A stretch of DNA of 64,000 bases from Chelatococcus albus (GTDB lineage Bacteria; Pseudomonadota; Alphaproteobacteria; Rhizobiales; Beijerinckiaceae), in NCBI RefSeq assembly GCF_030067675.1, contig NZ_JASJEV010000003.1, forward strand, positions 186,001 through 250,000, in the 5' to 3' direction. Made by a program: the position numbers and the translations under genes. Shown here in pieces: positions 1 through 64,000 of this stretch; positions within the stretch are counted from its first letter, which is position 1; each line of letters starts with the position of its first letter. Under the pieces are notes generated by a model, which had not been told where the DNA came from, made no database searches, and was given only the letters and a program-made list of their open reading frames with translations.

Positions 1-209
1 CGACGGCTGAGAATCCCGGCCCCTCGCGCGGCCGAAGTCTGCTGGTGAGACCTCGCGCCTCTTAAGCGAAGGCCGGGCCGTTAATTCGCGATATGTGCGG
101 GCGCGACCGCGCGCGCTCCACGATCACAGGCTCGGTCATGCCGGTCTTCTAGCAGCCGAGCACGCGCGAATAAAGGCCGTCGGCGCCCGGCCCGCCGGCA
201 TCCCCCTCA

Positions 210-1454
210 TCAAACCTGCGCCGTCCCGGGCGCGGCGAGGCGGGTCTCCACATCCGCCTTCAGGCGTCGGGCTTCCGCGACCAGACCCTGGGCCATCTCG
301 TCGATCTCGCGCGTCGCCCCGCCCACCTGCAGCGCCGTGCGATCGACGGCGCTGATCGACTGGTCGAGATGGCTGGCCGAGGAAGCGGCTGCCTCGATGG
401 AGCGGGCGATCTCGCGCGTCGCGTTGCTCTGCTGGTCGACGGCCTCGGCGATGGTCATCGTCATGCGATCGATGGATTCGATCGTGCCCGTGATCGCGCC
501 GATCGCCGTGACCGCCCGTGCGGCGGCCTCCTGCATCGCGGCGATCTGGGTGCGGATGTCCTCGGTGGCGCGGGCCGTCTGGTTGGCGAGCGCCTTCACC
601 TCCTGCGCCACGACGGCGAAGCCGCGGCCGGCCTCCCCGGCGCGCGCCGCCTCGATGGTGGCGTTGAGGGCGAGCAGGTTCGTCTGTTCCGCGATCGCCG
701 TGATGAGCGTGACCACCTCGCCGATCTTGGCGCTCGACCGGTCGAGCGCATCGACGAGGGCGCTCGTCTCCTCGACCTCCTTCACGGCCCGCGCCGCGAT
801 CCCCGACCCTTGCGTGAGCTGTCGGCCGATCTCGGCGATCGAACTCGTCAGCTCGACAGCGGCGGCCGCTGCTGTCTGGACGCCGTCGGTGGACTGGGAG
901 GCGGCCCGGATGGCGGCGCGCATCTCGTCCGCGACGGTGGTGCAGGTGTCATTCATGGACCGCGCGCGGCCGGCGAGCTTGCGCAGGCTCTCTTCGAGCC
1001 GCATCACCGAGGCGGCGACGAGTTGCCGCAGATCCTCGTTGACACGCCCGTGCCTCGCCGCCTTCTCGCCGAGGTCCCGGCGAAGGTTCTCGCTCTCGAC
1101 CTGGCGCTGGCGGCCTGCCACGAGCTCCTGGCGGATCGCGTCCAGCGCGACCACCGCCGCAATCCCGTCGGAGCCGGCCCCGAGGCTCGGTACGGGCGCG
1201 GCGAATTCACCCCGGGCGAGGCGCACCAGTTCCTCGATAAGCAGCGCCCGCTTCTGGGCCTCCGACAGGACGAAAGCGGCAGCAAGGGCCGCGACCGCCC
1301 CCGCCACTGGCAGGGCAGTGAGGTAAGCCGGCAATCGAAGCGCCTGAGCGAGCATTGGCGCAGCAACGAGGGCCGCGGTGGCGAGCGCGAACAGCCCTCC
1401 AATGGCCGCGATGCTGCGCACCAGCGAGGCGGGAAACGAACGGATCAGGGACAT
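210..1454 (-). CDS. Methyl-accepting chemotaxis protein lacking a periplasmic sensor domain
   Basis: This is a chemoreceptor-type signalling protein of 414 residues. Two hydrophobic segments (about residues 12-35 and 43-62) sit almost back to back, so there is no periplasmic ligand-binding domain; no HAMP or PAS domain is evident. The rest is the methyl-accepting coiled coil, with the conserved hairpin tip [20 protein letters not shown] and the following [15 protein letters not shown]. Such receptors couple to CheA/CheW and probably sense an internal or membrane state (inference). The ATG at 1454 is preferred over a TTG 15 bases upstream. It is a single gene on the minus strand; the ligand is unknown. 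Confidence 0.92.
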
Positions 1455-1534
1455 CGGCAAAGTCGGCAATGGGGCAATCGGCCACCATCCTGCGGGTAAT
1501 CCGTTAAGGAAGGGTGGAGCCTGCCCGCCGCTCC

Positions 1535-2539
1535 TCAGCCGATGAACGAGCGAGGCTCGCGGCGCATCGCCGCATCGGCGAGCAGACGGCGCGCCGCCGC
1601 CGAATCGCGATCCATCTGCGCCACCAGCGCCTCCACGGAAGCGAAGCGCTCCTCCCCGCGGATCCAGCCGACGAACTCGACATCCACCGCTTGGCCGTAG
1701 AGGTCACCGACAAAGTCCAAGATATGCACTTCGAGGAGCGGTGCGCCGTTGTCGAAGGTCGGACGGCGGCCGAAACTCGCAACCGCGTCGTGCACGACGC
1801 CGGCCACCGCGATGCGCACGGCGTAGATGCCGTGGCGGAGTGTACAGTCGTCCGGCAGGCGCAGGTTCGCCGTCGGATAGCCGAGCGTACGCCCGCGCTT
1901 GTCGCCATGGCGCACATCCGCGCGTGCGAACCAGCGATAGCCGAGGAGATCGGCAGCAGCCGCGACGTCGCCCCGCTCCAGAGCGCGGCGCACCGCCGTG
2001 GAAGACACGGGCTCGTCGCCGTCGCCGACCGGCGCCACGACAGTCACGGGAATGCCGTGCTGCGCCGCCCGTTCCTTGAGGAAGGCCGGCGATCCCTCGC
2101 GCCCCTTGCCGAAATGAAAGTCGTGCCCGACGACAATGCCCGACACGTCGAGCCGGCGCACGAGCAGATCGTCGACGAAGGCCCCCGCGTCGGTCGCCGC
2201 GAGCGCCGCGTCGAAGTCGAGAACGATGAGGCCGGACAGGCCGAGGCGGGCGGCCACCGCCGCCTTCACCGGCAGTGGCGTCAGGCAGAAATGCGGCCTG
2301 TCGGGGCCGAAGAACCGGCGCGGGTGGGGCTCGAAGGTCAGGATGGCAGCGGGCCGTTCCCGGGATGCGGCGAGCGACCGCGTGGCGGCCACCACCGCTT
2401 GGTGGCCCCGATGCAGGCCATCGAAATTGCCGATCGCGACGACCGGCCGCGCTAGGGCGGCGGGCAATGTGCCGGCACCCCGCCAAAGGACGAAGGGCGT
2501 CGGTCGAATCGCGGGAGGAACCTGGTCGGCCATATGCAT
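1535..2539 (-). CDS. ribF: Bifunctional riboflavin kinase / FAD synthetase
   Basis: RibF phosphorylates riboflavin to FMN and adenylylates FMN to FAD in the cytoplasm. The 334-residue protein has the usual two-domain layout. The N-terminal FAD synthetase (nucleotidyltransferase fold) carries [10 protein letters not shown] at residues 37-46 and SSTAVRRAL near 179-187. The C-terminal riboflavin kinase domain starts near residue 205 and carries [12 protein letters not shown]. Length matches the family. An ATG two codons downstream (2533) is an equally good start. A repeat palindrome starts 15 bases upstream of the start codon, so the promoter must lie inside or beyond it. No FMN riboswitch is seen. 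Confidence 0.96.
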
Positions 2540-2553
2540 GCGGGATCACCGTC

Positions 2554-2667
2554 TAGAGCGGGACGGGGAAAAGTGGCAACCGGCTTCCCCTCCCATCCCG
2601 CTCTAACTTATTCGAATTGATCACGTTTATGATCCTGGATCGACACGACCCGAGATCATCGTGATCC
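2554..2667. repeat. Intergenic palindromic repeat element (TAGAGC type)
   Basis: Two abutting imperfect palindromes lie between ribF and the MaoC gene. The first (2554-2605) has inverted ends TAGAGCGGGA / TCCCGCTCTA. The second (2619-2666) is bounded by GATCACG / CGTGATC with nested GATC-containing arms. The layout resembles the short palindromic intergenic repeats common in Rhizobiales genomes (recollection, not searched). The element at 62151-62256 begins with the same TAGAGC motif. Confidence 0.6.
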
Positions 2668-2755
2668 GGCGGCGCGGACCCTGACAACAAGGCCGAGGCG
2701 GGGTCAAGCACGGATGTGAAGAAGCACCCCTGCCGCGCTGCCGGCCGAGGTCCCC

Positions 2756-3196
2756 TCAGCGCGGCCGGCGCGAGGGAACGGAGACCCAGGCCTCACCCTC
2801 GAGCACGGGACTTCCGTCCACGAGGCATTCGCAGAACAGGCGGACCCGCCGGCGGTTCTCGACGAGTTCCACCACCTCAACAGCGGCCGTGACGACGTCG
2901 CCGATCTTCACCGGCGCGAGGAACTGCAGCGTCTGTGACAGGTAGACGGCGCCGGGCCCCGGCAGGCGCGTGCCGAGCACCGCCGACACGAGGCTCGCGG
3001 TGAACATGCCGTGGGCAATGCGCTGGCCGAAGCGCGTCTGCGCGGCGTAGGCGTCGCTCAGGTGGATCGGATTGCGGTCACCGGTGACGTCCGCAAAGCT
3101 CGTGACATCCGCCGCCATCACGGTCCGCATCAGGGATTCGCGCATGCCGAGCGCAAGATCCTCGAAATAGTATGTGCGCAGCATGGCGTCCCGCAT
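2756..3196 (-). CDS. MaoC-like (R)-hydratase family protein
   Basis: This is a hot-dog-fold MaoC-like dehydratase of 146 residues. The hydratase signature DVTGDRNPIHLSDAYA near residues 40-55 supplies the Asp/His catalytic pair seen in (R)-specific enoyl-CoA hydratases, followed by GQRIAHGMFTASLVS, also typical. Such enzymes hydrate trans-2-enoyl-CoA esters in fatty acid or polyhydroxyalkanoate metabolism, but the substrate cannot be read from the sequence. The ATG at 3196 is chosen because upstream in-frame sequence to 3250 does not match the family N-terminus. It stands alone, divergent from the cheY-like gene. Confidence 0.88.
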   Translation of the reverse strand: MRDAMLRTYYFEDLALGMRESLMRTVMAADVTSFADVTGDRNPIHLSDAYAAQTRFGQRIAHGMFTASLVSAVLGTRLPGPGAVYLSQTLQFLAPVKIGDVVTAAVEVVELVENRRRVRLFCECLVDGSPVLEGEAWVSVPSRRPR

Positions 3197-3483
3197 TGCG
3201 ACCGTTCCCCGCCCCGCGGCGCTCCGAACGATGCCACTTCGTTGTTGCATTGCAACAATCTAAGCCTGCACGCCGCCGTTGGACCATGCGACTTTCGGTC
3301 AGACAGGCTGCTGCTTTCGCCGTAGACCGCCAGTTCCCCCCGGGGTTTCGCCACCCCCGTTAACCGCTTCGCAACGCGCTCGCCCTAGTGTCGACACGAC
3401 ACGGGAGCCGCCGACGCAACCTTCCTCGCGCCCTCCCGCGAGACCGCTTGCCTGCGTCTCGAGGTGATCACCGGAGCCTGACC

Positions 3484-3867
3484 ATGGCCGTTGACCTGTC
3501 GATGCCCATCCTCGTCGTGGACGACTACCAGACGATGGTGCGCATCATTCGCAACCTCCTGAAGCAGATCGGCTTCGAGGACGTGGACGAGGCGTCGGAC
3601 GGGACGACCGCTTTGGCCAAGATGCGCGAAAGGCGGTATGCGCTCGTGATTTCCGACTGGAACATGGAGCCGATGACGGGCTACGAGCTCCTCCAGCAGG
3701 TGCGTGCCGACGCGACGCTGAATCACACGCCCTTCATCATGGTGACGGCCGAGTCGAAGACCGAGAATGTCGTCGCTGCCAAGAAGGCGGGCGTCAACAA
3801 CTACATCGTCAAGCCGTTCAACGCGCAGACCCTCAAGGCCAAGATCGAGCAGGTCTGCGGCGCCTGA
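3484..3867 (+). CDS. CheY-like single-domain response regulator
   Basis: This 127-residue protein is a lone receiver domain. The acidic pair is Asp13-Asp14, the phospho-acceptor is Asp58 (VISDWNMEPMTG), and the switch residues Thr88 and Lys110 (IVKPF) are present, so it should be phosphorylated and act as a diffusible output such as a flagellar motor ligand. A Shine-Dalgarno-like GGAG lies before the ATG at 3484; the upstream extension to 3388 lacks family similarity. It is not next to other che genes here, though a chemoreceptor lies 2 kb away and a CheZ-like phosphatase at 26.8 kb. The sequence is close to the classical chemotaxis CheY of alphaproteobacteria. Confidence 0.93.
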   Translation: MAVDLSMPILVVDDYQTMVRIIRNLLKQIGFEDVDEASDGTTALAKMRERRYALVISDWNMEPMTGYELLQQVRADATLNHTPFIMVTAESKTENVVAAKKAGVNNYIVKPFNAQTLKAKIEQVCGA

Positions 3868-3924
3868 CGGACGCGCCAGGGGTCATCGCGCCTTCTCCAG
3901 CGTGCCTCGCAGGGCCGCGTCATC

Positions 3925-4803
3925 TCACCATACCAGACTGTCGATCACCGCGGCGGGTCGGGGCGTCTGCGTGCCGAGCCAGGCGGCGAGCACGTCGCGG
4001 GCGATGTTCCCGTCGCTCCCCGAGAACTCGGCCGCGTGAATACCGCGAGCGACGAGCAGTGCCGGAAGTCCCATCACGGCAGCCCCCGCCACATCGGTGC
4101 GGATGGCATCGCCGATGCACAGGATGCGGCCGTGGTCGACCGGCGCCCCGCGAATCTCGGCCGCTCGCCGCAGCGCCGCCTCGTAGATCGGGCGATGCGG
4201 CTTGCCGGCATAGCTCACGCGCCCGCCCATCGCCTCGTAGAGCTCGGCCAGCGCACCGGCGCAATAGACGAGCTTGCTGCCGCGCTCGACAACCAGGTCT
4301 GGGTTGGCGCAGATCATCGGCAGATCGTGCGCGAGCATCACGGCGAGCGTCTCGCGGTAGTCCTCCGGCGTCTCGGTGTCGTCGTCGAGGAGGCCGGTGC
4401 AGACGACATAGGTCGCGACATCCGGCGCGACGAGCGGTGCATCGAGGCCGGTGAAGATGGGCAGATCGCGTGGCGGACCGAGGTGATGCACGGGCTTGCC
4501 GGCACGCGCGGCAACCTCGGTGCGCGTCACGTCGCCCGAAGTGACGACGGCGTCGTAGGCGCTGCGCGGCACCCCGAGCCTGTCGAGCATGTCGATGACC
4601 TCGCCGTTCGGACGCGGCGCGTTCGACACGAGCAGCGTCGTGCCGCCCCTCTGCCGGAAGCGGGACAGCGCCTCGCCTGCCTCCGGAAAGGCACGCGTGC
4701 CGTCGTGCAGCACACCCCACACATCGCAGAGCAGGAGATCATGTTCGCCCGCCATCGCGGACAGGCCCGCGATGGCGGGAACGGGGGCCGGCTGGCCGGT
4801 CAT
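3925..4803 (-). CDS. HAD superfamily (class IIA) hydrolase, TIGR01459-like
   Basis: This is a 292-residue haloacid dehalogenase-type phosphatase. The nucleophile motif is DVWGVLHDG (Asp27), motif II is VSNAPRP, and the C-terminal motif ILCIGDAIRTDVAGA supplies the Mg2+ ligands. The order and length match the class IIA sugar-phosphatase-like branch (NagD/TIGR01459 relatives); the physiological substrate is unknown. The ATG at 4803 begins just before the domain; the extra 25 codons up to 4878 are arginine-rich and look untranslated. It converges with the cheY-like gene and is followed upstream by the EAL gene. Confidence 0.88.
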   Translation of the reverse strand: MTGQPAPVPAIAGLSAMAGEHDLLLCDVWGVLHDGTRAFPEAGEALSRFRQRGGTTLLVSNAPRPNGEVIDMLDRLGVPRSAYDAVVTSGDVTRTEVAARAGKPVHHLGPPRDLPIFTGLDAPLVAPDVATYVVCTGLLDDDTETPEDYRETLAVMLAHDLPMICANPDLVVERGSKLVYCAGALAELYEAMGGRVSYAGKPHRPIYEAALRRAAEIRGAPVDHGRILCIGDAIRTDVAGAAVMGLPALLVARGIHAAEFSGSDGNIARDVLAAWLGTQTPRPAAVIDSLVW

Positions 4804-4882
4804 GTGGTCACCGAAATGGGTCGTGAGAGCGCTGCGAGGCGCGCTACCGGCGCGCCCGCGCCCTGTCAAGCACTCCACCGTG

Positions 4883-6412
4883 TCACGCGCTCGCCCGACG
4901 CAGGAAGGCGCGGAAAGGCTTCCGCTCGGTCGCCTCGGCCTGCGCCGCCGGAATGATGACGGGAGGGGTCTCCACGGGGACGGACGGCACCGCGAGGCGC
5001 GCGGGCCTGGGCGCGGGCTCCCTCGCCGGAGGCGCCGCCGGGCGCCCGGCCCGCGGGCCGCCGAACACCTCCGCGCGCACCGGACGCGGCGGCGCGAAGA
5101 GGAAGCCCTGGGCCAGCGGCACGTTCAGGTCGAGGAGATCGACGACCGCTGCCTCGGTCTCCACCTGTTCGACGATCAGCGCGATGCCGGCGCGCCCGAG
5201 CATCGCCGCAAGGTCGGCCGGATCGATCGCGGCACCGTTCGCCGCACCGGAGAGCATCATGGCCGCCGGCACCTTGACGAACCGCACGCCCCGTTCCGCC
5301 AGATCGAGCGGATCGAGGCGCAGGTCGGTCACGTGGTCCATGGCGAAGCGCACCCCGCAAGCGGCAAGCTCCGCCAGCGCGCCGGCCCGCTCCGCATCGA
5401 GATGCCGCAGGGTGCGCTGCGGCAACTCGAAGACGAGACGACCTGCCGTGTCGGCATTGGCGGACACGATGCGCACGATCGACCGCAGGAAACCCGTCTC
5501 GGCGATCGCCGCCGGCGACAGATTGCAGGACACGAGCGCTTCAGCGCCGCGCCCGGCGAGGTGGCGCGCCACCTTCACCGCGCGCGTGACGACGTTCTGA
5601 TCAAGCTGCGCGACGAGCCCGCGGCGCTCGGCCACGGGGAGGAACTCGGCGGGGACGAGCACCTCGCCCTCATCGCACTGCAGGCGGCTCAACGCCTCGT
5701 AGAGCCTGATCTTGCGCTGCGGCAGCGTGACGACGGGCTGCAGATGCAGCTCCACCCGGTCCTCGGCCAGCGCGCGGGCGATCGCCTCGACGCGCGCCCC
5801 GTCGCCGCCGGGCGATTTCTCGCGCCGCACCCCGAGCAGGGCTTCGCGACGGCGCGCCGGCGCGCCGGCAGGATCCCCCCCCGCCGTCCGAACGGTGCGC
5901 GCATCACCCCCTTCAGGAGCGGCCAGCGCCGGGTGGGCGCCCGGCCCGGCGAGAGCCGACTGGGCACCGGGAGCATTGAGCTGCCGGTCGTGAGCCGCCA
6001 CAGTCTCGGCCACATCCTTCATGAGGCCGCCGAGAAGCCCGATCTCGGCCGTCAGCTCGGCGAGCGTCGCGCGCACCGCGCGATCCGCTTGCACATCGAC
6101 GTGGGCGACACGCCCTTCCAGAGCGAGGAGTCGCGCTGTGATACCCTGCAACGCCGCCACAGCATCGCCTGTCGTCCGGCGCGATCGACGGGCCGTCGCG
6201 ACGGCACCGACGCTCGCCCCCACGCCGGCGAGCCCTGCGAGGAAGGCCGGAAGCGCGAGATCGACGCCTCCGCCCCGAGCCACCAAGCCGATGCCGGCAG
6301 CCCCTGCCAGCGCTGTCCCGGTGAGAATTGCCAAAGTCTTTCCGCGTCGCCAATGCGGCGCCATGTTCAGCCCAAGCCCCATCATCGACCGCACTCGCCC
6401 CAGCGGCCTCAT
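4883..6412 (-). CDS. EAL-domain protein with degenerate active site, membrane-anchored
   Basis: This protein of about 509 residues has two hydrophobic N-terminal segments, a predicted coiled coil, a proline/alanine-rich linker and a C-terminal EAL domain. EAL domains normally hydrolyse cyclic di-GMP. The EAL triplet (YEALSRL), NLSPAA, VEQVET and QGFLF are present. However, the DDFG motif reads MDHV, the metal-binding KxD reads VKVP, and the E-x-x-E after beta-3 reads ELPQ. These losses suggest a c-di-GMP sensor or inert scaffold rather than an active phosphodiesterase (inference). The start is uncertain: a GTG at 6463 and ATGs at 6412 and 6364 are in frame. Confidence 0.85.
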   Translation of the reverse strand: MRPLGRVRSMMGLGLNMAPHWRRGKTLAILTGTALAGAAGIGLVARGGGVDLALPAFLAGLAGVGASVGAVATARRSRRTTGDAVAALQGITARLLALEGRVAHVDVQADRAVRATLAELTAEIGLLGGLMKDVAETVAAHDRQLNAPGAQSALAGPGAHPALAAPEGGDARTVRTAGGDPAGAPARRREALLGVRREKSPGGDGARVEAIARALAEDRVELHLQPVVTLPQRKIRLYEALSRLQCDEGEVLVPAEFLPVAERRGLVAQLDQNVVTRAVKVARHLAGRGAEALVSCNLSPAAIAETGFLRSIVRIVSANADTAGRLVFELPQRTLRHLDAERAGALAELAACGVRFAMDHVTDLRLDPLDLAERGVRFVKVPAAMMLSGAANGAAIDPADLAAMLGRAGIALIVEQVETEAAVVDLLDLNVPLAQGFLFAPPRPVRAEVFGGPRAGRPAAPPAREPAPRPARLAVPSVPVETPPVIIPAAQAEATERKPFRAFLRRASA

Positions 6413-6566
6413 CAAATCACTACGAATCAGTGTGCCCAGCCCTGATTCGCATGTTCGATTCACGCCGTCTACCGAGGATTTGCGCGACGGAAGGCGCCTG
6501 TTCTGACATCGCGCGCGAAGATTACACGCAACACTTGTCGAAGCCTGCGCCGCTCGCGCAGAGCGT

Positions 6567-8345
6567 TCAGGGTCTCACGGCCGTCATGGCGTCGAGGCCA
6601 GCGCGCTTCAGATCGGACGCCAGCCGCTCGACGATCGGCGAGGCGAAAGCGCACCTTTCAAACAGGAGGCGCGGATTGCGGCCCATCTCGGGCACGAGGG
6701 TCAGCAGGCGCCGCAGGCTCCTGGCGGCTCGCTCGCCGTCCCCGTCGGCGTCCGCGGCGATGGCGCGCGCCACGAGGCCAAGAGGGTCGTCGTCTCCCAC
6801 GATGCGGCTGGAGGCGCTGCGCGCCTTGGCATCGTCTCCGGTCATGTGGGCGCCGAGGAAGATGAAGAAATCGAGCCACGGCGGATGGGCAGGGTTGCCG
6901 GCCCGGGCCTGCTCCAGCATCGGCAGCCCCTCCGCGTAGCGTGCAAATGCGATGTGGCGCGCGCCGAGGTCGGCCAGAATGTTGGTATCGTCGGGATTGC
7001 GCTCGAGAGCCTTGCGCCCGGCGGCGAAGGCCTCGGCATGCTCCCCGCGGATGAAGTGGACGTCGAGGAGCGCCTGATGTGCGCGCGCGCTTTCCGGCGC
7101 GATCTGCACCGCCTTCATCGCCGCCGCGAGAGCCCGGTCCAGCGTGGCCCCGGCCCGATGGTTGTAGCCGGAGCGGTACTCCTCGAGATAGGCGAAGGCG
7201 AGACTGGCCTGGGCCGAGGCAAAACCCGGTTGGGCGGCAACCACGGCCTCCAGGCAGTCACGCACCTCCGCGTGCCTCGCCTCGGTCGGCCCATGCCAGT
7301 AATCGAAGGCCATGCTGAGGCACCGCCATTCGGGCGGCGCGGCCGGCCGGTTTCGCAGATCGGCGAAGATCACCCCGTAGGGTTGCGCGATCGTGGCGGC
7401 GATGCTCCGCGCCAGCCACAGCTCAGCGTTGGTCGTTGCATTCTCGGGGCCGACGGGCTGGAAGTCGCGGGTCCAGACCACGGCACCCGAGGCCTCGTGG
7501 ATCAGGCGCGCCGAGACGGCCACGGTGTCGAGCAGATTGGCGAGGCGCAACACGAGGCGATATCGCTCGGCCGCCCGCGGCAGGCTGTCTGCGGCCCCCG
7601 GCGCCGCGGCGGATCGATCGAGGACCTGGACCTCGTCGAAACGCGCGATGGCATTCGCGACCCCGATCACCAGACTGTTGCCTGAGAACCAGGCTGGCAT
7701 CGCACCCTGGGTCTCGACCGGCTCCACGACGACGAGCGGCAGATAGGGCGCGAAGCGAGACTGCGCCTCCGGCCTCGCGACGGTCCGCTCGTGCAGTCCG
7801 TCTTCCCGGGATGGATAGCCCTGGCGCAGACCGAAGGTCGGCAGGAAGAGGGCCGCGATCAAGGCTGCCAGCGCCAAGGCCAGAGCCGCGGCAGCAAGGC
7901 CGCGGTGGTCGTCGAGCCAGGAAGCGGCGGCCGGCAAACCGTGGGCTTCATGCTCCTGCTCCTGGAGCGTTGGCGACGCTGCATTGTGCTGGAACTGCGG
8001 CACATAGCTCCCGCGCGGGATGTCGATGCGCACCGGATCCGCGCCGCCGGCATCCGTATAGTAGGTATCGAGCGCTCGCCGCAGTCGCATGGCCTCGACG
8101 CGCACGATGGGATCCGCCTGCGGATCGAAGCTGTCGTCCCGGCCGAGGGCTTCCGTCGCGATGGTATAGCCCTTGATCTCCTGCGCACGGCCTTCGAGCG
8201 TGCGCTCGACCACGAAGGTCAGGAAGGCGGAGAGCTGGGGCGCGCTGCGGAACGCATCGCTGGCAAGAACGCGCGCCAGCGCTTCCCGAATCTCCTCGCG
8301 CGGAACGGGTTCAGTCTCGATAACAGGGGTTGCGAGTTCGGCCAT
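6567..8345 (-). CDS. Membrane-anchored TPR protein with N-terminal winged-helix-like domain
   Basis: This 592-residue protein combines three parts. Residues of about 15-110 (LSAFLTFVVERTLEGRAQEIKGYTIA region) form the compact domain found at the N-terminus of many CadC- or adenylate-cyclase-like TPR proteins in rhizobia. One transmembrane helix follows (about residues 150-175, LAAAALALALAALIAALF). The remainder is alpha-helical with tetratricopeptide-like repeats such as AHQALLDVHFIRGEHAEAFA. It may bind DNA or a partner on the cytoplasmic side and sense a periplasmic signal (inference). The ATG at 8345 starts just before the domain. It is divergent from the transaminase gene; target unknown. 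Confidence 0.75.
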   Translation of the reverse strand: MAELATPVIETEPVPREEIREALARVLASDAFRSAPQLSAFLTFVVERTLEGRAQEIKGYTIATEALGRDDSFDPQADPIVRVEAMRLRRALDTYYTDAGGADPVRIDIPRGSYVPQFQHNAASPTLQEQEHEAHGLPAAASWLDDHRGLAAAALALALAALIAALFLPTFGLRQGYPSREDGLHERTVARPEAQSRFAPYLPLVVVEPVETQGAMPAWFSGNSLVIGVANAIARFDEVQVLDRSAAAPGAADSLPRAAERYRLVLRLANLLDTVAVSARLIHEASGAVVWTRDFQPVGPENATTNAELWLARSIAATIAQPYGVIFADLRNRPAAPPEWRCLSMAFDYWHGPTEARHAEVRDCLEAVVAAQPGFASAQASLAFAYLEEYRSGYNHRAGATLDRALAAAMKAVQIAPESARAHQALLDVHFIRGEHAEAFAAGRKALERNPDDTNILADLGARHIAFARYAEGLPMLEQARAGNPAHPPWLDFFIFLGAHMTGDDAKARSASSRIVGDDDPLGLVARAIAADADGDGERAARSLRRLLTLVPEMGRNPRLLFERCAFASPIVERLASDLKRAGLDAMTAVRP

Positions 8346-8514
8346 ACTCCTGCCGCATCGTAAACGCCCCCCTTGGCCGCACTCTATACGCCAGATTTCC
8401 GCACCGTCATCAACTCTGCGCAGCGGCGCGGGCCGGTCATGCGCCCGGCGCGAGTTTCGCATCCCCACGCGGCTTGTTAGGCTCGCCGGCAGAGGACGCG
8501 CAAGAGGAGAAGCC

Positions 8515-9867
8515 ATGTCGCTCGCCCACGATCAGCTCGCCGCCCACAAGGGCGCCGCTCCGAACGATCTGGAGGCATTCTGGTTGCCCTTCACGGCCAA
8601 CCGCGCCTTCAAGAAGAACCCGCGCATGATCACCGGCGCCAAGGACATGCACTATATCGCCGCCGACGGCCGCAAGGTGATGGACGGCGCCGCCGGCCTC
8701 TGGTGCTGCAATGCCGGCCACAACCGCGATCCGATCGTCGCCGCGATCAGGGCCCAGGCCGGTGAGCTCGACTATGCGCCCGCCTTCCAGTTCGGCCATC
8801 CCAAGGCCTTCGCGCTCGCCGCCCGCATCGCGGCCCTCGCCCCCGGCGACCTCGACCACGTCTTCTTTGCCAATTCCGGCTCAGAGGCTGTCGACACGGC
8901 GCTGAAGATCGCCCTCGCCTACTGGAACATCCAGGGCAAGGGCTCCAGGACGCGCCTCATCGGCCGCGAGCGCGGGTATCACGGGGTGGGCTTCGGGGGC
9001 ATCTCCGTCGGCGGCATCGTCAACAATCGCAAGTTCTTCGGCTCGCTCCTCGCCGGCGCCGACCACCTGCCGCACACCTATAGCCGTGAGCAGCAGGCCT
9101 TCAGCCGCGGCGAGCCCGAATGGGGCGCCCATCTCGCCGACGACCTCGAGCGCATCGTGGCGCTGCACGACGCCTCGACCATCGCCGCCGTCATCGTCGA
9201 GCCCATGGCCGGCTCGACCGGCGTGCTGGCGCCGCCCAAGGGCTACCTCAGGCGCCTGCGCGAGATCTGCGACAAGCACGGCATCCTTCTCGTCTTCGAC
9301 GAGGTGATCACCGGTTTCGGGCGCCTCGGCTTCGCCTTTGCGGCCGAGCGCTACGGCGTCGTGCCGGACATGATCACCTTCGCCAAGGGCGTGAACTCCG
9401 GCACCGTGCCCATGGGCGGTGTCGTGGTGCGCAAGGGCATCTACGAAGCCTTCATGAAGGGCCCGGAGCACGTCATCGAGCTCTTCCACGGTTACACCTA
9501 TTCCGCCCATCCGCTCGCCTGCGCGGCGGGCCTTGCGGCCCTCGACGTCTATCGCGACGAGGGCCTGTTCGAGCGCGCAAGGCAGCTCGAAGGCGCCTGG
9601 GCGGACGCAATCCACAGCCTCAAGGGCCTGCCCAACGTGCTCGACATCCGCACCATCGGCATCGTCGGCGCGGTGGACCTCGCCCCGAAGCCCGACGCCG
9701 TCGGCAAGCGTGCCTACGAGGCGATGGACGTCGCCTTCCGCGAGCACGACCTGATGATCCGCATCACGGGCGACACCATCGCCCTCTCCCCGCCCCTCAT
9801 CCTGCGCGAAGACGACATCGGCGAGATCGCCGACAAGCTCGCCAAGGTCATCAAGGCGGTGGCTTGA
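8515..9867 (+). CDS. Omega-amino acid (beta-alanine):pyruvate aminotransferase, class III
   Basis: This 450-residue PLP enzyme is a class III aminotransferase. It transfers an omega-amino group, such as that of beta-alanine, to pyruvate, giving a semialdehyde and alanine. Family marks are FANSGSEAVDTALKIALAYW, RERGYHGVGFGGISVGG, VFDEVITGFGRLG with the cofactor Asp, the lysine of TFAKGVNSG that binds PLP, and the C-terminal LMIRITGDTIALSPPLI. Length equals that of characterised beta-alanine:pyruvate transaminases. The start at 8515 has AGAGGAGA upstream. It is divergent from the TPR protein, which could conceivably be its regulator, but nothing proves that. Confidence 0.93.
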   Translation: MSLAHDQLAAHKGAAPNDLEAFWLPFTANRAFKKNPRMITGAKDMHYIAADGRKVMDGAAGLWCCNAGHNRDPIVAAIRAQAGELDYAPAFQFGHPKAFALAARIAALAPGDLDHVFFANSGSEAVDTALKIALAYWNIQGKGSRTRLIGRERGYHGVGFGGISVGGIVNNRKFFGSLLAGADHLPHTYSREQQAFSRGEPEWGAHLADDLERIVALHDASTIAAVIVEPMAGSTGVLAPPKGYLRRLREICDKHGILLVFDEVITGFGRLGFAFAAERYGVVPDMITFAKGVNSGTVPMGGVVVRKGIYEAFMKGPEHVIELFHGYTYSAHPLACAAGLAALDVYRDEGLFERARQLEGAWADAIHSLKGLPNVLDIRTIGIVGAVDLAPKPDAVGKRAYEAMDVAFREHDLMIRITGDTIALSPPLILREDDIGEIADKLAKVIKAVA

Positions 9868-10040
9868 GGAGAGACCCCGGAGGCCTCGCGCCGCCGTGCA
9901 TGCGATGGTGGCACTGTAACGCGCGCGCGGCACCGCGCGGCGTTCGCGCCGTGCCGCGCGCAGCCCGATGAGGGATGACAGGACCCCTTGCCTGCGCTAG
10001 GACGCGCCGTTCTCTCTTTCCGACGGCGCGTCCTCCTCTC

Positions 10041-11570
10041 ATGTCCAAGCCCGAGCAGCCGAACGTTCTGAAACAGCCTCTGCCGAGGCTCGTCGCCCGT
10101 CAGCCGCGCGGCTTCGTCGACCGCAGCTCACCCGATATCGCGGCGACGGACCGGATGCTCGCGGCCATTCGCGAGACCTACGAGCTCTATGGCTTCGAGG
10201 CTGTGGAGACGCCCTTCGTCGAGTTCACCGACGCGTTGGGCAAGTTCCTGCCAGACCAGGACCGGCCGAACGAAGGCGTGTTCTCCTTCCAGGACGACGA
10301 CGAACAGTGGCTGTCGCTGCGCTACGATCTGACCGCGCCGCTCGCTCGCTACGTCGCCGAGAACTTCGACACCCTGCCCAAGCCCTACCGCAGCTATCGC
10401 AGCGGCTGGGTGTTCCGCAACGAGAAGCCCGGCCCCGGCCGCTTCCGCCAGTTCATGCAGTTCGATGCCGACACGGTCGGCGCAGCCTCCGTCGCAGCTG
10501 ACGCCGAGATCTGCATGATGGCGGCCGACACGCTGGAACGCGTGGGAATCGCGCGCGGCGACTACGTCATCAAGGTCAACAACCGCAAGGTGCTCGACGG
10601 CGTGCTCGAAACCATCGGGCTCGCGGGCGAGGAGAAGGCCCACACGCGCCTCGTGGTGCTGCGCGCCATCGACAAGCTCGACCGACTCGGCCCCGACGGC
10701 GTGCGCGCACTCCTCGGCGAAGGCCGCCGCGACGAGAGCGGCGACTACACCAAGGGCGCCGGCCTGCCCGCTGATCTCGTCGACCACGTGCTCGCCCTCA
10801 CCGGCGCCAAGGGTCAGACCGCGCAGGCGACGCTCGCCAATCTCGCCAGGGTGGTCGGCGCCTCCGCGCGCGGGGCCGAGGGCGTGGCCGAGCTCGAGGA
10901 GATCGCCTCACTCGTCGCCGCGGCAGGCTATGCCGACGGGCGCGTGGAGATCGACCCCGCCGTGGTGCGCGGCCTCGAATATTACACCGGTCCCGTCTAC
11001 GAGGCGGAGCTGACCTTCGAGGTGAAGGACGACGAAGGGCGTCCCGTGCGCTTCGGCTCCGTCGCGGGCGGCGGACGCTACGACGGGCTCGTCGCCCGCT
11101 TTCGCGGCGAGCCGGTGCCGGCGACCGGCTTCTCCATCGGCGTGTCGCGCCTGCTTGCTGCCTTGAAGCTCGTCAAGAGCCCGATCGTCACCGATGCAGC
11201 CGCCCGCGGGCCTGTCGTCGTCCTCGTCATGGACCGCGACCAGGTGGCTCATTACCAGGCGATGGTGGCGCGCCTGCGTGCGGCCGGCATCCGGGCGGAG
11301 ATGTATCTCGGCTCCTCCGGCATGAAGGCGCAGATGAAATATGCGGACCGGCGCGGCAGCCCCTGCGTGGTCATCCAGGGCTCGAACGAGCGCGCCGCGG
11401 GCGAGGTACAGATCAAGGACCTGATCGAGGGCGCGGCGCAGGCCGCGGCCAAGGCCGGCTCCATTGCCGACAGCGCCGAATACCGCGCCCAGCGCCTCGC
11501 CCAGTTCTCGGTCGGCGAGGACCTGCTCGTCGAGGCTGTGCGCGAGGTGCTCGCGCGGCACGGGGGCTGA
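10041..11570 (+). CDS. hisS: Histidyl-tRNA synthetase
   Basis: HisRS charges tRNA-His with histidine. The 509-residue protein shows class II synthetase motifs: motif 2 around [24 protein letters not shown], the histidine-specific [12 protein letters not shown], and motif 3 [15 protein letters not shown] with [10 protein letters not shown]. It begins with an N-terminal [13 protein letters not shown] segment as in other alphaproteobacterial HisRS. The ATG at 10041 is chosen over an upstream one at 9975 because the extra 22 residues are not conserved in the family. It is followed at 152 bases by hisZ, whose product is a HisRS paralogue. Confidence 0.96.
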
Positions 11571-11721
11571 GAGGCCGCCGGACGCACGGGTCAGGGCGTT
11601 GCTCGCCGGCGCACCATCCCGGGCCGGGCAGCACTCCGTTCACCCTCGCCGGCGAAAGGGGTCGCCTGCCGGCGCCCCCCTTGCTAAAGACGAACCGCCG
11701 CGAGGAGGCGGGAAGGATTCA

Positions 11722-12879
11722 GTGACGATTGCAGCGGACAGGACCGAGGCGCTGATGGCGCTTTTCACGCGCGAGGGCTACCGGCGCGTGGAGCCCGCCG
11801 TGCTGCAGCCGGTGGACGTGTTTCTCGACCTCTCCGGCGAGGACATCCGCCGACGCATGTTCGTCACGCAGGACGCGGCCGGCAACGAGCTGTGCCTGAG
11901 GCCCGACTACACGATCCCCGTCAGCCGCGACTACCTCGCCTCCGTCGAGTCAGGCTCCCCCGCCGCCTACAGCTATCTCGGACCCGTCTTTCGCCTGCGG
12001 GCCGGCGAGACCGGCGAGTTTCCGCAGGCCGGCATCGAGTCCTTCGGCCGCGAGGATCGCGAGGCGGCCGACGCCGAAATCCTCGCCCTCGGCATAGAGG
12101 CCGTGACGAGCCTCGGTCTCTCCGACATGACGGTGAAGCTCGGCGACGTCGCCATCCTGACGCGCCTGCTCGCCGCGCTCGACCTGCCCGCCCTGACCCA
12201 GCGGCGTGTTCTGCGCGCCGTCGTGCAGGGGCGCGCGGAGGCGGCCCTGGCCGAGGACGACGCGGCGGGGGAGCCCCGCACCGGAGCGGACCATGCCGGG
12301 CTCCTCGCCGCCATCGAGGGTCAGGATCCCAAGGCCGCGCACGCCTTCGTCGAGGACGTCCTGTCCATCGCCGGCATCAGCAAGGTCGGCGGGCGCACGG
12401 CCGGCGAGATCGCCGAGCGCTTCCTCGCCCGCGCCGCGGCGCGCAACGGCGCCATCTCCGCGGAGATGCGGGCTGTCATCGGCCGCTATCTCGCCATTTC
12501 CGGGGATCCCGACACGGCCGCCGTGGCGCTGCGCGCCCTCGCCCGCGATGCGGCGCTCGACCTCGATGCCGCGATCGACTCCTTCGAGGCCCGCACGGGC
12601 TTCATGGCCGCCCGCGGCATCGACGTGGCGAGCCTGTCCTTCTCGGCAGGGTTCGCCCGCAACCTCGACTACTATACGGGCTTCATCTTCGAGGTGATCG
12701 ACCCGCACCGGCCGCATCTCAAGCCCATCGTCGGTGGCGGCCGCTACGACGGCCTGCTCACCCATCTCGGCGCACCGCAGCCGATCCCGGCCGTCGGCTG
12801 TTCGATCTGGCTCGATCGCCTCGGCCTGCGCAGCGCGATGGCCGCGCCTGCGCCGGCAAACCCGGGAGACGCGTCATGA
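11722..12879 (+). CDS. hisZ: ATP phosphoribosyltransferase regulatory subunit
   Basis: HisZ is a catalytically dead HisRS paralogue that forms a hetero-octamer with short-type HisG, needed for the first step of histidine synthesis. The 385-residue protein keeps the class II synthetase fold ([60 protein letters not shown]) but lacks a HisRS anticodon-binding domain. The GTG at 11722 is the likely start: it follows GAGGAGGCGGGAAGGA, and the open frame upstream overlaps hisS without similarity. Its stop overlaps the hisG start as ATGA, so the two are translationally coupled. Confidence 0.94.
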
Positions 12880-13850
12880 GCGAGGCCCCGCTCGTTCTCG
12901 CCGTCCCCTCCAAGGGGCGGCTGCAGGAGAACGCCGCCGCCTTCTTCGCCCGCGCCGGCCTCACCTTCGTGCAGTCGCGGGGCGCCCGCGACTATCGCGG
13001 CACGCTGAAGGGCCTTGCCGGTGTTGAGGTCCTTTTTCTCTCGGCCTCCGAGATTGCCGCCCAGCTTGCGTCCGGCGCCGCGCATCTCGGCATCACCGGC
13101 GAGGACCTGATCCGCGAGGACATTCCCGACGCCGACGCAGCCGTCGAGCTGCTCACGCCGCTCGGCTTCGGCCATGCCAATGTCGTCGTCGCCGTGCCGC
13201 AGGCGTGGATCGACGTGCGCACGATGGCCGACCTCGACGACGTGGCCGCCGACATGCGCCACCGCCACGGCCGCAAGATGCGGGTCGCGACCAAATATGT
13301 GAACCTGACCCGCCGCTTCTTCGGCAGCCACGGCATCGCCGACTATCGCATCGTCGAGAGCCTGGGCGCCACAGAAGGCGCCCCGGCCTCGGGCGCGGCC
13401 GAGATCATCGTCGATATCACGACCACGGGAGCGACGCTCGCCGCCAATGCGCTGAAGATCGTCGAGGACGGCGTCATCCTCCGCTCGGAGGCCAACCTCA
13501 TCGCCTCCGTGCGCGCGCCCTGGAGTGCCACCGCGCGTGCTGCGGCGCGCACCATCCTGACGCGCATCGCCGCCGAGGAGGCCGCCCGCACGACGCGCGA
13601 GGTGCGCGCCTATCTCGCCGAGCCGGACGAGGCCCTCATCACCGATCTCAGGGAGAATTTCGGTGCCGAGCTGCCCTTTGGCCTCGGCGGCAATGGGGCG
13701 CTCGTCATCCACTGTCCCCGGGGGCAGGTCTTCGCTTTGGCCGAACGGCTGGCCGAGAACGGCGCCGACCACATCGCCGTGCATCAGCTCGACTACGTGT
13801 TCCGCGCCTCGAACCCTCTCAGCGAGCGCCTTTTCACCCGCATCGGATGA
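12876..13850 (+). CDS. hisG: ATP phosphoribosyltransferase catalytic subunit
   Basis: HisG condenses ATP with PRPP in the first committed step of histidine biosynthesis. The first 230 or so residues match the short-type enzyme: [15 protein letters not shown] at the start, [11 protein letters not shown], and the PRPP loop [16 protein letters not shown]. The protein is 324 residues, about 90 longer than the minimal short form. The extra C-terminal part ([17 protein letters not shown] onward) resembles a small regulatory alpha/beta domain. The start overlaps the hisZ stop. Long HisG proteins paired with HisZ are known in some Rhizobiales (recollection). Confidence 0.94.
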
Positions 13851-13993
13851 GCCACGGGCGTCTTGCAGGCGCCCCCATTGAAACCTCACAAGCCCACCCG
13901 ACAGTGATCGCGGCAAGCAGGGTGCAGGCCGACGTTGCGGCCGGCGCATTCGGTCATTATGGTCGCGCCCGCCTGAAGGAGATTTTGGGGTCC

Positions 13994-14467
13994 ATGCTTT
14001 CTCGTCGTCTCGCCGCCGTGCTGATGGTCGCCCTCGCAGCGACCCCCACCTTCGCCCAGACAGCGCGCAGGGGTGGTCCGGACTCCCGCAGCGCGGCGCA
14101 GCAGGGCGAAGCGCCGCCGCAGAAACAGGAGAAGATGTTCCCGCTCGGCACCCAGTGGCTCGCAGTCAGCCTGAACGGCAAGGCCTATTCGGGCGCCCAT
14201 CGTCCCGCCTTCACGATCGACCAGAATTTCCGGGCGCGCGGCTTCGGCGGCTGCAACACCTTCTCCGCCACAGCCTATCCGTTGCGCCAGCAGGGCCTCG
14301 GCGTCGGCCCCCTCGCCATGACCAAGAAGGACTGCGGCAAGGAAGCCATGGCGGCCGAGCGCGCCTATCTCATCGCCGTGCGCGCCGCGCAGAAATGGGA
14401 CGTGGTCGACGGTCAGCTCGTCCTCACCGGTCAGGGCGGTACACTCAAGTTCGAGCGCTCGCTCTGA
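13994..14467 (+). CDS. META-domain protein, exported
   Basis: This 157-residue protein starts with a clear signal peptide (MLSRRLAAVLMVALAATPT, cleavage after FAQ). It then carries a META/HslJ-like domain: FTIDQNFRARGFGGCNTFSATAY, LGVGPLAMTKKDC and a C-terminal LVLTGQGGTLKFER. META-domain proteins are small periplasmic or outer-membrane-associated proteins of poorly defined role, some linked to stress or motility. The signal peptide fixes the start at 13994. It follows hisG by 143 bases and is probably transcribed separately. Confidence 0.85.
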   Translation: MLSRRLAAVLMVALAATPTFAQTARRGGPDSRSAAQQGEAPPQKQEKMFPLGTQWLAVSLNGKAYSGAHRPAFTIDQNFRARGFGGCNTFSATAYPLRQQGLGVGPLAMTKKDCGKEAMAAERAYLIAVRAAQKWDVVDGQLVLTGQGGTLKFERSL

Positions 14468-14513
14468 ACGACTTCGCCGTCGACGGCAGCAGATCGATTG
14501 TTCCACAGAGGCG

Positions 14514-14537
14514 CCGGCGCGGAGCAATCCGCGCCGG
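14514..14537. terminator. Hairpin between convergent genes
   Basis: A perfect 10-bp stem (CCGGCGCGGA / TCCGCGCCGG) with a GCAA loop lies between the ends of the META-domain gene and the ABC exporter gene. It lacks a long T run but is placed as a bidirectional terminator. Confidence 0.5.
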
Positions 14538-14545
14538 TCGGCGTT

Positions 14546-16342
14546 TCAGGCCATCGCCGGCACGTCGACCTCGTGCGGCATGAAGATGCGCCCGTCGCGG
14601 CCCGGCCTGAGGTCGATCCGCCGCTCGTGGAAGGCGATGAGCGTCGAGCGATGCCCGATCGACACCACGGTCGTCTCCGGCAGACGCTCCATGATCAGCT
14701 CGTACATCGCCTGTTCCAGGGGCTCGTCGAGGGCCGCCGTCGCCTCGTCGAGGAAGAGCCAGTCTGGCTTCGCGAGCAGCGCACGGGCGAGGGCCACGCG
14801 CTGCTGCTCGCCGAGAGAGAGCGTCTGCGCCCACTGGCCCTCCTCGTCGAGCCGCTCGACGAGATGCGGCAGGCGCACGGCCTCGAGCGCATCGCGGATC
14901 GCCTCGCCCGAATAGGCGACCGTCGCGGCCGGATAGGCCACCGCCCCGCGCAGGGAGCCGATGGGAATGTATGGCCGCTGCGGCAGGAGCAGCAGGTTCT
15001 CGCCGGTCGGCACCGTTACCGTCCCGCTGCCGAAGGGCCAGATGCCCGCGATCGCGCGGAAGAGCGTCGACTTGCCGGATCCCGACGGCCCGGTGAGCAG
15101 CGTCGTCTCCCCCCTGCGCAGGGCGAGTTCCGGCACGCGCACGATGGTCGTTCCCGCGGGCAGGCGCAGGTCGAGGTCCACGATGCGCACGGCGGCGGCG
15201 CCGCCGAGCAGCGCCACGTCGATCCGCGGCGGTGCCGCTGCGGCGCTTCGCGCCCGCTTCATCGCCGTGTCGAAGCTGGTCAGGCGGTCGACGACGGCCT
15301 TGTAATCGGCGAGCGTCGTATAGGCCGAGATGAAGAAGGTGAGCGCCCCTTCCACGCGGGAGAAGGAGCCCGCGGTCTGCTGCAGCTGCCCGAGTGTGAT
15401 CCTGCCGACGAAGAAATAGGGCGCGGTCAGGATGTAGGGAACGACGACGCTCGCCTGGAAATAGCTCGCGGTGAAGGCCGTGAGCTTCTTCGTGCGGTCG
15501 ACGATCGCCATGAAGTTGCGCACGACATTGCCGAAGCGTCCGGCGAGCCGCTCCTTCTCGGCGCTCTCGCCGTCGAGCAGCGCCACCTGCTCGGCATATT
15601 CGCGCAGGCGCGCGAGCGAGAAGCGGAAGTCGGCCTCGTAGCGCTGCTGGTCGAAGTTGAGCCGGATCAGCGGCTTGCCGATCTTGTGGGTGAGCCAGGT
15701 GCCGAGAACAGCGTAGCCGAGCGCGAACCACAGGAGGAGGCCGGGAACCGGGACGTCAGTGCCCGGCAGCGTGAAGTCGCTCGACAGCGACCAGAGGATG
15801 GCGGCGAAGGAGAAGAGCGTAGCGACCTGGGTGAGAAGGCCCAAGGTGAGCGTCTGCGTGCGGACGATGAACTGGTCGATGTCGTCGGCGATGCGCTGGT
15901 CGGGGTTGTCGGCCGTGTAGCCGAGGAGCTGCATCTTGTAGTGGGTGTCCTCGCCGAGCCAGGAGTCGACGTAGCGGCGCGTCAGCCAGCGCCGCCAGCG
16001 GATGCGCAGGACATACTGGATGACGATCTCGATGATCGCCACGGTCACGTAGACCGCCGCGAGCGGGCAGAAGACGAAGAGGAGCTGCTGCCAGAACTCG
16101 ACCGCATCCTTGTTCTGCAGGGCGTTGAACAGGTCACGGTTGAAGAAGCTCAGGCGCACGTTGAGCCCGACCTGCCCCAGATTGATCAGGATGAGCGCAA
16201 GGACCAAGCCGATACCGAGCCATCGCTCCTGCACCCGGAAGCGGCCGAAGGGACGCAGATTGATCTCGCCCACGTCATGCGTGGTGAAATAGGGAATGGT
16301 GAGCCGCCAGATGGCGCCGAGCGCAGTCTTCAATGCCCGCAT
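14546..16342 (-). CDS. ABC transporter, fused permease/ATPase of the SbmA/BacA-like family
   Basis: This 598-residue protein fuses a six-helix membrane domain (about residues 40-345) to an ATPase. The ATPase has Walker A GPSGSGKST (418-426), signature LSLGEQQ (508-514) and Walker B WLFLDEATAAL (528-538). The membrane part is of the SbmA/BacA/YddA kind (SFFNRDLFNALQNKD, DNPDQRIADDIDQF), a family that moves peptides, very-long-chain fatty acids or cobalamin; BacA relatives matter for rhizobial symbiosis. The direction and substrate are not readable. An in-frame ATG at 16366 would add eight residues. It is monocistronic, upstream of the porin gene on the same strand. Confidence 0.9.
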   Translation of the reverse strand: MRALKTALGAIWRLTIPYFTTHDVGEINLRPFGRFRVQERWLGIGLVLALILINLGQVGLNVRLSFFNRDLFNALQNKDAVEFWQQLLFVFCPLAAVYVTVAIIEIVIQYVLRIRWRRWLTRRYVDSWLGEDTHYKMQLLGYTADNPDQRIADDIDQFIVRTQTLTLGLLTQVATLFSFAAILWSLSSDFTLPGTDVPVPGLLLWFALGYAVLGTWLTHKIGKPLIRLNFDQQRYEADFRFSLARLREYAEQVALLDGESAEKERLAGRFGNVVRNFMAIVDRTKKLTAFTASYFQASVVVPYILTAPYFFVGRITLGQLQQTAGSFSRVEGALTFFISAYTTLADYKAVVDRLTSFDTAMKRARSAAAAPPRIDVALLGGAAAVRIVDLDLRLPAGTTIVRVPELALRRGETTLLTGPSGSGKSTLFRAIAGIWPFGSGTVTVPTGENLLLLPQRPYIPIGSLRGAVAYPAATVAYSGEAIRDALEAVRLPHLVERLDEEGQWAQTLSLGEQQRVALARALLAKPDWLFLDEATAALDEPLEQAMYELIMERLPETTVVSIGHRSTLIAFHERRIDLRPGRDGRIFMPHEVDVPAMA

Positions 16343-16501
16343 GGACCTTGGTCTTTTCCCTCGCATCCCGGCACGGCGTGCCGCAAATCCCGCTCTCTAC
16401 AGTAATTGGCGCCGCATCGCATTACACGCAGCCGTGTGGGAGATGAAACTTCGGTAAGGCGCCTTCATGGCGCCCGCTGACGGCACGCGCCCGGATCCCC
16501 G

Positions 16502-17716
16502 TCAGAAGCTGCGGCTAAGCGATGCCTGCAGAGTCCAGCGATCGGCGTTCAGGATCGCGGCCGCAGCGCGGTCGCGGCGGGAAAAGCTCGAGCGGAAGTA
16601 GCCAAGCTCGATCCCAACATCCAAACCCTCGACCGGGCTCCACAGCAGATTGGCGGCCGAGCGCCACACCGTCACGTCGGGTTTGCCCGGCACCTCGCGC
16701 AGTCTGAGGTCGACCATCGTGACAAAGATGTTCGAGCGCCAGGCCTTCGACCAGTGATGCTCATAGGACACCGCCGCGTTCCAACCGGCCGTCAATTCCG
16801 CCGCCTCGGCGAGGAGCGAGGCGGGCAGCGTGAAACCGCTCACGCCGCTCGCCGTGTAGATGCCGAGATAGCCCGGGGCGTTGCGGGCATAGGCCGCCTG
16901 CAGCACGAGTTCGTCGCCGGCACCGAGCGCCTCGACGGGCAACGTCGCGCCAAGCTGCACGGCCCATCCGGTCGCGGTCGCGGCCGAGAGGGAGGCGAAG
17001 CGCGTGTAGCGCAGGGCGGCGGACAGCTGCACCTCGCCCCAGTCCGGCTCCACCTTGAGCCGCGCCACGACATCGGGTGCACGGGTGCCCGCGTAGCCGA
17101 GCGGCACGACGCGGCGGACGACCGGGTCCTCCATGGCCAGCGCGACCGAGAGCGTCCCGCTGGGCGACCACTCGCCGGCGAGGAGGGCGGGCGACTGGGA
17201 CGAGGCGAGCGCCCTGAAGAGGAAACTGTCGGCGCTCCAGTAGTCGAAGAAGGATGTGGCGATGCCGGCGGTGACCGGACCGGCCTCCACATAGGCATTG
17301 GTGATGGTGGTGCTGCCGGTGGAGAGCATTTCGACCTCGAAGAGCGAGGTGAGATCGAAGCTCTCGAATTGCTGGCGCGTCTCGACCGCGAGCGTCGCCT
17401 TGATGTCGTAGCGCGTCACCGGCAAGAACCGGCCCAGCCCCGACGACACGCCGTATCCGCCCGCCCAGGAAAGCAGAAGGCCCGAATCGACCGAACCCGA
17501 GATGCGCAGGCAGGTCGCCGGCGCGATGCGGAAGAAGCCCACCGTATCCTCGTCGCTGTCCGCCTCGTCCTCGCCCGTGTCGTCGGCCTCTTCCTCGTCG
17601 GCCGTTTCGAACGCACAAATGGGAACGGCGAGGCGGGGCGGGCGCTCGAACGCGGCGAGCGCCGGACCTGAGACCCACACGAACAGTCCTGCCCACATCA
17701 GCGCCGCTGCGCGCAT
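16502..17716 (-). CDS. Outer-membrane porin (alphaproteobacterial porin type)
   Basis: This 404-residue protein begins with a signal peptide (cleavage near PALAAF), followed by an unusual acidic stretch (about residues 38-60, dense in Glu/Asp) and then a beta-rich barrel. The pattern is that of alphaproteobacterial porins: CLRISGSVDSGLLLSWAGGY opens the barrel, strands alternate aromatic and hydrophobic residues, and the chain ends in phenylalanine (LSRSF), the usual BamA recognition signal. Two cysteines flank the acidic segment, as in related porins. It should form a general diffusion channel. Confidence 0.85.
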   Translation of the reverse strand: MRAAALMWAGLFVWVSGPALAAFERPPRLAVPICAFETADEEEADDTGEDEADSDEDTVGFFRIAPATCLRISGSVDSGLLLSWAGGYGVSSGLGRFLPVTRYDIKATLAVETRQQFESFDLTSLFEVEMLSTGSTTITNAYVEAGPVTAGIATSFFDYWSADSFLFRALASSQSPALLAGEWSPSGTLSVALAMEDPVVRRVVPLGYAGTRAPDVVARLKVEPDWGEVQLSAALRYTRFASLSAATATGWAVQLGATLPVEALGAGDELVLQAAYARNAPGYLGIYTASGVSGFTLPASLLAEAAELTAGWNAAVSYEHHWSKAWRSNIFVTMVDLRLREVPGKPDVTVWRSAANLLWSPVEGLDVGIELGYFRSSFSRRDRAAAAILNADRWTLQASLSRSF

Positions 17717-17788
17717 CGACCAGCCCCCCGGCGCATCATGGCAGGTGGGGCCGCGCGCGCAACGGCGACCGCTTCGGCCTTATCGCCT

Positions 17789-19066
<1,278 letters not shown>

Positions 19067-19121
19067 GATCGTCTCCGTTTCGAAGCCCAGAACGCAAAAT
19101 CGCCCGGCCAGCGCTTCACGA

Positions 19122-19200
19122 AGGCTGCCCAGGCGAACGGCATCGAAACGGACTTCCGCGCTCCCTCGGGGTACTCCCCGTCTCGCCAGTCACGCGGAAG
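19122..19200 (-). promoter_or_regulatory. ZTP (pfl-type) riboswitch upstream of glyA
   Basis: Read on the minus strand, the leader contains all hallmarks of the ZTP/pfl aptamer. P1 arms are CCGCG (19193-19197) and CGCGG (19156-19160). Between them are UGACUGGCGA and a GGGG-AGUA-CCCC hairpin, then GGGAG. A linker follows, and then CGCCUGGGCA (19126-19135), whose CGCC can pair with GGCG to form the pseudoknot. ZTP/ZMP accumulates when 10-formyl-THF is short and normally switches on folate and purine genes including glyA. The linker segment CCGUUUCGA is perfectly complementary over 9 bp to the sequence overlapping the glyA Shine-Dalgarno. Confidence 0.93.
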
Positions 19201-19360
19201 GTATGGCTGATCGTGCGATCACAGGCAGATTGGCGTACCGTCCCGGGCGCGTCAATACCTGCGGGCGGGCCCCCGCCGACGTGCGGGCGGGTTGCCGGAA
19301 CCCGAGCGCGACGTGTAGCGTTGCCGCCACCTTCGCTCCCCGGAGAGGCATCGCTGGGCC

Positions 19361-19961
19361 ATGCCGGCCATCATCGACCTCGACGCGCTGCGGCGCGCAC
19401 CGCTGACCCGCGAGCCCTGCGACTTCTTCTGGGGGTCGACTTCCTGCGCCGCGACTTCCCCGACATCAGCAAGCCCGGCTATCTGACGGTCGACGAGGTG
19501 AAGCTCAAGGGGCACTTCAAGACACTGATCGCGGAGCTGGAGGGGCCTGAGCTCACCGAGGAGCTGTCGCGCAAGTTCGGCAAGGACCTGCACGCCTGCC
19601 CGCGGCTGACGACGATCATGCGGCGCTCGCAGCCGAAATACGGCGCCATCCACACCGACGGCCCATCCAAGGTCATGACCATGCTGTCTACATGAACGAC
19701 GCACGGGACGCGGGCGAAGGCGGTCGGCTGCGCGTGCTCTACGACCAGCGGAAATTCGAGCCCCATGCCGTGGAGGTGCCACCCGTCATGGGCACCGCCT
19801 GCGGCTTCCTGCGCTCCGACAAGTCGTGGCACGGGCGCAAGCCCTTCACCGGGGAGCGCAAGGTGGTGCTGATCGCCTGGCTGAAGGATGCCGCCGAGCT
19901 CGAGCGCAAGAAGAAGCGCAACGCGGTCGCCCAGTTCTTCAAGGGCATCTTCGGGCGCTGA
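19361..19961 (+). pseudogene. 2OG-Fe(II) oxygenase family gene broken by two frameshifts
   Basis: Three consecutive frames together encode one protein of about 200 residues. The pieces are MPAIIDLDALRRAPLTREPC (from 19361), VDFLRRDFPDISKPGYLTVD through IHTDGPSKVMTML (to about 19686), and YMNDARDAGEGGRLRVLYDQ through WLKDAAELERKKK (to 19961). The His-x-Asp iron ligands (IHTD) and a distal histidine (SWHGRKPF) are there, as in prolyl-hydroxylase-like 2OG oxygenases. Each junction is explained by loss of one base (near 19430 and near 19688). The family Trp in NDAW is Arg here. It may be a true pseudogene or an assembly error. Confidence 0.72.
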
Positions 19962-19990
19962 CGCGAGGCGCACCGCGCGGAAACAGAAAA

Positions 19991-20020
19991 GGCCCGGCGA
20001 GAGCCGGGCCTTTCGTTTTT
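19991..20020 (+). terminator. Rho-independent terminator
   Basis: An 8-bp GC stem (GGCCCGGC / GCCGGGCC) with a GAGA loop is followed by TTTCGTTTTT. It is a textbook intrinsic terminator for the plus-strand oxygenase gene ending at 19961, which argues that this gene was functional recently. Confidence 0.9.
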
Positions 20021-20032
20021 CCTGGCGTTCGG

Positions 20033-21826
<1,794 letters not shown>

Positions 21827-21864
21827 TTAACTCCTGCCTGAAACCTTGCTCCGGTCGGCGGCGA

Positions 21865-22152
21865 TCAGCCGATCACGCCCATGACGTCGGACTCCTTCAT
21901 GATGAGGAGGTCCTGGCCGTCGATCTTCACCTCGGTGCCCGACCACTTGCCGAAGAGCACGCGGTCGCCCTTCTTGACGTCGAGGGCGACGAGCTTGCCG
22001 TTCTCGTCACGGGCGCCGGGGCCGACGGCGACGACTTCGCCTTCCTGCGGCTTCTCCTTGGCGGTATCGGGGATGATGATGCCGCCCTTGGTCTTCTCTT
22101 CGCTGTCGAGACGGCGGACGACCACGCGGTCGTGCAGCGGACGGAACTTCAT
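21865..22152 (-). CDS. groES: 10-kDa co-chaperonin GroES
   Basis: GroES is the heptameric lid of the GroEL chamber. The 95-residue product ([20 protein letters not shown] start, [24 protein letters not shown] mobile loop region, [15 protein letters not shown] near the end) is full length. The start at 22152 is fixed by the conserved N-terminus; the open frame extends further upstream only by chance. It is first in the groESL operon. Confidence 0.99.
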
Positions 22153-22205
22153 GAGACGATGTCCTCTCGAGACGCGGCTTAAAACGCGGAATGAGCTGGA
22201 GCCTG

Positions 22206-22232
22206 TTAGCACTCACGGGAGCGGAGTGCCAA
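22206..22232 (-). promoter_or_regulatory. CIRCE operator (HrcA) of groESL
   Basis: The inverted repeat TTAGCACTC - 9 bases - GAGTGCCAA matches the CIRCE consensus (TTAGCACTC-N9-GAGTGCTAA) with one mismatch. It lies 53 bases upstream of groES. HrcA binding there represses groESL until heat stress titrates GroEL. Confidence 0.93.
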
Positions 22233-22399
22233 AGACCCCGCCGAGATAGGCAGGGGCTTGGAGCGAGTCAAGGCCGGGCCGCACAAATTGGCTAACGCCG
22301 CGAGGCGCAGCCATGCAAGGGGCGGGTCAGCTTCGGCCGCAGGCCGGGTCCCGCATCCTGCCGCTTGACGCCCCGGCCCGCGCTCCGCAAGGTTCCGCC

Positions 22400-22837
22400 A
22401 TGCCCACCGTCGAAGACATCGCCAAGACTTGCGCCTGCCTGCACACGCGCATGACCGCGCGGGCCGTCACGCGCGTTTACGACGAGGCGCTGCGCCCCAT
22501 CGGCCTCAAGGTGACGCAGTTCTCGCTTCTCGGTGCCATTGCGCACGGCGTCACCGGTTCGGTGAGCGCGCTCGCCGAGACGCTCGCTCTCGAGCGCACC
22601 ACGCTCACGCGCAATCTGCGCCTCCTGCACGAGGCCGGCATGATCGCGCCGCAGCGGGGCGCGGGGCGCGCCGTCGCCTATGAGCTCACGGCGAAGGGCC
22701 GCGCCATGATCGAACGCGCCATTCCGTTGTGGGAGGCCGCGCAGCGGCGCATCGAAGCCGCGCTGGGCACCGCGGAATGGGAAGAGACGCGCGGCCGTCT
22801 GAAGGCCCTGCGCAAGGCCGCGCGCGCCTCCGCCTGA
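22400..22837 (+). CDS. MarR-family transcriptional regulator
   Basis: This 145-residue winged-helix protein has the MarR layout: an N-terminal dimerisation helix (TCACLHTRMTARAVTRVYDE), the recognition region SALAETLALERTTLTRNLRLL, the wing GAGRAVAYELTAKGRAMIE, and a C-terminal dimer helix. It begins TCACLH, resembling redox or thiol-responsive MarR proteins with cysteines near the N-terminus, which is suggestive only. The ATG at 22400 is chosen; the upstream frame is not conserved. Its target is probably local, perhaps the thioesterase gene downstream. Confidence 0.9.
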   Translation: MPTVEDIAKTCACLHTRMTARAVTRVYDEALRPIGLKVTQFSLLGAIAHGVTGSVSALAETLALERTTLTRNLRLLHEAGMIAPQRGAGRAVAYELTAKGRAMIERAIPLWEAAQRRIEAALGTAEWEETRGRLKALRKAARASA

Positions 22838-23004
22838 CCTGCGGCTGCCCTGCCCGCTCCCGGTCCGGCTTGGGGGGTCGTTGACCGGACAGGGTCGATT
22901 TCCTATCGTGCATCTACACGTTGGCTGCAAGCGCGACCCGACAGGCGGCGGAGGCCGCGTCGATCCGGTCCGCTGCCCGTTCGAAGACCAGTTGGGAGAC
23001 GCTC

Positions 23005-23487
23005 ATGAGCGCCGTCGGTGTCCTGCCCCGCGATGAACTCACGGCCGAGAGCGGCCTCGCTGTCCTGCGCGGCATGCTGGAAGGGCGCCATCCTGCGCCG
23101 CCCTTCAGCGAAACGGCGGACATCTGGCTCACCTCCGTCGAACCCGGGGAGGCCGTGTTCGAGGGCTTGCCCTCCGCCCGGTTCTTCAACCCGCTCAGCA
23201 CCGTGCACGGCGGCTGGACCGCGGCCATTCTCGACTCCGCCATGGCCTGCGCCGTGCACACGACACTCGCCGCAGGAGAAGGCTATACGACGCTCGAGCT
23301 GAAGCTGAACTATGTGCGCCCCGTGCTGCCGAGCACGGGGCGCGTGCGTTGCGAGGGCAGGCTCATCCACCGCGGCAAGACGACGGCCACCTCCGAGGGA
23401 CGCCTTCTCGATGCCGAGGGCCGGCTGCTGGCCCACGGCACGGAGACCTGCCTGATCTTTCCCGTGCCGGCCCGGAAGGGCGGCTAG
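23005..23487 (+). CDS. PaaI-family hot-dog thioesterase
   Basis: This 160-residue protein carries the PaaI thioesterase signature: NPLSTVHGGWTAAILDSAMACAV with the catalytic acidic residue in the helix, then YTTLELKLNYVRPVLPSTG. Such enzymes hydrolyse aromatic or medium-chain acyl-CoA. A GGGAG precedes the ATG at 23005. The last codon overlaps the stop of the convergent DMT transporter gene (shared CTAG at 23484-23487), so the two messages have complementary 3' ends. Confidence 0.88.
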   Translation: MSAVGVLPRDELTAESGLAVLRGMLEGRHPAPPFSETADIWLTSVEPGEAVFEGLPSARFFNPLSTVHGGWTAAILDSAMACAVHTTLAAGEGYTTLELKLNYVRPVLPSTGRVRCEGRLIHRGKTTATSEGRLLDAEGRLLAHGTETCLIFPVPARKGG

Positions 23488-24332
23488 CGACGCACCACCG
23501 CGAAGGCACCGGCGATGATGAGCGCGGCGCCCGCGAGGGTCGTGACCCCGGGCCATTCGCCGAAGAAGACGAAGCCGAGGAGCACGGCCCACACCATGGC
23601 GGTGTACTCGAGCGGCGCGAGGCGTGCCGCCTCCGCCCGGGCGAAGGCGGTGGCGAGGATCAGGTGGCCGGTCGTGCCGAGAAGGCCGATGAGGGCGAAG
23701 AGCGTGTAGTCCGGCACGGCCGGCACGACCCAGGCACCGGCGGCGAGCGGCGCGATGACGAGCGCCGGCCCGACGTTCTGGAAGAGGATGATGATCTCGA
23801 CGCGATCACGCGCCGCCCGCGCCCTGAGCAGCACCATCGACAGGGCATAGGACAGGGCCGAGGCAAGGGCCGCCGCAGCGCCGTCCCACGGTATGCGCGT
23901 CACGCCGCCCGCCTCGCCGAGGCCAGAGACGATGACGAGCATGCCGATGAAGCCGGCAGCGAGCGCTACGACGATGCGGCCGCCGACCCGCTCACGCAGG
24001 ATGATCATGCCGAAAAGCGCGAGGAAGATCGGCGACAGGAACGACAGCGCGAGCGCCTCGGCGAGCGGCAGGCGCCCGAGAGCGTAGAAGAAGCAGGACG
24101 CAGTGAAGACGACCAGAAGGGCGCGCGAGGCGTTGACCGCCACCGTCTCGCGCGAAGGCCAGCCGGGACGCCGCACGGCGACCACCGCGAGCGCCACCAG
24201 CGTCCCGCTGGCGAAGCGAAGGAAGGTGACCTCGAAGGTCGGATATCGCGCCGCCACCGCCTTGATGACGGCATCCATGGCCGACAGCAGCGCGATGCCG
24301 ACGGCCGCACGCAAGAAGGCGTTGCGCATCAT
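23484..24332 (-). CDS. DMT-superfamily (EamA) membrane transporter
   Basis: This is a 282-residue protein with about ten hydrophobic helices in two EamA repeats. The first covers SAMDAVIKAVAARYPTFEV, with a cluster of arginines between helices; the second ends GEWPGVTTLAGAALIIAGAFAV. Such carriers export amino acids or other metabolites; the substrate cannot be inferred. The start codon overlaps the stop of the TSUP gene upstream (ATGATG/TGA), so the pair is translationally coupled. Confidence 0.87.
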   Translation of the reverse strand: MMRNAFLRAAVGIALLSAMDAVIKAVAARYPTFEVTFLRFASGTLVALAVVAVRRPGWPSRETVAVNASRALLVVFTASCFFYALGRLPLAEALALSFLSPIFLALFGMIILRERVGGRIVVALAAGFIGMLVIVSGLGEAGGVTRIPWDGAAAALASALSYALSMVLLRARAARDRVEIIILFQNVGPALVIAPLAAGAWVVPAVPDYTLFALIGLLGTTGHLILATAFARAEAARLAPLEYTAMVWAVLLGFVFFGEWPGVTTLAGAALIIAGAFAVVRR

Positions 24333-25096
24333 GGAGCGACCAGGCCTTTCACCGCGTCGGCGAGCAGCTTCAGCGCCGCGGCACCGAGCAGCACGTAGCA
24401 CCAGAAGAAGAGCATGCCTTGCGGCAGCCGGTCGTGCAGGCGCTTGCCCAGCCACACGCCCAGCGGCGCCGCCGGGGCGAAGGAGAACGCAGCCCACAAT
24501 GCCTGGGGCTTGGAGGCTGCCAGCGCGAGATAGGGCACGAGCTTGATCAGATTGCCGAGCGTGAAGACGGCCACGGTCGTGCCGGCGTAGCGGGTCTTGT
24601 CGAGGCCGCGCCGCAGCAGGTACATGGCGAGCGGCGGTCCGCCCGCATGCGCGACGAAGGTGGAGAAACCCGTCGCGGCGCCGGCCACGAGCGCAAGCGG
24701 GGCGGACAGGCCGATCGGCGCGGGGGGTGCGAGGCGCACGCGCAGGAACCAATGCGCCGTGAAGGCGACGGTCACGAGGGCGATGATCAGGGTCACGATG
24801 CGCGCGTCGACGAGGACGAAGACCGCCGCGCCCGCCGCGATACCCGCGACGAGGCCCGGGATGAGCCAGGTAAGATCGGCCTTCGCCCAGCCGGACCGAC
24901 CGAAGGCACCCAGCGCGAAGAGGTCCATGAGCGAGACGAGCGGCGCGGTCGTGATCGCGGCATCGACCGGATCCATGACGAGTGACAGCATCGGCACGCT
25001 GAGGATCGCGAGCCCGCCGCCGAAGGCGCCCTTGCCGACGGCCATCAGCATCGTGGTCAGCCACCCGACGGCGAGGAATACGGGATCGACGGACAT
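24329..25096 (-). CDS. TSUP-family (TauE/SafE) anion exporter
   Basis: This 255-residue protein has eight or so transmembrane helices and the two-repeat TauE/SafE pattern: GWLTTMLMAVGKGAFGGGLAILSVP in the first half and GAATGFSTFVAHAGGPPLAMYLLRRGLDKTRYAGT in the second. TSUP proteins export sulfite, sulfoacetate or similar anions. The ATG at 25096 begins the first helix. It is first in a two-gene operon with the DMT transporter. Confidence 0.88.
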   Translation of the reverse strand: MSVDPVFLAVGWLTTMLMAVGKGAFGGGLAILSVPMLSLVMDPVDAAITTAPLVSLMDLFALGAFGRSGWAKADLTWLIPGLVAGIAAGAAVFVLVDARIVTLIIALVTVAFTAHWFLRVRLAPPAPIGLSAPLALVAGAATGFSTFVAHAGGPPLAMYLLRRGLDKTRYAGTTVAVFTLGNLIKLVPYLALAASKPQALWAAFSFAPAAPLGVWLGKRLHDRLPQGMLFFWCYVLLGAAALKLLADAVKGLVAP

Positions 25097-25301
25097 GGGC
25101 GAGCCTTGCGGGGAGCGCGAAAGGAATCGGTCAGGCAACGGAGGGGCGCGGCCCGGAGCGCGCGTCGGCGACGGGAATCGAACGTAAGACATTGTTTGCG
25201 CGCATGCGCTAGCCATCGACGCATATGGGCATGCGCCGGCGGCACGCGTTCCGGGCGCTTCCACGCATCGGCATCGGGCCGGGCGGCATGCGGGCGGGTC
25301 G

Positions 25302-26735
25302 ATGGCGATCATTCTCACCTTCATGGTCAATACGGGGCTCAACTTCGTCCTCGGCCTCATCGTGGCGAAGTTCCTGGGGCCGGACGAATTCGGCCGCTAT
25401 GCCATTGCGCTCGCCGTCGGCACCGTGCTCAACACCGCGCTCTTCGACTGGCTGCGCCTGTCGGCGACGCGCTTCTATTCCGAGCGTACGCGCGCCGAAC
25501 AGCCCGCCGTGCGCGCCACCCTCGACACGACCTTCGCCGGGTTCGCCGGCATCCTCGTCGTCACGGCAGGTCTCGTCGCTGCGCTCGGCTTCGACCTCGC
25601 GCTCACCACTCCCGTGCTGCTGGCTGCCGTCGGCATGGGCATCTGCAACGCCCTGTTCGACTATCACGCCGCACTGGCGCGCTCGCGCTTCCTCGAACGC
25701 GGCTACATGCTGTTTGTCCTGGTCAAGAACGCGGCCGCCTTCGTGCTGATGATCGGGGCGGCCTATCTCTTCCGCGATGCCGCCCTCGTCGGTGCCGGCC
25801 TGTGTCTGAGCGTCGGCCTTGCGCTCGTTGTCATCCGCCCCGCGCTCGCCGATCCGCACCTGTCGCCGCGGCTGGCCGACCGGGCGCTGATGCTCCGCTT
25901 CGCGCGCTACGGCCTGCCGCTTGTCCTCGCCAATGTCGTCTATCAGCTCCTGCCCCTCGCCAATCGGGCCTTCGCCGCCGCGCACTACGGCTATGGCGAG
26001 GCCGGGCAGTTCTCGCTCGCGGCAGACCTCGGCGTGCGCATCTTCGCCGCCGTCGGCTCGGCCCTCGACATCCTCCTTTTCCAGCTTGCGGTGCGCAAGG
26101 ACGAGGAGGACGGGCGCGCGGCGGCCGAACGCCAGATCGCGCAGAACATGGCGGTCGTGGCGCTTCTCCTGATGCCTCTCGCTGCCGGCTACTGGCTGAT
26201 GCTGCCGGCCTTCGAGGCGCTCGTCGTACCGGAACCGTTCCGCGGCACCTTCTCCGCCTACAGCACGCTGCTCATCCCGGCGCTCTTCGCCTTCGCCGTC
26301 ACGCAGTATGCCCTCAACCCGATCTTTCAGCTCGAGAAGGCAACGGCGCCGGTGACAAGCGCCGCGCTCGTGGCGCTCGCCGTCGATCTCGCCCTCGTCG
26401 CGGTGCTCCCGCAGCGCTACGGGCCGATCAGCCTCGCGATGGCGCAGTCGGGCGGCATGCTCGCCGGGCTTCTCGTCCTCGCCGGGCTCGCGGCGCGGCG
26501 CACGCGCACCCGCCCTCCGGTGAAGGATCTTCTCGCGACGCTCGCCGCCACGACCTTGATGGCGATGGTTCTCTTTCCGCTGCGCGGGCGCGAGCCGCAT
26601 CTCGCGACGCTCATCGTCAGCCTCCTGGTGGGAGGGGCGGCCTATGTGGGCACGGCCCTCGCCTTCGACGTCGCGGGCATACGCGGCCTTCTCGGCCGCA
26701 GGCGCGGGGCCCGACGACCGGCCGTCCCGGAGTAG
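25302..26735 (+). CDS. Polysaccharide flippase / O-antigen translocase-like protein
   Basis: This 477-residue protein has 12-14 hydrophobic helices and the oligosaccharide-flippase pattern: GLNFVLGLIVAKFLGPDEFGRYAIALAVG at the start, RFARYGLPLVLANVVYQLLPLANRAF in the middle. Members move lipid-linked saccharides across the inner membrane for exopolysaccharide or O-antigen synthesis. No glycosyltransferases lie nearby, so it is an orphan. It ends 17 bases before the convergent cheZ gene. Confidence 0.85.
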   Translation: MAIILTFMVNTGLNFVLGLIVAKFLGPDEFGRYAIALAVGTVLNTALFDWLRLSATRFYSERTRAEQPAVRATLDTTFAGFAGILVVTAGLVAALGFDLALTTPVLLAAVGMGICNALFDYHAALARSRFLERGYMLFVLVKNAAAFVLMIGAAYLFRDAALVGAGLCLSVGLALVVIRPALADPHLSPRLADRALMLRFARYGLPLVLANVVYQLLPLANRAFAAAHYGYGEAGQFSLAADLGVRIFAAVGSALDILLFQLAVRKDEEDGRAAAERQIAQNMAVVALLLMPLAAGYWLMLPAFEALVVPEPFRGTFSAYSTLLIPALFAFAVTQYALNPIFQLEKATAPVTSAALVALAVDLALVAVLPQRYGPISLAMAQSGGMLAGLLVLAGLAARRTRTRPPVKDLLATLAATTLMAMVLFPLRGREPHLATLIVSLLVGGAAYVGTALAFDVAGIRGLLGRRRGARRPAVPE

Positions 26736-26752
26736 AGCCGCCCGCACCTGCT

Positions 26753-27511
26753 TCAGGCGAACAGGGCGTCGATGTCCGACTGCGAGATATGGCCGTCGTC
26801 CCCGTCGAGCCGTGGCCCGTTGAGGAGGGCGGATTCGGCCGGACGCGCCGCGGGCCTCTGCGGCTGCGCCGCCGGGTGGTCCATCAGGTCGCGCAGCACG
26901 TCGAGCCCGCTCCAGACCCCGATCATCGCGTCGAGCCGCTCCTCCAGGAACTTCAGCACGCCGACGATCTTGGTCACGCGCTGCCCGGCTAGATCCTGGA
27001 AGTTGCAGCTTTCGTAGACACGCGTCACGAGGGAGAGGATGGCCTCGACGCGCTCGTCGGCGAGTGCGCCGGCGATGCCGCGCAGCGCCTCCGCCTCTTC
27101 GCCGATCTCCTCGGCGATGGCGATGATGGCCGTGGTGGCACGCTCGGTGTCGCTTACCACTGCATCGAGCTCGCCGGCAGCGCGCCGCATGCCGCGCCCC
27201 TCCCGGTCGGACCGACGGATCGACGCGATCTCACTCTTCGTCGCAGCGATCGCCGCTCTCATCGACTCCAGCTCGACACGCAGGCGAAAGACTTCGGCGA
27301 TCTCGCTGCGGTAGGCTTCGACGACGTTCGACGCCTCACGGTAGGTCGGGTCGAGCATGCGCTTGACGTCCTGGAGCGTGAGAAGGATCTCGTCGAGGCG
27401 AGGGTCTTCATGCACCGGCGCTGTCGCGCGGGGAAGGGCCGCCGCCGGCGCGCCCGTCTGCAGCTGCCCGAGCAGCGTCTCGATTCGATAGGGTGGGCGG
27501 GCGACCTTCAT
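26753..27511 (-). CDS. cheZ: CheZ-like CheY phosphatase
   Basis: CheZ dephosphorylates CheY-P. The 252-residue protein has a long helical central region, the catalytic stretch YESCNFQDLAGQRVTKIV with the Asp and Gln of the CheZ active site (QDLAGQ), and the C-terminal CheY-docking peptide SQSDIDALFA. It is a remote member found across alphaproteobacteria. The start is uncertain: a GTG at 27580 would add 23 residues. Nothing else in this neighbourhood is chemotactic, but a CheY-like gene lies at 3.5 kb. Confidence 0.85.
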   Translation of the reverse strand: MKVARPPYRIETLLGQLQTGAPAAALPRATAPVHEDPRLDEILLTLQDVKRMLDPTYREASNVVEAYRSEIAEVFRLRVELESMRAAIAATKSEIASIRRSDREGRGMRRAAGELDAVVSDTERATTAIIAIAEEIGEEAEALRGIAGALADERVEAILSLVTRVYESCNFQDLAGQRVTKIVGVLKFLEERLDAMIGVWSGLDVLRDLMDHPAAQPQRPAARPAESALLNGPRLDGDDGHISQSDIDALFA

Positions 27512-27783
27512 CCTGCGTCCGCTTGTGGCTTCGAAGCGGATCGTCGGTCCAAATCTTTTCAATATCTTAAATGCCAACACAAAAAATTCCGGCCGCCGCC
27601 GTTGCCGGACTGCGAGGCCAAGACGACGGCAAGACTTCCCTAACCATGGCGGCGGATTCCACCGCCGCGGCCGTGCCGTCCGGCTTTCGCCGCGGCGCGT
27701 TCACCCTTTCGTTGCCCCGCCACATTTACAGGTCATGTCGGACAGCGGGCGACGACCGTCGCCCGGCATCGGAGACAGACGCT

Positions 27784-28647
27784 ATGATGAGGATGCGCGA
27801 TCTGCCGCGGCGGGTGCTGTTGTCGTCGCTGGCGGCAATGCTCGGCGGCACGATGCCCCTCGCTGCGGCCCTCGCCGATCCGCTGCGCCCCCGCCGCAGC
27901 CCCGTCCCCTACGATCCCGCGATGGAGGTGCCCCTCCCGCGCGCCGGCGACTTCGGCGGCGGCTTCATCGAGCTGCTGATGACCGGGCGCGATCCGACAC
28001 CCGGCGTTCGCGCCGGACGCCGCCATATCCAGCCCTCGTCCCTGCCCGAGCCGTCCGGCCGCACGGTCTATCTGGCGCCCGAGGATGATCCCTATGCCGA
28101 TCCGTTGCAGCCGCCCCCCGAGGAGCGGCGGCCCGTCCGGCGCGGCCGGATCGCCTCCCTGCCCTCCCCCTCCGACGCCTACGAGCCAGCCGCGCGCGCC
28201 ATCCCCGAGCGCTATCGCCGGCAGACGGTCAGCTACGACGGACCGCAGAAGCCGGGCACGATCGTCGTCGATACGGCCAACAGGTTCCTTTACCTCGTGC
28301 AGCCGGGGGGCACTGCGATCCGCTACGGCATCGGCGTCGGCCGCGAGGGTTTCTCCTGGAAGGGGACGCAGACGGTCAGCATGAAGCGCGAGTGGCCGGA
28401 CTGGCGGCCGCCGGCGGAGATGCGCAAGCGGCGTCCCGACCTGCCGACCTTTCTGCCCGGAGGGCCCGAGAATCCGCTCGGCGCACGCGCCCTCTATCTC
28501 GGTAACACGCTCTTCCGCATCCATGGCACGAACGAGCCGCACACCATCGGGCAGGCGGTTTCTTCGGGCTGCATCCGTCTGCTCAACGAGGATGTCATCG
28601 ACCTCTACAATCGCGTCAGCGTCGGGGCGCGCGTGGTCGTGAGCTGA
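27784..28647 (+). CDS. L,D-transpeptidase (YkuD family), exported
   Basis: This 287-residue protein cross-links peptidoglycan or anchors lipoproteins in the periplasm. A signal segment with a twin-arginine-like LPRRVLLSSLAAML opens it; a proline/arginine-rich linker follows. The YkuD domain carries the catalytic motif HGTNEPHTIGQAVSSGCIRL with Cys at the expected position and the His before it. The domain sequence VDTANRFLYLVQPGGTAIRYG is typical of rhizobial ErfK/YbiS-like enzymes. A second family member lies at 44.9 kb. Confidence 0.9.
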   Translation: MMRMRDLPRRVLLSSLAAMLGGTMPLAAALADPLRPRRSPVPYDPAMEVPLPRAGDFGGGFIELLMTGRDPTPGVRAGRRHIQPSSLPEPSGRTVYLAPEDDPYADPLQPPPEERRPVRRGRIASLPSPSDAYEPAARAIPERYRRQTVSYDGPQKPGTIVVDTANRFLYLVQPGGTAIRYGIGVGREGFSWKGTQTVSMKREWPDWRPPAEMRKRRPDLPTFLPGGPENPLGARALYLGNTLFRIHGTNEPHTIGQAVSSGCIRLLNEDVIDLYNRVSVGARVVVS

Positions 28648-28767
28648 CACCGCCTCCGACCTGCCCCGGCCACAACGCCCGGGGAGCCCCGACGGCGCCA
28701 GGACGAAGCGCATCGCCGACGCGCTTCCTGGAGCGTCATACGGGCTGGCTTCGCCCGCCGCCCGGCC

Positions 28768-29391
28768 TTACGCCCAGTCGTCGCCCTCGCCGAGGTCGCC
28801 CACGTCCCCATCGTCCTCGTAGTCGGCCTCGTCGTAGCTCGCGTCCTGCACGGCCGGCGCGCTTTCGGCAGCGCCTCCCGGTGCCTCCTTGGCCGCCGCC
28901 TCGGCTTGCCCCCCGCGGCCGAAGGCACTCGCAATGGCGTTGCCGAGCAGCATGCCGCCGGCGACGCCCGCAGCCGTCGACAAGGCCGTCGCCAGGAAGC
29001 CGCCGCGCCCCGCCGCGGCCTGCGCCCACGGTCCCACGGGCTGCGCCTGCGGGACCGGGCTCGCCGCGGGCGGCGGCACAGCTTGAGGCGTGACGGGTCG
29101 CGCCGCTTCGACCTGCCGCCCGGCACCGAAGAGGCCGGAGAGGAAGCCGCCCGAACCCTGCCCGACCCGCAGCCGCTCGACTTCGGCTTCCAGCTCCTGC
29201 GCACGCTGATGCAGGTTGGTCAGCGCCTGCTCCTGCACATAGATCGCCTGGGCCATGGCATAGGGCGCGTAGGGCTGACGAGCCACCCGCTCGGCGATAT
29301 AACGTTCCGCCTCGGGATCGCGCGGCTGGTTCTCCACCTGCTTCAGGCGATCGAAGATTCCGGTGATGACGTCGCGTTCCTGTTGGTTCAT
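28768..29391 (-). CDS. DUF2076 domain protein
   Basis: This 207-residue protein matches the DUF2076 pattern. An N-terminal helical part (MNQQERDVITGIFDRLKQVE) leads into a coiled coil (about residues 55-75), a Pro/Ala-rich region, a glycine-rich hydrophobic stretch (FLATALSTAAGVAGGMLLGNAIAS) and an acidic tail rich in Asp/Glu. The family is periplasmic ligand-binding-like but has no agreed function. A GAGGAAG Shine-Dalgarno precedes the ATG at 29391. Confidence 0.82.
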   Translation of the reverse strand: MNQQERDVITGIFDRLKQVENQPRDPEAERYIAERVARQPYAPYAMAQAIYVQEQALTNLHQRAQELEAEVERLRVGQGSGGFLSGLFGAGRQVEAARPVTPQAVPPPAASPVPQAQPVGPWAQAAAGRGGFLATALSTAAGVAGGMLLGNAIASAFGRGGQAEAAAKEAPGGAAESAPAVQDASYDEADYEDDGDVGDLGEGDDWA

Positions 29392-30195
29392 GGCGGCTTC
29401 CTCTCGGGAGCAGGCCGGCATCACCGCCGGCCGAAAGAACACCCCGGAGATAGGGAGCGGTGGCACCGTTGTCATCGCCTGCGCCTCTGCATCGAGGCAA
29501 CACGTGCCTCCCGGGTCGAACCGGGGCGCACAGGATGTGCCGCTCGTCCGCCCTCGGGCGATGCCCAGCGAACGCTGCTGCGGCGAATCGATCCGTGGCC
29601 CAAGGCGTCCTGTCGGGCGCACGGCAACGCCCCCGGGCACCGCCCGCGCGGGACCCGCAGGCGCCGCGCTATCCTCGCCCGCCTTCCCGAGCGAACACAT
29701 CCGCCCATGTATCCGGGCATTGCCGCAAAGTTGACGGGGCACGACTTGGCTTTGCTTCGATCCGCAGCAAACTCAAAAGCAAAATTCAATAACGGAGGAG
29801 CACTACTCGGCATTTCGCCGACTTCTCGAATGGCGCGCGCGCCGCGCCGGGAACAAAGAAAAAATGACAGAAATAACTTGTATTCGCCAGTAGAATTAAG
29901 CGAAAATCCTCACGCGTCAGGACAATTTCAACGACCGAATACGCGGCGCTTCAGAGCTCTATTCAAGAGTGCGATAGACGATCCTCAAGTCACGTGCTAG
30001 CCTCTCGGCGCGTAGGCAAGCGCATCGTGAGCGTCATCGGTTGAGTCCCCCGTCATCCGGATCTCCTTCCTGCGTCCCTCATCGCCGCGACGCGGATCCG
30101 GACGGGCGGGCCGCCGGAGCAGGGCGGTCTGGTCAGGACCGTGGCTTCCGGCCAGATCTGGGGTCCTGATCGGCACCGAGAGAAACGGGAGACAC
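29392..30195. other. Long intergenic region with an AT-rich island
   Basis: No convincing gene is seen in these 800 bases. The stretch of about 29745-29990 is clearly poorer in G+C than its surroundings. An open frame at 29707-30000 on the plus strand spans it but has no good ribosome site and no recognisable product. The island may be foreign DNA, a remnant, or a promoter region of the H1-like gene. Confidence 0.5.
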
Positions 30196-30750
30196 ATGCA
30201 CATGAGAGCGGCAAAAGGATCCACCAAGTCCACGGCAACCTCGCCCAAGACTGCATCGAAGGCTTCCGCGTCGAAGACATCCGCGAAAACTTCCGTGAAG
30301 GCTCCGGCGCAGACGACGCCCAAGGCTGCCGCGGCAGAGCCGGCCGCGAGCGCGGCCAAGCCCGCGGCCAAGCCCGCTGCCAAGGCACCCGCGAAGGTTG
30401 CCGCCAAGACGCCCGCCAAGACGCCTGCGAAGGCGACCGCCAAGAGTGCAGCGAAGACGGCCGCCAAGGCGCCGGCGAGCAAGACGACCGCCGCGAAGGC
30501 GACGACGGCCAAGGCGGTCGCCAAGCCCACGGCTGCCAAGGCGACCACGGCGAAGGCGGCGGCCGCCAAGACTGCAGGGGCCAAGGCACCCGCAGCCACG
30601 GCCGCCAAGCCGGCGGCGAAGGCAGCCGCTGCCAAGGCGGCGGCGCCGAAGGCAGCACCTGCCGCGAAGAGTGCGGCGAAGCCGAAGGCGGCGGCGACGA
30701 AATCGCCCGCCAAGAAGGCGGGGCAGTCGAAAGAGCCGGCGAAGGCCTGA
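30196..30750 (+). CDS. Histone-H1-like alanine/lysine-rich protein
   Basis: This 184-residue product is almost entirely Ala, Lys, Pro and Thr, arranged in PAKxA/AAKxx repeats, with no folded domain. Such H1-like proteins bind DNA non-specifically and affect nucleoid compaction. The composition biases the reverse strand into artificial open frames, but the RBS (GGGAGA) before the ATG and the repeats in this frame identify the true one. An ATG at 30202 is an alternative start. The gene converges with malate synthase, with a hairpin between. Confidence 0.8.
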   Translation: MHMRAAKGSTKSTATSPKTASKASASKTSAKTSVKAPAQTTPKAAAAEPAASAAKPAAKPAAKAPAKVAAKTPAKTPAKATAKSAAKTAAKAPASKTTAAKATTAKAVAKPTAAKATTAKAAAAKTAGAKAPAATAAKPAAKAAAAKAAAPKAAPAAKSAAKPKAAATKSPAKKAGQSKEPAKA

Positions 30751-30834
30751 GGGCGGCACGCGCTCATTTGCGGCGGCGCGTGCGATGGACGCAGCGCCGG
30801 GGGCATCGCTTTTCCCGCACGGCCGGAAGTCCTG

Positions 30835-30863
30835 ACGCCTTCGCGCTCGCCACGCGAAGGCGT
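30835..30863. terminator. Hairpin between convergent H1-like gene and aceB
   Basis: An 11-bp perfect stem (ACGCCTTCGCG / CGCGAAGGCGT) with a seven-base loop. It has no T tract but sits between two converging genes. Confidence 0.5.
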
Positions 30864-30903
30864 TGGCCCTACCGCCTGACCAACCGTCAGGGTCGCCCCT
30901 TGT

Positions 30904-32505
30904 TCAGGCGAGGAGGCGATAGGCGGGCAGTGTCAGGAACTCGGCGAAGTCCTGCGCGAGCGACATCTCGGCGAAGAGCTTCGTCGCCTCGGCGAAGCGG
31001 CCGCCATCGTAGGCGGCGGTGCCGACGGCGGTGCGCACCTTTGCCATCTCGTCGTCCATGACGCTGCGGAAGAGATCGGGTGTGACGACCCGCCCGTCCT
31101 CGAGCGTCGCGCCGTGGTGGAGCCACTGCCAGACCTGCGCGCGGCTGATTTCGGCGGTCGCCGCATCCTCCATGAGGTTGTACAGCGGCACGGCGCCGCG
31201 TCCGCGCAGCCACGCCTCGATGTACTGGACACCAACGCGGATGTTCTCGCGCAGGCCCGCCTCCGTGCGCACACCCTCGTGCACCTGCAGGAGCTGCTCG
31301 CGCGTGACCTCGACGTCCTCGCGCAGGTTGTTGACCTGGTTTTGCGAGGGCATGAGCCGATCGAAAACCTCCATAGCCACCGGCACCAGATCGGGGTGGG
31401 CGACCCAGGTGCCGTCGTGCCCGTCGCCGGCCTCGCGCTCCTTGTCGGCGCGCACCTTCGCGAAGGCGACCTCGTTCGCGGCGGTGTCGTTCTTGACCGG
31501 GATCTGCGCCGCCATGCCGCCCATGGCGAAGGCGCCGCGCCGGTGGCAGGTCTTGATGAGCAGGAGCGAATAGGCGCGCAGGAAGGCCTTGCCCATCACC
31601 ATGGCCGAGCGGTCGGGCGTGAGGAAGGCCTTGTTCTTCCCGAGGCGCTTGATGAAGGAGAAGATGTAGTCCCACCGTCCGCAGTTGAGCCCGGCCATGT
31701 GGTCGCGCAGTTCGTAGAGGATCTCGTCCATCTCGAAAGCGGCCGGCAGCGTCTCGATCAGCACGGTGGCCTTGAAGGTGCCGCGCGGCAGGCCGAGCGC
31801 TTCCTGCGTATGGGCGAAGACGTCATTCCACAGCCGCGCCTCGAGATGGCTTTCCATCTTCGGCAGGTAGAAGGCCGGCGTCGCCCCGCGGGCGACGATC
31901 GCCTTGGCGTTGTGGAAGGCATAAAGACCGAAGTCGAAGAGTGCGCCGGCGATCGGCTCGCCGTCGATGTGCAGGTGCTCCTCGAGCAGGTGCCAGCCGC
32001 GCGGCCTCACCATGAGGACCGCCGGCTTGGTCGAGAGCGCGTAGTGCTTGCCGGAAGCCGGATCAGTGAAGTCGAGCGAACAGTGCCAGCGATCCTTCAG
32101 GTTGATCTGGCCCTCGACCATGTTGGCCCAGGTCGGCGACGAGGCGTCCTCGAAGTCGGCCATGAAGACCTTGGCACCCGAGTTCAGCGCATTGATGATC
32201 ATCTTGCGGTCGACCGGGCCGGTGATTTCCACGCGCCGGTCGAGCAGGTCGGCCGGGATGGGAGCCACACGCCAGTCACCCTCGCGCACATGCTTGGTCT
32301 CGGCGAGGAAATCCGGCATCTCGCCGGCGTCGAAACGCTTCTGCCGTTCGGCGCGCAGGGCGAGCAGACGGCGGCGCGTCGCGTCGAACCGGCGGTGCAG
32401 GTCGGCGAGGAAGGCGAGCGCCGCCGGGCTCAGGATCTCCTCGAAGCGCGCGCCCGACTTGCCAGTGAGGACGACGTCGGATGCGGCGGATTGCAAGGCA
32501 GCCAT
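30904..32505 (-). CDS. aceB: Malate synthase A
   Basis: Malate synthase condenses glyoxylate with acetyl-CoA. The 533-residue protein is the A form: MADFEDASSPTWANMVEGQINL holds the Mg2+-binding acidic residues, MVRPRGWHLLEEHL, ETLPAAFEMDEILYELR and GRWDYIFSFIK are conserved, and SQNQVNNLREDVEVT lies near the C-terminus. The start at 32505 has GGGAGA upstream. No isocitrate lyase gene is next to it, so here it probably serves glyoxylate from the nearby glcDEF genes. It converges with the H1-like gene. Confidence 0.97.
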   Translation of the reverse strand: MAALQSAASDVVLTGKSGARFEEILSPAALAFLADLHRRFDATRRRLLALRAERQKRFDAGEMPDFLAETKHVREGDWRVAPIPADLLDRRVEITGPVDRKMIINALNSGAKVFMADFEDASSPTWANMVEGQINLKDRWHCSLDFTDPASGKHYALSTKPAVLMVRPRGWHLLEEHLHIDGEPIAGALFDFGLYAFHNAKAIVARGATPAFYLPKMESHLEARLWNDVFAHTQEALGLPRGTFKATVLIETLPAAFEMDEILYELRDHMAGLNCGRWDYIFSFIKRLGKNKAFLTPDRSAMVMGKAFLRAYSLLLIKTCHRRGAFAMGGMAAQIPVKNDTAANEVAFAKVRADKEREAGDGHDGTWVAHPDLVPVAMEVFDRLMPSQNQVNNLREDVEVTREQLLQVHEGVRTEAGLRENIRVGVQYIEAWLRGRGAVPLYNLMEDAATAEISRAQVWQWLHHGATLEDGRVVTPDLFRSVMDDEMAKVRTAVGTAAYDGGRFAEATKLFAEMSLAQDFAEFLTLPAYRLLA

Positions 32506-32799
32506 GGTGCTTCTCCCAAATGCTGGCCCATTGTCCCGCCTCATGTTCTTTCCGCAACGTGGTGTGATGAACGAGGAGCGTTGGCAGAATGGAAAAGATG
32601 GCGGCACCCGCGGCGCGAAGCACCGGGGAAGGCCGGCACGCCAGAAGAGGCGAGAGCACCATGAGGCGGATCGCCCCACAGCGCGAGCGCACGATCCCCT
32701 GGGCACGGTGGTTGCGGTACGGTCAGCTGTGGGGCGGCGGAAGACAAGGAGCCGCATGGAGCTCACGGGTCAGCGCCCCCGGTCGTCCCCCGGCTCCTC

Positions 32800-33846
32800 C
32801 TAGCGGCGGAGGCTGGCAAGGATTGCCTTGGCCTCGCGCAGATTGTCCCGGCGGCGGCGGTCGAGCGGGCGAAAGGGATCGTCCAGATCGCCCGGCTTCG
32901 AGGTGGTGGCCACCGGCGGCGAGCTCAAGAGGTCGCGGCCGCCGTCGTGCTCCCATGCCGATCCTGAAGCACCGGGCATCCGCGGCGCTTGCCCCGCCCC
33001 GGCGGGCAGGCCGGCCGCCCGATCTTCCAAGACCACGATGCGCAAGGCGGCCCGTCGCCCGTCGGATCGGGCGCGGGCGAGGTCGACGAGGTTCGCCGGC
33101 GCCGGCTCCCCCTGCACGTCAGGCGGGACGGGCGCGGGCAGCGCAGTCGTTTCCGCCAGGCGGAGTGCCCGGGACGGGTCCTGGCGCGCCGAACGATGCA
33201 CGAGCAGGAATCCGCAGACCAGCGCGCCGAGCGACAGCAGAACGAGGACGGTGCCTCCCCGAGCCGTGCCGCCGGTCACACGTCTCGCGACCTCGGCAGC
33301 CGTCTCCGCATAGCGGATGTAGATCAGTGCCACCTGGATGAGGCAAAGGCAGATGACGCTGCGCATGAGCCAGGCCGACAGCGCTTGCAGATCGGCGCCG
33401 ATGCGGCGCGGACGCGTGGCCCTTCCCGCGCGGGATGCCGGACCCTGCGGGCCGCCCCCGTCGATGGGCGCCTTCGCGCCCTCGCTCATGTCGCCAGTCG
33501 CCCCGGCGGCGGCGCTCTCCGTCTCCTCGTGCATGAGCCGCTGCGGCAGTGCGAACAGGAAGCCGAGGAGACCGCCGGCGACCGCTGCCGTAGCAATGGC
33601 GGCCACGAGGCCCGTGAACACGCCGACGCCATTGACGGGATCTCGCCCGGGAGTGTCGGTCGCATGCAGCAGCCAGGCGTAGAGCCCGGCGCAAACGATC
33701 AGGAGGAGGAGCAACAGCAGAACCCGCCGGGAGATCCTGTCCCCCGCCGGAGCGACCGTTCGCCTTTCGCGCACCTCCCGTTCCGCAGCCCCTGCCATCT
33801 CCGGCAATAGGTGTCGAGCATCGCCCCATCGCATCGAAGTCCCCAT
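32800..33846 (-). CDS. Hypothetical membrane protein
   Basis: I do not recognise this protein. It is about 348 residues with three hydrophobic helices: one near residues 35-55 (VLLLLLLLIVCAGLYAWLL), one near 70-95 and a pair around 165-220. The C-terminal third is hydrophilic, rich in Arg and Ala. The start is uncertain (ATG 33846 or 33834). A 27-base inverted repeat lies directly upstream of 33846. It is flanked by aceB and glcF on the same strand but has no obvious link to them. Confidence 0.55.
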   Translation of the reverse strand: MGTSMRWGDARHLLPEMAGAAEREVRERRTVAPAGDRISRRVLLLLLLLIVCAGLYAWLLHATDTPGRDPVNGVGVFTGLVAAIATAAVAGGLLGFLFALPQRLMHEETESAAAGATGDMSEGAKAPIDGGGPQGPASRAGRATRPRRIGADLQALSAWLMRSVICLCLIQVALIYIRYAETAAEVARRVTGGTARGGTVLVLLSLGALVCGFLLVHRSARQDPSRALRLAETTALPAPVPPDVQGEPAPANLVDLARARSDGRRAALRIVVLEDRAAGLPAGAGQAPRMPGASGSAWEHDGGRDLLSSPPVATTSKPGDLDDPFRPLDRRRRDNLREAKAILASLRR

Positions 33847-33848
33847 GA

Positions 33849-33875
33849 ATGAATACAAGCAATAGTTGTATTCAT
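33849..33875. promoter_or_regulatory. Perfect dyad, candidate operator
   Basis: ATGAATACAA - 7 bases - TTGTATTCAT is a perfect 10-bp inverted repeat immediately upstream of the ATG at 33846. Its AT-rich sequence is unlike the surroundings. It could be a repressor operator or a leader hairpin; the binding protein is unknown. Confidence 0.45.
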
Positions 33876-34030
33876 CACATGAGCACCTAGAGATTGCAAC
33901 GATGGAGCTGAAACCGACGGCGGCAGGCGCGACGGTCGGCCATTGCGGGGAGCGATGGACGCCGGGGACGGTCCGGTTGCAGCTCCCACGCCTTGCCTCG
34001 CGCGCGGGTGCCCAAGCCCCTGGCGAAGCG

Positions 34031-35398
34031 TCAGCCGACCGGCAAGGGGCCGGCCGGCGGGCGAGCCGCAGCGCCGAGATACTTGAGGTTCTCGGGCTCG
34101 GGCCCGCCGGTGGCCCAGTCGAGAAGCTCGGCCGTGTGCAGCACGGCGACGTCACTGCCGCGCTCGGCGAAACCCTTGGCGATCTGCGCGATGCAGCCGA
34201 TGTTGCCCGTGGCGACGATTGCCGCGCCGGTGCGTGCAATATTGTCCGTCTTGCGCGTCCGCAGCCGCGCCGCGAGTTCCGGCTGCAGCATGTTGTAGGT
34301 GCCGGCAGAGCCGCAGCAGATGTGCCCCTCCGGCACGTCCTTCACCACGAAACCGGCCTGTTTCAGGAGCCTCTTCGGCTCCTCGCGGATCTGCTGGCCG
34401 TGCTGCATGGAGCAGGCGGAATGGTAGGCGACCACGAGGCCCGTCTCGCGCACGGGAGCTGCGAGCGGCAGCGTCGCCAGGAATTCGCTGATGTCCTTGG
34501 CGAGCGAGGCGACGCGCTCCGCCTTGGCGGCATAGGCCGGCTCGCCGCGGAACATGAAGCCGTAGTCCTTGATCGTCGTGCCGCAGCCCGAGGCCGTGAT
34601 GAGGATGGCGTCGAGCCCTTGCCCATCGACCTCGCACATCCAGGCGTCGATGTTCCGGCGCGCGAAAGCATGCGCCGACGCCGTGCGCCCCATGTGATGC
34701 ACAAGCGCGCCGCAGCATCCTTCACCCTCGGGCAGCACCACCTCGACACCGTGGCGGGTCAGGAGGCGGATGGTTGCTTCGTTGATTGCGGGAGCGAGAA
34801 CCGGCTGGGCGCAGCCGGTGAGCAGCGCGACACGCGCGCGCCGCTCGCCTTCGGCAGAAAAGACGCGCGGCCCCCGCATGGAGGAGGGTGGCGGCAGGCG
34901 CGCGGGGGCCAAGTCGAGCATCGCGGCAAGGCGCGGGCCGACGGCGGGCAGCGCGGCGGCGAAGGCCTTGAACGGTCGCGCGATCCTCGCCGCCGCGAGG
35001 GCGAGGCGGAACCTGCCGGGATAGGGCAGGACCGCGGCGAGAAGGCCGCGCACCAGCCGGTCGTGCCAGGGCCTGCGGTAGGTCTCCTCGATATGAGCGC
35101 GCGCATGGTCGACGAGGTGCATGTAGTGCACGCCCGAAGGGCAGGTCGTCATGCAGGACAGGCAGGAGAGGCAGCGGTCGATGTGCTTTACCACCTGGGG
35201 CGTCGCCGGCTCGCCGCGCTCGAACATCCTCTTCATGAGGTAGATGCGGCCGCGCGGGCTGTCGAGCTCGTCGCCGAGCAGGAGATAGGTCGGACAGGTG
35301 GCCGTGCAGAAGCCACAGTGCACACAGGTGCGCAGGATCTTCTCCGACTCCCGCATCTGCGGATCGGCGAGCTGCTCGGGGCGGAAGTTCGTCTGCAT
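34031..35398 (-). CDS. glcF: Glycolate oxidase iron-sulfur subunit
   Basis: GlcF passes electrons from glycolate oxidation to the membrane chain. The 455-residue protein has two ferredoxin-type clusters (CVHCGFCTATCPTY near residue 25 and CLSCLSCMTTCPSG near 75). CCG-type cysteine-rich domains follow (GEGCCGALVHHMG, ICCGSAGTYN). Length and order match glycolate oxidase GlcF. It is the last gene of glcDEF, 9 bases after glcE. Confidence 0.95.
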   Translation of the reverse strand: MQTNFRPEQLADPQMRESEKILRTCVHCGFCTATCPTYLLLGDELDSPRGRIYLMKRMFERGEPATPQVVKHIDRCLSCLSCMTTCPSGVHYMHLVDHARAHIEETYRRPWHDRLVRGLLAAVLPYPGRFRLALAAARIARPFKAFAAALPAVGPRLAAMLDLAPARLPPPSSMRGPRVFSAEGERRARVALLTGCAQPVLAPAINEATIRLLTRHGVEVVLPEGEGCCGALVHHMGRTASAHAFARRNIDAWMCEVDGQGLDAILITASGCGTTIKDYGFMFRGEPAYAAKAERVASLAKDISEFLATLPLAAPVRETGLVVAYHSACSMQHGQQIREEPKRLLKQAGFVVKDVPEGHICCGSAGTYNMLQPELAARLRTRKTDNIARTGAAIVATGNIGCIAQIAKGFAERGSDVAVLHTAELLDWATGGPEPENLKYLGAAARPPAGPLPVG

Positions 35399-35407
35399 GG
35401 CTTGCCG

Positions 35408-36595
35408 TCACACTCCCGCATACATGCGGCCGGGCTCCAGGATGCGCTCCGGATCGAAGGCGTGTTTGATGCCGAGCGTCAGACGCTGCACGGCCGCACT
35501 CTGCGGTTCGAACACATCGACGGCGGCGCGCACCTCGACGGGTGCGCGCACGAGCGTCGCATGTCCACCCGCCGTCGCGACCGCGGCGCGGATGGCGGCT
35601 GCGCCTGCATCGCCCGCGGCGTCGGTCGCGAGCCACACGAGCCCGCCACCCCAATCGAAGAACCACCGCGCGTCGAGCACGCGCGCGATCGCGGCAACGA
35701 GCGCCGGCCCGCGCGACGGCGCGGTGGAGATGCGCCACACCGCCCTCGTTCGCGGCTCGGCGAGAAAGCGCACGTCGCGCACGTCACGCCACAGGGTCTC
35801 GGCCGCCTCGCCCTCCATGAGAGCAGCCTCGCCATGGGGGCGCAGCAGGCTGCGAAGGGCAGCGAGACGATGGTCGACCGAGAAGGAAAAGCCTTCGAGG
35901 CGCAACACGGTCCGGGCCGGCGAGTCATCGAGATTTGCCGGCAAATGAGCGGCACCGGTGACCTCGTAGGGCGAGCCCAGCGCGGCCGAAAGGGCGGTGA
36001 TCGCCCGCTCGTCATCAAGGCCCTCCAGGATGATGGTGGCCATGCGCTGCGGGCACGGCTGCACCTTGAAGGTCGCCTCCGTGACAAAGCCGAGCGTGCC
36101 CCACGAGCCGGCGAGGAGCTTCACGAGGTCGAGACCCGTGACGTTCTTCATCACCCGGCCGCCGGACTTCACCACTTCGCTGCGGCCGTTGACGAAGCGC
36201 AGGCCGATGAGGCTGTCGCGGCAGGCTCCGGCCGCGATGCGCCGCGGCCCGGAGATGTTGGCGGCGACGATGCCGCCAACGGTCGCCTCGCCGTCGCTGC
36301 CGAGCAGGGCCGCGTGTTCCATGGGCTCGAAGGCGAGCATCTGCCCCTCGGCCGCGAGGGTCCGCTGCAGCTCGTGCAGCGACGTTCCAGCCCGTGCCGA
36401 CACGACGAGCTCGGCCGGCTCGTAGAGCGTGATCCCGGTCATCGCCGCGGAGGTGAGCGTCGCGGCATGCTGCACCGGCCGGCCGATGCCGTCCTTCGTG
36501 CTGCCGCCGACAATGGCGAGCGGCGTGCGGCGGACGATGGCCTCGGCGATCGCGGTGCAGGCCTCCTCCTCGGAGGTGGGCGTGTGAACGATCAT
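35408..36595 (-). CDS. glcE: Glycolate oxidase FAD-binding subunit
   Basis: GlcE is a flavin-binding partner of GlcD. The 395-residue protein has the FAD-linked oxidase N-terminal fold (AIVGGSTKDGIGRP, ARAGTSLHELQRTLA, GSDGEATVGGIVAAN, MKNVTGLDLVKLLAGSWGTLG) and a shorter C-terminal part than GlcD. It lies between glcD (46-base gap) and glcF, in the standard operon order. Confidence 0.95.
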   Translation of the reverse strand: MIVHTPTSEEEACTAIAEAIVRRTPLAIVGGSTKDGIGRPVQHAATLTSAAMTGITLYEPAELVVSARAGTSLHELQRTLAAEGQMLAFEPMEHAALLGSDGEATVGGIVAANISGPRRIAAGACRDSLIGLRFVNGRSEVVKSGGRVMKNVTGLDLVKLLAGSWGTLGFVTEATFKVQPCPQRMATIILEGLDDERAITALSAALGSPYEVTGAAHLPANLDDSPARTVLRLEGFSFSVDHRLAALRSLLRPHGEAALMEGEAAETLWRDVRDVRFLAEPRTRAVWRISTAPSRGPALVAAIARVLDARWFFDWGGGLVWLATDAAGDAGAAAIRAAVATAGGHATLVRAPVEVRAAVDVFEPQSAAVQRLTLGIKHAFDPERILEPGRMYAGV

Positions 36596-36641
36596 GGCGC
36601 TTTGCCCAGGCTCCCTCGCCCCATCTGTCCGACAGTGCGCT

Positions 36642-38078
36642 TCACGCTGCCACCCTCCCCTCGAGCGGAAAGACCTTGGCCGGGTTGAGCAGCCAGCCCG
36701 GATCGAAGACGCCGCGCACGCGCATCTGCTGGGCGAGATCGACCTCGTCGAACTGGTGGCGCATGAGATCGCGCTTTTCGATGCCGACGCCGTGCTCCCC
36801 CGTGAGACAGCCGCCGACCTCCACGCAGAGCTTCAGGATGTCGGCGCCGGCGGCCTCCGCCTTCTCGAGCTCGCCAGGCTTGTTGATGTCGTAGAGCACG
36901 AGGGGGTGCAGGTTGCCGTCGCCGGCATGGAAGATGTTGGCGACGCCGAGACCGTAGCCGGCGCAGATCTCCGAGATGCGCTTCAGCACGCGCGGCAGTT
37001 GCCCGGTGGGGATGGTGCCGTCCATGCACAGATAGTCGGCAATGCGGCCCATGGCACCGAAGGCGGACTTGCGCCCCTTCCAGATGGCCGTGCTCTCGGC
37101 CTCCGATTGCGACACCTTCAGCGCCTTCGGGCCGAAGGGCTCGGCGATGGCGACGATGCGCCTCAGCATGTCGTCGATCTCGGCGTCCGCCCCCTCGACC
37201 TCGATGATCAGCATCGCTTCCACGTCGAGCGGATAGCCCGCATGGGCGAAGGCCTCGCACACCTTGATCGCGGGCCTGTCCATGAACTCGAGGGCGACCG
37301 GAATGATGCCCGCGGCGATGATGGCAGCGACGCAAGCCCCCGCCGTCTCGATGGCGTCGAAGCCGAGAAGGACGGGCCGCGCCCCCTCCGCCTTCGGCAG
37401 GATCCGCACGACCGCCTCGGTGACGACACCGAGCTGCCCCTCCGATCCGCAGACGAGGCCGAGCAGATCGTAGCCTGCCGCATCGAGGTGCTCGCCGCCG
37501 ATCTCGACGACGCTGCCGTCGAGCAGAACCATCGTCACGCCGAGAAGGTTGTTGGTCGTCACGCCGTATTTCAGGCAATGCGCTCCGCCGGAGTTCATCG
37601 CGATATTGCCGGCGATGGTGCAGGCGAGCTGCGACGACGGGTCGGGCGCGTAGAAGAACCCCTCCGCCCCCACAGCGTCGCTGATGGCGAGATTGGTGAT
37701 GCCGGCCTCGACACGCGCGGTGCGGTTGGCGTAGTCGATCGCCAGCACCCGGTTCATCTTCGACACGCCGAGGACGATGGCGTCCTCCTGCGGAATGGCG
37801 CCGCCCGAGAGCGAGGTGCCCGCCCCGCGCGGCACCACCCGCACGCCGTGCTCGTAGCAGAACTTCAGAACCGCTGCGATCTCCTCCGTCGTCGACGGGA
37901 GCGCCACCGCGAGTGGCACGCGACGATAGGCAGTGAGCGCGTCGGTCTCGAAGGCGCGACGCTCGTCCTCGTCGGTGATGAGCGCGTCGGCCGGCAGGAG
38001 CGCGGCGAGACCCGCCAGGATCTCCTCGCGCCGCGCGAGCACGCCCGCATCAGGGGCCGGAAAGGCGATCGCGGTCAT
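36642..38078 (-). CDS. glcD: Glycolate oxidase catalytic subunit
   Basis: GlcD oxidises glycolate (and often D-lactate) to glyoxylate with FAD. The 478-residue protein carries the PCMH-type FAD site (VRVVPRGAGTSLSGGAIP, IAGNIAMNSGGAHCLKYG, CGSEGQLGVVTEAV) and the C-terminal domain with FHAGDGNLHPLVLYD and CLTGEHGVGIEKRD, the catalytic region. The start at 38078 is chosen because upstream sequence is unconserved. It is the first gene of glcDEF and divergent from a LysR-type regulator, the likely activator. Confidence 0.96.
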   Translation of the reverse strand: MTAIAFPAPDAGVLARREEILAGLAALLPADALITDEDERRAFETDALTAYRRVPLAVALPSTTEEIAAVLKFCYEHGVRVVPRGAGTSLSGGAIPQEDAIVLGVSKMNRVLAIDYANRTARVEAGITNLAISDAVGAEGFFYAPDPSSQLACTIAGNIAMNSGGAHCLKYGVTTNNLLGVTMVLLDGSVVEIGGEHLDAAGYDLLGLVCGSEGQLGVVTEAVVRILPKAEGARPVLLGFDAIETAGACVAAIIAAGIIPVALEFMDRPAIKVCEAFAHAGYPLDVEAMLIIEVEGADAEIDDMLRRIVAIAEPFGPKALKVSQSEAESTAIWKGRKSAFGAMGRIADYLCMDGTIPTGQLPRVLKRISEICAGYGLGVANIFHAGDGNLHPLVLYDINKPGELEKAEAAGADILKLCVEVGGCLTGEHGVGIEKRDLMRHQFDEVDLAQQMRVRGVFDPGWLLNPAKVFPLEGRVAA

Positions 38079-38230
38079 GGCTGCGCTCCCTCGGGGCGTT
38101 GCTTCGAGACTCGTGCCGCGCTGCGGATAGGAAGGCTCGAACCGCTCCAATCTAGCGGATCACCATCCCCGTTTACAGCGCGGCGAAAGGCTAGAAGATT
38201 GTTTCCGCGTCGGAAAAAATGGAAGGAATC

Positions 38231-39148
38231 ATGGACCATCTCGGCGACCTCGACGTCTTCGCGCGTGTGGTGACAGCCAAGGGCATGTCGGCAGCGGGGC
38301 GCGAACTCGGCCTGTCGCCCGCTGTCATATCGAAGCGCATCCGGCGCCTGGAGGAGCGGCTCGGCGTGCGCCTCCTTCAGCGCACCACCCGGCAGATCGC
38401 CCTCACAGAGGCGGGGCAGGGCTTCTACGAGCGTGTGGTGTCGATCCTCGCCAGCGTCGAGGAGGCGGAGGCCTGGGTGGCGCGCGGCAGTGCCATGGCG
38501 CGCGGGGTTCTGCGCGTCTCGGCGCCCACCTCCTTCGGGCGCATGCACATCGCGCCCCATCTCAAGGGCTTCCTCGACGCCCATCCGGCCGTCACCGTCG
38601 ACCTCGTGCTCTCAGACGCCTTTGTCGACGTGGTGGGGGACAACTTCGACCTCGCCGTGCGCATCGCCGACCTCGCCGACTCGAGCCTCGTCGCCAAGCG
38701 CCTCGCGCCCAACCACCGCCTGCTCTGCGCCACGCCCGGCTATCTCGCCAAGCGCGGCGTGCCGAAGACGATCGAGGATCTCGCCCGCCACACACTCATC
38801 GCCCACAACACCGACCACTGGCGGCTCGAAGGCCCCTCCGGGCCGGAGACCGTGCGCATCGAGGCGCCGCTGCGCACCAATTCCAGCGAAGTGGTGCGCG
38901 AGGCCGTGCTCGCCGGCATCGGCATCGCCCTGCGCTCGACCTGGGACATCGGACCTGAGCTGCAGGCGGGGCGGCTCGCGGTCGTGCTGCCGGGCTACGG
39001 CGGCTCGCGCCGCCTCGGTGTCTATGCCGTCTATCCGAGCCGCCGCCATCTCGAGCAGAAGGTGCGCGCCTTCGTCGACTTCCTCGCCGCCCTCTACGGC
39101 CCGACACCTTACTGGGACGCCGGCCTCAAGCTTGCGGCCGGTGCGTGA
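38231..39148 (+). CDS. LysR-family transcriptional regulator, likely of glcDEF
   Basis: This 305-residue protein has the LysR helix-turn-helix (AGRELGLSPAVISKRIRRLEERLGVRLL) and a substrate-binding effector domain (SAPTSFGRMHIAPHL, DSSLVAKRLAPNHRLLCATPGYL). It is of the large CrgA/AaeR-like branch. A GGAAGGAATC precedes the ATG at 38231, which is therefore preferred over one at 38219. Its divergent placement to glcD (153 bases) is the usual LysR arrangement and suggests it controls glycolate use; that is inference from position. Confidence 0.9.
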   Translation: MDHLGDLDVFARVVTAKGMSAAGRELGLSPAVISKRIRRLEERLGVRLLQRTTRQIALTEAGQGFYERVVSILASVEEAEAWVARGSAMARGVLRVSAPTSFGRMHIAPHLKGFLDAHPAVTVDLVLSDAFVDVVGDNFDLAVRIADLADSSLVAKRLAPNHRLLCATPGYLAKRGVPKTIEDLARHTLIAHNTDHWRLEGPSGPETVRIEAPLRTNSSEVVREAVLAGIGIALRSTWDIGPELQAGRLAVVLPGYGGSRRLGVYAVYPSRRHLEQKVRAFVDFLAALYGPTPYWDAGLKLAAGA

Positions 39149-39178
39149 AGCACACGGGCGGATACGCCGGGTGGAGGC

Positions 39179-40480
39179 CTATTCCGCCGTGTGATGCTTG
39201 CGGATCCGCCGCACCACCAGCCAGACGAAGAGCACCGCGAGGGGGACGGCGAGCGCCGTGCCGAGCGAGGGATCGAGCGGCGCACCGGCATCCTTGGCGC
39301 CTTTCAGCACATAGCCCGCGAGGCCGACGACGTAGTAGCTGATCGCTGCCACCGACAGCCCCTCGACCGTCTGCTGCAGACGCAGCTGCAGGCGCGTGCG
39401 CTCGTTCATGGCGGCGAGCAGGTCGCGGTTCTGGTGCTCGATGGCGACATCGACGCGCGTCCGCAGGAGGTTGGCCGCACGCGTCAGCTTGCGTGACAGG
39501 TTGGCCTGCCGCTCCTCCAGCATGAGGCAGGTGCGCATGGCCGGCGCCATGCGCCGCGCCAGGAAGGCCGCGAGCGTCGGATGACCGCCGAAGGGCTGCT
39601 CATGGATGGCGACGAGCCGCTGCTGCACGATACCGTCGTAGGCGCGCGCCGCGCCGAAGCGATAGCTCGATGCCGCGGCGTCCGCCTCGAGCCTGGCGGC
39701 GAGCGCCGTCAGCTCGTCGAGGAGCCGCGCGTCAGCCATTACCCCCTCGCCCTGCGTCATCGCCCCTGCAATCCGGGTGAGCGCGTCCTCGATCGCCTTC
39801 ACCGCGGGCCCGAGGCGCTGTGCCTCGGGCAGGCCGAGCAGGGCGAGCGTGCGGTAGGTCTCAACTTCGAGGAGCCGCTGGGTCAGGGCGCCGGCGCGGG
39901 CCGGGCCGAGGGCGCGGTCGAGCACGAGGAGGCGCACGAAGCCGTCCCCGCCCACGCGGAAATCCGTCGCCGCCACCGCCGCGCCGTCATCCACGAGCGA
40001 GGCGGCGAGCGAGGCCGGATCGAAGAGATCCTCCAGTGCCTGCCCTTCCGCTTCCGCAATGAGCTGCAGGTCGGCCGCCACGAGGAGCGGCCCGGGCTGC
40101 GACAGCGCGAACATGGGCGCGGCAAGCCCGGCGGCCCACCGCTCGAAGGGCGCCCGGTCGCGCCCACCGACGTCCCAGGTGTAGGTCGTGAATTCGCTGT
40201 GCTGCTCCCAACGCAGCGCGCCGCCGGGCAGCACGACGTGATGATGCTTCGCCTCCGGCAGAGGGCCGGGCCTGCCATGCGCGGCGCAGAGCGCGCCGAG
40301 CCGGGCGCGGTCCCCGGCGGCAGCAGCCACATCCGTCATGAAAGCAAAGTGCAGGAGCCGTGCCGGTGTCGCCACCGGCAGGAATGGACGGGCGTGCACC
40401 TCGCCGAGCACGGCCTCGCGCAGCGGATGCGCCGCGAGCGAGGCGACCGAGGGCGTCAGCGGCCGGTTCGTCTCGTTCAT
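39179..40480 (-). CDS. DUF3422 family protein, C-terminal membrane anchor
   Basis: This 433-residue protein matches the DUF3422 family of proteobacteria. The N-terminal part has HPLREAVLGEVHARPF and KHHHVVLPGGALRWEQHSEFTTYTW, then a helical central region (NLSRKLTRAANLLRTRVDVAIEHQN), and two C-terminal transmembrane helices (ISYYVVGLAGYVLKGAKDAG and ALAVPLAVLFVWLVVRR). No biochemical function is established. It is convergent with the LysR gene and divergent from the GntR regulator. Confidence 0.87.
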   Translation of the reverse strand: MNETNRPLTPSVASLAAHPLREAVLGEVHARPFLPVATPARLLHFAFMTDVAAAAGDRARLGALCAAHGRPGPLPEAKHHHVVLPGGALRWEQHSEFTTYTWDVGGRDRAPFERWAAGLAAPMFALSQPGPLLVAADLQLIAEAEGQALEDLFDPASLAASLVDDGAAVAATDFRVGGDGFVRLLVLDRALGPARAGALTQRLLEVETYRTLALLGLPEAQRLGPAVKAIEDALTRIAGAMTQGEGVMADARLLDELTALAARLEADAAASSYRFGAARAYDGIVQQRLVAIHEQPFGGHPTLAAFLARRMAPAMRTCLMLEERQANLSRKLTRAANLLRTRVDVAIEHQNRDLLAAMNERTRLQLRLQQTVEGLSVAAISYYVVGLAGYVLKGAKDAGAPLDPSLGTALAVPLAVLFVWLVVRRIRKHHTAE

Positions 40481-40580
40481 CGCCGTGCCCTCCCCCCGGA
40501 GCTCGAGACGCCCACCCGCAACCCGCCCCGCATCCGCGCATGGTGCGAGGCCTCGGAGGATCCGGGGACGAACTGGATAA

Positions 40581-40597
40581 AAAAGTTGACCACTTTT
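40581..40597 (+). promoter_or_regulatory. Candidate GntR/FadR-type operator upstream of the lut operon
   Basis: The 17-bp sequence AAAAGTTGACCACTTTT is a near-palindrome containing the GTnGnCnAC core. It resembles FadR/PdhR/LldR-class operators (TGGTCnnACCA type) and ends 26 bases before the GntR gene, so autoregulation is plausible. Confidence 0.5.
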
Positions 40598-40622
40598 GGG
40601 GCGCTCTTTAGAAGGGCTCCAC

Positions 40623-41459
40623 ATGACGTTCCGCGAGATCGCCCACGAAAGCAAGGCTGAGGCCGTGGCGCACCAGATCGAGGCGCTGATCCTCGAAGGC
40701 GTGCTGCGCCCGCGCGAGCGCCTGCCGGGCGAGCGCGAGCTCGCCGAGCGCCTCGACGTCTCGCGGCCCATCCTGCGCGAGGCGCTGAAGCTGCTCGAGG
40801 CGCGCGGGCTGACCACCGCCCAGCACGGCGGCGGCACCTTCGTCGCCGACGTGGTCGGGCCCATGTTCGGCGAGCCCATGTTCGGCCTCTTCCGCACCCA
40901 TGCGAAGGCGAAGGCCGACTACGTCGAGTTCCGCCGCGACATCGAGGCCGTGGTCGCGACCTATGCGGCCGAACGCGCGACCGAGGCCGATCGGCTCATC
41001 CTGACCGACATCCTCGCCGCGATGGTCGAGGCGCACGACGCCGGCGACCTGCGGCGCGAGGCAGAGCTCGACGTGGAGCTGCACTCGGCCATCGCCGAGG
41101 CGACGCACAACGTCGTCTTCATGCATGTGATGCGCGCCTGCTACCGGCTGCTCGCCGACGGCATCTTCTACTCGCGCGAGCGCTTCTATCAGCTTCCGGG
41201 CGCGCGCGACGCACTCCTCGCCCAGCACCGCGCCCTCGTCGAGGCGGTCCTGGCGCGCGATGCGGCCGCGGCCGGCGCCGCGGCGCGCGCCCACATCGAC
41301 TATGTGCGTGCCTCGCTCGCCGAGGCCGAGCGCATCGCCGCACGCGAGAGCGTGGCGCAGCTGCGCCTCGAACGCCATGCCGAGCGCGGCCACCCCGGCG
41401 CGCGGCAACGACAGTCTTCAGCCGTGCGCGGGACAAGCCGCGCCACCACCGGGACGTGA
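40623..41459 (+). CDS. GntR/FadR-family regulator of lactate use
   Basis: This 278-residue protein has an N-terminal winged helix (LPGERELAERLDVSRPILREALKLLEARGL, HGGGTFVAD) and a FadR-type all-helical FCD effector domain with the metal-binding pattern (DVELHSAIAEATHN, LAQHRALVEAVLARD). It resembles LldR/PdhR-type repressors. Its stop overlaps the start region of lutA, so it heads the lut operon and probably responds to lactate (inference). Confidence 0.9.
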   Translation: MTFREIAHESKAEAVAHQIEALILEGVLRPRERLPGERELAERLDVSRPILREALKLLEARGLTTAQHGGGTFVADVVGPMFGEPMFGLFRTHAKAKADYVEFRRDIEAVVATYAAERATEADRLILTDILAAMVEAHDAGDLRREAELDVELHSAIAEATHNVVFMHVMRACYRLLADGIFYSRERFYQLPGARDALLAQHRALVEAVLARDAAAAGAAARAHIDYVRASLAEAERIAARESVAQLRLERHAERGHPGARQRQSSAVRGTSRATTGT

Positions 41460-41461
41460 CG

Positions 41462-42283
41462 ATGTCCGAAGAAGCTGCCACCGATCAGACACAACGAAGC
41501 GACGCGCCGACCAGCGAGCGGAAGGTCCGCGTCGGCCTCTTCGTCACCTGCCTCGTCGACCTGATGCGCCCGTCCGTCGGCTTCGCGGCGGTGAAGCTCC
41601 TCGAGGAAGCGGGCTGCATCGTGGAGGTGCCGGTCCAGACCTGCTGCGGCCAGCCCGCCTACAACTCCGGTGATCGCAATACGACACGCGCCGTCGCCGA
41701 GCAGGTGATCGACGCCTTCCTGCCCTACGACTACGTCGTGGCTCCCTCCGGCTCCTGCGCCGGCATGATCAGGGCGCATTATCCCGAGCTCTTCCACGAC
41801 GATCCCAACTGGCTGCCGAAGGCCGACCGGCTCGCCGCCAAGACGCACGAGCTCACGAGCTTCCTCGTCGACGTGCTCGGCGTCTCCAAGGTCGCCACCC
41901 GCTATGAGGGCCGCGTCACCTACCACGACAGCTGCTCGGGCCTGCGCGAGCTCGGCGTGCAGCGCCAGCCGCGCACGCTCCTTGCCAGCGTCGAGGGCCT
42001 GACTCTCGTCGAGATGGCGGAGAACGACGTCTGCTGCGGTTTCGGCGGCACCTTCTCGGTCAAGTACGGCGACATCTCCAACGCCATCGTCGAGAAGAAG
42101 GCCGAGAACATCGAGAACAGCGGTGCCGACACCCTGCTCGCCGGAGACCTCGGCTGTCTGATGAACATGGCGGGCAAGCTGTCCCGACGGGGCAAGACCG
42201 TCGCGGTGCGCCACGTGGCGGAGGTGCTCGCCGGCATGACCGACGAGCCACCCATCGGCGTGCCGGCGGCGAAGGCCCGCTGA
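41462..42283 (+). CDS. lutA: Lactate utilization protein A (Fe-S, CCG domain)
   Basis: LutA belongs to the LutABC L-lactate oxidation complex. The 273-residue protein has paired cysteine-rich CCG domains: VPVQTCCGQPAYNSGD in the first and ENDVCCGFGGTFSVKYGDIS in the second, which bind an Fe-S cluster. The ATG at 41462 is chosen; a GTG at 41456 is also in frame and overlaps the regulator stop. It is followed by a 344-base gap with a strong terminator-like hairpin before lutB. Confidence 0.93.
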   Translation: MSEEAATDQTQRSDAPTSERKVRVGLFVTCLVDLMRPSVGFAAVKLLEEAGCIVEVPVQTCCGQPAYNSGDRNTTRAVAEQVIDAFLPYDYVVAPSGSCAGMIRAHYPELFHDDPNWLPKADRLAAKTHELTSFLVDVLGVSKVATRYEGRVTYHDSCSGLRELGVQRQPRTLLASVEGLTLVEMAENDVCCGFGGTFSVKYGDISNAIVEKKAENIENSGADTLLAGDLGCLMNMAGKLSRRGKTVAVRHVAEVLAGMTDEPPIGVPAAKAR

Positions 42284-42627
42284 CCCCCATTCTTCGACAT
42301 GCCCCTGCGAGTCCTCGCTGTGCCCTCTCCTCCGCTCCCCCCGACGAAAGCCCAATTGCTGGGCATCGACGTCCGTGCTGCATCCATGATGGGCAGTTCT
42401 GACGCAACGGACACGCGCATCCGGCAGCCGACGCTGATACCTGCGCCTGGCACGGAGATTGCGTTAGCTTTCGGTGTGATCGTTGCGAGCCGCCCGACGG
42501 GCCGGCCGCGCACCGGATGCGAGATCAGAGGGGGAGCGGCAAACCGCCTCCAAGGCCGACGGGCAGCGACCTTGAGCAAGGTCGCTGCCCGTTCCTTTTC
42601 CCGCCTCGTCACCGGAGCGCACCTGCC
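42284..42627 (+). ncRNA. Candidate small RNA or attenuator region between lutA and lutB
   Basis: This 344-base gap inside an otherwise compact operon contains no protein gene. Its 3' part ends in a 15-bp perfect hairpin with a short U-rich tail. A leader with its own promoter, a trans-acting small RNA, or an attenuator for lutB are all possible. No known RNA family was recognised. Confidence 0.35.
42559..42600 (+). terminator. Strong intrinsic terminator-like hairpin upstream of lutB
   Basis: A perfect 15-bp stem (ACGGGCAGCGACCTT / AAGGTCGCTGCCCGT, loop GAGC, 42559-42592) is followed by TCCTTTTC. It ends 28 bases before the lutB start, so transcription from lutA would be attenuated here. Confidence 0.8.
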
Positions 42628-44064
42628 ATGACGCTCGTCGCCACCTCCCCGAAGTTCAAGGAAAATGCCGCACGCGCCCTCGCCGATGCGCAACTGCAGA
42701 AGGCGCTCGGCAATGTGCGCGTCGGCTTCATCGAGAAGCGGCTGAAGGCGGCCGAGCGGCTGCCGGAGTTCGAAGCGCTGCGCGATTCCGCGCGCGACAT
42801 CAAGAACCACACGCTCGCCCACCTCGACCTCTATCTGGAGCGCTACGAGAAGGCGGTGACGGCGGCGGGCGGCCACGTGCATTTCGCCCGCACCGCCGAG
42901 GAGGCGCGCGACGTCATCGCCGCCATCTGCACGCGCCTTCAGGCGAAGACCGTCACCAAGGGCAAGTCCATGATCGCCGAGGAGATCGGGCTCAACGCCC
43001 ATCTCGAGGCGCTCGGCATGGAGCCGGTGGAGACCGACCTCGGCGAATATATCATCCAGCTCAGGAACGAGCCGCCCTCGCACATCATCGCGCCGGCGGT
43101 GCATCTCACCAAGGAACAGGTGGCGGAGGACTTCCGCCGCGTGCACACCGGCCTCGACAAGAGCCGCGACCTCTCCGAGCCGGTGACACTGCTCGGCGAG
43201 GCCCGCCAGGTGTTGCGCCGGCGCTTCCTCGAGGCCGACGTCGGCATCACGGGTGCGAACTTCCTCGTCGCCGAGACCGGCACCTCCATCATCGTCACCA
43301 ACGAGGGCAACGGCGACCTGACGCAGACGCTGCCCAAGGCGCACATCGTCCTCGCGTCGCTCGAGAAGCTCGTCCCGACGCTCGAGGACGTGAGCCAGAT
43401 CCTGCGCGTGCTCGCCCGCTCGGCGACGGGCCAGGACATGTCGGTCTACACCACCTTCTCCACCGGCCCGCGCCGACCGGGAGACCCGGACGGGCCGGGC
43501 GAGTACCACGTCGTCCTCATCGACAACGGCCGCTCGGCCATGCTCGGCACGAGCTTCCAGGACATGCTGCGCTGCATCCGCTGCGGCGCCTGCATGAACC
43601 ACTGCCCGGTCTATCACGCCGTCGGCGGCCATGCTTACGGCTGGGTCTATCCCGGCCCCATGGGCGCGGTGCTGACGCCGACGCTCATCGGCGTCGACAA
43701 GGCCGGCCACCTGCCCAACGCCTCGACCTTCTGCGGCCGCTGCGAGAGCGTCTGCCCCGTCCGCATTCCGCTGCCGAAGATGATGCGGCACTGGCGCGAG
43801 CGCGAATTCGAGCGGCACCTGACGCCGGCAACCGTGCGCTCGGGCATGGCGTTCTGGGGCTATTTCGCCCGTCACCCGCGGCTCTACGGCCTCGCGACCA
43901 GCCTCGCCATGCACGGCCTCGCCCTCATGGGCCGCGCCAAGGGCCGCTTCCGCTGGCTGCCGGGGGCGAGCGGCTGGACGAAGCACCGCGATTTCCCCGC
44001 GCCCCAGGGCGCCACCTTCCAGGAGCGCTGGCGCAAGGAGCGCCGCACGAGGCGGGCGAGCTAG
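42628..44064 (+). CDS. lutB: Lactate utilization protein B (Fe-S, LUD domain)
   Basis: LutB is the central Fe-S subunit of the lactate oxidation complex. The 478-residue protein has an N-terminal LUD domain (KTVTKGKSMIAEEIGLN, GANFLVAETGTSIIVTNEGN) and a C-terminal ferredoxin-like part with two clusters (CIRCGACMNHCPVY and CGRCESVCPVRIPLPK). The start at 42628 is fixed by the family N-terminus. It is separated from lutA by a hairpin and from lutC by 61 bases. Confidence 0.95.
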   Translation: MTLVATSPKFKENAARALADAQLQKALGNVRVGFIEKRLKAAERLPEFEALRDSARDIKNHTLAHLDLYLERYEKAVTAAGGHVHFARTAEEARDVIAAICTRLQAKTVTKGKSMIAEEIGLNAHLEALGMEPVETDLGEYIIQLRNEPPSHIIAPAVHLTKEQVAEDFRRVHTGLDKSRDLSEPVTLLGEARQVLRRRFLEADVGITGANFLVAETGTSIIVTNEGNGDLTQTLPKAHIVLASLEKLVPTLEDVSQILRVLARSATGQDMSVYTTFSTGPRRPGDPDGPGEYHVVLIDNGRSAMLGTSFQDMLRCIRCGACMNHCPVYHAVGGHAYGWVYPGPMGAVLTPTLIGVDKAGHLPNASTFCGRCESVCPVRIPLPKMMRHWREREFERHLTPATVRSGMAFWGYFARHPRLYGLATSLAMHGLALMGRAKGRFRWLPGASGWTKHRDFPAPQGATFQERWRKERRTRRAS

Positions 44065-44125
44065 TCTTCGCTCCGCCGGTGTCCATCATCGGATTGACCC
44101 GAACCCTCGACCCGAGCAAAGCGAC

Positions 44126-44800
44126 ATGACTTCCGCGCGTGACGAGATCCTCGCCAATATCCGCCGCTCGCTCGGCGTCACCGGCCGCGAGGCCCCGCGC
44201 ATCGCCGCCGTCGACGAGCGCATCGAGCGGGCGCCCAGGGGCGTCGTTCCCAAGCGCGGGCAGCTGCCGCCGGAGGAGCGCGTCACACTCTTCAAGGCCA
44301 TGGCCGAAGCCGCGCAAGCCACCGTCGAGGCTGTCCCCTCGGCCGCCGACGTCCCGGCCGCAGTCGCCGCCTATCTGCGCCGCCACAACCTGCCCGCGAC
44401 CCTGCGCCGGGGTGCCGACGCACGCCTCGCCGCCATGCCGTGGGGCGAGACGGCGCTCGAAATCTCCGTCGGCCCGAGCGACGGGCACGACCTGAACGGC
44501 GTCAGCCACGCCTTCGCCGGCGTGGCCGAGTCGGGCACGCTGGTGCTGGTCTCGTGCGAGGACAACCCGACGACGCTCAACTTCCTGCCCGACAACCACA
44601 TCGTCGTCGTCTCCGCGAAGGACGTGATCGGCGACTACGAGGAGGTGTGGAGCCGCGTGCGCTTCAAGGAAGGCAAGGGCCTCATGCCGCGCACGGTCAA
44701 CATGATCACCGGCCCCTCACGCTCCGGCGACATCGAGCAGGTGCTCCTCCTCGGCGCGCACGGGCCGCGCCGCCTGCACATCGTCGTCGTGGACGAATGA
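44126..44800 (+). CDS. lutC: Lactate utilization protein C (LUD domain)
   Basis: LutC is the small subunit of the lactate oxidation complex. The 224-residue protein begins TSARDEILANIRRSLG and carries the LUD signature GVAESGTLVLVSCEDNPTTL with LLPDNHIVV-like NFLPDNHIVVV, and ends GPSRSGDIEQVLLLGAHGP, typical of LutC. It completes regulator-lutABC. Confidence 0.94.
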   Translation: MTSARDEILANIRRSLGVTGREAPRIAAVDERIERAPRGVVPKRGQLPPEERVTLFKAMAEAAQATVEAVPSAADVPAAVAAYLRRHNLPATLRRGADARLAAMPWGETALEISVGPSDGHDLNGVSHAFAGVAESGTLVLVSCEDNPTTLNFLPDNHIVVVSAKDVIGDYEEVWSRVRFKEGKGLMPRTVNMITGPSRSGDIEQVLLLGAHGPRRLHIVVVDE

Positions 44801-44930
44801 CCGCCCGGCGGGCGCCGCGGCTCGCCCGATGTTTTGGGGGACGTTAACCATTCTCGTGAGGGAATCTGTGGACGGCGGCGGCAGGTGCCGCCCTGCGTTG
44901 CGTCGCGTCCCGCGTTCCGGTCGATCTGTG

Positions 44931-46439
44931 ATGGTCCCTGCGTCCCGCCCCATCCTCCTCGGCGCTGCCCTCCTGATCGCAGGCGGGTTCGCCCTCGCGA
45001 CTGCCCAGGACGCGCCGCCGACCGGGATCGTCGAACCGGCGACCGCGCCATCGCCGAGCAACGGCGCACCGACCAACACCGCACCAGCCAACGCTGCATC
45101 GGCCAGGCCCGCATCGGCTCGGCAATTCCGACCCGTGGCTGCCTCCGCCGGCGGTTCTGCCGGTGGCATCGCGCAGGGTGCCGTGCCGGCGGGCGCTGCA
45201 GCGACGGTGCGCGAGACGACGCTGATCACGCAGGATCCGCAGCCGACATTCTCGCCGCACACCGCCGCCCTGACGGCGGCGGCGGCCGAGAAATATCTCG
45301 CGATCGTCGAGGCGGGCGGCTGGCCCTTGGTGCCCGCCGGCACCCGGCTGGCACCGGGTGCCTCGGGGCCGGCGGTCGAGGTGCTCAAGCGGCGCCTCGC
45401 GGTCACCGGGGACCTGCCGCCCGACGTGCTCGCGGGTGATGCTTACGACGGCGCAGTGGAAGCGGCGGTAAAGCACTTCCAGATGCGTCACGGGCTCGAA
45501 CAGACCGGCGCGGTCGGCCCCCTGACGCTGCAGGCGCTCAACGTCGCGGCCATCGTGCGCTACGGTGAGCTCAACGCCTCCGCTGTGCGCGCGGCGAACA
45601 CGGCCTTCGGCTTCGGCCAGCGCCACGTCGTCGTCAACATTCCCGGCGCGGCGGTCGAGGCGATCGAGGGCGGGCGCGTCTCGCGCCGCTACCTCGCCGT
45701 CGTCGGCAAGCCGGACCGGCCCTCGCCGACCCTCGAGACGCGCATCACCGCGGTCAATCTCAATCCGACCTGGACGGTGCCGTCCTCCATCGTCAGGAAG
45801 GATATCATCCCGAAGATGCAGGGCGATCCCGCCTATCTCGCCAAGGCGAAGATCCGCATCCTCGACCAGGACGGCAGGGAGATCGATCCCGCCGCGATCG
45901 ACTGGAGCACGACGCAGGCGGCGGCCTTCACGCTCCGCCAGGATGCGGGCGCGCAGAATTCGCTCGGCAGCCTGCGCATCGACATGCCGAACAGCCGTTC
46001 GGTCTACATGCACGACACGCCGTCGAAGGGCCTGTTCAGCGCGAGCCTGCGATTCGCCTCCTCGGGCTGCGTGCGCGTCTCCGATGTCCGGGACTTCGCC
46101 ACCTGGCTCCTCGCCGGCAACGGGCCGGAGGACATGCAGGCCTGGGACCGGTCCGCGATCGACGCCGCCATAGCCATCGGCAAGCGGCTCGACGTACGGC
46201 TCGCCAAGCCCGTGCCGGTGGCGTGGGTCTATCTGACCGCCTACGCCACGCCGGACGGGCTCGTGCATTTCCGCCCGGACGTCTACGACCTCGACAGCGG
46301 CGCCGAGCTCACCGCCTCGGTCTCTCCGGCGTCGACGGTCCTGCCGCCACGGCGGCCGAACGCCGCAGACCTCGCCCCGCTTCCGCCGGCACGACAGGTG
46401 GAACGCGCCGCTTCGACCGCTACGGTCGCCGTGCGCTGA
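44931..46439 (+). CDS. L,D-transpeptidase with peptidoglycan-binding domain (YcbB-like)
   Basis: This 502-residue exported protein starts with a signal peptide (LLGAALLIAGGFALATAQD) and a low-complexity Pro/Ala linker. A peptidoglycan-binding domain near residues 155-200 (GPAVEVLKRRLAVTGDL, AVKHFQMRHGLEQTGAVG) and a YkuD catalytic domain with FASSGCVRVSDVRDFATWLL follow. The layout resembles YcbB/LdtD, which makes 3-3 cross-links. The ATG at 44931 begins the signal peptide. Confidence 0.9.
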   Translation: MVPASRPILLGAALLIAGGFALATAQDAPPTGIVEPATAPSPSNGAPTNTAPANAASARPASARQFRPVAASAGGSAGGIAQGAVPAGAAATVRETTLITQDPQPTFSPHTAALTAAAAEKYLAIVEAGGWPLVPAGTRLAPGASGPAVEVLKRRLAVTGDLPPDVLAGDAYDGAVEAAVKHFQMRHGLEQTGAVGPLTLQALNVAAIVRYGELNASAVRAANTAFGFGQRHVVVNIPGAAVEAIEGGRVSRRYLAVVGKPDRPSPTLETRITAVNLNPTWTVPSSIVRKDIIPKMQGDPAYLAKAKIRILDQDGREIDPAAIDWSTTQAAAFTLRQDAGAQNSLGSLRIDMPNSRSVYMHDTPSKGLFSASLRFASSGCVRVSDVRDFATWLLAGNGPEDMQAWDRSAIDAAIAIGKRLDVRLAKPVPVAWVYLTAYATPDGLVHFRPDVYDLDSGAELTASVSPASTVLPPRRPNAADLAPLPPARQVERAASTATVAVR

Positions 46440-46497
46440 GCCCGAGGCGGCAGCGGATGGACGTTGATGAAGCGAGACGCGCATCGGGAGGGCGCAT

Positions 46498-47108
46498 GTC
46501 CGACAAGGTCGGTTCGATACCCTAAGACGAGGCTCCCGACGCCCTGCGGCGCGAGATCGCGCTCATGCAGCAGCGCGCAGCCCGAGGCCAGCCCCGAGCC
46601 GACCGAGATGCTGCCGCCGCTGCACGATGCAGCCCTCGATGCCCCGTCGTTCTTCGTCCGCGTCGACGGCGGGCTGGTGCTACGCAGGCGTGGTGCGCAC
46701 GACCATCCGGCACGCCGGGCAGAGCTTCGCCATTGCCGGGCCGAGCTGCGTCGCGACCGATCCCGCCTATCGCGGCCGCGGTTTCGCGACGCGCGCGGTG
46801 GCCGCCGCCACGCGCTCGATCGAGCACAGCGACAGGGATGTCGGCATCTTCACCTGTGATCCTCCGCTCGCCCGCTTCTACGCGCGGGCGGGCGCATGGC
46901 CGGTCGTCCCGCATGTCGTGCTCGTCGGCAGCCGCGACGAAGGTGCCCTCGACAGCACGCCCCTGGGGAAGGCCGGACTCATGCGCCTGTTCTCGGCGAA
47001 GGCCCGCGCAGCGGCCGAGGAGCTTTCCCACACGACGATCGACCTCGGCCTCCCGGTCGGCCAGTTTCTCTGGGGCCCCGGTGTGAGGCCCCGGTGTGAG
47101 GCCCCGGC
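46498..47108 (+). pseudogene. Decayed GNAT acetyltransferase gene
   Basis: Fragments of one GNAT protein occur in different frames: DALRREIALMQQRAA (about 46540-46575), EASPEPTEMLPPLHDAALDA to VRVDGGLV (about 46580-46680), then YAGVVRTTIRHAGQSFAIAG to LPVGQFLWGP (46685-47078). The last piece holds the acetyl-CoA loop ATDPAYRGRGFATRAV. At least two frameshifts and an early stop (after 46525) separate them, and the 3' end runs into a 13-bp tandem repeat. Several lesions in one gene indicate genuine decay. Confidence 0.7.
47074..47107 (+). repeat. 13-bp tandem repeat
   Basis: The unit GGCCCCGGTGTGA occurs twice and then partly again (eight bases). As 13 is not a multiple of three, copy number changes would shift the reading frame at the end of the GNAT gene. 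Confidence 0.85.
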
Positions 47109-47128
47109 GCCGGACCGCGCCGCCGGCG

Positions 47129-47452
47129 CTACGCCGCCGCCGTCACGAGCTTCAGGCCGACGATTCCGGCGACGATGAGCCCGACGCAGGCCATGCGCAC
47201 GGCATCCGCCGGCTCGCCGAGGGCGACGATGCCGAAGATCACCGTGCCGACGGTGCCGATGCCGGTCCACACGGCATAGGCCGTGCCGAGCGGCAGGCTG
47301 CGCAGGGCGAGCCCGAGCAGCGCGAGGCTCAGGACCATCGACAGCACTGTGAGAAGCGTCGGCAGCGGGCGCGTGAAGCCGTCCGTGTATTTGAGGCCGA
47401 CGGCCCAGCCGATTTCGCTCGCGCCGGCGAGAAGAAGATAGATCCAGGCCAT
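47129..47452 (-). CDS. sugE: SMR-family guanidinium exporter (Gdx/SugE)
   Basis: This 107-residue protein has four transmembrane helices and the SMR pattern. The essential Glu13 lies in LLAGASEIGWAVGLKYTDGF, a sequence typical of the Gdx (SugE) branch that exports guanidinium ion against protons, rather than the quaternary-ammonium EmrE branch. The ATG at 47452 begins helix 1. A guanidine-II riboswitch in its leader strongly supports the substrate. Confidence 0.93.
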   Translation of the reverse strand: MAWIYLLLAGASEIGWAVGLKYTDGFTRPLPTLLTVLSMVLSLALLGLALRSLPLGTAYAVWTGIGTVGTVIFGIVALGEPADAVRMACVGLIVAGIVGLKLVTAAA

Positions 47453-47498
47453 GGGACGACCCCTTGAGGTTTGCCGGGACCTCAAGTCCCGGGAAAGT

Positions 47499-47557
47499 GG
47501 CAGGGTCGTCCCGGCCGGAGGGCGCGGCGGCAATCGCCGCGTGGGGTCGTCCCCACG
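47499..47557 (-). promoter_or_regulatory. Guanidine-II (mini-ykkC) riboswitch
   Basis: On the minus strand two hairpins each present an ACGA loop closed by G/C stems: CGUGGGG-ACGA-CCCCACG (47540-47557) and GGCCGGG-ACGA-CCCUGCC (47499-47516). Paired ACGR loops separated by a short linker define the mini-ykkC class that binds guanidinium. The RNA just before the sugE AUG (GGGGUCGUCCC, 47453-47463) is complementary over 10-11 bases to each loop region, offering a direct way to hide the ribosome site without ligand. Confidence 0.9.
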
Positions 47558-47668
47558 GCCCCTCTAGGTGGGGCATCGGACGGGAAGGTCAAGAGCCGCG
47601 GGCGCATTCGGCCCGCCGAGGCTCCGCTTTCGGGTGGCGCCGGCGACGGCCGGGCGGCAGGATGGGCC

Positions 47669-48295
47669 ATGCCGCTCGAAAACCGCGTGACCCCCTTCGG
47701 CGATCTCGTCGCGAGCCCCGCCCGCGGGCTTTTCCTCGGCAATCGCGGCGGACGCATCCATGATCCGGCGACGCGCCGTCTCACCGGCCGGCGCTGGGCG
47801 TCGCATCACTGGATCACCTGCGTCCTCGCCTTCAAGAATCGGCACCGCAGGGTCTGGGGCCGCGGCTATACGGAACTCTTCTTCTGCGACGAGGTGACGG
47901 CGCTCGCCGCCGGTCATCGGCCATGCATGGAATGTCGCCGCACCAATGCCGTCGTCTTCCGCGCCGCGGTCGCCGGCGGCCTCGGCCTTGGCGCACCGCC
48001 GTCCTGCGATGGGCTCGACCGCCTGTTGCATGCCGAGCGCCTCGACGGACGGGTCAAGCGCCTGCACTGCCGGGAGGCCGATACACTTCCCGACGGTGCG
48101 GTGATCGTCGGGGAGGACGGGGCCGCGCTCGCGCTCCTCGCAGCGCGCGCCCTGCCGTGGACGCCCGCGGGCTACGCAACGCCGAGACCCCGCCCGTCCG
48201 GACCGGTTATGGTGCTTACGCCGCCGGCGACGCTCGCGGCACTCGCCGCCGGCTACCGGCCGCATTGGCATCCGAGCGCAGCGCGCGACGGCTGA
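47669..48295 (+). CDS. Conserved hypothetical protein with Ada-like RPCxxCR motif
   Basis: I cannot assign this 208-residue protein to a family. It has no signal peptide or membrane helix. The central part, YTELFFCDEVTALAAGHRPC followed by MECRRTNAVVFR, recalls the Cys-x-x-Cys half of the Ada methylphosphotriester domain (RPCKRC), but the other cysteine pair is missing. A C-terminal TPPATLAALAAGYRPHWHPSA is also conserved-looking. The ATG at 47669 follows CAGGATGGGCC. It is divergent from sugE and convergent with the cobalamin permease gene. Confidence 0.65.
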   Translation: MPLENRVTPFGDLVASPARGLFLGNRGGRIHDPATRRLTGRRWASHHWITCVLAFKNRHRRVWGRGYTELFFCDEVTALAAGHRPCMECRRTNAVVFRAAVAGGLGLGAPPSCDGLDRLLHAERLDGRVKRLHCREADTLPDGAVIVGEDGAALALLAARALPWTPAGYATPRPRPSGPVMVLTPPATLAALAAGYRPHWHPSAARDG

Positions 48296-48309
48296 TCGTC
48301 GGGTACGCG

Positions 48310-49356
48310 TCAGGCGATGCCGCGCCGCGCGCGCAGGAGCCAGACGGCAAAGGCGCCGCCGAAGGCGGAGGTGAGGATCCCGAGCGGCAGCTCCTGCGGC
48401 GCCGTCAGCGTGCGTGCCAAGGCGTCGACGCCAACCAGGAAGCAGGCGCCCATCAGCGCCGCGGCAACGAGCAGGCGCGAGGAAAGGGGGCCGACGAGTA
48501 TGCGCGCGACATGCGGGATCATCAGGCCCACGAAGCCGATGGCGCCCGTGAGGGAGACGAGCACGCCGCTGACCAGCGCCGCGCCGGCAAAGAGAATGAG
48601 CCGCAGGCGTCCCGGCGAGACGCCGAGCGTCTTCGCCGTCTCCTCCCCCAGGAGCAGCGCATCGAGCGAGCGCGCCTGGGCGAGGAAGAGGACAAGCCCG
48701 GCCGCCGTGGCAGCGACGGCGATCCAGATATTGTCCCAGCGCGCGAGGCCGAGGCCGCCGAGCATCCAGAAGACGACCGAATGCGCCGCCCGATGGTCGC
48801 CGATGAAGATGAGGGCGTTGGTTGCCGCCATCAGCATGAAGGAGACGGCCACGCCGGCGAGCACCAGCCGGTCCGGACGGCGCTCCTCGTCCGTGCCGCT
48901 GACCGCGAGCACCAGCACGAAGGAAAGCGCCGCGCCCAGGAAGGCCGCAAGCGGCAGCGTGGCGATGCCGATGACATCGCCGATGCGCGTGATGACGGTG
49001 ACGGCGCCAAGGGCGGCGCCGGCCGAGATGCCGAAGAGATAGGGGTCGGCCAGCGCGTTGCGCGTCGTGCCCTGCAACACCGCGCCCACCGCCGCAAGGC
49101 CGGCGCCCGTCACCGCCGCAAGCAGCGCCCTCGGAAAGCGGATGTCCCAGACGATGCGCGCCACGCCCTCCGGCCAGTCGCGCGCCACCAGGCCGGGCGA
49201 GAGGCGCTCGAGCGCGACGCCCCAGACAGTCCGCAGCGGAATGGGCACCGCCCCGACCGACACGGCGACGGTGACGAGCGCGACGAGCAGGACGAGGAGG
49301 CCCCCGACGAGCAGCACCGCAGGCGGCCGCGCCGAGACGTGCAGGGGCTCGTTCAT
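48310..49356 (-). CDS. FecCD/BtuC-type ABC transporter permease
   Basis: This 348-residue inner-membrane protein has the ten-helix FecCD/BtuC pattern: GAGLAAVGAVLQGTTRNALADPYLFGISAGAALGAV, and GAIGFVGLMIPHVARILVG. It would form the channel of a cobalamin or other corrinoid/iron-chelate importer. Its start overlaps the end of the binding-protein gene by four bases (ATGA), and it is the last gene of a three-gene operon behind a cobalamin riboswitch. Confidence 0.92.
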   Translation of the reverse strand: MNEPLHVSARPPAVLLVGGLLVLLVALVTVAVSVGAVPIPLRTVWGVALERLSPGLVARDWPEGVARIVWDIRFPRALLAAVTGAGLAAVGAVLQGTTRNALADPYLFGISAGAALGAVTVITRIGDVIGIATLPLAAFLGAALSFVLVLAVSGTDEERRPDRLVLAGVAVSFMLMAATNALIFIGDHRAAHSVVFWMLGGLGLARWDNIWIAVAATAAGLVLFLAQARSLDALLLGEETAKTLGVSPGRLRLILFAGAALVSGVLVSLTGAIGFVGLMIPHVARILVGPLSSRLLVAAALMGACFLVGVDALARTLTAPQELPLGILTSAFGGAFAVWLLRARRGIA

Positions 49357-50333
49357 CGGCTGCCCGCCGCGTGCAGGGCCTCAGCGAGCTTCTCGACGGC
49401 GCCGACATTGGCCGGGCCCGGCGTGATCTCGGTATAGAGCAGTGGCAGGAAGCGCCTGTTCTTCACCGCGTCGGTCGTCGCCATCGCCGGGTGCTTCTCG
49501 AGCACCTCCCACAGCCGCTTCCACCCCGCCTCGTCCTGATAGTCGAGAAGGATGATGAACTCGGGATTGCGCGCCGCCACCGTCTCCCACGAGACCTTGC
49601 CCCAGCTCGTCTCGAGGTCGTCCATCACGTTGCGGCCGCCGGCGGCCTCGATGAGCGCCGTCGGCATGGCGAACCTGCCGCCGGTCAGGGGCACCTCCTC
49701 GCCCGAGTCATAGAGGAAGACGCGCGGCGCGGGCTTGCCCTTCACCGCCTCCGCCACCTTGGCGAGCCGCTCGCGCCAGCCGTGCACCAGCGCCTGCGCT
49801 TCCTCTTCCTTGCCGAAGATGGCGCCGAGGTTGCGGATGTCGGTGTAGAGGAGGTCCATGCTGGCGCGCGGGCGCATCTTGTCCACGCGGATGCAGGACT
49901 CGGTGAGCACGTAAGTCTTGATGCCATGCACGGCGAGCGTGTCGGGCGTCACCTCGCCGCCAGGCTGCATGCCATAGCTCCAGCCCGCGAAGAAGAAATC
50001 CGGCTCGGCGGCGATGAGCACCTCCATCGACGGGTTCTTCGGCGCGAGCTCCGGCAGCGATCCCATCGCGGCCTTGAAGCGCGGCGTCATCTTGTACCAG
50101 CCGGTGATGCCCGTGATGCCCACCATGCGTGGCTGCAGCCCGAGCGCGAACATCATCTCGCTGATGTTCTGGTCGTGCGACACGGCGCGGCTCGGGGGCC
50201 GGTCGAAGGTGATGTGGCGGCCGCAATTGTCGATCGTGACCGGAAAGGCCGATGCGCTCGCCGCCGCAGCGAGGGCGGCCACCAGGGCCAGGCCAAACAG
50301 GACGTGTCGGTGCCGGACGGATCCAAGGGTCAT
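49353..50333 (-). CDS. ABC transporter periplasmic binding protein (BtuF/FecB-type)
   Basis: This 326-residue protein has a signal peptide (VLFGLALVAALAAAASASAF) and a FecB/BtuF helical-backbone fold: TIDNCGRHITFDRPPSRAVS, MFALGLQPRMVGITG, FAGWSYGM, and GKVSWETVAARNPEFIILL at the end. It captures the substrate in the periplasm. Downstream of a cobalamin riboswitch it is most likely a B12 or corrinoid binder, though FecB-type ligands (siderophores, haem) cannot be excluded. Confidence 0.9.
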   Translation of the reverse strand: MTLGSVRHRHVLFGLALVAALAAAASASAFPVTIDNCGRHITFDRPPSRAVSHDQNISEMMFALGLQPRMVGITGITGWYKMTPRFKAAMGSLPELAPKNPSMEVLIAAEPDFFFAGWSYGMQPGGEVTPDTLAVHGIKTYVLTESCIRVDKMRPRASMDLLYTDIRNLGAIFGKEEEAQALVHGWRERLAKVAEAVKGKPAPRVFLYDSGEEVPLTGGRFAMPTALIEAAGGRNVMDDLETSWGKVSWETVAARNPEFIILLDYQDEAGWKRLWEVLEKHPAMATTDAVKNRRFLPLLYTEITPGPANVGAVEKLAEALHAAGSR

Positions 50334-50346
50334 GCGGTCGATCTCC

Positions 50347-51138
50347 TCAAACGATCGGGGAAGCAAGACGGAAGCGATAGGGAAAGGGGCGGGCGGCCGG
50401 GTCGTCCCGCACGGCCTCCACACCGAAGGCGGCCGTCAAGAGCGCAGGCCGCAGCACCTCGGCCGGCGTTCCCTGGGCGACGAGACGTCCGCCCTGCATC
50501 AGCGCGAGTTGGTCGCAGGCCTCCGCCGCGAGCGCGAGATCGTGCAGGGTGACGAGGATCGTCTTGCCGTGCCCCTCCGCCAGGCGGCGCATGAGCGCGG
50601 CGAGCTCGAGCTGGTGGCGGATGTCGAGATGGTTGGTGGGCTCGTCGAGGACGAGCAGGTCCGGCTCCTGCGCCAGTGCACGGGCGATGGCGATGCGCTG
50701 GCGCTCGCCTCCGGAGAGCCGCGCCACCGGCCGCTCGGCGAGATGAATCGCATCGACCGCTGCAAGGGAGGCCTCGATCGCGTCGGCGTCGCGCCGGCCG
50801 GATCTGGCGAAGCGACCGCGATGCGGCGTGCGGCCCAGCGCCACAACCTCGCGGGCAGGCAGATCCGGTGGCGCCGCACCGTCCTGGACGACTGCGGCGA
50901 TGCGGCACGCCGCCTCGCGCGGCGTCAGGGTCCACACATCCCGCCCGCCGAGGCGGACCACGCCGGTGCGCGGTCGCAATACCCGGTAGACGCAGCGCAG
51001 GAGGGTGGACTTGCCGGCGCCGTTGGGACCGACGATGCCCTGCACCACTCCGGCCGGCACGGTGAAGGATAGGCCTTGAATCACGGGCGCCGCCCCTGGC
51101 GGCCCCCAGGTGAGCGCGTCGACGGCCAGATGCGTCAT
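50347..51138 (-). CDS. ABC transporter ATPase (BtuD/FecE-type)
   Basis: This 263-residue ATPase powers the importer. Walker A is GPNGAGKST, signature LSGGERQRIAIARAL and Walker B LLVLDEPTNHLD, followed by the switch His in LVTLHDLALA. It is the first gene of the operon: riboswitch, ATPase, binding protein, permease. The ATG at 51138 is preferred over one three codons upstream. Confidence 0.93.
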   Translation of the reverse strand: MTHLAVDALTWGPPGAAPVIQGLSFTVPAGVVQGIVGPNGAGKSTLLRCVYRVLRPRTGVVRLGGRDVWTLTPREAACRIAAVVQDGAAPPDLPAREVVALGRTPHRGRFARSGRRDADAIEASLAAVDAIHLAERPVARLSGGERQRIAIARALAQEPDLLVLDEPTNHLDIRHQLELAALMRRLAEGHGKTILVTLHDLALAAEACDQLALMQGGRLVAQGTPAEVLRPALLTAAFGVEAVRDDPAARPFPYRFRLASPIV

Positions 51139-51340
51139 GCAGCACACCGCGCCGCCGAAGGACAGCAGTCACGACAATGGCGAGACTCGAACGGCCGACG
51201 ACGCAGAACGTCGGGTTCCATGCTCTTCTCCCTCACGCGCCCACCGCGCGCCGGATGCGAATGCCATCACGAGGGAGAAGACGGCCCGCCCGCAGAGTGC
51301 AGGCGAGCAGCCGGTCGCCCTCCGCGACGGCGGTTGATGC

Positions 51341-51482
51341 GCGGGCAGGTTTCCTGGCTCGCGGATCTTCGCGCCGGTCGAACCTTCCCGGTTTCCCAGT
51401 GGCCATGCATGACCGGCGCTCACCGCTCACAGTTGCGGGGGCAGCCACGGCTGACGGCGATGCCGCTTCCGTGTTCCCTTTT
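51341..51482 (-). promoter_or_regulatory. Cobalamin riboswitch
   Basis: On the minus strand, the leader contains the cobalamin aptamer core in order: AAAAGGGAACACGGAAG, GCCCCCGCAACUGUGAGCGG (B12-box-like), GCCACUGGGAAACCGGGAAGG and GAGCCAGGAAACCUGCCCGC. It ends about 200 bases before the ATPase gene. Adenosylcobalamin binding would repress the transporter. Confidence 0.92.
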
Positions 51483-51569
51483 AACCCGACTCGCCGTCGG
51501 GCACCCGAGCCCACCCACGCTGGCATTGCGCGGTGCATCTTTCAAGTCGCCTCGTGTCCCATTTAATAT

Positions 51570-51587
51570 GCAATGTTGTAACATTAC
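51570..51587. promoter_or_regulatory. Zur/Fur-like dyad
   Basis: GCAATGTTGTAACATTAC is a near-perfect palindrome with AATGTT / AACATT arms, resembling alphaproteobacterial Zur or Fur-family boxes. It lies between the cobalamin leader (minus strand) and bfd (plus strand) in an AT-rich promoter region. Which gene it controls is unclear. Confidence 0.35.
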
Positions 51588-51753
51588 ATATCTGGATTGC
51601 GTCACGCCGCAACGACCGCTTGCCAGAGCACGTTCCACGCTTATCCACAGGCGATATCCGGCAACCGCATCCATGCACTACCCCGCCACCATGCGACCTT
51701 CGATGCCTTGAAGGGCCCGCTTTCCGCATGTAAGTTCTTGATAAGAAAGGTAT

Positions 51754-51770
51754 TTTTGAATCTCTCTAAA
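51754..51770 (+). promoter_or_regulatory. Candidate Irr (ICE) box upstream of bfd
   Basis: TTTTGAA-TCT-CTCTAAA matches the iron-control element pattern TTTAGAA-N3-TTCTAAA at 12 of 14 fixed positions. It ends 11 bases before the bfd start codon, placing it over the promoter or start. A similar box precedes bfr. Confidence 0.6.
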
Positions 51771-51781
51771 CTGGCTCGCGC

Positions 51782-52090
51782 ATGATCGTCTGCTCCTGCA
51801 ACGTCCTCTCGGACAGGCAGATCCTCTCGACTCTCGACAGCGAGGAGGCCGGCAAGCCCCGCTCACCGGCCCAGGCCTACCGCTGTCTCGGCTGCAGCCC
51901 CGACTGTGGCCGCTGCCTCGTGACCGTGCGGCGCCTCCTCGCCGACGCACGTGGCGCCGCCTGCGATCTCGGCTGCCCGATCTGCCCGAGCGCGCCAGAC
52001 GAGGTGCCTGGCGAAGCGCGCCTGGCCGCGGTAATCTCCCGATCAGAGCCGGCGAACGTGGACCTTCAGCCTCTGATGGCGGCCGAATAA
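51782..52090 (+). CDS. bfd: Bacterioferritin-associated ferredoxin
   Basis: Bfd reduces bacterioferritin iron so that it can be released. The 102-residue protein has the BFD [2Fe-2S] motif: MIVCSCNVLS at the N-terminus (Cys4, Cys6) and CLGCSPDCGRC (Cys35, 38, 42, 45). It is longer than the usual 60-75 residues and has two further cysteines in ACDLGCPICP, whose role is unknown. It is paired with bfr 200 bases downstream. Confidence 0.92.
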   Translation: MIVCSCNVLSDRQILSTLDSEEAGKPRSPAQAYRCLGCSPDCGRCLVTVRRLLADARGAACDLGCPICPSAPDEVPGEARLAAVISRSEPANVDLQPLMAAE

Positions 52091-52245
52091 CGTCGGGTCA
52101 GCCCACCTCTGGACGTCTTGCCCGCGAGCTGCGAGCCTGCAGCCAGGGGCGGAAGTTGTATCGCATGGGCCCTCTCGTGCAGCACGGCCCGGCCCACGCT
52201 GGCGTATGGCGGTAGTGGTTGCCTCTTGATCCGACCGACACTCAG

Positions 52246-52262
52246 TTTATAATTATTCTAAT
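52246..52262 (+). promoter_or_regulatory. Candidate Irr (ICE) box upstream of bfr
   Basis: TTTATAA-TTA-TTCTAAT matches the ICE pattern TTTAGAA-N3-TTCTAAA at 12 of 14 fixed positions, 32 bases upstream of the bfr start. Irr would repress iron storage under iron limitation. Confidence 0.65.
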
Positions 52263-52294
52263 TCCGCAGCCGGAATCGGACAGGAGCGATTGCC

Positions 52295-52774
52295 ATGAAG
52301 GGGGACGCGAAGGTCATCGAGTATCTTAACCGCGGCCTGCGCAGCGAGTTGACTGCCATCAACCAGTACTGGCTGCATTATCGCATGCTGGACAACTGGG
52401 GCTACAAGGACCTTGCCAAGAAGTGGCGCGAGGAGTCGATCGAGGAGATGCGCCACGCCGACCGCTTCGTGGACCGCATTCTGTTCCTCGAGGGGCATCC
52501 GAACCTCCAGGTGCTCGACCCGCTGCGCATCGGCGAGAGCGTCAAGGAAGTGATCGAATGCGACCTCGCCGCCGAGGTTGATGCGCGCGCCCTCTACCAG
52601 GAGGCGGCGACCTACTGCCATTCGGTGAAGGACTATCCGTCCCGCGACCTCTTCGAGGAGCTGATGACGGACGAGGAGGGCCACATCGACTTCCTCGAAA
52701 CCCAGCTCGATCTCATCAAGCAGCTCGGGCCGCAGCTCTACGCGCAGCACCACATCGGCAAGCTCGAAGACTGA
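52295..52774 (+). CDS. bfr: Bacterioferritin
   Basis: Bfr stores iron as a 24-mer with haem between subunits. The 159-residue protein has all ferroxidase ligands (Glu18, Glu51, His54, Glu94, Glu127, His130) and the haem ligand Met52 in [10 protein letters not shown]. Length is standard. A GGACAGGAG precedes the ATG. It lies 204 bases after bfd and has its own putative Irr box, so it may be transcribed separately. Confidence 0.97.
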
Positions 52775-52802
52775 GCGGCGGCGGCATGATGCCAAGCCAG
52801 GC

Positions 52803-52821
52803 GGCCGGCGTTACGCCGGCC
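52803..52821. terminator. Hairpin between bfr and nrsF
   Basis: An 8-bp GC stem (GGCCGGCG / CGCCGGCC) with a TTA loop lies between the convergent bfr and nrsF genes, followed by a moderately T-rich stretch. Confidence 0.6.
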
Positions 52822-52851
52822 GTTCGCATTTCGGCCGTACACAGCCTTGCG

Positions 52852-53490
52852 CTACCAGCGCAGCACGCGGCGGCCGATGGCGGCGCCTGCGACGACGACG
52901 AGGGCGACGGCCAGCGTGTACCAGGTGGCCACGAAGAGCGGCGAGTCGTCGGTGCAGTGCGCGGCATAGAGTGTTGCCCCGATGCCGCCAGCCGCGAGCC
53001 CGGCAACCGCGCCTGCGACGCCGGGCGCAGTTGGCGCGCCGTGCCGCAGGGCGACCAGCAGCGCGGCGAGCGGCGCGAGCGAGAGCGCGGGAATGCTCAC
53101 GAGACAGACGGCCAGGTTGCGTCCGACGAGCCTTGGCCACCATTCCGCCGCCGGCAGGAGGATGAGCTCCGTGGCGACGGCCCCCGCGAGCAGGAGCGGC
53201 GCAAGCAGCAGCACCCTCCCCCGCCCGCGCAGGTCCCGCCCCGGCTGCGCAAGCCTCGGCAGCAGGGCGAGCGCCGTGACGGTGAGACCGAACGCGACGA
53301 CGAACTTGAAGAGGAAGCGCGGTGTTTCCGCAGCCGCAGCAATGTCCGGCCGCGGCCCGAGCGCCATCATGAAGAGCACCGTCGCGGTCACGACGGCGGG
53401 CACCAGGGCCACCGCGCAGACGGTGGCGACCGGAGGGGAGCGCGTCGCCTGATCCTGGACGAGGGCGTCGATCAATTGCGTCGTCTTCAT
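52852..53490 (-). CDS. nrsF: NrsF-type anti-sigma factor (DUF1109)
   Basis: This 212-residue protein has six hydrophobic helices and the NrsF/DUF1109 pattern: MKTTQLIDALVQDQAT, then ATVLFMMALGPRPDI, FKFVVAFGLTVTALAL and AHCTDDSPLFVATWY, with a Cys near the end. In Caulobacter NrsF holds SigF inactive until metal stress. Its start overlaps the sigma gene stop (ATGA), the usual coupling of sigma and anti-sigma. Confidence 0.9.
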   Translation of the reverse strand: MKTTQLIDALVQDQATRSPPVATVCAVALVPAVVTATVLFMMALGPRPDIAAAAETPRFLFKFVVAFGLTVTALALLPRLAQPGRDLRGRGRVLLLAPLLLAGAVATELILLPAAEWWPRLVGRNLAVCLVSIPALSLAPLAALLVALRHGAPTAPGVAGAVAGLAAGGIGATLYAAHCTDDSPLFVATWYTLAVALVVVAGAAIGRRVLRW

Positions 53491-54041
53491 TCCCCCACCC
53501 TCCCGAAGCGCGCCGCCAGCGCCTTGAGCCCCCGGTGCAGGGCGACGCGCACGGCGCCGTCGCTCATGCCGAGGCGCCGCGCCGTTTCCTGAATGCTCGC
53601 GCCCTCGACGGAAACCGCGCGGACCACGGCCCGCTGCCCCTCGCTCAGAACGGCCAGGAGGCGATCGATCTCGCGCCCTGACAGTTCCTCCCCCTTGGCG
53701 CCGTCCGGCAGGCTGTCGGCGACTTCCTCGATGGGAACTTCAACACCCTGCTTGCGGCGGCGCAGGTTGTCGATGAGCTTGTTGCGAGCGATGGCGGCGA
53801 CCCAGGGCCCGATCGGGGCGGAGGGATCCCATGTGTGCCGCTTGATGTGGATCGCCAGAAGCGCCTCCTGCACGACATCCTCCACCTCGCCTGCCGAGGT
53901 CATCCCGACACGTGCGAACCCGCGGCGGACGATGCTGCGCAGAACCGGCGCGAGCCCCTGCAGCAATCGGCGATAGGCGGCCGGATCGCCCACGTTCGCC
54001 GCGCGCATCAGCGCCGCCCATTCGTCCTCGCGGTCTTGCAC
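53487..54041 (-). CDS. ECF sigma factor (SigF-like)
   Basis: This 184-residue ECF sigma factor has region 2 (EVEDVVQEALLAIHIKRHTW with the promoter-melting segment) and region 4 (VEGASIQETARRLGMSDGAV-type helix-turn-helix). A GTG at 54041 after GAGGGATC is the likely start; the open frame upstream begins with TTG. It is divergent from the bufferin operon and cotranscribed with nrsF. It probably drives both promoters (see the matched promoter motifs). Confidence 0.9.
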   Translation of the reverse strand: MQDREDEWAALMRAANVGDPAAYRRLLQGLAPVLRSIVRRGFARVGMTSAGEVEDVVQEALLAIHIKRHTWDPSAPIGPWVAAIARNKLIDNLRRRKQGVEVPIEEVADSLPDGAKGEELSGREIDRLLAVLSEGQRAVVRAVSVEGASIQETARRLGMSDGAVRVALHRGLKALAARFGRVGE

Positions 54042-54059
54042 GATCCCTCTGTATCCTTG

Positions 54060-54085
54060 TTCGGCACGCCGCAGCTTGCTGTTAC
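54060..54085 (-). promoter_or_regulatory. SigF-type promoter of the sigma/anti-sigma operon
   Basis: On the minus strand GTAACA-N16-CGAA (54080-54085 and 54060-54063) lies just upstream of the GTG start. The same pattern precedes bufA1 on the opposite strand, and it agrees with the GTAACC-N16-CGAA motif described for Caulobacter SigF (recollection). Confidence 0.65.
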
Positions 54086-54152
54086 GCCGATGTGAGATCA
54101 ATCACACAGCCGTGAGACGCAAAACCCGCCCGGACACAGCTGCGTGAGCGGC

Positions 54153-54178
54153 GTAACGGCGCGTCCCCTCCCCGCGAA
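54153..54178 (+). promoter_or_regulatory. SigF-type promoter of the bufferin operon
   Basis: GTAACG (54153-54158), 16 bases, then CGAA (54175-54178) lies about 48 bases before the bufA1 start. Spacing and sequence match those of the divergent sigma-gene promoter exactly, implying one sigma factor for both. Confidence 0.7.
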
Positions 54179-54226
54179 GAAGTGGACATGGGCTGCAGTC
54201 GCGGTCCGCATCAGGGAGACAGGACG

Positions 54227-54559
54227 ATGAATCGCCGCTCAGTCACCATTGCCCTCGCCGGCTCCATCGCAACCGCACTCGCCATGATCGGCGCACCGGC
54301 GCGGGCGCAGGATGCCGCGATGGAGAAAATGATGAGGGACACCGGAGAGGCCATAAAGGCCGGCAAGGTTGAGAAGTGTTACGGCATCGCCCTCAAGGGG
54401 CAGAACGACTGCAAGGCGGGAGCCGGGACCACCTGCGCTGCGACCAGCAAGGTCGACTACCAGGGCGACGCCTTCAAGATCGTGCCCAGGGGAACCTGCG
54501 TGACCGTCCAGACGCCGCACGGCCCCGGATCGCTCGAGCCGATCAAGCGGCCCTCGTGA
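54227..54559 (+). CDS. Bufferin precursor 1 (DUF2282, BufA-like)
   Basis: This 110-residue product has a signal peptide ([20 protein letters not shown], cleavage near ARAQ) and a mature domain with four cysteines (51, 62, 70, 91) in [18 protein letters not shown] and GTC. DUF2282/BufA proteins are RiPP-type metallophores whose cysteines are converted to thiooxazoles by the MNIO enzyme and partner encoded downstream, and which bind copper. A GGGAGACAGG precedes the ATG. A second precursor follows directly. Confidence 0.9.
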
Positions 54560-54609
54560 CACACGCCCCGCCGACCACCCCGCAACCGCAAGCGTCCGGG
54601 AAACGCTCC

Positions 54610-54903
54610 ATGATCAAGTCTGCCACCGCCCTCGCGCTGGCCAGCGCCGTCACCGCCATGCTCGCCGCCGCTGCGTCCAGCTCCGGCGCCGCCGAAGGGA
54701 AGGAGAAGTGCTATGGCGTCGCCCTCAAGGGGCAGAACGATTGCGCAGCCGGGCCCGGCACGACATGCGCCGGGACGGCGAGGATCGACTACCAGGGCAA
54801 CGCCTGGAAGTACGTCGCCAAGGGCACGTGCGTGACGATGGAGCTGCCGGGCGGCCGCAAGGGCGCGCTCGAGGCACTGAAGCGCGACCTGCCCAAGGTC
54901 TGA
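54610..54903 (+). CDS. Bufferin precursor 2 (DUF2282, BufA-like)
   Basis: This 97-residue product is a paralogue of the gene before it, with a signal peptide ([20 protein letters not shown]) and cysteines at 34, 45, 53 and 74. The spacing 11-8-21 is identical to that of precursor 1, and EKCYG(I/V)ALKGQNDC and VDYQG/IDYQG are shared. It lies 50 bases after precursor 1 and 69 before the modifying enzyme, with a hairpin in the latter gap. Confidence 0.88.
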
Positions 54904-54912
54904 GACGCCGCT

Positions 54913-54946
54913 CCCTTCCCCCCGCATCCTGAGGCGAGGGGAAGGG
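54913..54946 (+). terminator. Hairpin between precursor genes and bufB (possible attenuator)
   Basis: A 9-bp stem (CCCTTCCCC / GGGGAAGGG) with a 16-base loop lies between precursor 2 and the MNIO gene. Without a T tract it may stabilise the upstream message or partly reduce readthrough, so that precursors exceed enzymes. Confidence 0.45.
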
Positions 54947-54972
54947 CCCGTCGGATCGAAGGAGATGCCGCC

Positions 54973-55881
54973 ATGCTGCCGACCTCGATTGCCGCGGCCA
55001 TTCCCGCCCGCGCCGGCGTGGGGCTGAAGCCCGAGCACTATCGTGCCATCCTCGAGAGCGCGCCGGATGTCGCTTTCTTCGAGATCCATGCCGAGAACTA
55101 CATGGGCGCAGGCGGGCCGCCGCACCGCTATCTCGAAGCGATCCGCGCCCGCTATCCGATCTCGCTGCACGGGGTTGGCCTGTCGATCGGCGCCGACCGC
55201 GCCCTTGATCGCGAGCACCTGGCGCGGCTGCGCGGCCTCGTCGAGCGCTACGAGCCCGGCCTGTTCTCCGAGCACCTCGCCTGGTCGACGCACGACACGG
55301 GATTCCTCAACGACCTTCTGCCCGTGCCCTACACGAGGGCGACGCTCGAACGCGTCTGCGACCACGTGGACGAGGCGCAGGAGGCCGTCGGGCGGCGCAT
55401 GCTGCTCGAGAATCCGTCGACCTATCTGGTCTTCGCCGAAAGCACGATCCCCGAGGTCGATTTCCTCGCCGAGGTCGCCGCCCGCACCGGTTGCGGCCTG
55501 CTCCTCGACGTCAACAACGTCGAGGTCTCGGCGACCAACCATGGCTACGACCCGACGGCCTATCTCGATGCCTTTCCCGCCGAGCATGTCGGCGAGATCC
55601 ACCTCGGGGGCTTTGCCGCGACCACCGACGACAGGGGCGCGCGCCTGCTCATCGACGCGCATGGCTCGCCGGTCGACGACAGGGTCTGGGCGCTCTATCG
55701 CCATGCCCTCGGCCTCTGCGGCGCCGTGCCCACCTTGATCGAATGGGACAACGATGTGCCCGCCTGGCCGATCCTCCACGCCGAGGCACGCCGGGCGGAC
55801 GCATTGCTCGCGCGGGTGGCGGCGCGGCCGCACGGCGAGCGTCGGGCAGCGGAGGATCTCCATGGCACCCACGCTCTCTGA
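54973..55881 (+). CDS. MNIO-family (DUF692) bufferin-modifying enzyme, BufB-like
   Basis: MNIO enzymes are multinuclear non-haem iron oxygenases that modify cysteines of precursor peptides. The 302-residue protein has the metal-binding pattern: [63 protein letters not shown] and IEWDND. GAAGGAGATGCCGCC precedes the ATG. It overlaps bufC by 20 bases. Confidence 0.92.
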
Positions 55882-56665
55882 GATCCAGGCGGCCTTCGCC
55901 GCAGCCCTCGTCGATCCCGCATTGCCGGTGCCGGACGGGCTCTGTGGCCCCGGCGGCGGGCCGGCCGCGCGCCGCTTCGCCGTCTATCGCAACAATGTCG
56001 TGGTCGGGCTGACGGAGGCACTGCGCGCGCGCTTTCCCGTGACCGACCGTCTCGTCGGGCCGGAGTTCTTCGGCGCAATGGCGCGAGCCTATGTCGCGGC
56101 TCACAAGCCGGCGTCGCCGCTGCTCATGCACTACGGCGACGACCTTCCCGACTTCATCGCCGCCTTCGAGCCGGCGGCCATCATCGTCTATCTCGCCGAT
56201 GTCGCACGGCTCGAAGCGGCCTGGTCGCAGGCCTACCATGCGGCCGAGGCGGTCCCGATCGGAATCGCGGCGCTCGCGGCGATCCCCACGGACGAACTCG
56301 CATCCGTTCACCTGACACTCCACCCTTCGCTGCGCCTCTTGCATTCCGCGCATCCCGTGGCCTCAATCTGGGCCGCCCACCAGACGGATGGGCCGGTCAT
56401 GCCGCCCGAACCGTGGGAGCCGGAGGACGTCCTCGTGGTGCGGCCGGAGGCGGAGGTGCTGGTCCATCGCCTGCCCGCGGGCGGTCTCGCCTTCCTCGCG
56501 GCGCTCGAGGCCGGCGCGCCCCTTGGTGTCGCGGTCGAAAGGGCGACTGCCGCCGCACCGGCCTTCGACCTCCCCCGCAATCTCGCCGGCGCCTTCGAAG
56601 CCGGCGCAGTGATCGCCGCCAGCATCAGCGCTGCTGTGCAAGCCCTTGCGGAGACATGTCCATGA
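55862..56665 (+). CDS. DUF2063 partner protein, BufC-like
   Basis: This 267-residue protein has the DUF2063 N-terminal domain ([51 protein letters not shown]), which is thought to recruit the precursor to the MNIO enzyme. The start overlaps bufB and its stop overlaps the DoxX start (ATGA), so the block is translationally coupled. Confidence 0.9.
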
Positions 56666-57195
56666 CAGATGCCATTGATCAGGCGACGCACCGTTCGGCC
56701 GCCGACGCGGTGGCTCGGTTCATCGCCCGTGCCGACGTGCTTCTCGGGCGTTTCCCGGCGGCGCTCGTGCAGCTCGTCCTGCGTTTCACCGTCGCCCTTC
56801 CCTTCTGGCGATCCGGCCTGACCAAGTGGGACGGCTTCCTTGAGCTGTCGGACGGCGCCGTCTTCCTCTTCCAGGAGGAGTTCCGGCTGCACATCCTCGG
56901 CAGCACCTACCCCTTCCCCTTCCCGACCGCGGTCGCCTTCGTCGCAGGTTGCGTGGAGATCGTGCTCCCCATCCTGCTCGTCCTCGGCCTCGGGACACGC
57001 TTCGCCGCCCTCGGCCTCCTGGTGATGACCGGCGTGATCCAGCTCACCGTGCCTGACGGATGGGCGACCTATCACCTCCCCTGGGCGGCGATGCTGCTGG
57101 CACTTGTCGCCTATGGCGCGGGGAAGGTCTCGCTCGACCATTGGATCGGCGCCCGGCGCATGAAGGCGGCGGCCGACCGCAGCGGACCGGCCTGA
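56662..57195 (+). CDS. DoxX-family membrane protein
   Basis: This 177-residue protein has four transmembrane helices and the DoxX pattern (RFTVALPFWRSGLTKWDGFL, AGCVEIVLPILLVLGLG, ALGLLVMTGVIQL). DoxX proteins end bufferin/gig-type clusters; its role is unknown. Overlap with bufC makes it the last gene of the operon. An ATG at 56656 is also in frame. Confidence 0.9.
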   Translation: MTDAIDQATHRSAADAVARFIARADVLLGRFPAALVQLVLRFTVALPFWRSGLTKWDGFLELSDGAVFLFQEEFRLHILGSTYPFPFPTAVAFVAGCVEIVLPILLVLGLGTRFAALGLLVMTGVIQLTVPDGWATYHLPWAAMLLALVAYGAGKVSLDHWIGARRMKAAADRSGPA

Positions 57196-57203
57196 CCGCC
57201 GCG

Positions 57204-59900
57204 TCACTCCAGGTGAAGCGTCACGACGCGGATGTCCGGGTCCTCGGGATCGAGCGAGATGCGGAAGCCGAGCTTCTCGCACATGGCGAGCATCATCGTG
57301 TTCTCGCGCAGCACCTGCCCCTCGATGATCTTGAGCCCCTCCGCCCGGGCATAGTCGATCATCATCTCCATCAGCACCCAGCCGAGACCGCGGCCCTTCA
57401 GGTCCGAGCGCACCATGATGCCGTACTCGCCCTTGTCGTAGTTGGCATCGGCGTGGAGGCGCACCGCGCCCAGCATTTCGCCGCTCGCCTCCTCGATGGC
57501 GACGAAGGCCATGGCGCGGGCATAGTCGAGCTGGGTCAGGCGGGCGATGAAGGAATGGCTGAACTCCTTCACGGGCGCAAAGAAGCGCAGGCGCAGGTCC
57601 TCGTCGGTCTGACGCCCGAAGAAGGCGCGGAACATGTCTTCGTCTTCCGGCCGCACGGGCCGGATGAACACGGATGCACCGTCGTTGAGCGCCGTGCGCC
57701 GTTCCCATTCCGCCGGATAGGGGCGGATGGCGAAGCGCGGATGGCCGGCCGGCCCCTTGCGACCGGCGGCGACCGGCGCGACGACGACGCGCGCATCGAC
57801 GGCAATGACGCCGTCCTTGTCGGCGAGCAGGGGGTTGATGTCGAGCTCGCGCACCTCAGGCAGGTCGGCGGCGAGCTGCGCGAGCTTGACGAGCACCAGC
57901 CTGATCGCGTGCTCGTCGGCCGCCGGCACGTCGCGATAGGCCTTGAGGACGCGCGAGACGCGCGTGCGCGCGATCAGCGTCTCCGCGAGCTTGAGGTCGA
58001 GAGGCGGCAGCGCCAGCGCCTTGTCGTTGATGACCTCGACCGCCGTGCCGCCCCGCCCGAAGACCACCACCGGCCCGAAGGTCGGATCGTCGGCAAGGCC
58101 GGCAATCAGCTCGCGCGCCTTGGGCCGGAGGATCATCGGGTGGACGGTGAGACCGGTGATGCGCGCGTCCGGCCTCGCCTCACGCGCACGAGCAAGGATC
58201 CCGGCCGCGGCCTCGCGCACCGCCTTCTCGCTCGTGAGGTTGAGCCGCACGCCGCCGACGTCCGATTTGTGCACGATGTCGGGTGACAGGATCTTCACGG
58301 CGACAGGAACGCCTTCGGCAAGGAACGGCGCGGCAGCCACCGCCGCCTCATCCGTGTCGCGCGCGAGAACCGTCGGCGTGATCGGGATCTGATAGGCGGC
58401 AAAGAGCCGGTCGATCTCGACGGGATCGAGCCAGGTCCGCCCCTCCGCCACGGCGGTCTCGACGATTGCTTTGGCCGCGGGCACATCCGGCACGAAGTCC
58501 TTCGGCAGGCTGGGCGGCGTCTCCATGGAGAGATCGCGCGCCTCGCGATAGCGGACGAGATGCATGAAGCCCTGCACCGCATCCGCCTCGGTGGCGAAAT
58601 GCGGAATGGCGGCGGTCTCGAACAGATCGGACGCCGCTCCGTCCTCGCCGATCCATACGGCGAAGACCGGTTTCGACCGGAAGGATTTCTGCCGCTCGCG
58701 GCGCGTCGCCTCGACGACGGCCTCCGCCGCCTCGACCGAGGAGGCAAGAGCCGTGGGCACGTTCATCACCAGGATGGCGTCGTTCTCCGGATCGGCGAAG
58801 AGGGCCTCCAGGGCGAGCCCGTAGCGCCCCGCATCGGCGTCGCCGACGATGTCGATGGGATTGGCCCCCGACCAGGTGGGCGGCAGCACGGCGTCGAGGC
58901 GCGCGCGCGTTTCGTCGGAGAGCGTCGCGAGCGCCCCGCCGAGGTCGATCAGGCGGTCGACGGCCAGCACACCGACCCCGCCGCCGTTGGTGAGGATGGC
59001 GAGCCGCCCGCCCGGGAAGGGCTTCAGGCGGCCGAGGGTTTCGGCCGCGGAGAAGAGCTCGTCGAGATCAAGGACGCGCAGAAGGCCGGCGCGTCGGAAC
59101 GCGGCATCGTAGACCGCGTCGGAACCGGCGAGAGCGCCGGTGTGCGTCATCGCCGCCTTCGCCCCCTGGGCATGGCGCCCCGACTTGACGACGACGACCG
59201 GCTTGGCACGCGCGGCGGCGCGCGCCGCCGACATGAACTTGCGCGCGTCGTTGATCGACTCGACATAGAGCAGGATGGCGCGCGTGCCGCGGTCGAGGGC
59301 GAAATGGTCGAGCAGGTCGCCGAAATCGACGTCGAGCTTGTCCCCCAGCGACACGACCGCCGAAAAGCCGACGGAGCGCGCCGCCGCCCATTCGACGAGC
59401 CCCGCGGCGATGGCGCCGGACTGCGACACGAGTGCGAGATCGCCGGCCCGCGGCATGCGTGCGGCAAAGCTCGCGTTCAGCCTGGCGGCTGGCGCCATCA
59501 CGCCGAGACAGTTGGGGCCGACGAGGCGCAGGCCGTGTGCGCGCGCAGCCTTCTCCGCCTCCGCCGCCAGCGATCCCGGCCCGTGCCCGAGGCCGGCGGT
59601 GATGACGACAGCGGCAGCCGCCCCCTTGGCGCCCGCCCGGGCCAGGATCCCCGGAACGCTGTGCGGCGGCGTGGCGACGATGACGACGTCCGGCGCCTCG
59701 GGCAGCGCCTCGATGTCCGGCACCGCTGCGCAACCGTCGAGTTCCGTGTAGCGCGGATTGACGAGACGGATCGTGCCGGCGAAGCCACCCTGGCGCAGGT
59801 TCTGCAAGACGGTGCGGCCAAGCGAGCCCGGCCGGGGACTTGCGCCGACGAGGGCGACCGAACGGGGGGCGAAGAGCTTGTCGAGGCGATAGGTGCTCAT
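57204..59900 (-). CDS. Acyl-CoA synthetase (NDP-forming) fused to GNAT protein acetyltransferase
   Basis: This 898-residue protein has the layout of Pat/PatZ-type lysine acetyltransferases. The CoA-binding domain opens with SVALVGASPRPGSLGRTVLQNL. Succinyl-CoA-ligase-like parts (SQSGAIAAGLVEWAAAR, KSGRHAQGAKAAMTHTGALAGSD) lack an obvious catalytic His. An ATP-grasp region lies around residues 490-700. A C-terminal GNAT domain (FIRPVRPEDEDMFRAFF, RSDLKGRGLGWVLMEMMI) follows. Such enzymes acetylate acetyl-CoA synthetase and others. It converges closely with the DoxX gene. Confidence 0.92.
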   Translation of the reverse strand: MSTYRLDKLFAPRSVALVGASPRPGSLGRTVLQNLRQGGFAGTIRLVNPRYTELDGCAAVPDIEALPEAPDVVIVATPPHSVPGILARAGAKGAAAAVVITAGLGHGPGSLAAEAEKAARAHGLRLVGPNCLGVMAPAARLNASFAARMPRAGDLALVSQSGAIAAGLVEWAAARSVGFSAVVSLGDKLDVDFGDLLDHFALDRGTRAILLYVESINDARKFMSAARAAARAKPVVVVKSGRHAQGAKAAMTHTGALAGSDAVYDAAFRRAGLLRVLDLDELFSAAETLGRLKPFPGGRLAILTNGGGVGVLAVDRLIDLGGALATLSDETRARLDAVLPPTWSGANPIDIVGDADAGRYGLALEALFADPENDAILVMNVPTALASSVEAAEAVVEATRRERQKSFRSKPVFAVWIGEDGAASDLFETAAIPHFATEADAVQGFMHLVRYREARDLSMETPPSLPKDFVPDVPAAKAIVETAVAEGRTWLDPVEIDRLFAAYQIPITPTVLARDTDEAAVAAAPFLAEGVPVAVKILSPDIVHKSDVGGVRLNLTSEKAVREAAAGILARAREARPDARITGLTVHPMILRPKARELIAGLADDPTFGPVVVFGRGGTAVEVINDKALALPPLDLKLAETLIARTRVSRVLKAYRDVPAADEHAIRLVLVKLAQLAADLPEVRELDINPLLADKDGVIAVDARVVVAPVAAGRKGPAGHPRFAIRPYPAEWERRTALNDGASVFIRPVRPEDEDMFRAFFGRQTDEDLRLRFFAPVKEFSHSFIARLTQLDYARAMAFVAIEEASGEMLGAVRLHADANYDKGEYGIMVRSDLKGRGLGWVLMEMMIDYARAEGLKIIEGQVLRENTMMLAMCEKLGFRISLDPEDPDIRVVTLHLE

Positions 59901-60315
59901 GGTGTCGGCGGCCTCCGGGCGGTGGCAGAATTGAAGGAGGTTGCGTCGCGTCTCATGAGTGACCGTATCTGGTGACGCCACCATGATCGAGCGCAAGGAC
60001 GCGCTCGCGGGGATCGGCGACGCTCGAGCTCTCTCCCCTGCGACACGCGCGACGGAGGTGGCGGCCGCGAGCTCATTCGGCGTCCTGCCAGTTCGCGGTG
60101 ACGCATATGCCCTTGCAATTGCCACGCTCTGCCCCCATGTTGTCGCGATCGACTTGTGGCCGGACGACTGGGCCGACACGCTCTTTGGACCCGTAGGTCC
60201 ATGACGAGCGCACGTTTCAGAACCCTCCCCCTACATCGACGACCGGATCGGGCCGGTGCTCGCGCGCGGCTCCATCCTATCTTCGTTCCCACGCGCGAGC
60301 CGTGAAGGACATCCC
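59901..60315. other. Intergenic region between the acetyltransferase and cspA
   Basis: No convincing gene is seen in these 415 bases. Open frames on both strands (such as 59959-60204 on the plus strand) lack family similarity and ribosome sites. It should hold the promoters of both divergent genes and a cspA leader, which is often long and temperature-sensitive. Confidence 0.5.
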
Positions 60316-60525
60316 ATGGAAACTGGCACCGTCAAATGGTTCAACGACCAGAAGGGCTACGGCTTCATTCAGCCCGACAACGGCGGCAAGGACGTCTTCG
60401 TCCACATCAGCGCCGTCGAGCGGGCCGGCCTGCGCGGCCTGGCCGAGGGGCAGAAGGTCACCTTCGATCTCGTCACCGACCGGCGGACCGGCAAGACCGC
60501 CGCCGATAACCTCAAGTCCGCATGA
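60316..60525 (+). CDS. cspA: Cold-shock protein (CspA family)
   Basis: This 69-residue cold-shock-domain protein is an RNA chaperone. RNP1 (KGYGFIQ) and RNP2 (DVFVHISAV) are intact. It begins [17 protein letters not shown], the standard start. It is followed by a small unknown gene and infA, a grouping also seen in other alphaproteobacteria (recollection). Confidence 0.96.
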
Positions 60526-60614
60526 GGCACTCCCGGAAGGCGCGGGCCCCCTCCGCGCCTCTCCCCGCAAGGGGACCTTACGGGGGCGCCGCATGCCCTC
60601 CAAGAAGAAGAAAC

Positions 60615-60860
60615 ATGCATTTCGAATTCACTGCACGACGCTCCGAGACCGGCATGGAGCCGGCGCGGTTTCAGGTCGAGCGTCTGTTCACTGGTCGCCC
60701 CGGAGAGCTCATCGACGTGAGCCACCTGATCGACCGCAGTTACGACTACCACTCTGTCCGCGAGCTGCACTGGCACCTGGCCGAGCGCTTCGGCCTGCCC
60801 GTCCAGCACGTCGCCGTCCGCCGCGCTGGCTGCGCCCGCCCGGCAGTCGCGAGGACCTGA
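60615..60860 (+). CDS. Small conserved-looking protein of unknown function
   Basis: This 81-residue product is preceded by AAGAAGAAGAAAC. It is hydrophilic, without signal peptide or membrane helix. It has a conserved-looking core SHLIDRSYDYHSVRELHWHL. I do not recognise its family. It lies 89 bases after cspA and 18 before infA, and is probably co-transcribed with both. Confidence 0.6.
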   Translation: MHFEFTARRSETGMEPARFQVERLFTGRPGELIDVSHLIDRSYDYHSVRELHWHLAERFGLPVQHVAVRRAGCARPAVART

Positions 60861-60878
60861 GGATCAAGGAGCGACACG

Positions 60879-61154
60879 ATGGCGAAGGAAGAGCTGATTC
60901 AATTCGAGGGGCGCGTCGTCGAGGTGCTGCCGGACGCCCGCTTTCGCGTCGAGCTCGAAACGGGCACCGAGGTGATCGCCTACACCGCCGGCAAGATGAA
61001 GCGCCATCGCATCAAGACACTCGCCGGCGATCGCGTCACGGTCGAGATGTCGCCCTACGACCTCGGCAAGGGCCGCCTCGTCTTCCGGCATCGCGAAGAC
61101 CGCGGCCACGCCGCACCACTGCCCGCCGGGAGGGGCCCGGCGCGGCGCCGGTAG
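60879..61154 (+). CDS. infA: Translation initiation factor IF-1 (extended)
   Basis: IF-1 binds the ribosomal A site during initiation. The product starts [20 protein letters not shown] and has [19 protein letters not shown], all characteristic. It is 91 residues rather than the usual 72, with an Arg/Pro-rich tail. An IF-1 linked to cspA may be a second, cold-adapted copy; a housekeeping copy would be elsewhere. Confidence 0.94.
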
Positions 61155-61351
61155 CCACTTGCCGCGACGAGCCCACCTCGACGCCCGGTCACGCGTCGCC
61201 GAACGAAGGAACACAAGGCCCTTCGCGACGAAATCTGCACGCTGACGCTGCCGCGCATCCGCGTGGCCGCTGATTCGATACCTCGGGCCGGGGGAACAAA
61301 CCGATCGGTCGACGCGTTGGGGAGCAACGCGGAGGTGAGAGGGAGGCTGCC

Positions 61352-62100
61352 ATGCTCTCTGGCGATCTCGCCCTCTACATCGCGTTGGGCTTCACGGCTC
61401 AGCTGATCGACGGCGCGCTGGGTATGGCCTACAGCCTGATCGCCACATCGGCGCTGCTCGCATTGGGTACGCCGCCGGCCTTCGCGAGTGCCAGCGTCCA
61501 CGCGGCCGAGACGGTGACGACGGGGTTGGCGGGCGCATCCCATGCCTGGCATCGCAATATCGACTGGTCCGTGGTCGGCCGCCTTGCGCCGGCCGGCGTC
61601 ATCGGCGGCATCATCGGTGCCCACGTCCTCACCGAGCTGCCCGAGGGCATGGTCAGGATCTTCGTGACGTTCTACCTGATGGCGATGACCCTCTCCATCG
61701 TTCGCTGCCTTCTCACGGGGCGAACCGGAAACCGCGAAATCCTTGCAACGGTACCCATCGGGCTGGGCAGCGGTTTCCTCGATGCGATTGGCGGGGGCGG
61801 GTGGGGTCCGCTTGCGAACTCGGCCCTGATCGCGCGGGGCGACCGCCCACGCCACAGTATTGGCTCGGTCGGCCTCTCCGAATTCTTCGTCACCGTGGCG
61901 ATCTCGGCGACCTTTGTCGCCACCCTTGATCCGCCGAATACGGGCGCGTCGTGGTCGGGTTGATCGTCGGTGGCGCGCTGGCCGCCCCCCTTGCCGGCTG
62001 GCTGAGCCGCGTGCTCCCGCTATCGGAGCTCATGACCCTGGTCGCCTTCATCCTCGCCGGCATGAGCATCTACAACTTTGCCCGGCTCGGCGCCGCATGA
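61352..62100 (+). pseudogene. TSUP-family transporter gene with a frameshift
   Basis: The plus-strand gene encodes a TauE/SafE-like protein (LGFTAQLIDGALGMAYSLIA, AGVIGGIIGAHVLTELPEG, GFLDAIGGGGWGPLANSALI) up to about 61930. The frame then shifts; the rest (YGRVVVGLIVGGALAAPLAG to IYNFARLGAA) continues in another frame to a stop at 62098. One missing base near 61932 explains it. A full-length product of about 250 residues would otherwise be made. It is either a recent pseudogene or an assembly error. Confidence 0.75.
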
Positions 62101-62150
62101 GACCCGCCGGCTGACGCGTCAGAGGATCTCGCGATGACGTCTCAGCCGCC

Positions 62151-62256
62151 CTAGAGCATTTTCCGCCGACGTGGTCGCCGGTTCGGCGAAGAAAATGCTC
62201 TATTCTCAAGAAGATAGACGCACTTCCCGATTCAATTGAATCGGGAAGTGCTCTAG
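62151..62256. repeat. Palindromic repeat element abutting the acyl-CoA dehydrogenase gene
   Basis: The element has ends CTAGAGCA / TGCTCTAG. Inside are an inverted repeat AGAGCATTTTC / GAAAATGCTCT (62153-62163, 62191-62201) and a perfect 30-base palindrome at 62221-62250. Its right end contains the TAG stop of the acyl-CoA dehydrogenase. It resembles short Rhizobiales intergenic repeats. Confidence 0.7.
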
Positions 62257-63401
62257 CGCAGGGTCTCGCGCGCGATGATGAGCCGCTGGATCTCCGAGGT
62301 GCCCTCGTAGATGCGCGTGATGCGGGCGTCGCGCGCGTAACGCTCGACGGGGAAGTCCCTCACATAGCCCGCGCCGCCGTGGAGCTGGATGGCGGTATCG
62401 GTCGCGCGATGCGCCGCCTCGGATGCGAAGAGCTTCGCCATCGAGGCCTCCTTGGCGAAGCTCTCGCCCCGGTCCTTCTTCGCCGCAGCATTGAGGATGA
62501 GCAGGCGCGCCGCCTCGATGTCCACTTCCCGATCCGCGATCATCCACTGGATGCCCTGGAAATCCGCGATGCGCTGGCCGAACTGGCGGCGCTCCCGCAC
62601 GTAGGACTTCGCCGCGTCCATGGCGGCTCGGGCGATGCCCAGTGACAGCGCGGCGACGCCGATGCGCCCGCCGGCGAGCTCGGCCACCGCGATGCGGAAG
62701 CCGTCGTTCTCGCGGCCCATGAGAGCGGAGGCCGGAACGCGGCAGCCGTCGAAATGCACGACATTCGTCGGCGAGCCGTGCTGGCCCATCTTGCTCTCGG
62801 CCTTGCCGACGGCGAGGCCCGGCGTGCCGGCCTCGACGAGAAAGCAGGAGATGCCCTTGCCCTTCGGCGCCTCCGGGTCCGTCACCGCCCAGACCACGAA
62901 GACGCCCGCGAATTCGGCCGAGGTGATGAAGAGCTTGGCGCCATCGATCACATAGGCGTCGCCGTCGCGCCGTGCCCGCGTCTTCATGCCGGCCGGGTCG
63001 GAGCCCGCCCCCGTCTCGGTGAGGCAGAAGGCCCCCGCCCGATAGCTGCCGTCGGCGAGCCGCGGCAGGTGCCGCCGCTTCTGCTCCTCCGAGCCGATGG
63101 CCTGGATGACCTCGCCGACCATGTTGGTCACGGACGTGGCGACCGCCGTCGAAGCGCAGGCATAGCCGAGTTCCTCGATGGCGAGGGCGAAGGCGACGGT
63201 GCCCGCTTCGGTCCCGCCGTAGGCGCTCTTCACGTTGAGCGCCATGAAGCCGTTCTCGGCGAGAAGCTTCAGGTTGGCGAGCATCTCCGCCCGTCCCTCG
63301 CCGCGATCGAGCTTCTCGGCGAGCGGCGCCAGGCGATCGGCCGCCAGCCGCCGCGCCGTCTCGCGGATCATCTCCTCCTCGTCCGTGAAGGCGAAATGCA
63401 T
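62253..63401 (-). CDS. Acyl-CoA dehydrogenase
   Basis: This 382-residue FAD enzyme removes hydrogen from acyl-CoA at the alpha-beta bond. Signatures are AFCLTETGAGSDPAGMKTRA, FDGCRVPASALMG, RRQFGQRIADFQGIQWMIAD and ARITRIYEGTSEIQRLIIAR, which includes the catalytic Glu. The substrate chain cannot be told. The start at 63401 (MHFAFTDEEEMIRETARRL) is the family start. The stop codon lies within a repeat element, so the very end of the gene may have been shaped by it. Confidence 0.94.
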   Translation of the reverse strand: MHFAFTDEEEMIRETARRLAADRLAPLAEKLDRGEGRAEMLANLKLLAENGFMALNVKSAYGGTEAGTVAFALAIEELGYACASTAVATSVTNMVGEVIQAIGSEEQKRRHLPRLADGSYRAGAFCLTETGAGSDPAGMKTRARRDGDAYVIDGAKLFITSAEFAGVFVVWAVTDPEAPKGKGISCFLVEAGTPGLAVGKAESKMGQHGSPTNVVHFDGCRVPASALMGRENDGFRIAVAELAGGRIGVAALSLGIARAAMDAAKSYVRERRQFGQRIADFQGIQWMIADREVDIEAARLLILNAAAKKDRGESFAKEASMAKLFASEAAHRATDTAIQLHGGAGYVRDFPVERYARDARITRIYEGTSEIQRLIIARETLR

Positions 63402-63500
63402 ACGCCGCTCCCTCCCGATTGTTCGCAGGAGGCTAGGCCGCGGCAGGCCGCACGGCAACGCGCGCCGGCTGGGAACCCACCGTGCGTTTCTGCAGGAGGC

Positions 63501-64000
63501 TCACTCCGCGAGCACACGCGTCGGCGGCAGCACGATCTCGACCAGCGTGCCCTCGCGCTTGGCGCTCGTGATGACGAGCGAGCCGCGGTTGGCCTCGACC
63601 AGCGCCTTGGTCAAGGGCAGCCCGAGCCCCGTGCCGCCGGGGCGCCGGGCGGTGGCGAGCTGGCGGAAGGGCTCGAGTGCGGCCTCGACTTCCTTGTCCG
63701 TCATGCCGATGCCCGTGTCACGGATGCGCAGGGCCACCTCGCCCCGGTCGGTCAGCGCCGTCGAGACGATCACCTGCCCGCCCGCATCGGTGAACTTGAC
63801 GGCGTTCGACAGCACGTTGAGCACGATCTGGCGCATGGAGCGCTCGTCCGCCACGACCGGCGGCAGCTTGGCGGCGAGGCTGGTGCGCAGGACGATGCGG
63901 TCGCGGTTCGCCTGCGGCTGCATGAGCGCGACGCAGTTCGACACGATCTCGTTCAGATTGACGCTGGTGAACGACAGGTCCATTCGCCCCGCCTCGATCT
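63501..64000 (-). CDS. Sensor histidine kinase, C-terminal part (runs off the window)
   Basis: Only the last 166 or so residues are seen. The ATPase domain shows the N box LNVLSNAVKFTDAGG, G1 RIRDTGIGMTD, and G2 GGTGLGLPLTKALVEANRG. It continues upstream past 64000 (EAGRMDLSF in frame). It is related to PleC/DivJ/PdhS-type kinases of Rhizobiales, but the sensor part is not available to decide. Confidence 0.88.
   Translation of the reverse strand, partial: IEAGRMDLSFTSVNLNEIVSNCVALMQPQANRDRIVLRTSLAAKLPPVVADERSMRQIVLNVLSNAVKFTDAGGQVIVSTALTDRGEVALRIRDTGIGMTDKEVEAALEPFRQLATARRPGGTGLGLPLTKALVEANRGSLVITSAKREGTLVEIVLPPTRVLAE

Follow-up and report, generated by a model that had tools for sequence, protein, structure and literature searches.

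In the window (the whole stretch of Chelatococcus albus DNA that was analysed, 64,000 nucleotides), the gene for an ECF sigma factor and the adjoining gene for its predicted anti-sigma factor are oriented divergently from a bufferin operon. The region between the two operons holds a pair of SigF/ECF16-type promoter sequences and, between these, two palindromes. The features are as follows:

52852..53490, minus strand: NrsF-family (DUF1109) anti-sigma factor with Cys129 and Cys179 (Pfam NrsF, 197.8 bits)
53487..54041, minus strand: ECF sigma factor of the SigF/ECF16 type, GTG start (Pfam Sigma70_r2/r4_2; NCBIfam PRK12512, 253.8 bits, cut-off 198)
54085-54060, minus strand: predicted SigF/ECF16-type promoter of the sigma-nrsF operon, −35 GTAACA (54085-54080), N16, −10 CGAA (54063-54060); GTAACAGCAAGCTGCGGCGTGCCGAA
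54102..54115: palindrome TCACACAGCCGTGA (WCAC-N6-GTGW), predicted operator, 16 bp upstream of the sigma-side −35
54134..54147: palindrome ACACAGCTGCGTGA (WCAC-N6-GTGW), predicted operator, 5 bp upstream of the bufA-side −35
54153-54178, plus strand: predicted SigF/ECF16-type promoter of the bufferin operon, −35 GTAACG (54153-54158), N16, −10 CGAA (54175-54178); GTAACGGCGCGTCCCCTCCCCGCGAA
54227..54559, plus strand: first bufferin precursor, DUF2282, bufA-like, ATG at 54227 (Pfam, 82.4 bits, cut-off 22.4)
54610..54903, plus strand: second bufferin precursor, DUF2282 (Pfam, 85 bits)
54973..55881, plus strand: bufB, MNIO bufferin maturase (NCBIfam MNIO_BufB, 388.5 bits, cut-off 310)
55862..56665, plus strand: bufC, DUF2063 partner protein (Pfam DUF2063, 99 bits)
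56662..57195, plus strand: DoxX family protein (Pfam DoxX, 58.8 bits)

The sigma factor has sigma70 regions 2 and 4 only and falls in the SigF-like subfamily by Pfam and the PRK12512 equivalog. Its gene most likely starts with the GTG at 54041-54039, because the longer ORF, which begins with TTG, would cross the promoter. The adjacent position of nrsF is that of an ECF16 system, and the two NrsF cysteines are retained in relatives (Cys129 in 145/146, Cys179 in 146/146). The NCBIfam equivalog AntiSigF_NrsF reaches 98.5 bits against a cut-off of 300, and by that model the anti-sigma factor is therefore not the Caulobacter equivalog. On the other side, DUF2282 precursors are combined with an MNIO maturase, which places the operon among Buf1 clusters; the two DUF2282 genes are the only ones in the whole genome. 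The NCBIfam models BufA2, HvfC, and HvfX, which describe Buf2/Hvf-type relatives, stay below their cut-offs on this operon (26.1/60, 46.7/142, and 67/80). Buf1 clusters share with the window DUF2282 precursors, MNIO, DUF2063, DoxX, and the sigma and NrsF genes; the bufferin survey that describes them contains no mention of promoters (PMC12452194). Adjoining nrsF in convergent orientation, 51782-52774 encodes a BFD-like ferredoxin (24.9 bits, Pfam cut-off 26) and a ferritin-like protein. A bacterioferritin-associated ferredoxin is included in the copper table for Caulobacter, as excerpted (PMC8224329), and an iron–copper link of these neighbors is possible.

The first-pass annotation had described matched promoters, GTAACA-N16-CGAA on the minus strand and GTAACG-N16-CGAA on the plus strand, with equal spacing, and both lie exactly where it had placed them. 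The shorthand that it gave for the motif, GTAAC-N16-CGAA, names the right sites, but its spacing is loose by one base: the invariant core is GTAAC-N17-CGAA, which is the same as GTAACR-N16-CGAA. This pattern occurs twice in the window, both times between the sigma gene and bufA, against a chance expectation of 0.01, and none of 100 shuffled windows contained two matches. Both −35 elements read CGTAAC on their respective strands, and the form (T/C)GTAAC-N17-CGAA accordingly stands before the sigma factor's own operon. The flank common to both promoters extends the match to GGCGTAAC-N17-CGAA, which is found in the 4.0-Mb genome at these two promoters only (15 sites have one mismatch). The back-to-back −35 elements are 67 bp apart, and the corresponding distance in relatives is mostly 54-68 bp.

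A genome-wide search with the motif, proposed earlier as a way to define the regulon, singled out this pair in the extended form but yielded no further target from exact core sites. Exact GTAAC-N17-CGAA occurs at six sites in the genome. Three of the four sites elsewhere are inside long ORFs; the fourth is overlapped by weakly codon-biased ORFs, 290-292 aa in length, and an EamA-like ORF begins 253 bases downstream of it. A wider regulon reached through these sites was considered, and since all of them are embedded in or overlapped by ORFs, no second target is claimed. The comparison of motif frequency with background likewise gave a divided answer: the bare pattern GTAAC-N15..17-CGAA is not enriched (12 matches genome-wide vs 39 for the reversed pattern), whereas the pairing, position, and conservation of the motif are non-random.

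Judged by its sequence, the window motif is the published ECF16/SigF promoter, known for Caulobacter SigF, Sinorhizobium RpoE7, Brucella BcrS, and Bradyrhizobium EcfF. According to excerpts of the respective papers, on which the cited statements about these systems are based, the consensus is GTAACC-N16-CGAA for Caulobacter SigF (PMC3511200) and, for SigF/ECF16, tGTAACc-N16-CGAA (PMC3420878) or (T/C)GTAAC-N17-CGAA (PMC8315932). The nearest match to the locus as a whole is RpoE7-EcfR7/SMb20530-20527 (ECF16) of Sinorhizobium meliloti, in which sigma/anti-sigma genes and a bufferin-type operon are divergent and each preceded by GTAAC-N17-CGAA; these promoters have been mapped, and RpoE7 activates the divergent DUF692/DUF2063 operon as well as the promoter of its own gene. 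Unlike the locus in the window, that of S. meliloti is on a megaplasmid and has one precursor ORF listed (PMC6180224). SigF-NrsF of Caulobacter crescentus with CC3254-3257 is similar in gene content, in having promoters at both units, and in two functional NrsF cysteines. It differs in position 6 of the −35 element (C, against A/G in the window) and in a SigF regulon that includes a second bufferin operon and MsrP, whereas the window genome has no further DUF2282 gene (PMC3511200). BcrS-AbcS/bcrXQP of Brucella, which is arranged divergently as in the window (PMC8315932), and EcfF-OsrA of Bradyrhizobium (PMC3420878) share with it the ECF16 sigma factor, the NrsF-type anti-sigma factor, the promoter consensus, and autoregulation (PMC8315932, PMC3420878); the cysteines reported for OsrA even bear the numbers 129 and 179 of the window NrsF (PMC3420878). 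Their targets are a methionine-rich peptide and Msr/redox genes that respond to HOCl or H2O2, in contrast to the bufferins of the window (PMC8315932, PMC3420878).

For the analysis of conservation, 158 NrsF loci of the family and order to which the window belongs were taken; weak, partial, and unlisted NrsF places were left out. Six loci were dropped (two without a sigma match, two with empty upstream strings at contig ends, and two with too short an upstream region), which left 152: 62 with a divergent bufferin operon, including the window's own copy, and 90 without bufferins. In the bufferin loci, GTAAC-Nk-CGAA was found on the sigma side at k=17 in 34 and at k=16 in 6, and on the bufferin-operon side in 39 and 5, respectively, whereas each of the thirteen remaining values of k between 10 and 24, and the reversed core, occurred in 0-1 loci. 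The loci without bufferins gave 50 (k=17) and 11 (k=16) on the sigma side and 20 and 3 on the target side. When the window is excluded, both promoters are present in 29 of the 61 bufferin loci, the target promoter only in 14, the sigma promoter only in 10, and neither in 8; an exact match on either side is also missing in 27 of the 90 others. A second set of 80 loci from named genomes, reduced to 76 by removal of four duplicates of the first set, comprised 36 bufferin loci (sigma side 9 at k=17 and 1 at k=16; target side 12 and 1) and 40 others (sigma side 3 and 13; target side 0). The same spacings stand out there, with exact matches scarcer than in the first set. The genomes compared belong to one order and are related, so that all these counts are inflated and not independent. 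The published consensus, the conserved promoters, and the experiments in relatives together support the earlier prediction that the sigma factor would control its own operon, with the anti-sigma gene, as well as the bufferin operon.

The palindromes between the promoters were absent from the first-pass annotation. In shuffles of the 67-bp gap, at least two palindromes arose in 2/20000 and one in 185/20000. When WCAC-Nk-GTGW was scanned at k=0-12 in the NrsF loci, k=6 was found in 29/62 bufferin loci and 25/90 others, and the remaining twelve values of k in 0-3; the second set gave 9/36 and 15/40 (24/76 overall) at k=6 and 0-1 at other k. About half of the bufferin loci have no match. The palindromes keep to positions upstream of the promoters: 42 of 80 target-side promoters have one at 3-18 bp and 4/80 at 19-34 bp, and on the sigma side the figures are 22/127 and 10/127. 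Within these ranges the distances are quantised, at 4-5, 11-12, and 15-16 bp on the target side and 15-18 bp on the sigma side (with one at 4). The placement in the window, 16 bp from the sigma-side −35 and 5 bp from the bufA-side −35, thus recurs in relatives, at 15-18 and 4-5 bp.

The combination was also sought as a genome-wide pattern (palindrome, 3-18 bp, GTAAC-N17-CGAA) in 397 genomes of the order, with the reversed pattern as control. There are 100 places with the combination, in 75 genomes and 31 of 142 genera, and 4 with the reversed pattern; the window genome has exactly two such places, both at this locus. The gap between palindrome and promoter is 4 (31 places), 5 (22), 6 (11), 10 (8), 11 (9), 12 (12), 14 (2), 15 (4), or 16 bp (1), and never 3, 7-9, 13, 17, or 18 bp. 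Two positions left free in the pattern are themselves symmetric (G in 71/100 and C in 71/100), giving the consensus TCACG-N4-CGTGA, from which the window palindromes differ at one and two positions. By a simple scan for peptide signatures, and not by a family search, the genes 3′ of the 100 places are bufA (26), DUF1223-like (15), CcdA/DsbD-like (11), cytochrome b561-like (7), Met-rich peptides (4), sigF (3), MsrP-like (2), thioredoxin-like (2), and none of these (30). In two genomes, a second bufferin operon that is separate from the sigma gene (G369:C33:25468; G416:C25:135595) likewise has the palindrome before a SigF-type promoter. At the S. meliloti RpoE7 locus (M270 pSymB, around 3316-3329 of the locus), the palindrome TCACGAAAGCGTGT lies 11 bp upstream of the target −35, compared with 5 bp on the bufA side of the window. 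Genomes from other orders seldom have the combination (8 places in 7/285 genomes vs 1 for the reversed pattern; the 285 leave out the window's genome and three genomes of the same family).

The palindrome is not confined to SigF-type promoters. The consensus of EcfG-type promoters is GGAAC-N16/17-CGTT, and beside these the palindrome occurs at 43 places in 36/337 genomes against 5 for the reversed pattern, a weaker enrichment than at SigF-type promoters. The idea of a SigF-specific co-operator is weakened by this control, and of that idea the operator is kept and its exclusivity dropped. The EcfG-type promoter palindromes of two genomes (G154, G240) are nearly identical. Perfect 8+8 palindromes, TGATCACG-N4-CGTGATCA, are present in 6/397 genomes at genes without an ECF promoter, labeled by eye from translations as DoxX-like, rpoH-like, sod-like, and FutA-like; none of these genes is a regulator gene. 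This wider occurrence suggests that the binder is probably a broader regulator and not specific to SigF. BufC/DUF2063 was considered as the binder as well; it is an unlikely one, given that some copies of the palindrome stand at sites where bufferin genes were not detected.

Several other accounts of these elements were weighed. If the likeness of the two GTAAC/CGAA pairs were due to chance and transcription started elsewhere, the lack of over-representation of the bare pattern would be expected; however, the pair is unique in the window and, in its extended form, in the genome, its spacing is conserved in relatives, and it matches a published consensus, which makes chance scarcely credible. 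The palindromes could be accidents of composition or lineage that serve no regulator. About half of the bufferin loci do without one, kinship inflates the counts, and a single palindrome in the gap did arise in some of the shuffles (185/20000); yet enrichment at spacing 6 alone, quantised distances, the 100 places against 4 reversed, and the presence at several classes of target gene, among them bufferin operons that are separate from the sigma gene, make an accident improbable. To the eye, a CRP/FNR site is a striking element between the promoters: TGTGAGATCAATCACA at 54091-54106 is a perfect TGTGA-N6-TCACA, through which an activator of that type might act. This 16-mer was found in the window alone among 58 NrsF loci tested, and the CRP-like GTGA-N6-TCAC in just 1/62 bufferin loci and 1/90 others. 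It overlaps the first palindrome, TCAC-N6-GTGA, which has the arms in the opposite order and is the conserved element. Since the 16-mer is not conserved, it is regarded as incidental to the first palindrome, and a role for a CRP/FNR-type activator is highly improbable.

The locus is thus very probably a divergent ECF16 promoter pair at which the sigma factor reads both sides and the palindromes serve as operators of a second factor. In this scheme, the membrane protein NrsF would hold the sigma factor until metal or oxidant stress in the envelope, perceived via the two conserved NrsF cysteines, frees it. The freed sigma factor would read GTAACR-N16-CGAA leftward into its own operon, a positive feedback in which its inhibitor is made as well, and rightward into the genes for two bufferin precursors, bufB, bufC, and DoxX, leading to copper-binding peptides. 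Transcription is predicted to start near 54054 (minus strand) and 54184 (plus strand), because the Bradyrhizobium ecfF start has been mapped 6 bp below the −10 element. The bufA-side palindrome would then lie at about −43, an activator-like position. A second transcription factor, whichever its sign, would tune both promoters by binding to WCAC-N6-GTGW, as the palindrome, a strongly supported element at the level of sequence, is most likely its operator.

Whether the two promoters obey the sigma factor equally is less clear-cut. Control could be asymmetric as in Caulobacter, with a bufferin promoter that depends fully on the sigma factor and a sigma-nrsF operon whose main driver is a different factor and whose autoregulation is mild. 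The Caulobacter sigF promoter retains SigF-independent activity, responds weakly to excess SigF, and shows no strong autoregulation in the presence of Cr or Cd, according to the excerpted data (PMC3511200), and the sigma-side promoter in the window has a palindrome of its own 16 bp away. On the other hand, S. meliloti rpoE7, Brucella bcrS, and Bradyrhizobium ecfF are reported as autoregulated in the excerpts (PMC6180224, PMC8315932, PMC3420878), and Caulobacter sigF itself rises by 2.2-4.7 log2 under Cu (PMC8224329, as excerpted). Asymmetric control is accordingly possible, although on the unlikely side, and symmetric reading of both promoters by the sigma factor is preferred.

Beyond this locus, TCACG-N4-CGTGA is likely to be a conserved operator of Hyphomicrobiales ECF16/SigF promoters, phased at 4-6, 10-12, and 14-16 bp from the −35 element, with one palindrome per promoter in the window. 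A candidate factor that also serves some of the EcfG promoters and other stress genes would co-regulate an envelope metal/redox regulon (bufferins, Met-rich peptides, DUF1223, CcdA/DsbD-like, and MsrP/cytochrome b), and sigma release alone would not set the output. The role of the palindrome beside SigF promoters is proposed here from sequence. The usual view of ECF promoters is that release of the sigma factor is all that switches them.

The promoter pair is a further example of a known sigma/bufferin wiring; it adds one more genome to that circuit and offers precise sites for mutation. The conserved palindrome is the new part and matters more. No description of it was found in the open literature: a text search of PMC3511200, PMC8315932, and PMC6180224 returned no mention of a palindrome or inverted repeat, PMC3420878 contains one inverted repeat, at ecfQ and not at ecfF, and the matches listed in a literature search for the palindrome strings were all unrelated. 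It places a candidate operator beside ECF promoters in dozens of genera, and one of the loci concerned, that of S. meliloti RpoE7, has already been studied. RpoE7 reporter fusions gave no response to H2O2, CdCl2, or chromate in the published excerpts (PMC6180224), and a second input would be a testable reason for such results. The palindrome may also bear on the second regulator of Caulobacter sigF. Its sequence in the form TGATCACGAAATCGTGATCA could serve as a probe for the candidate binder.

Within the genus, the NrsF locus was found in 2 of the 4 Chelatococcus genomes sampled, and the sigma proteins of the two genomes that carry it are 53% identical. On these two grounds, the locus looks patchy or exchanged in Chelatococcus. 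The promoter strings at the NrsF locus of a genome of the same genus (G090) are identical to those on plasmid pCO-6 of Chelatococcus sp. CO-6. In Chelatococcus sp. CO-6, the NrsF locus lies on the plasmid, beside a TetR gene.
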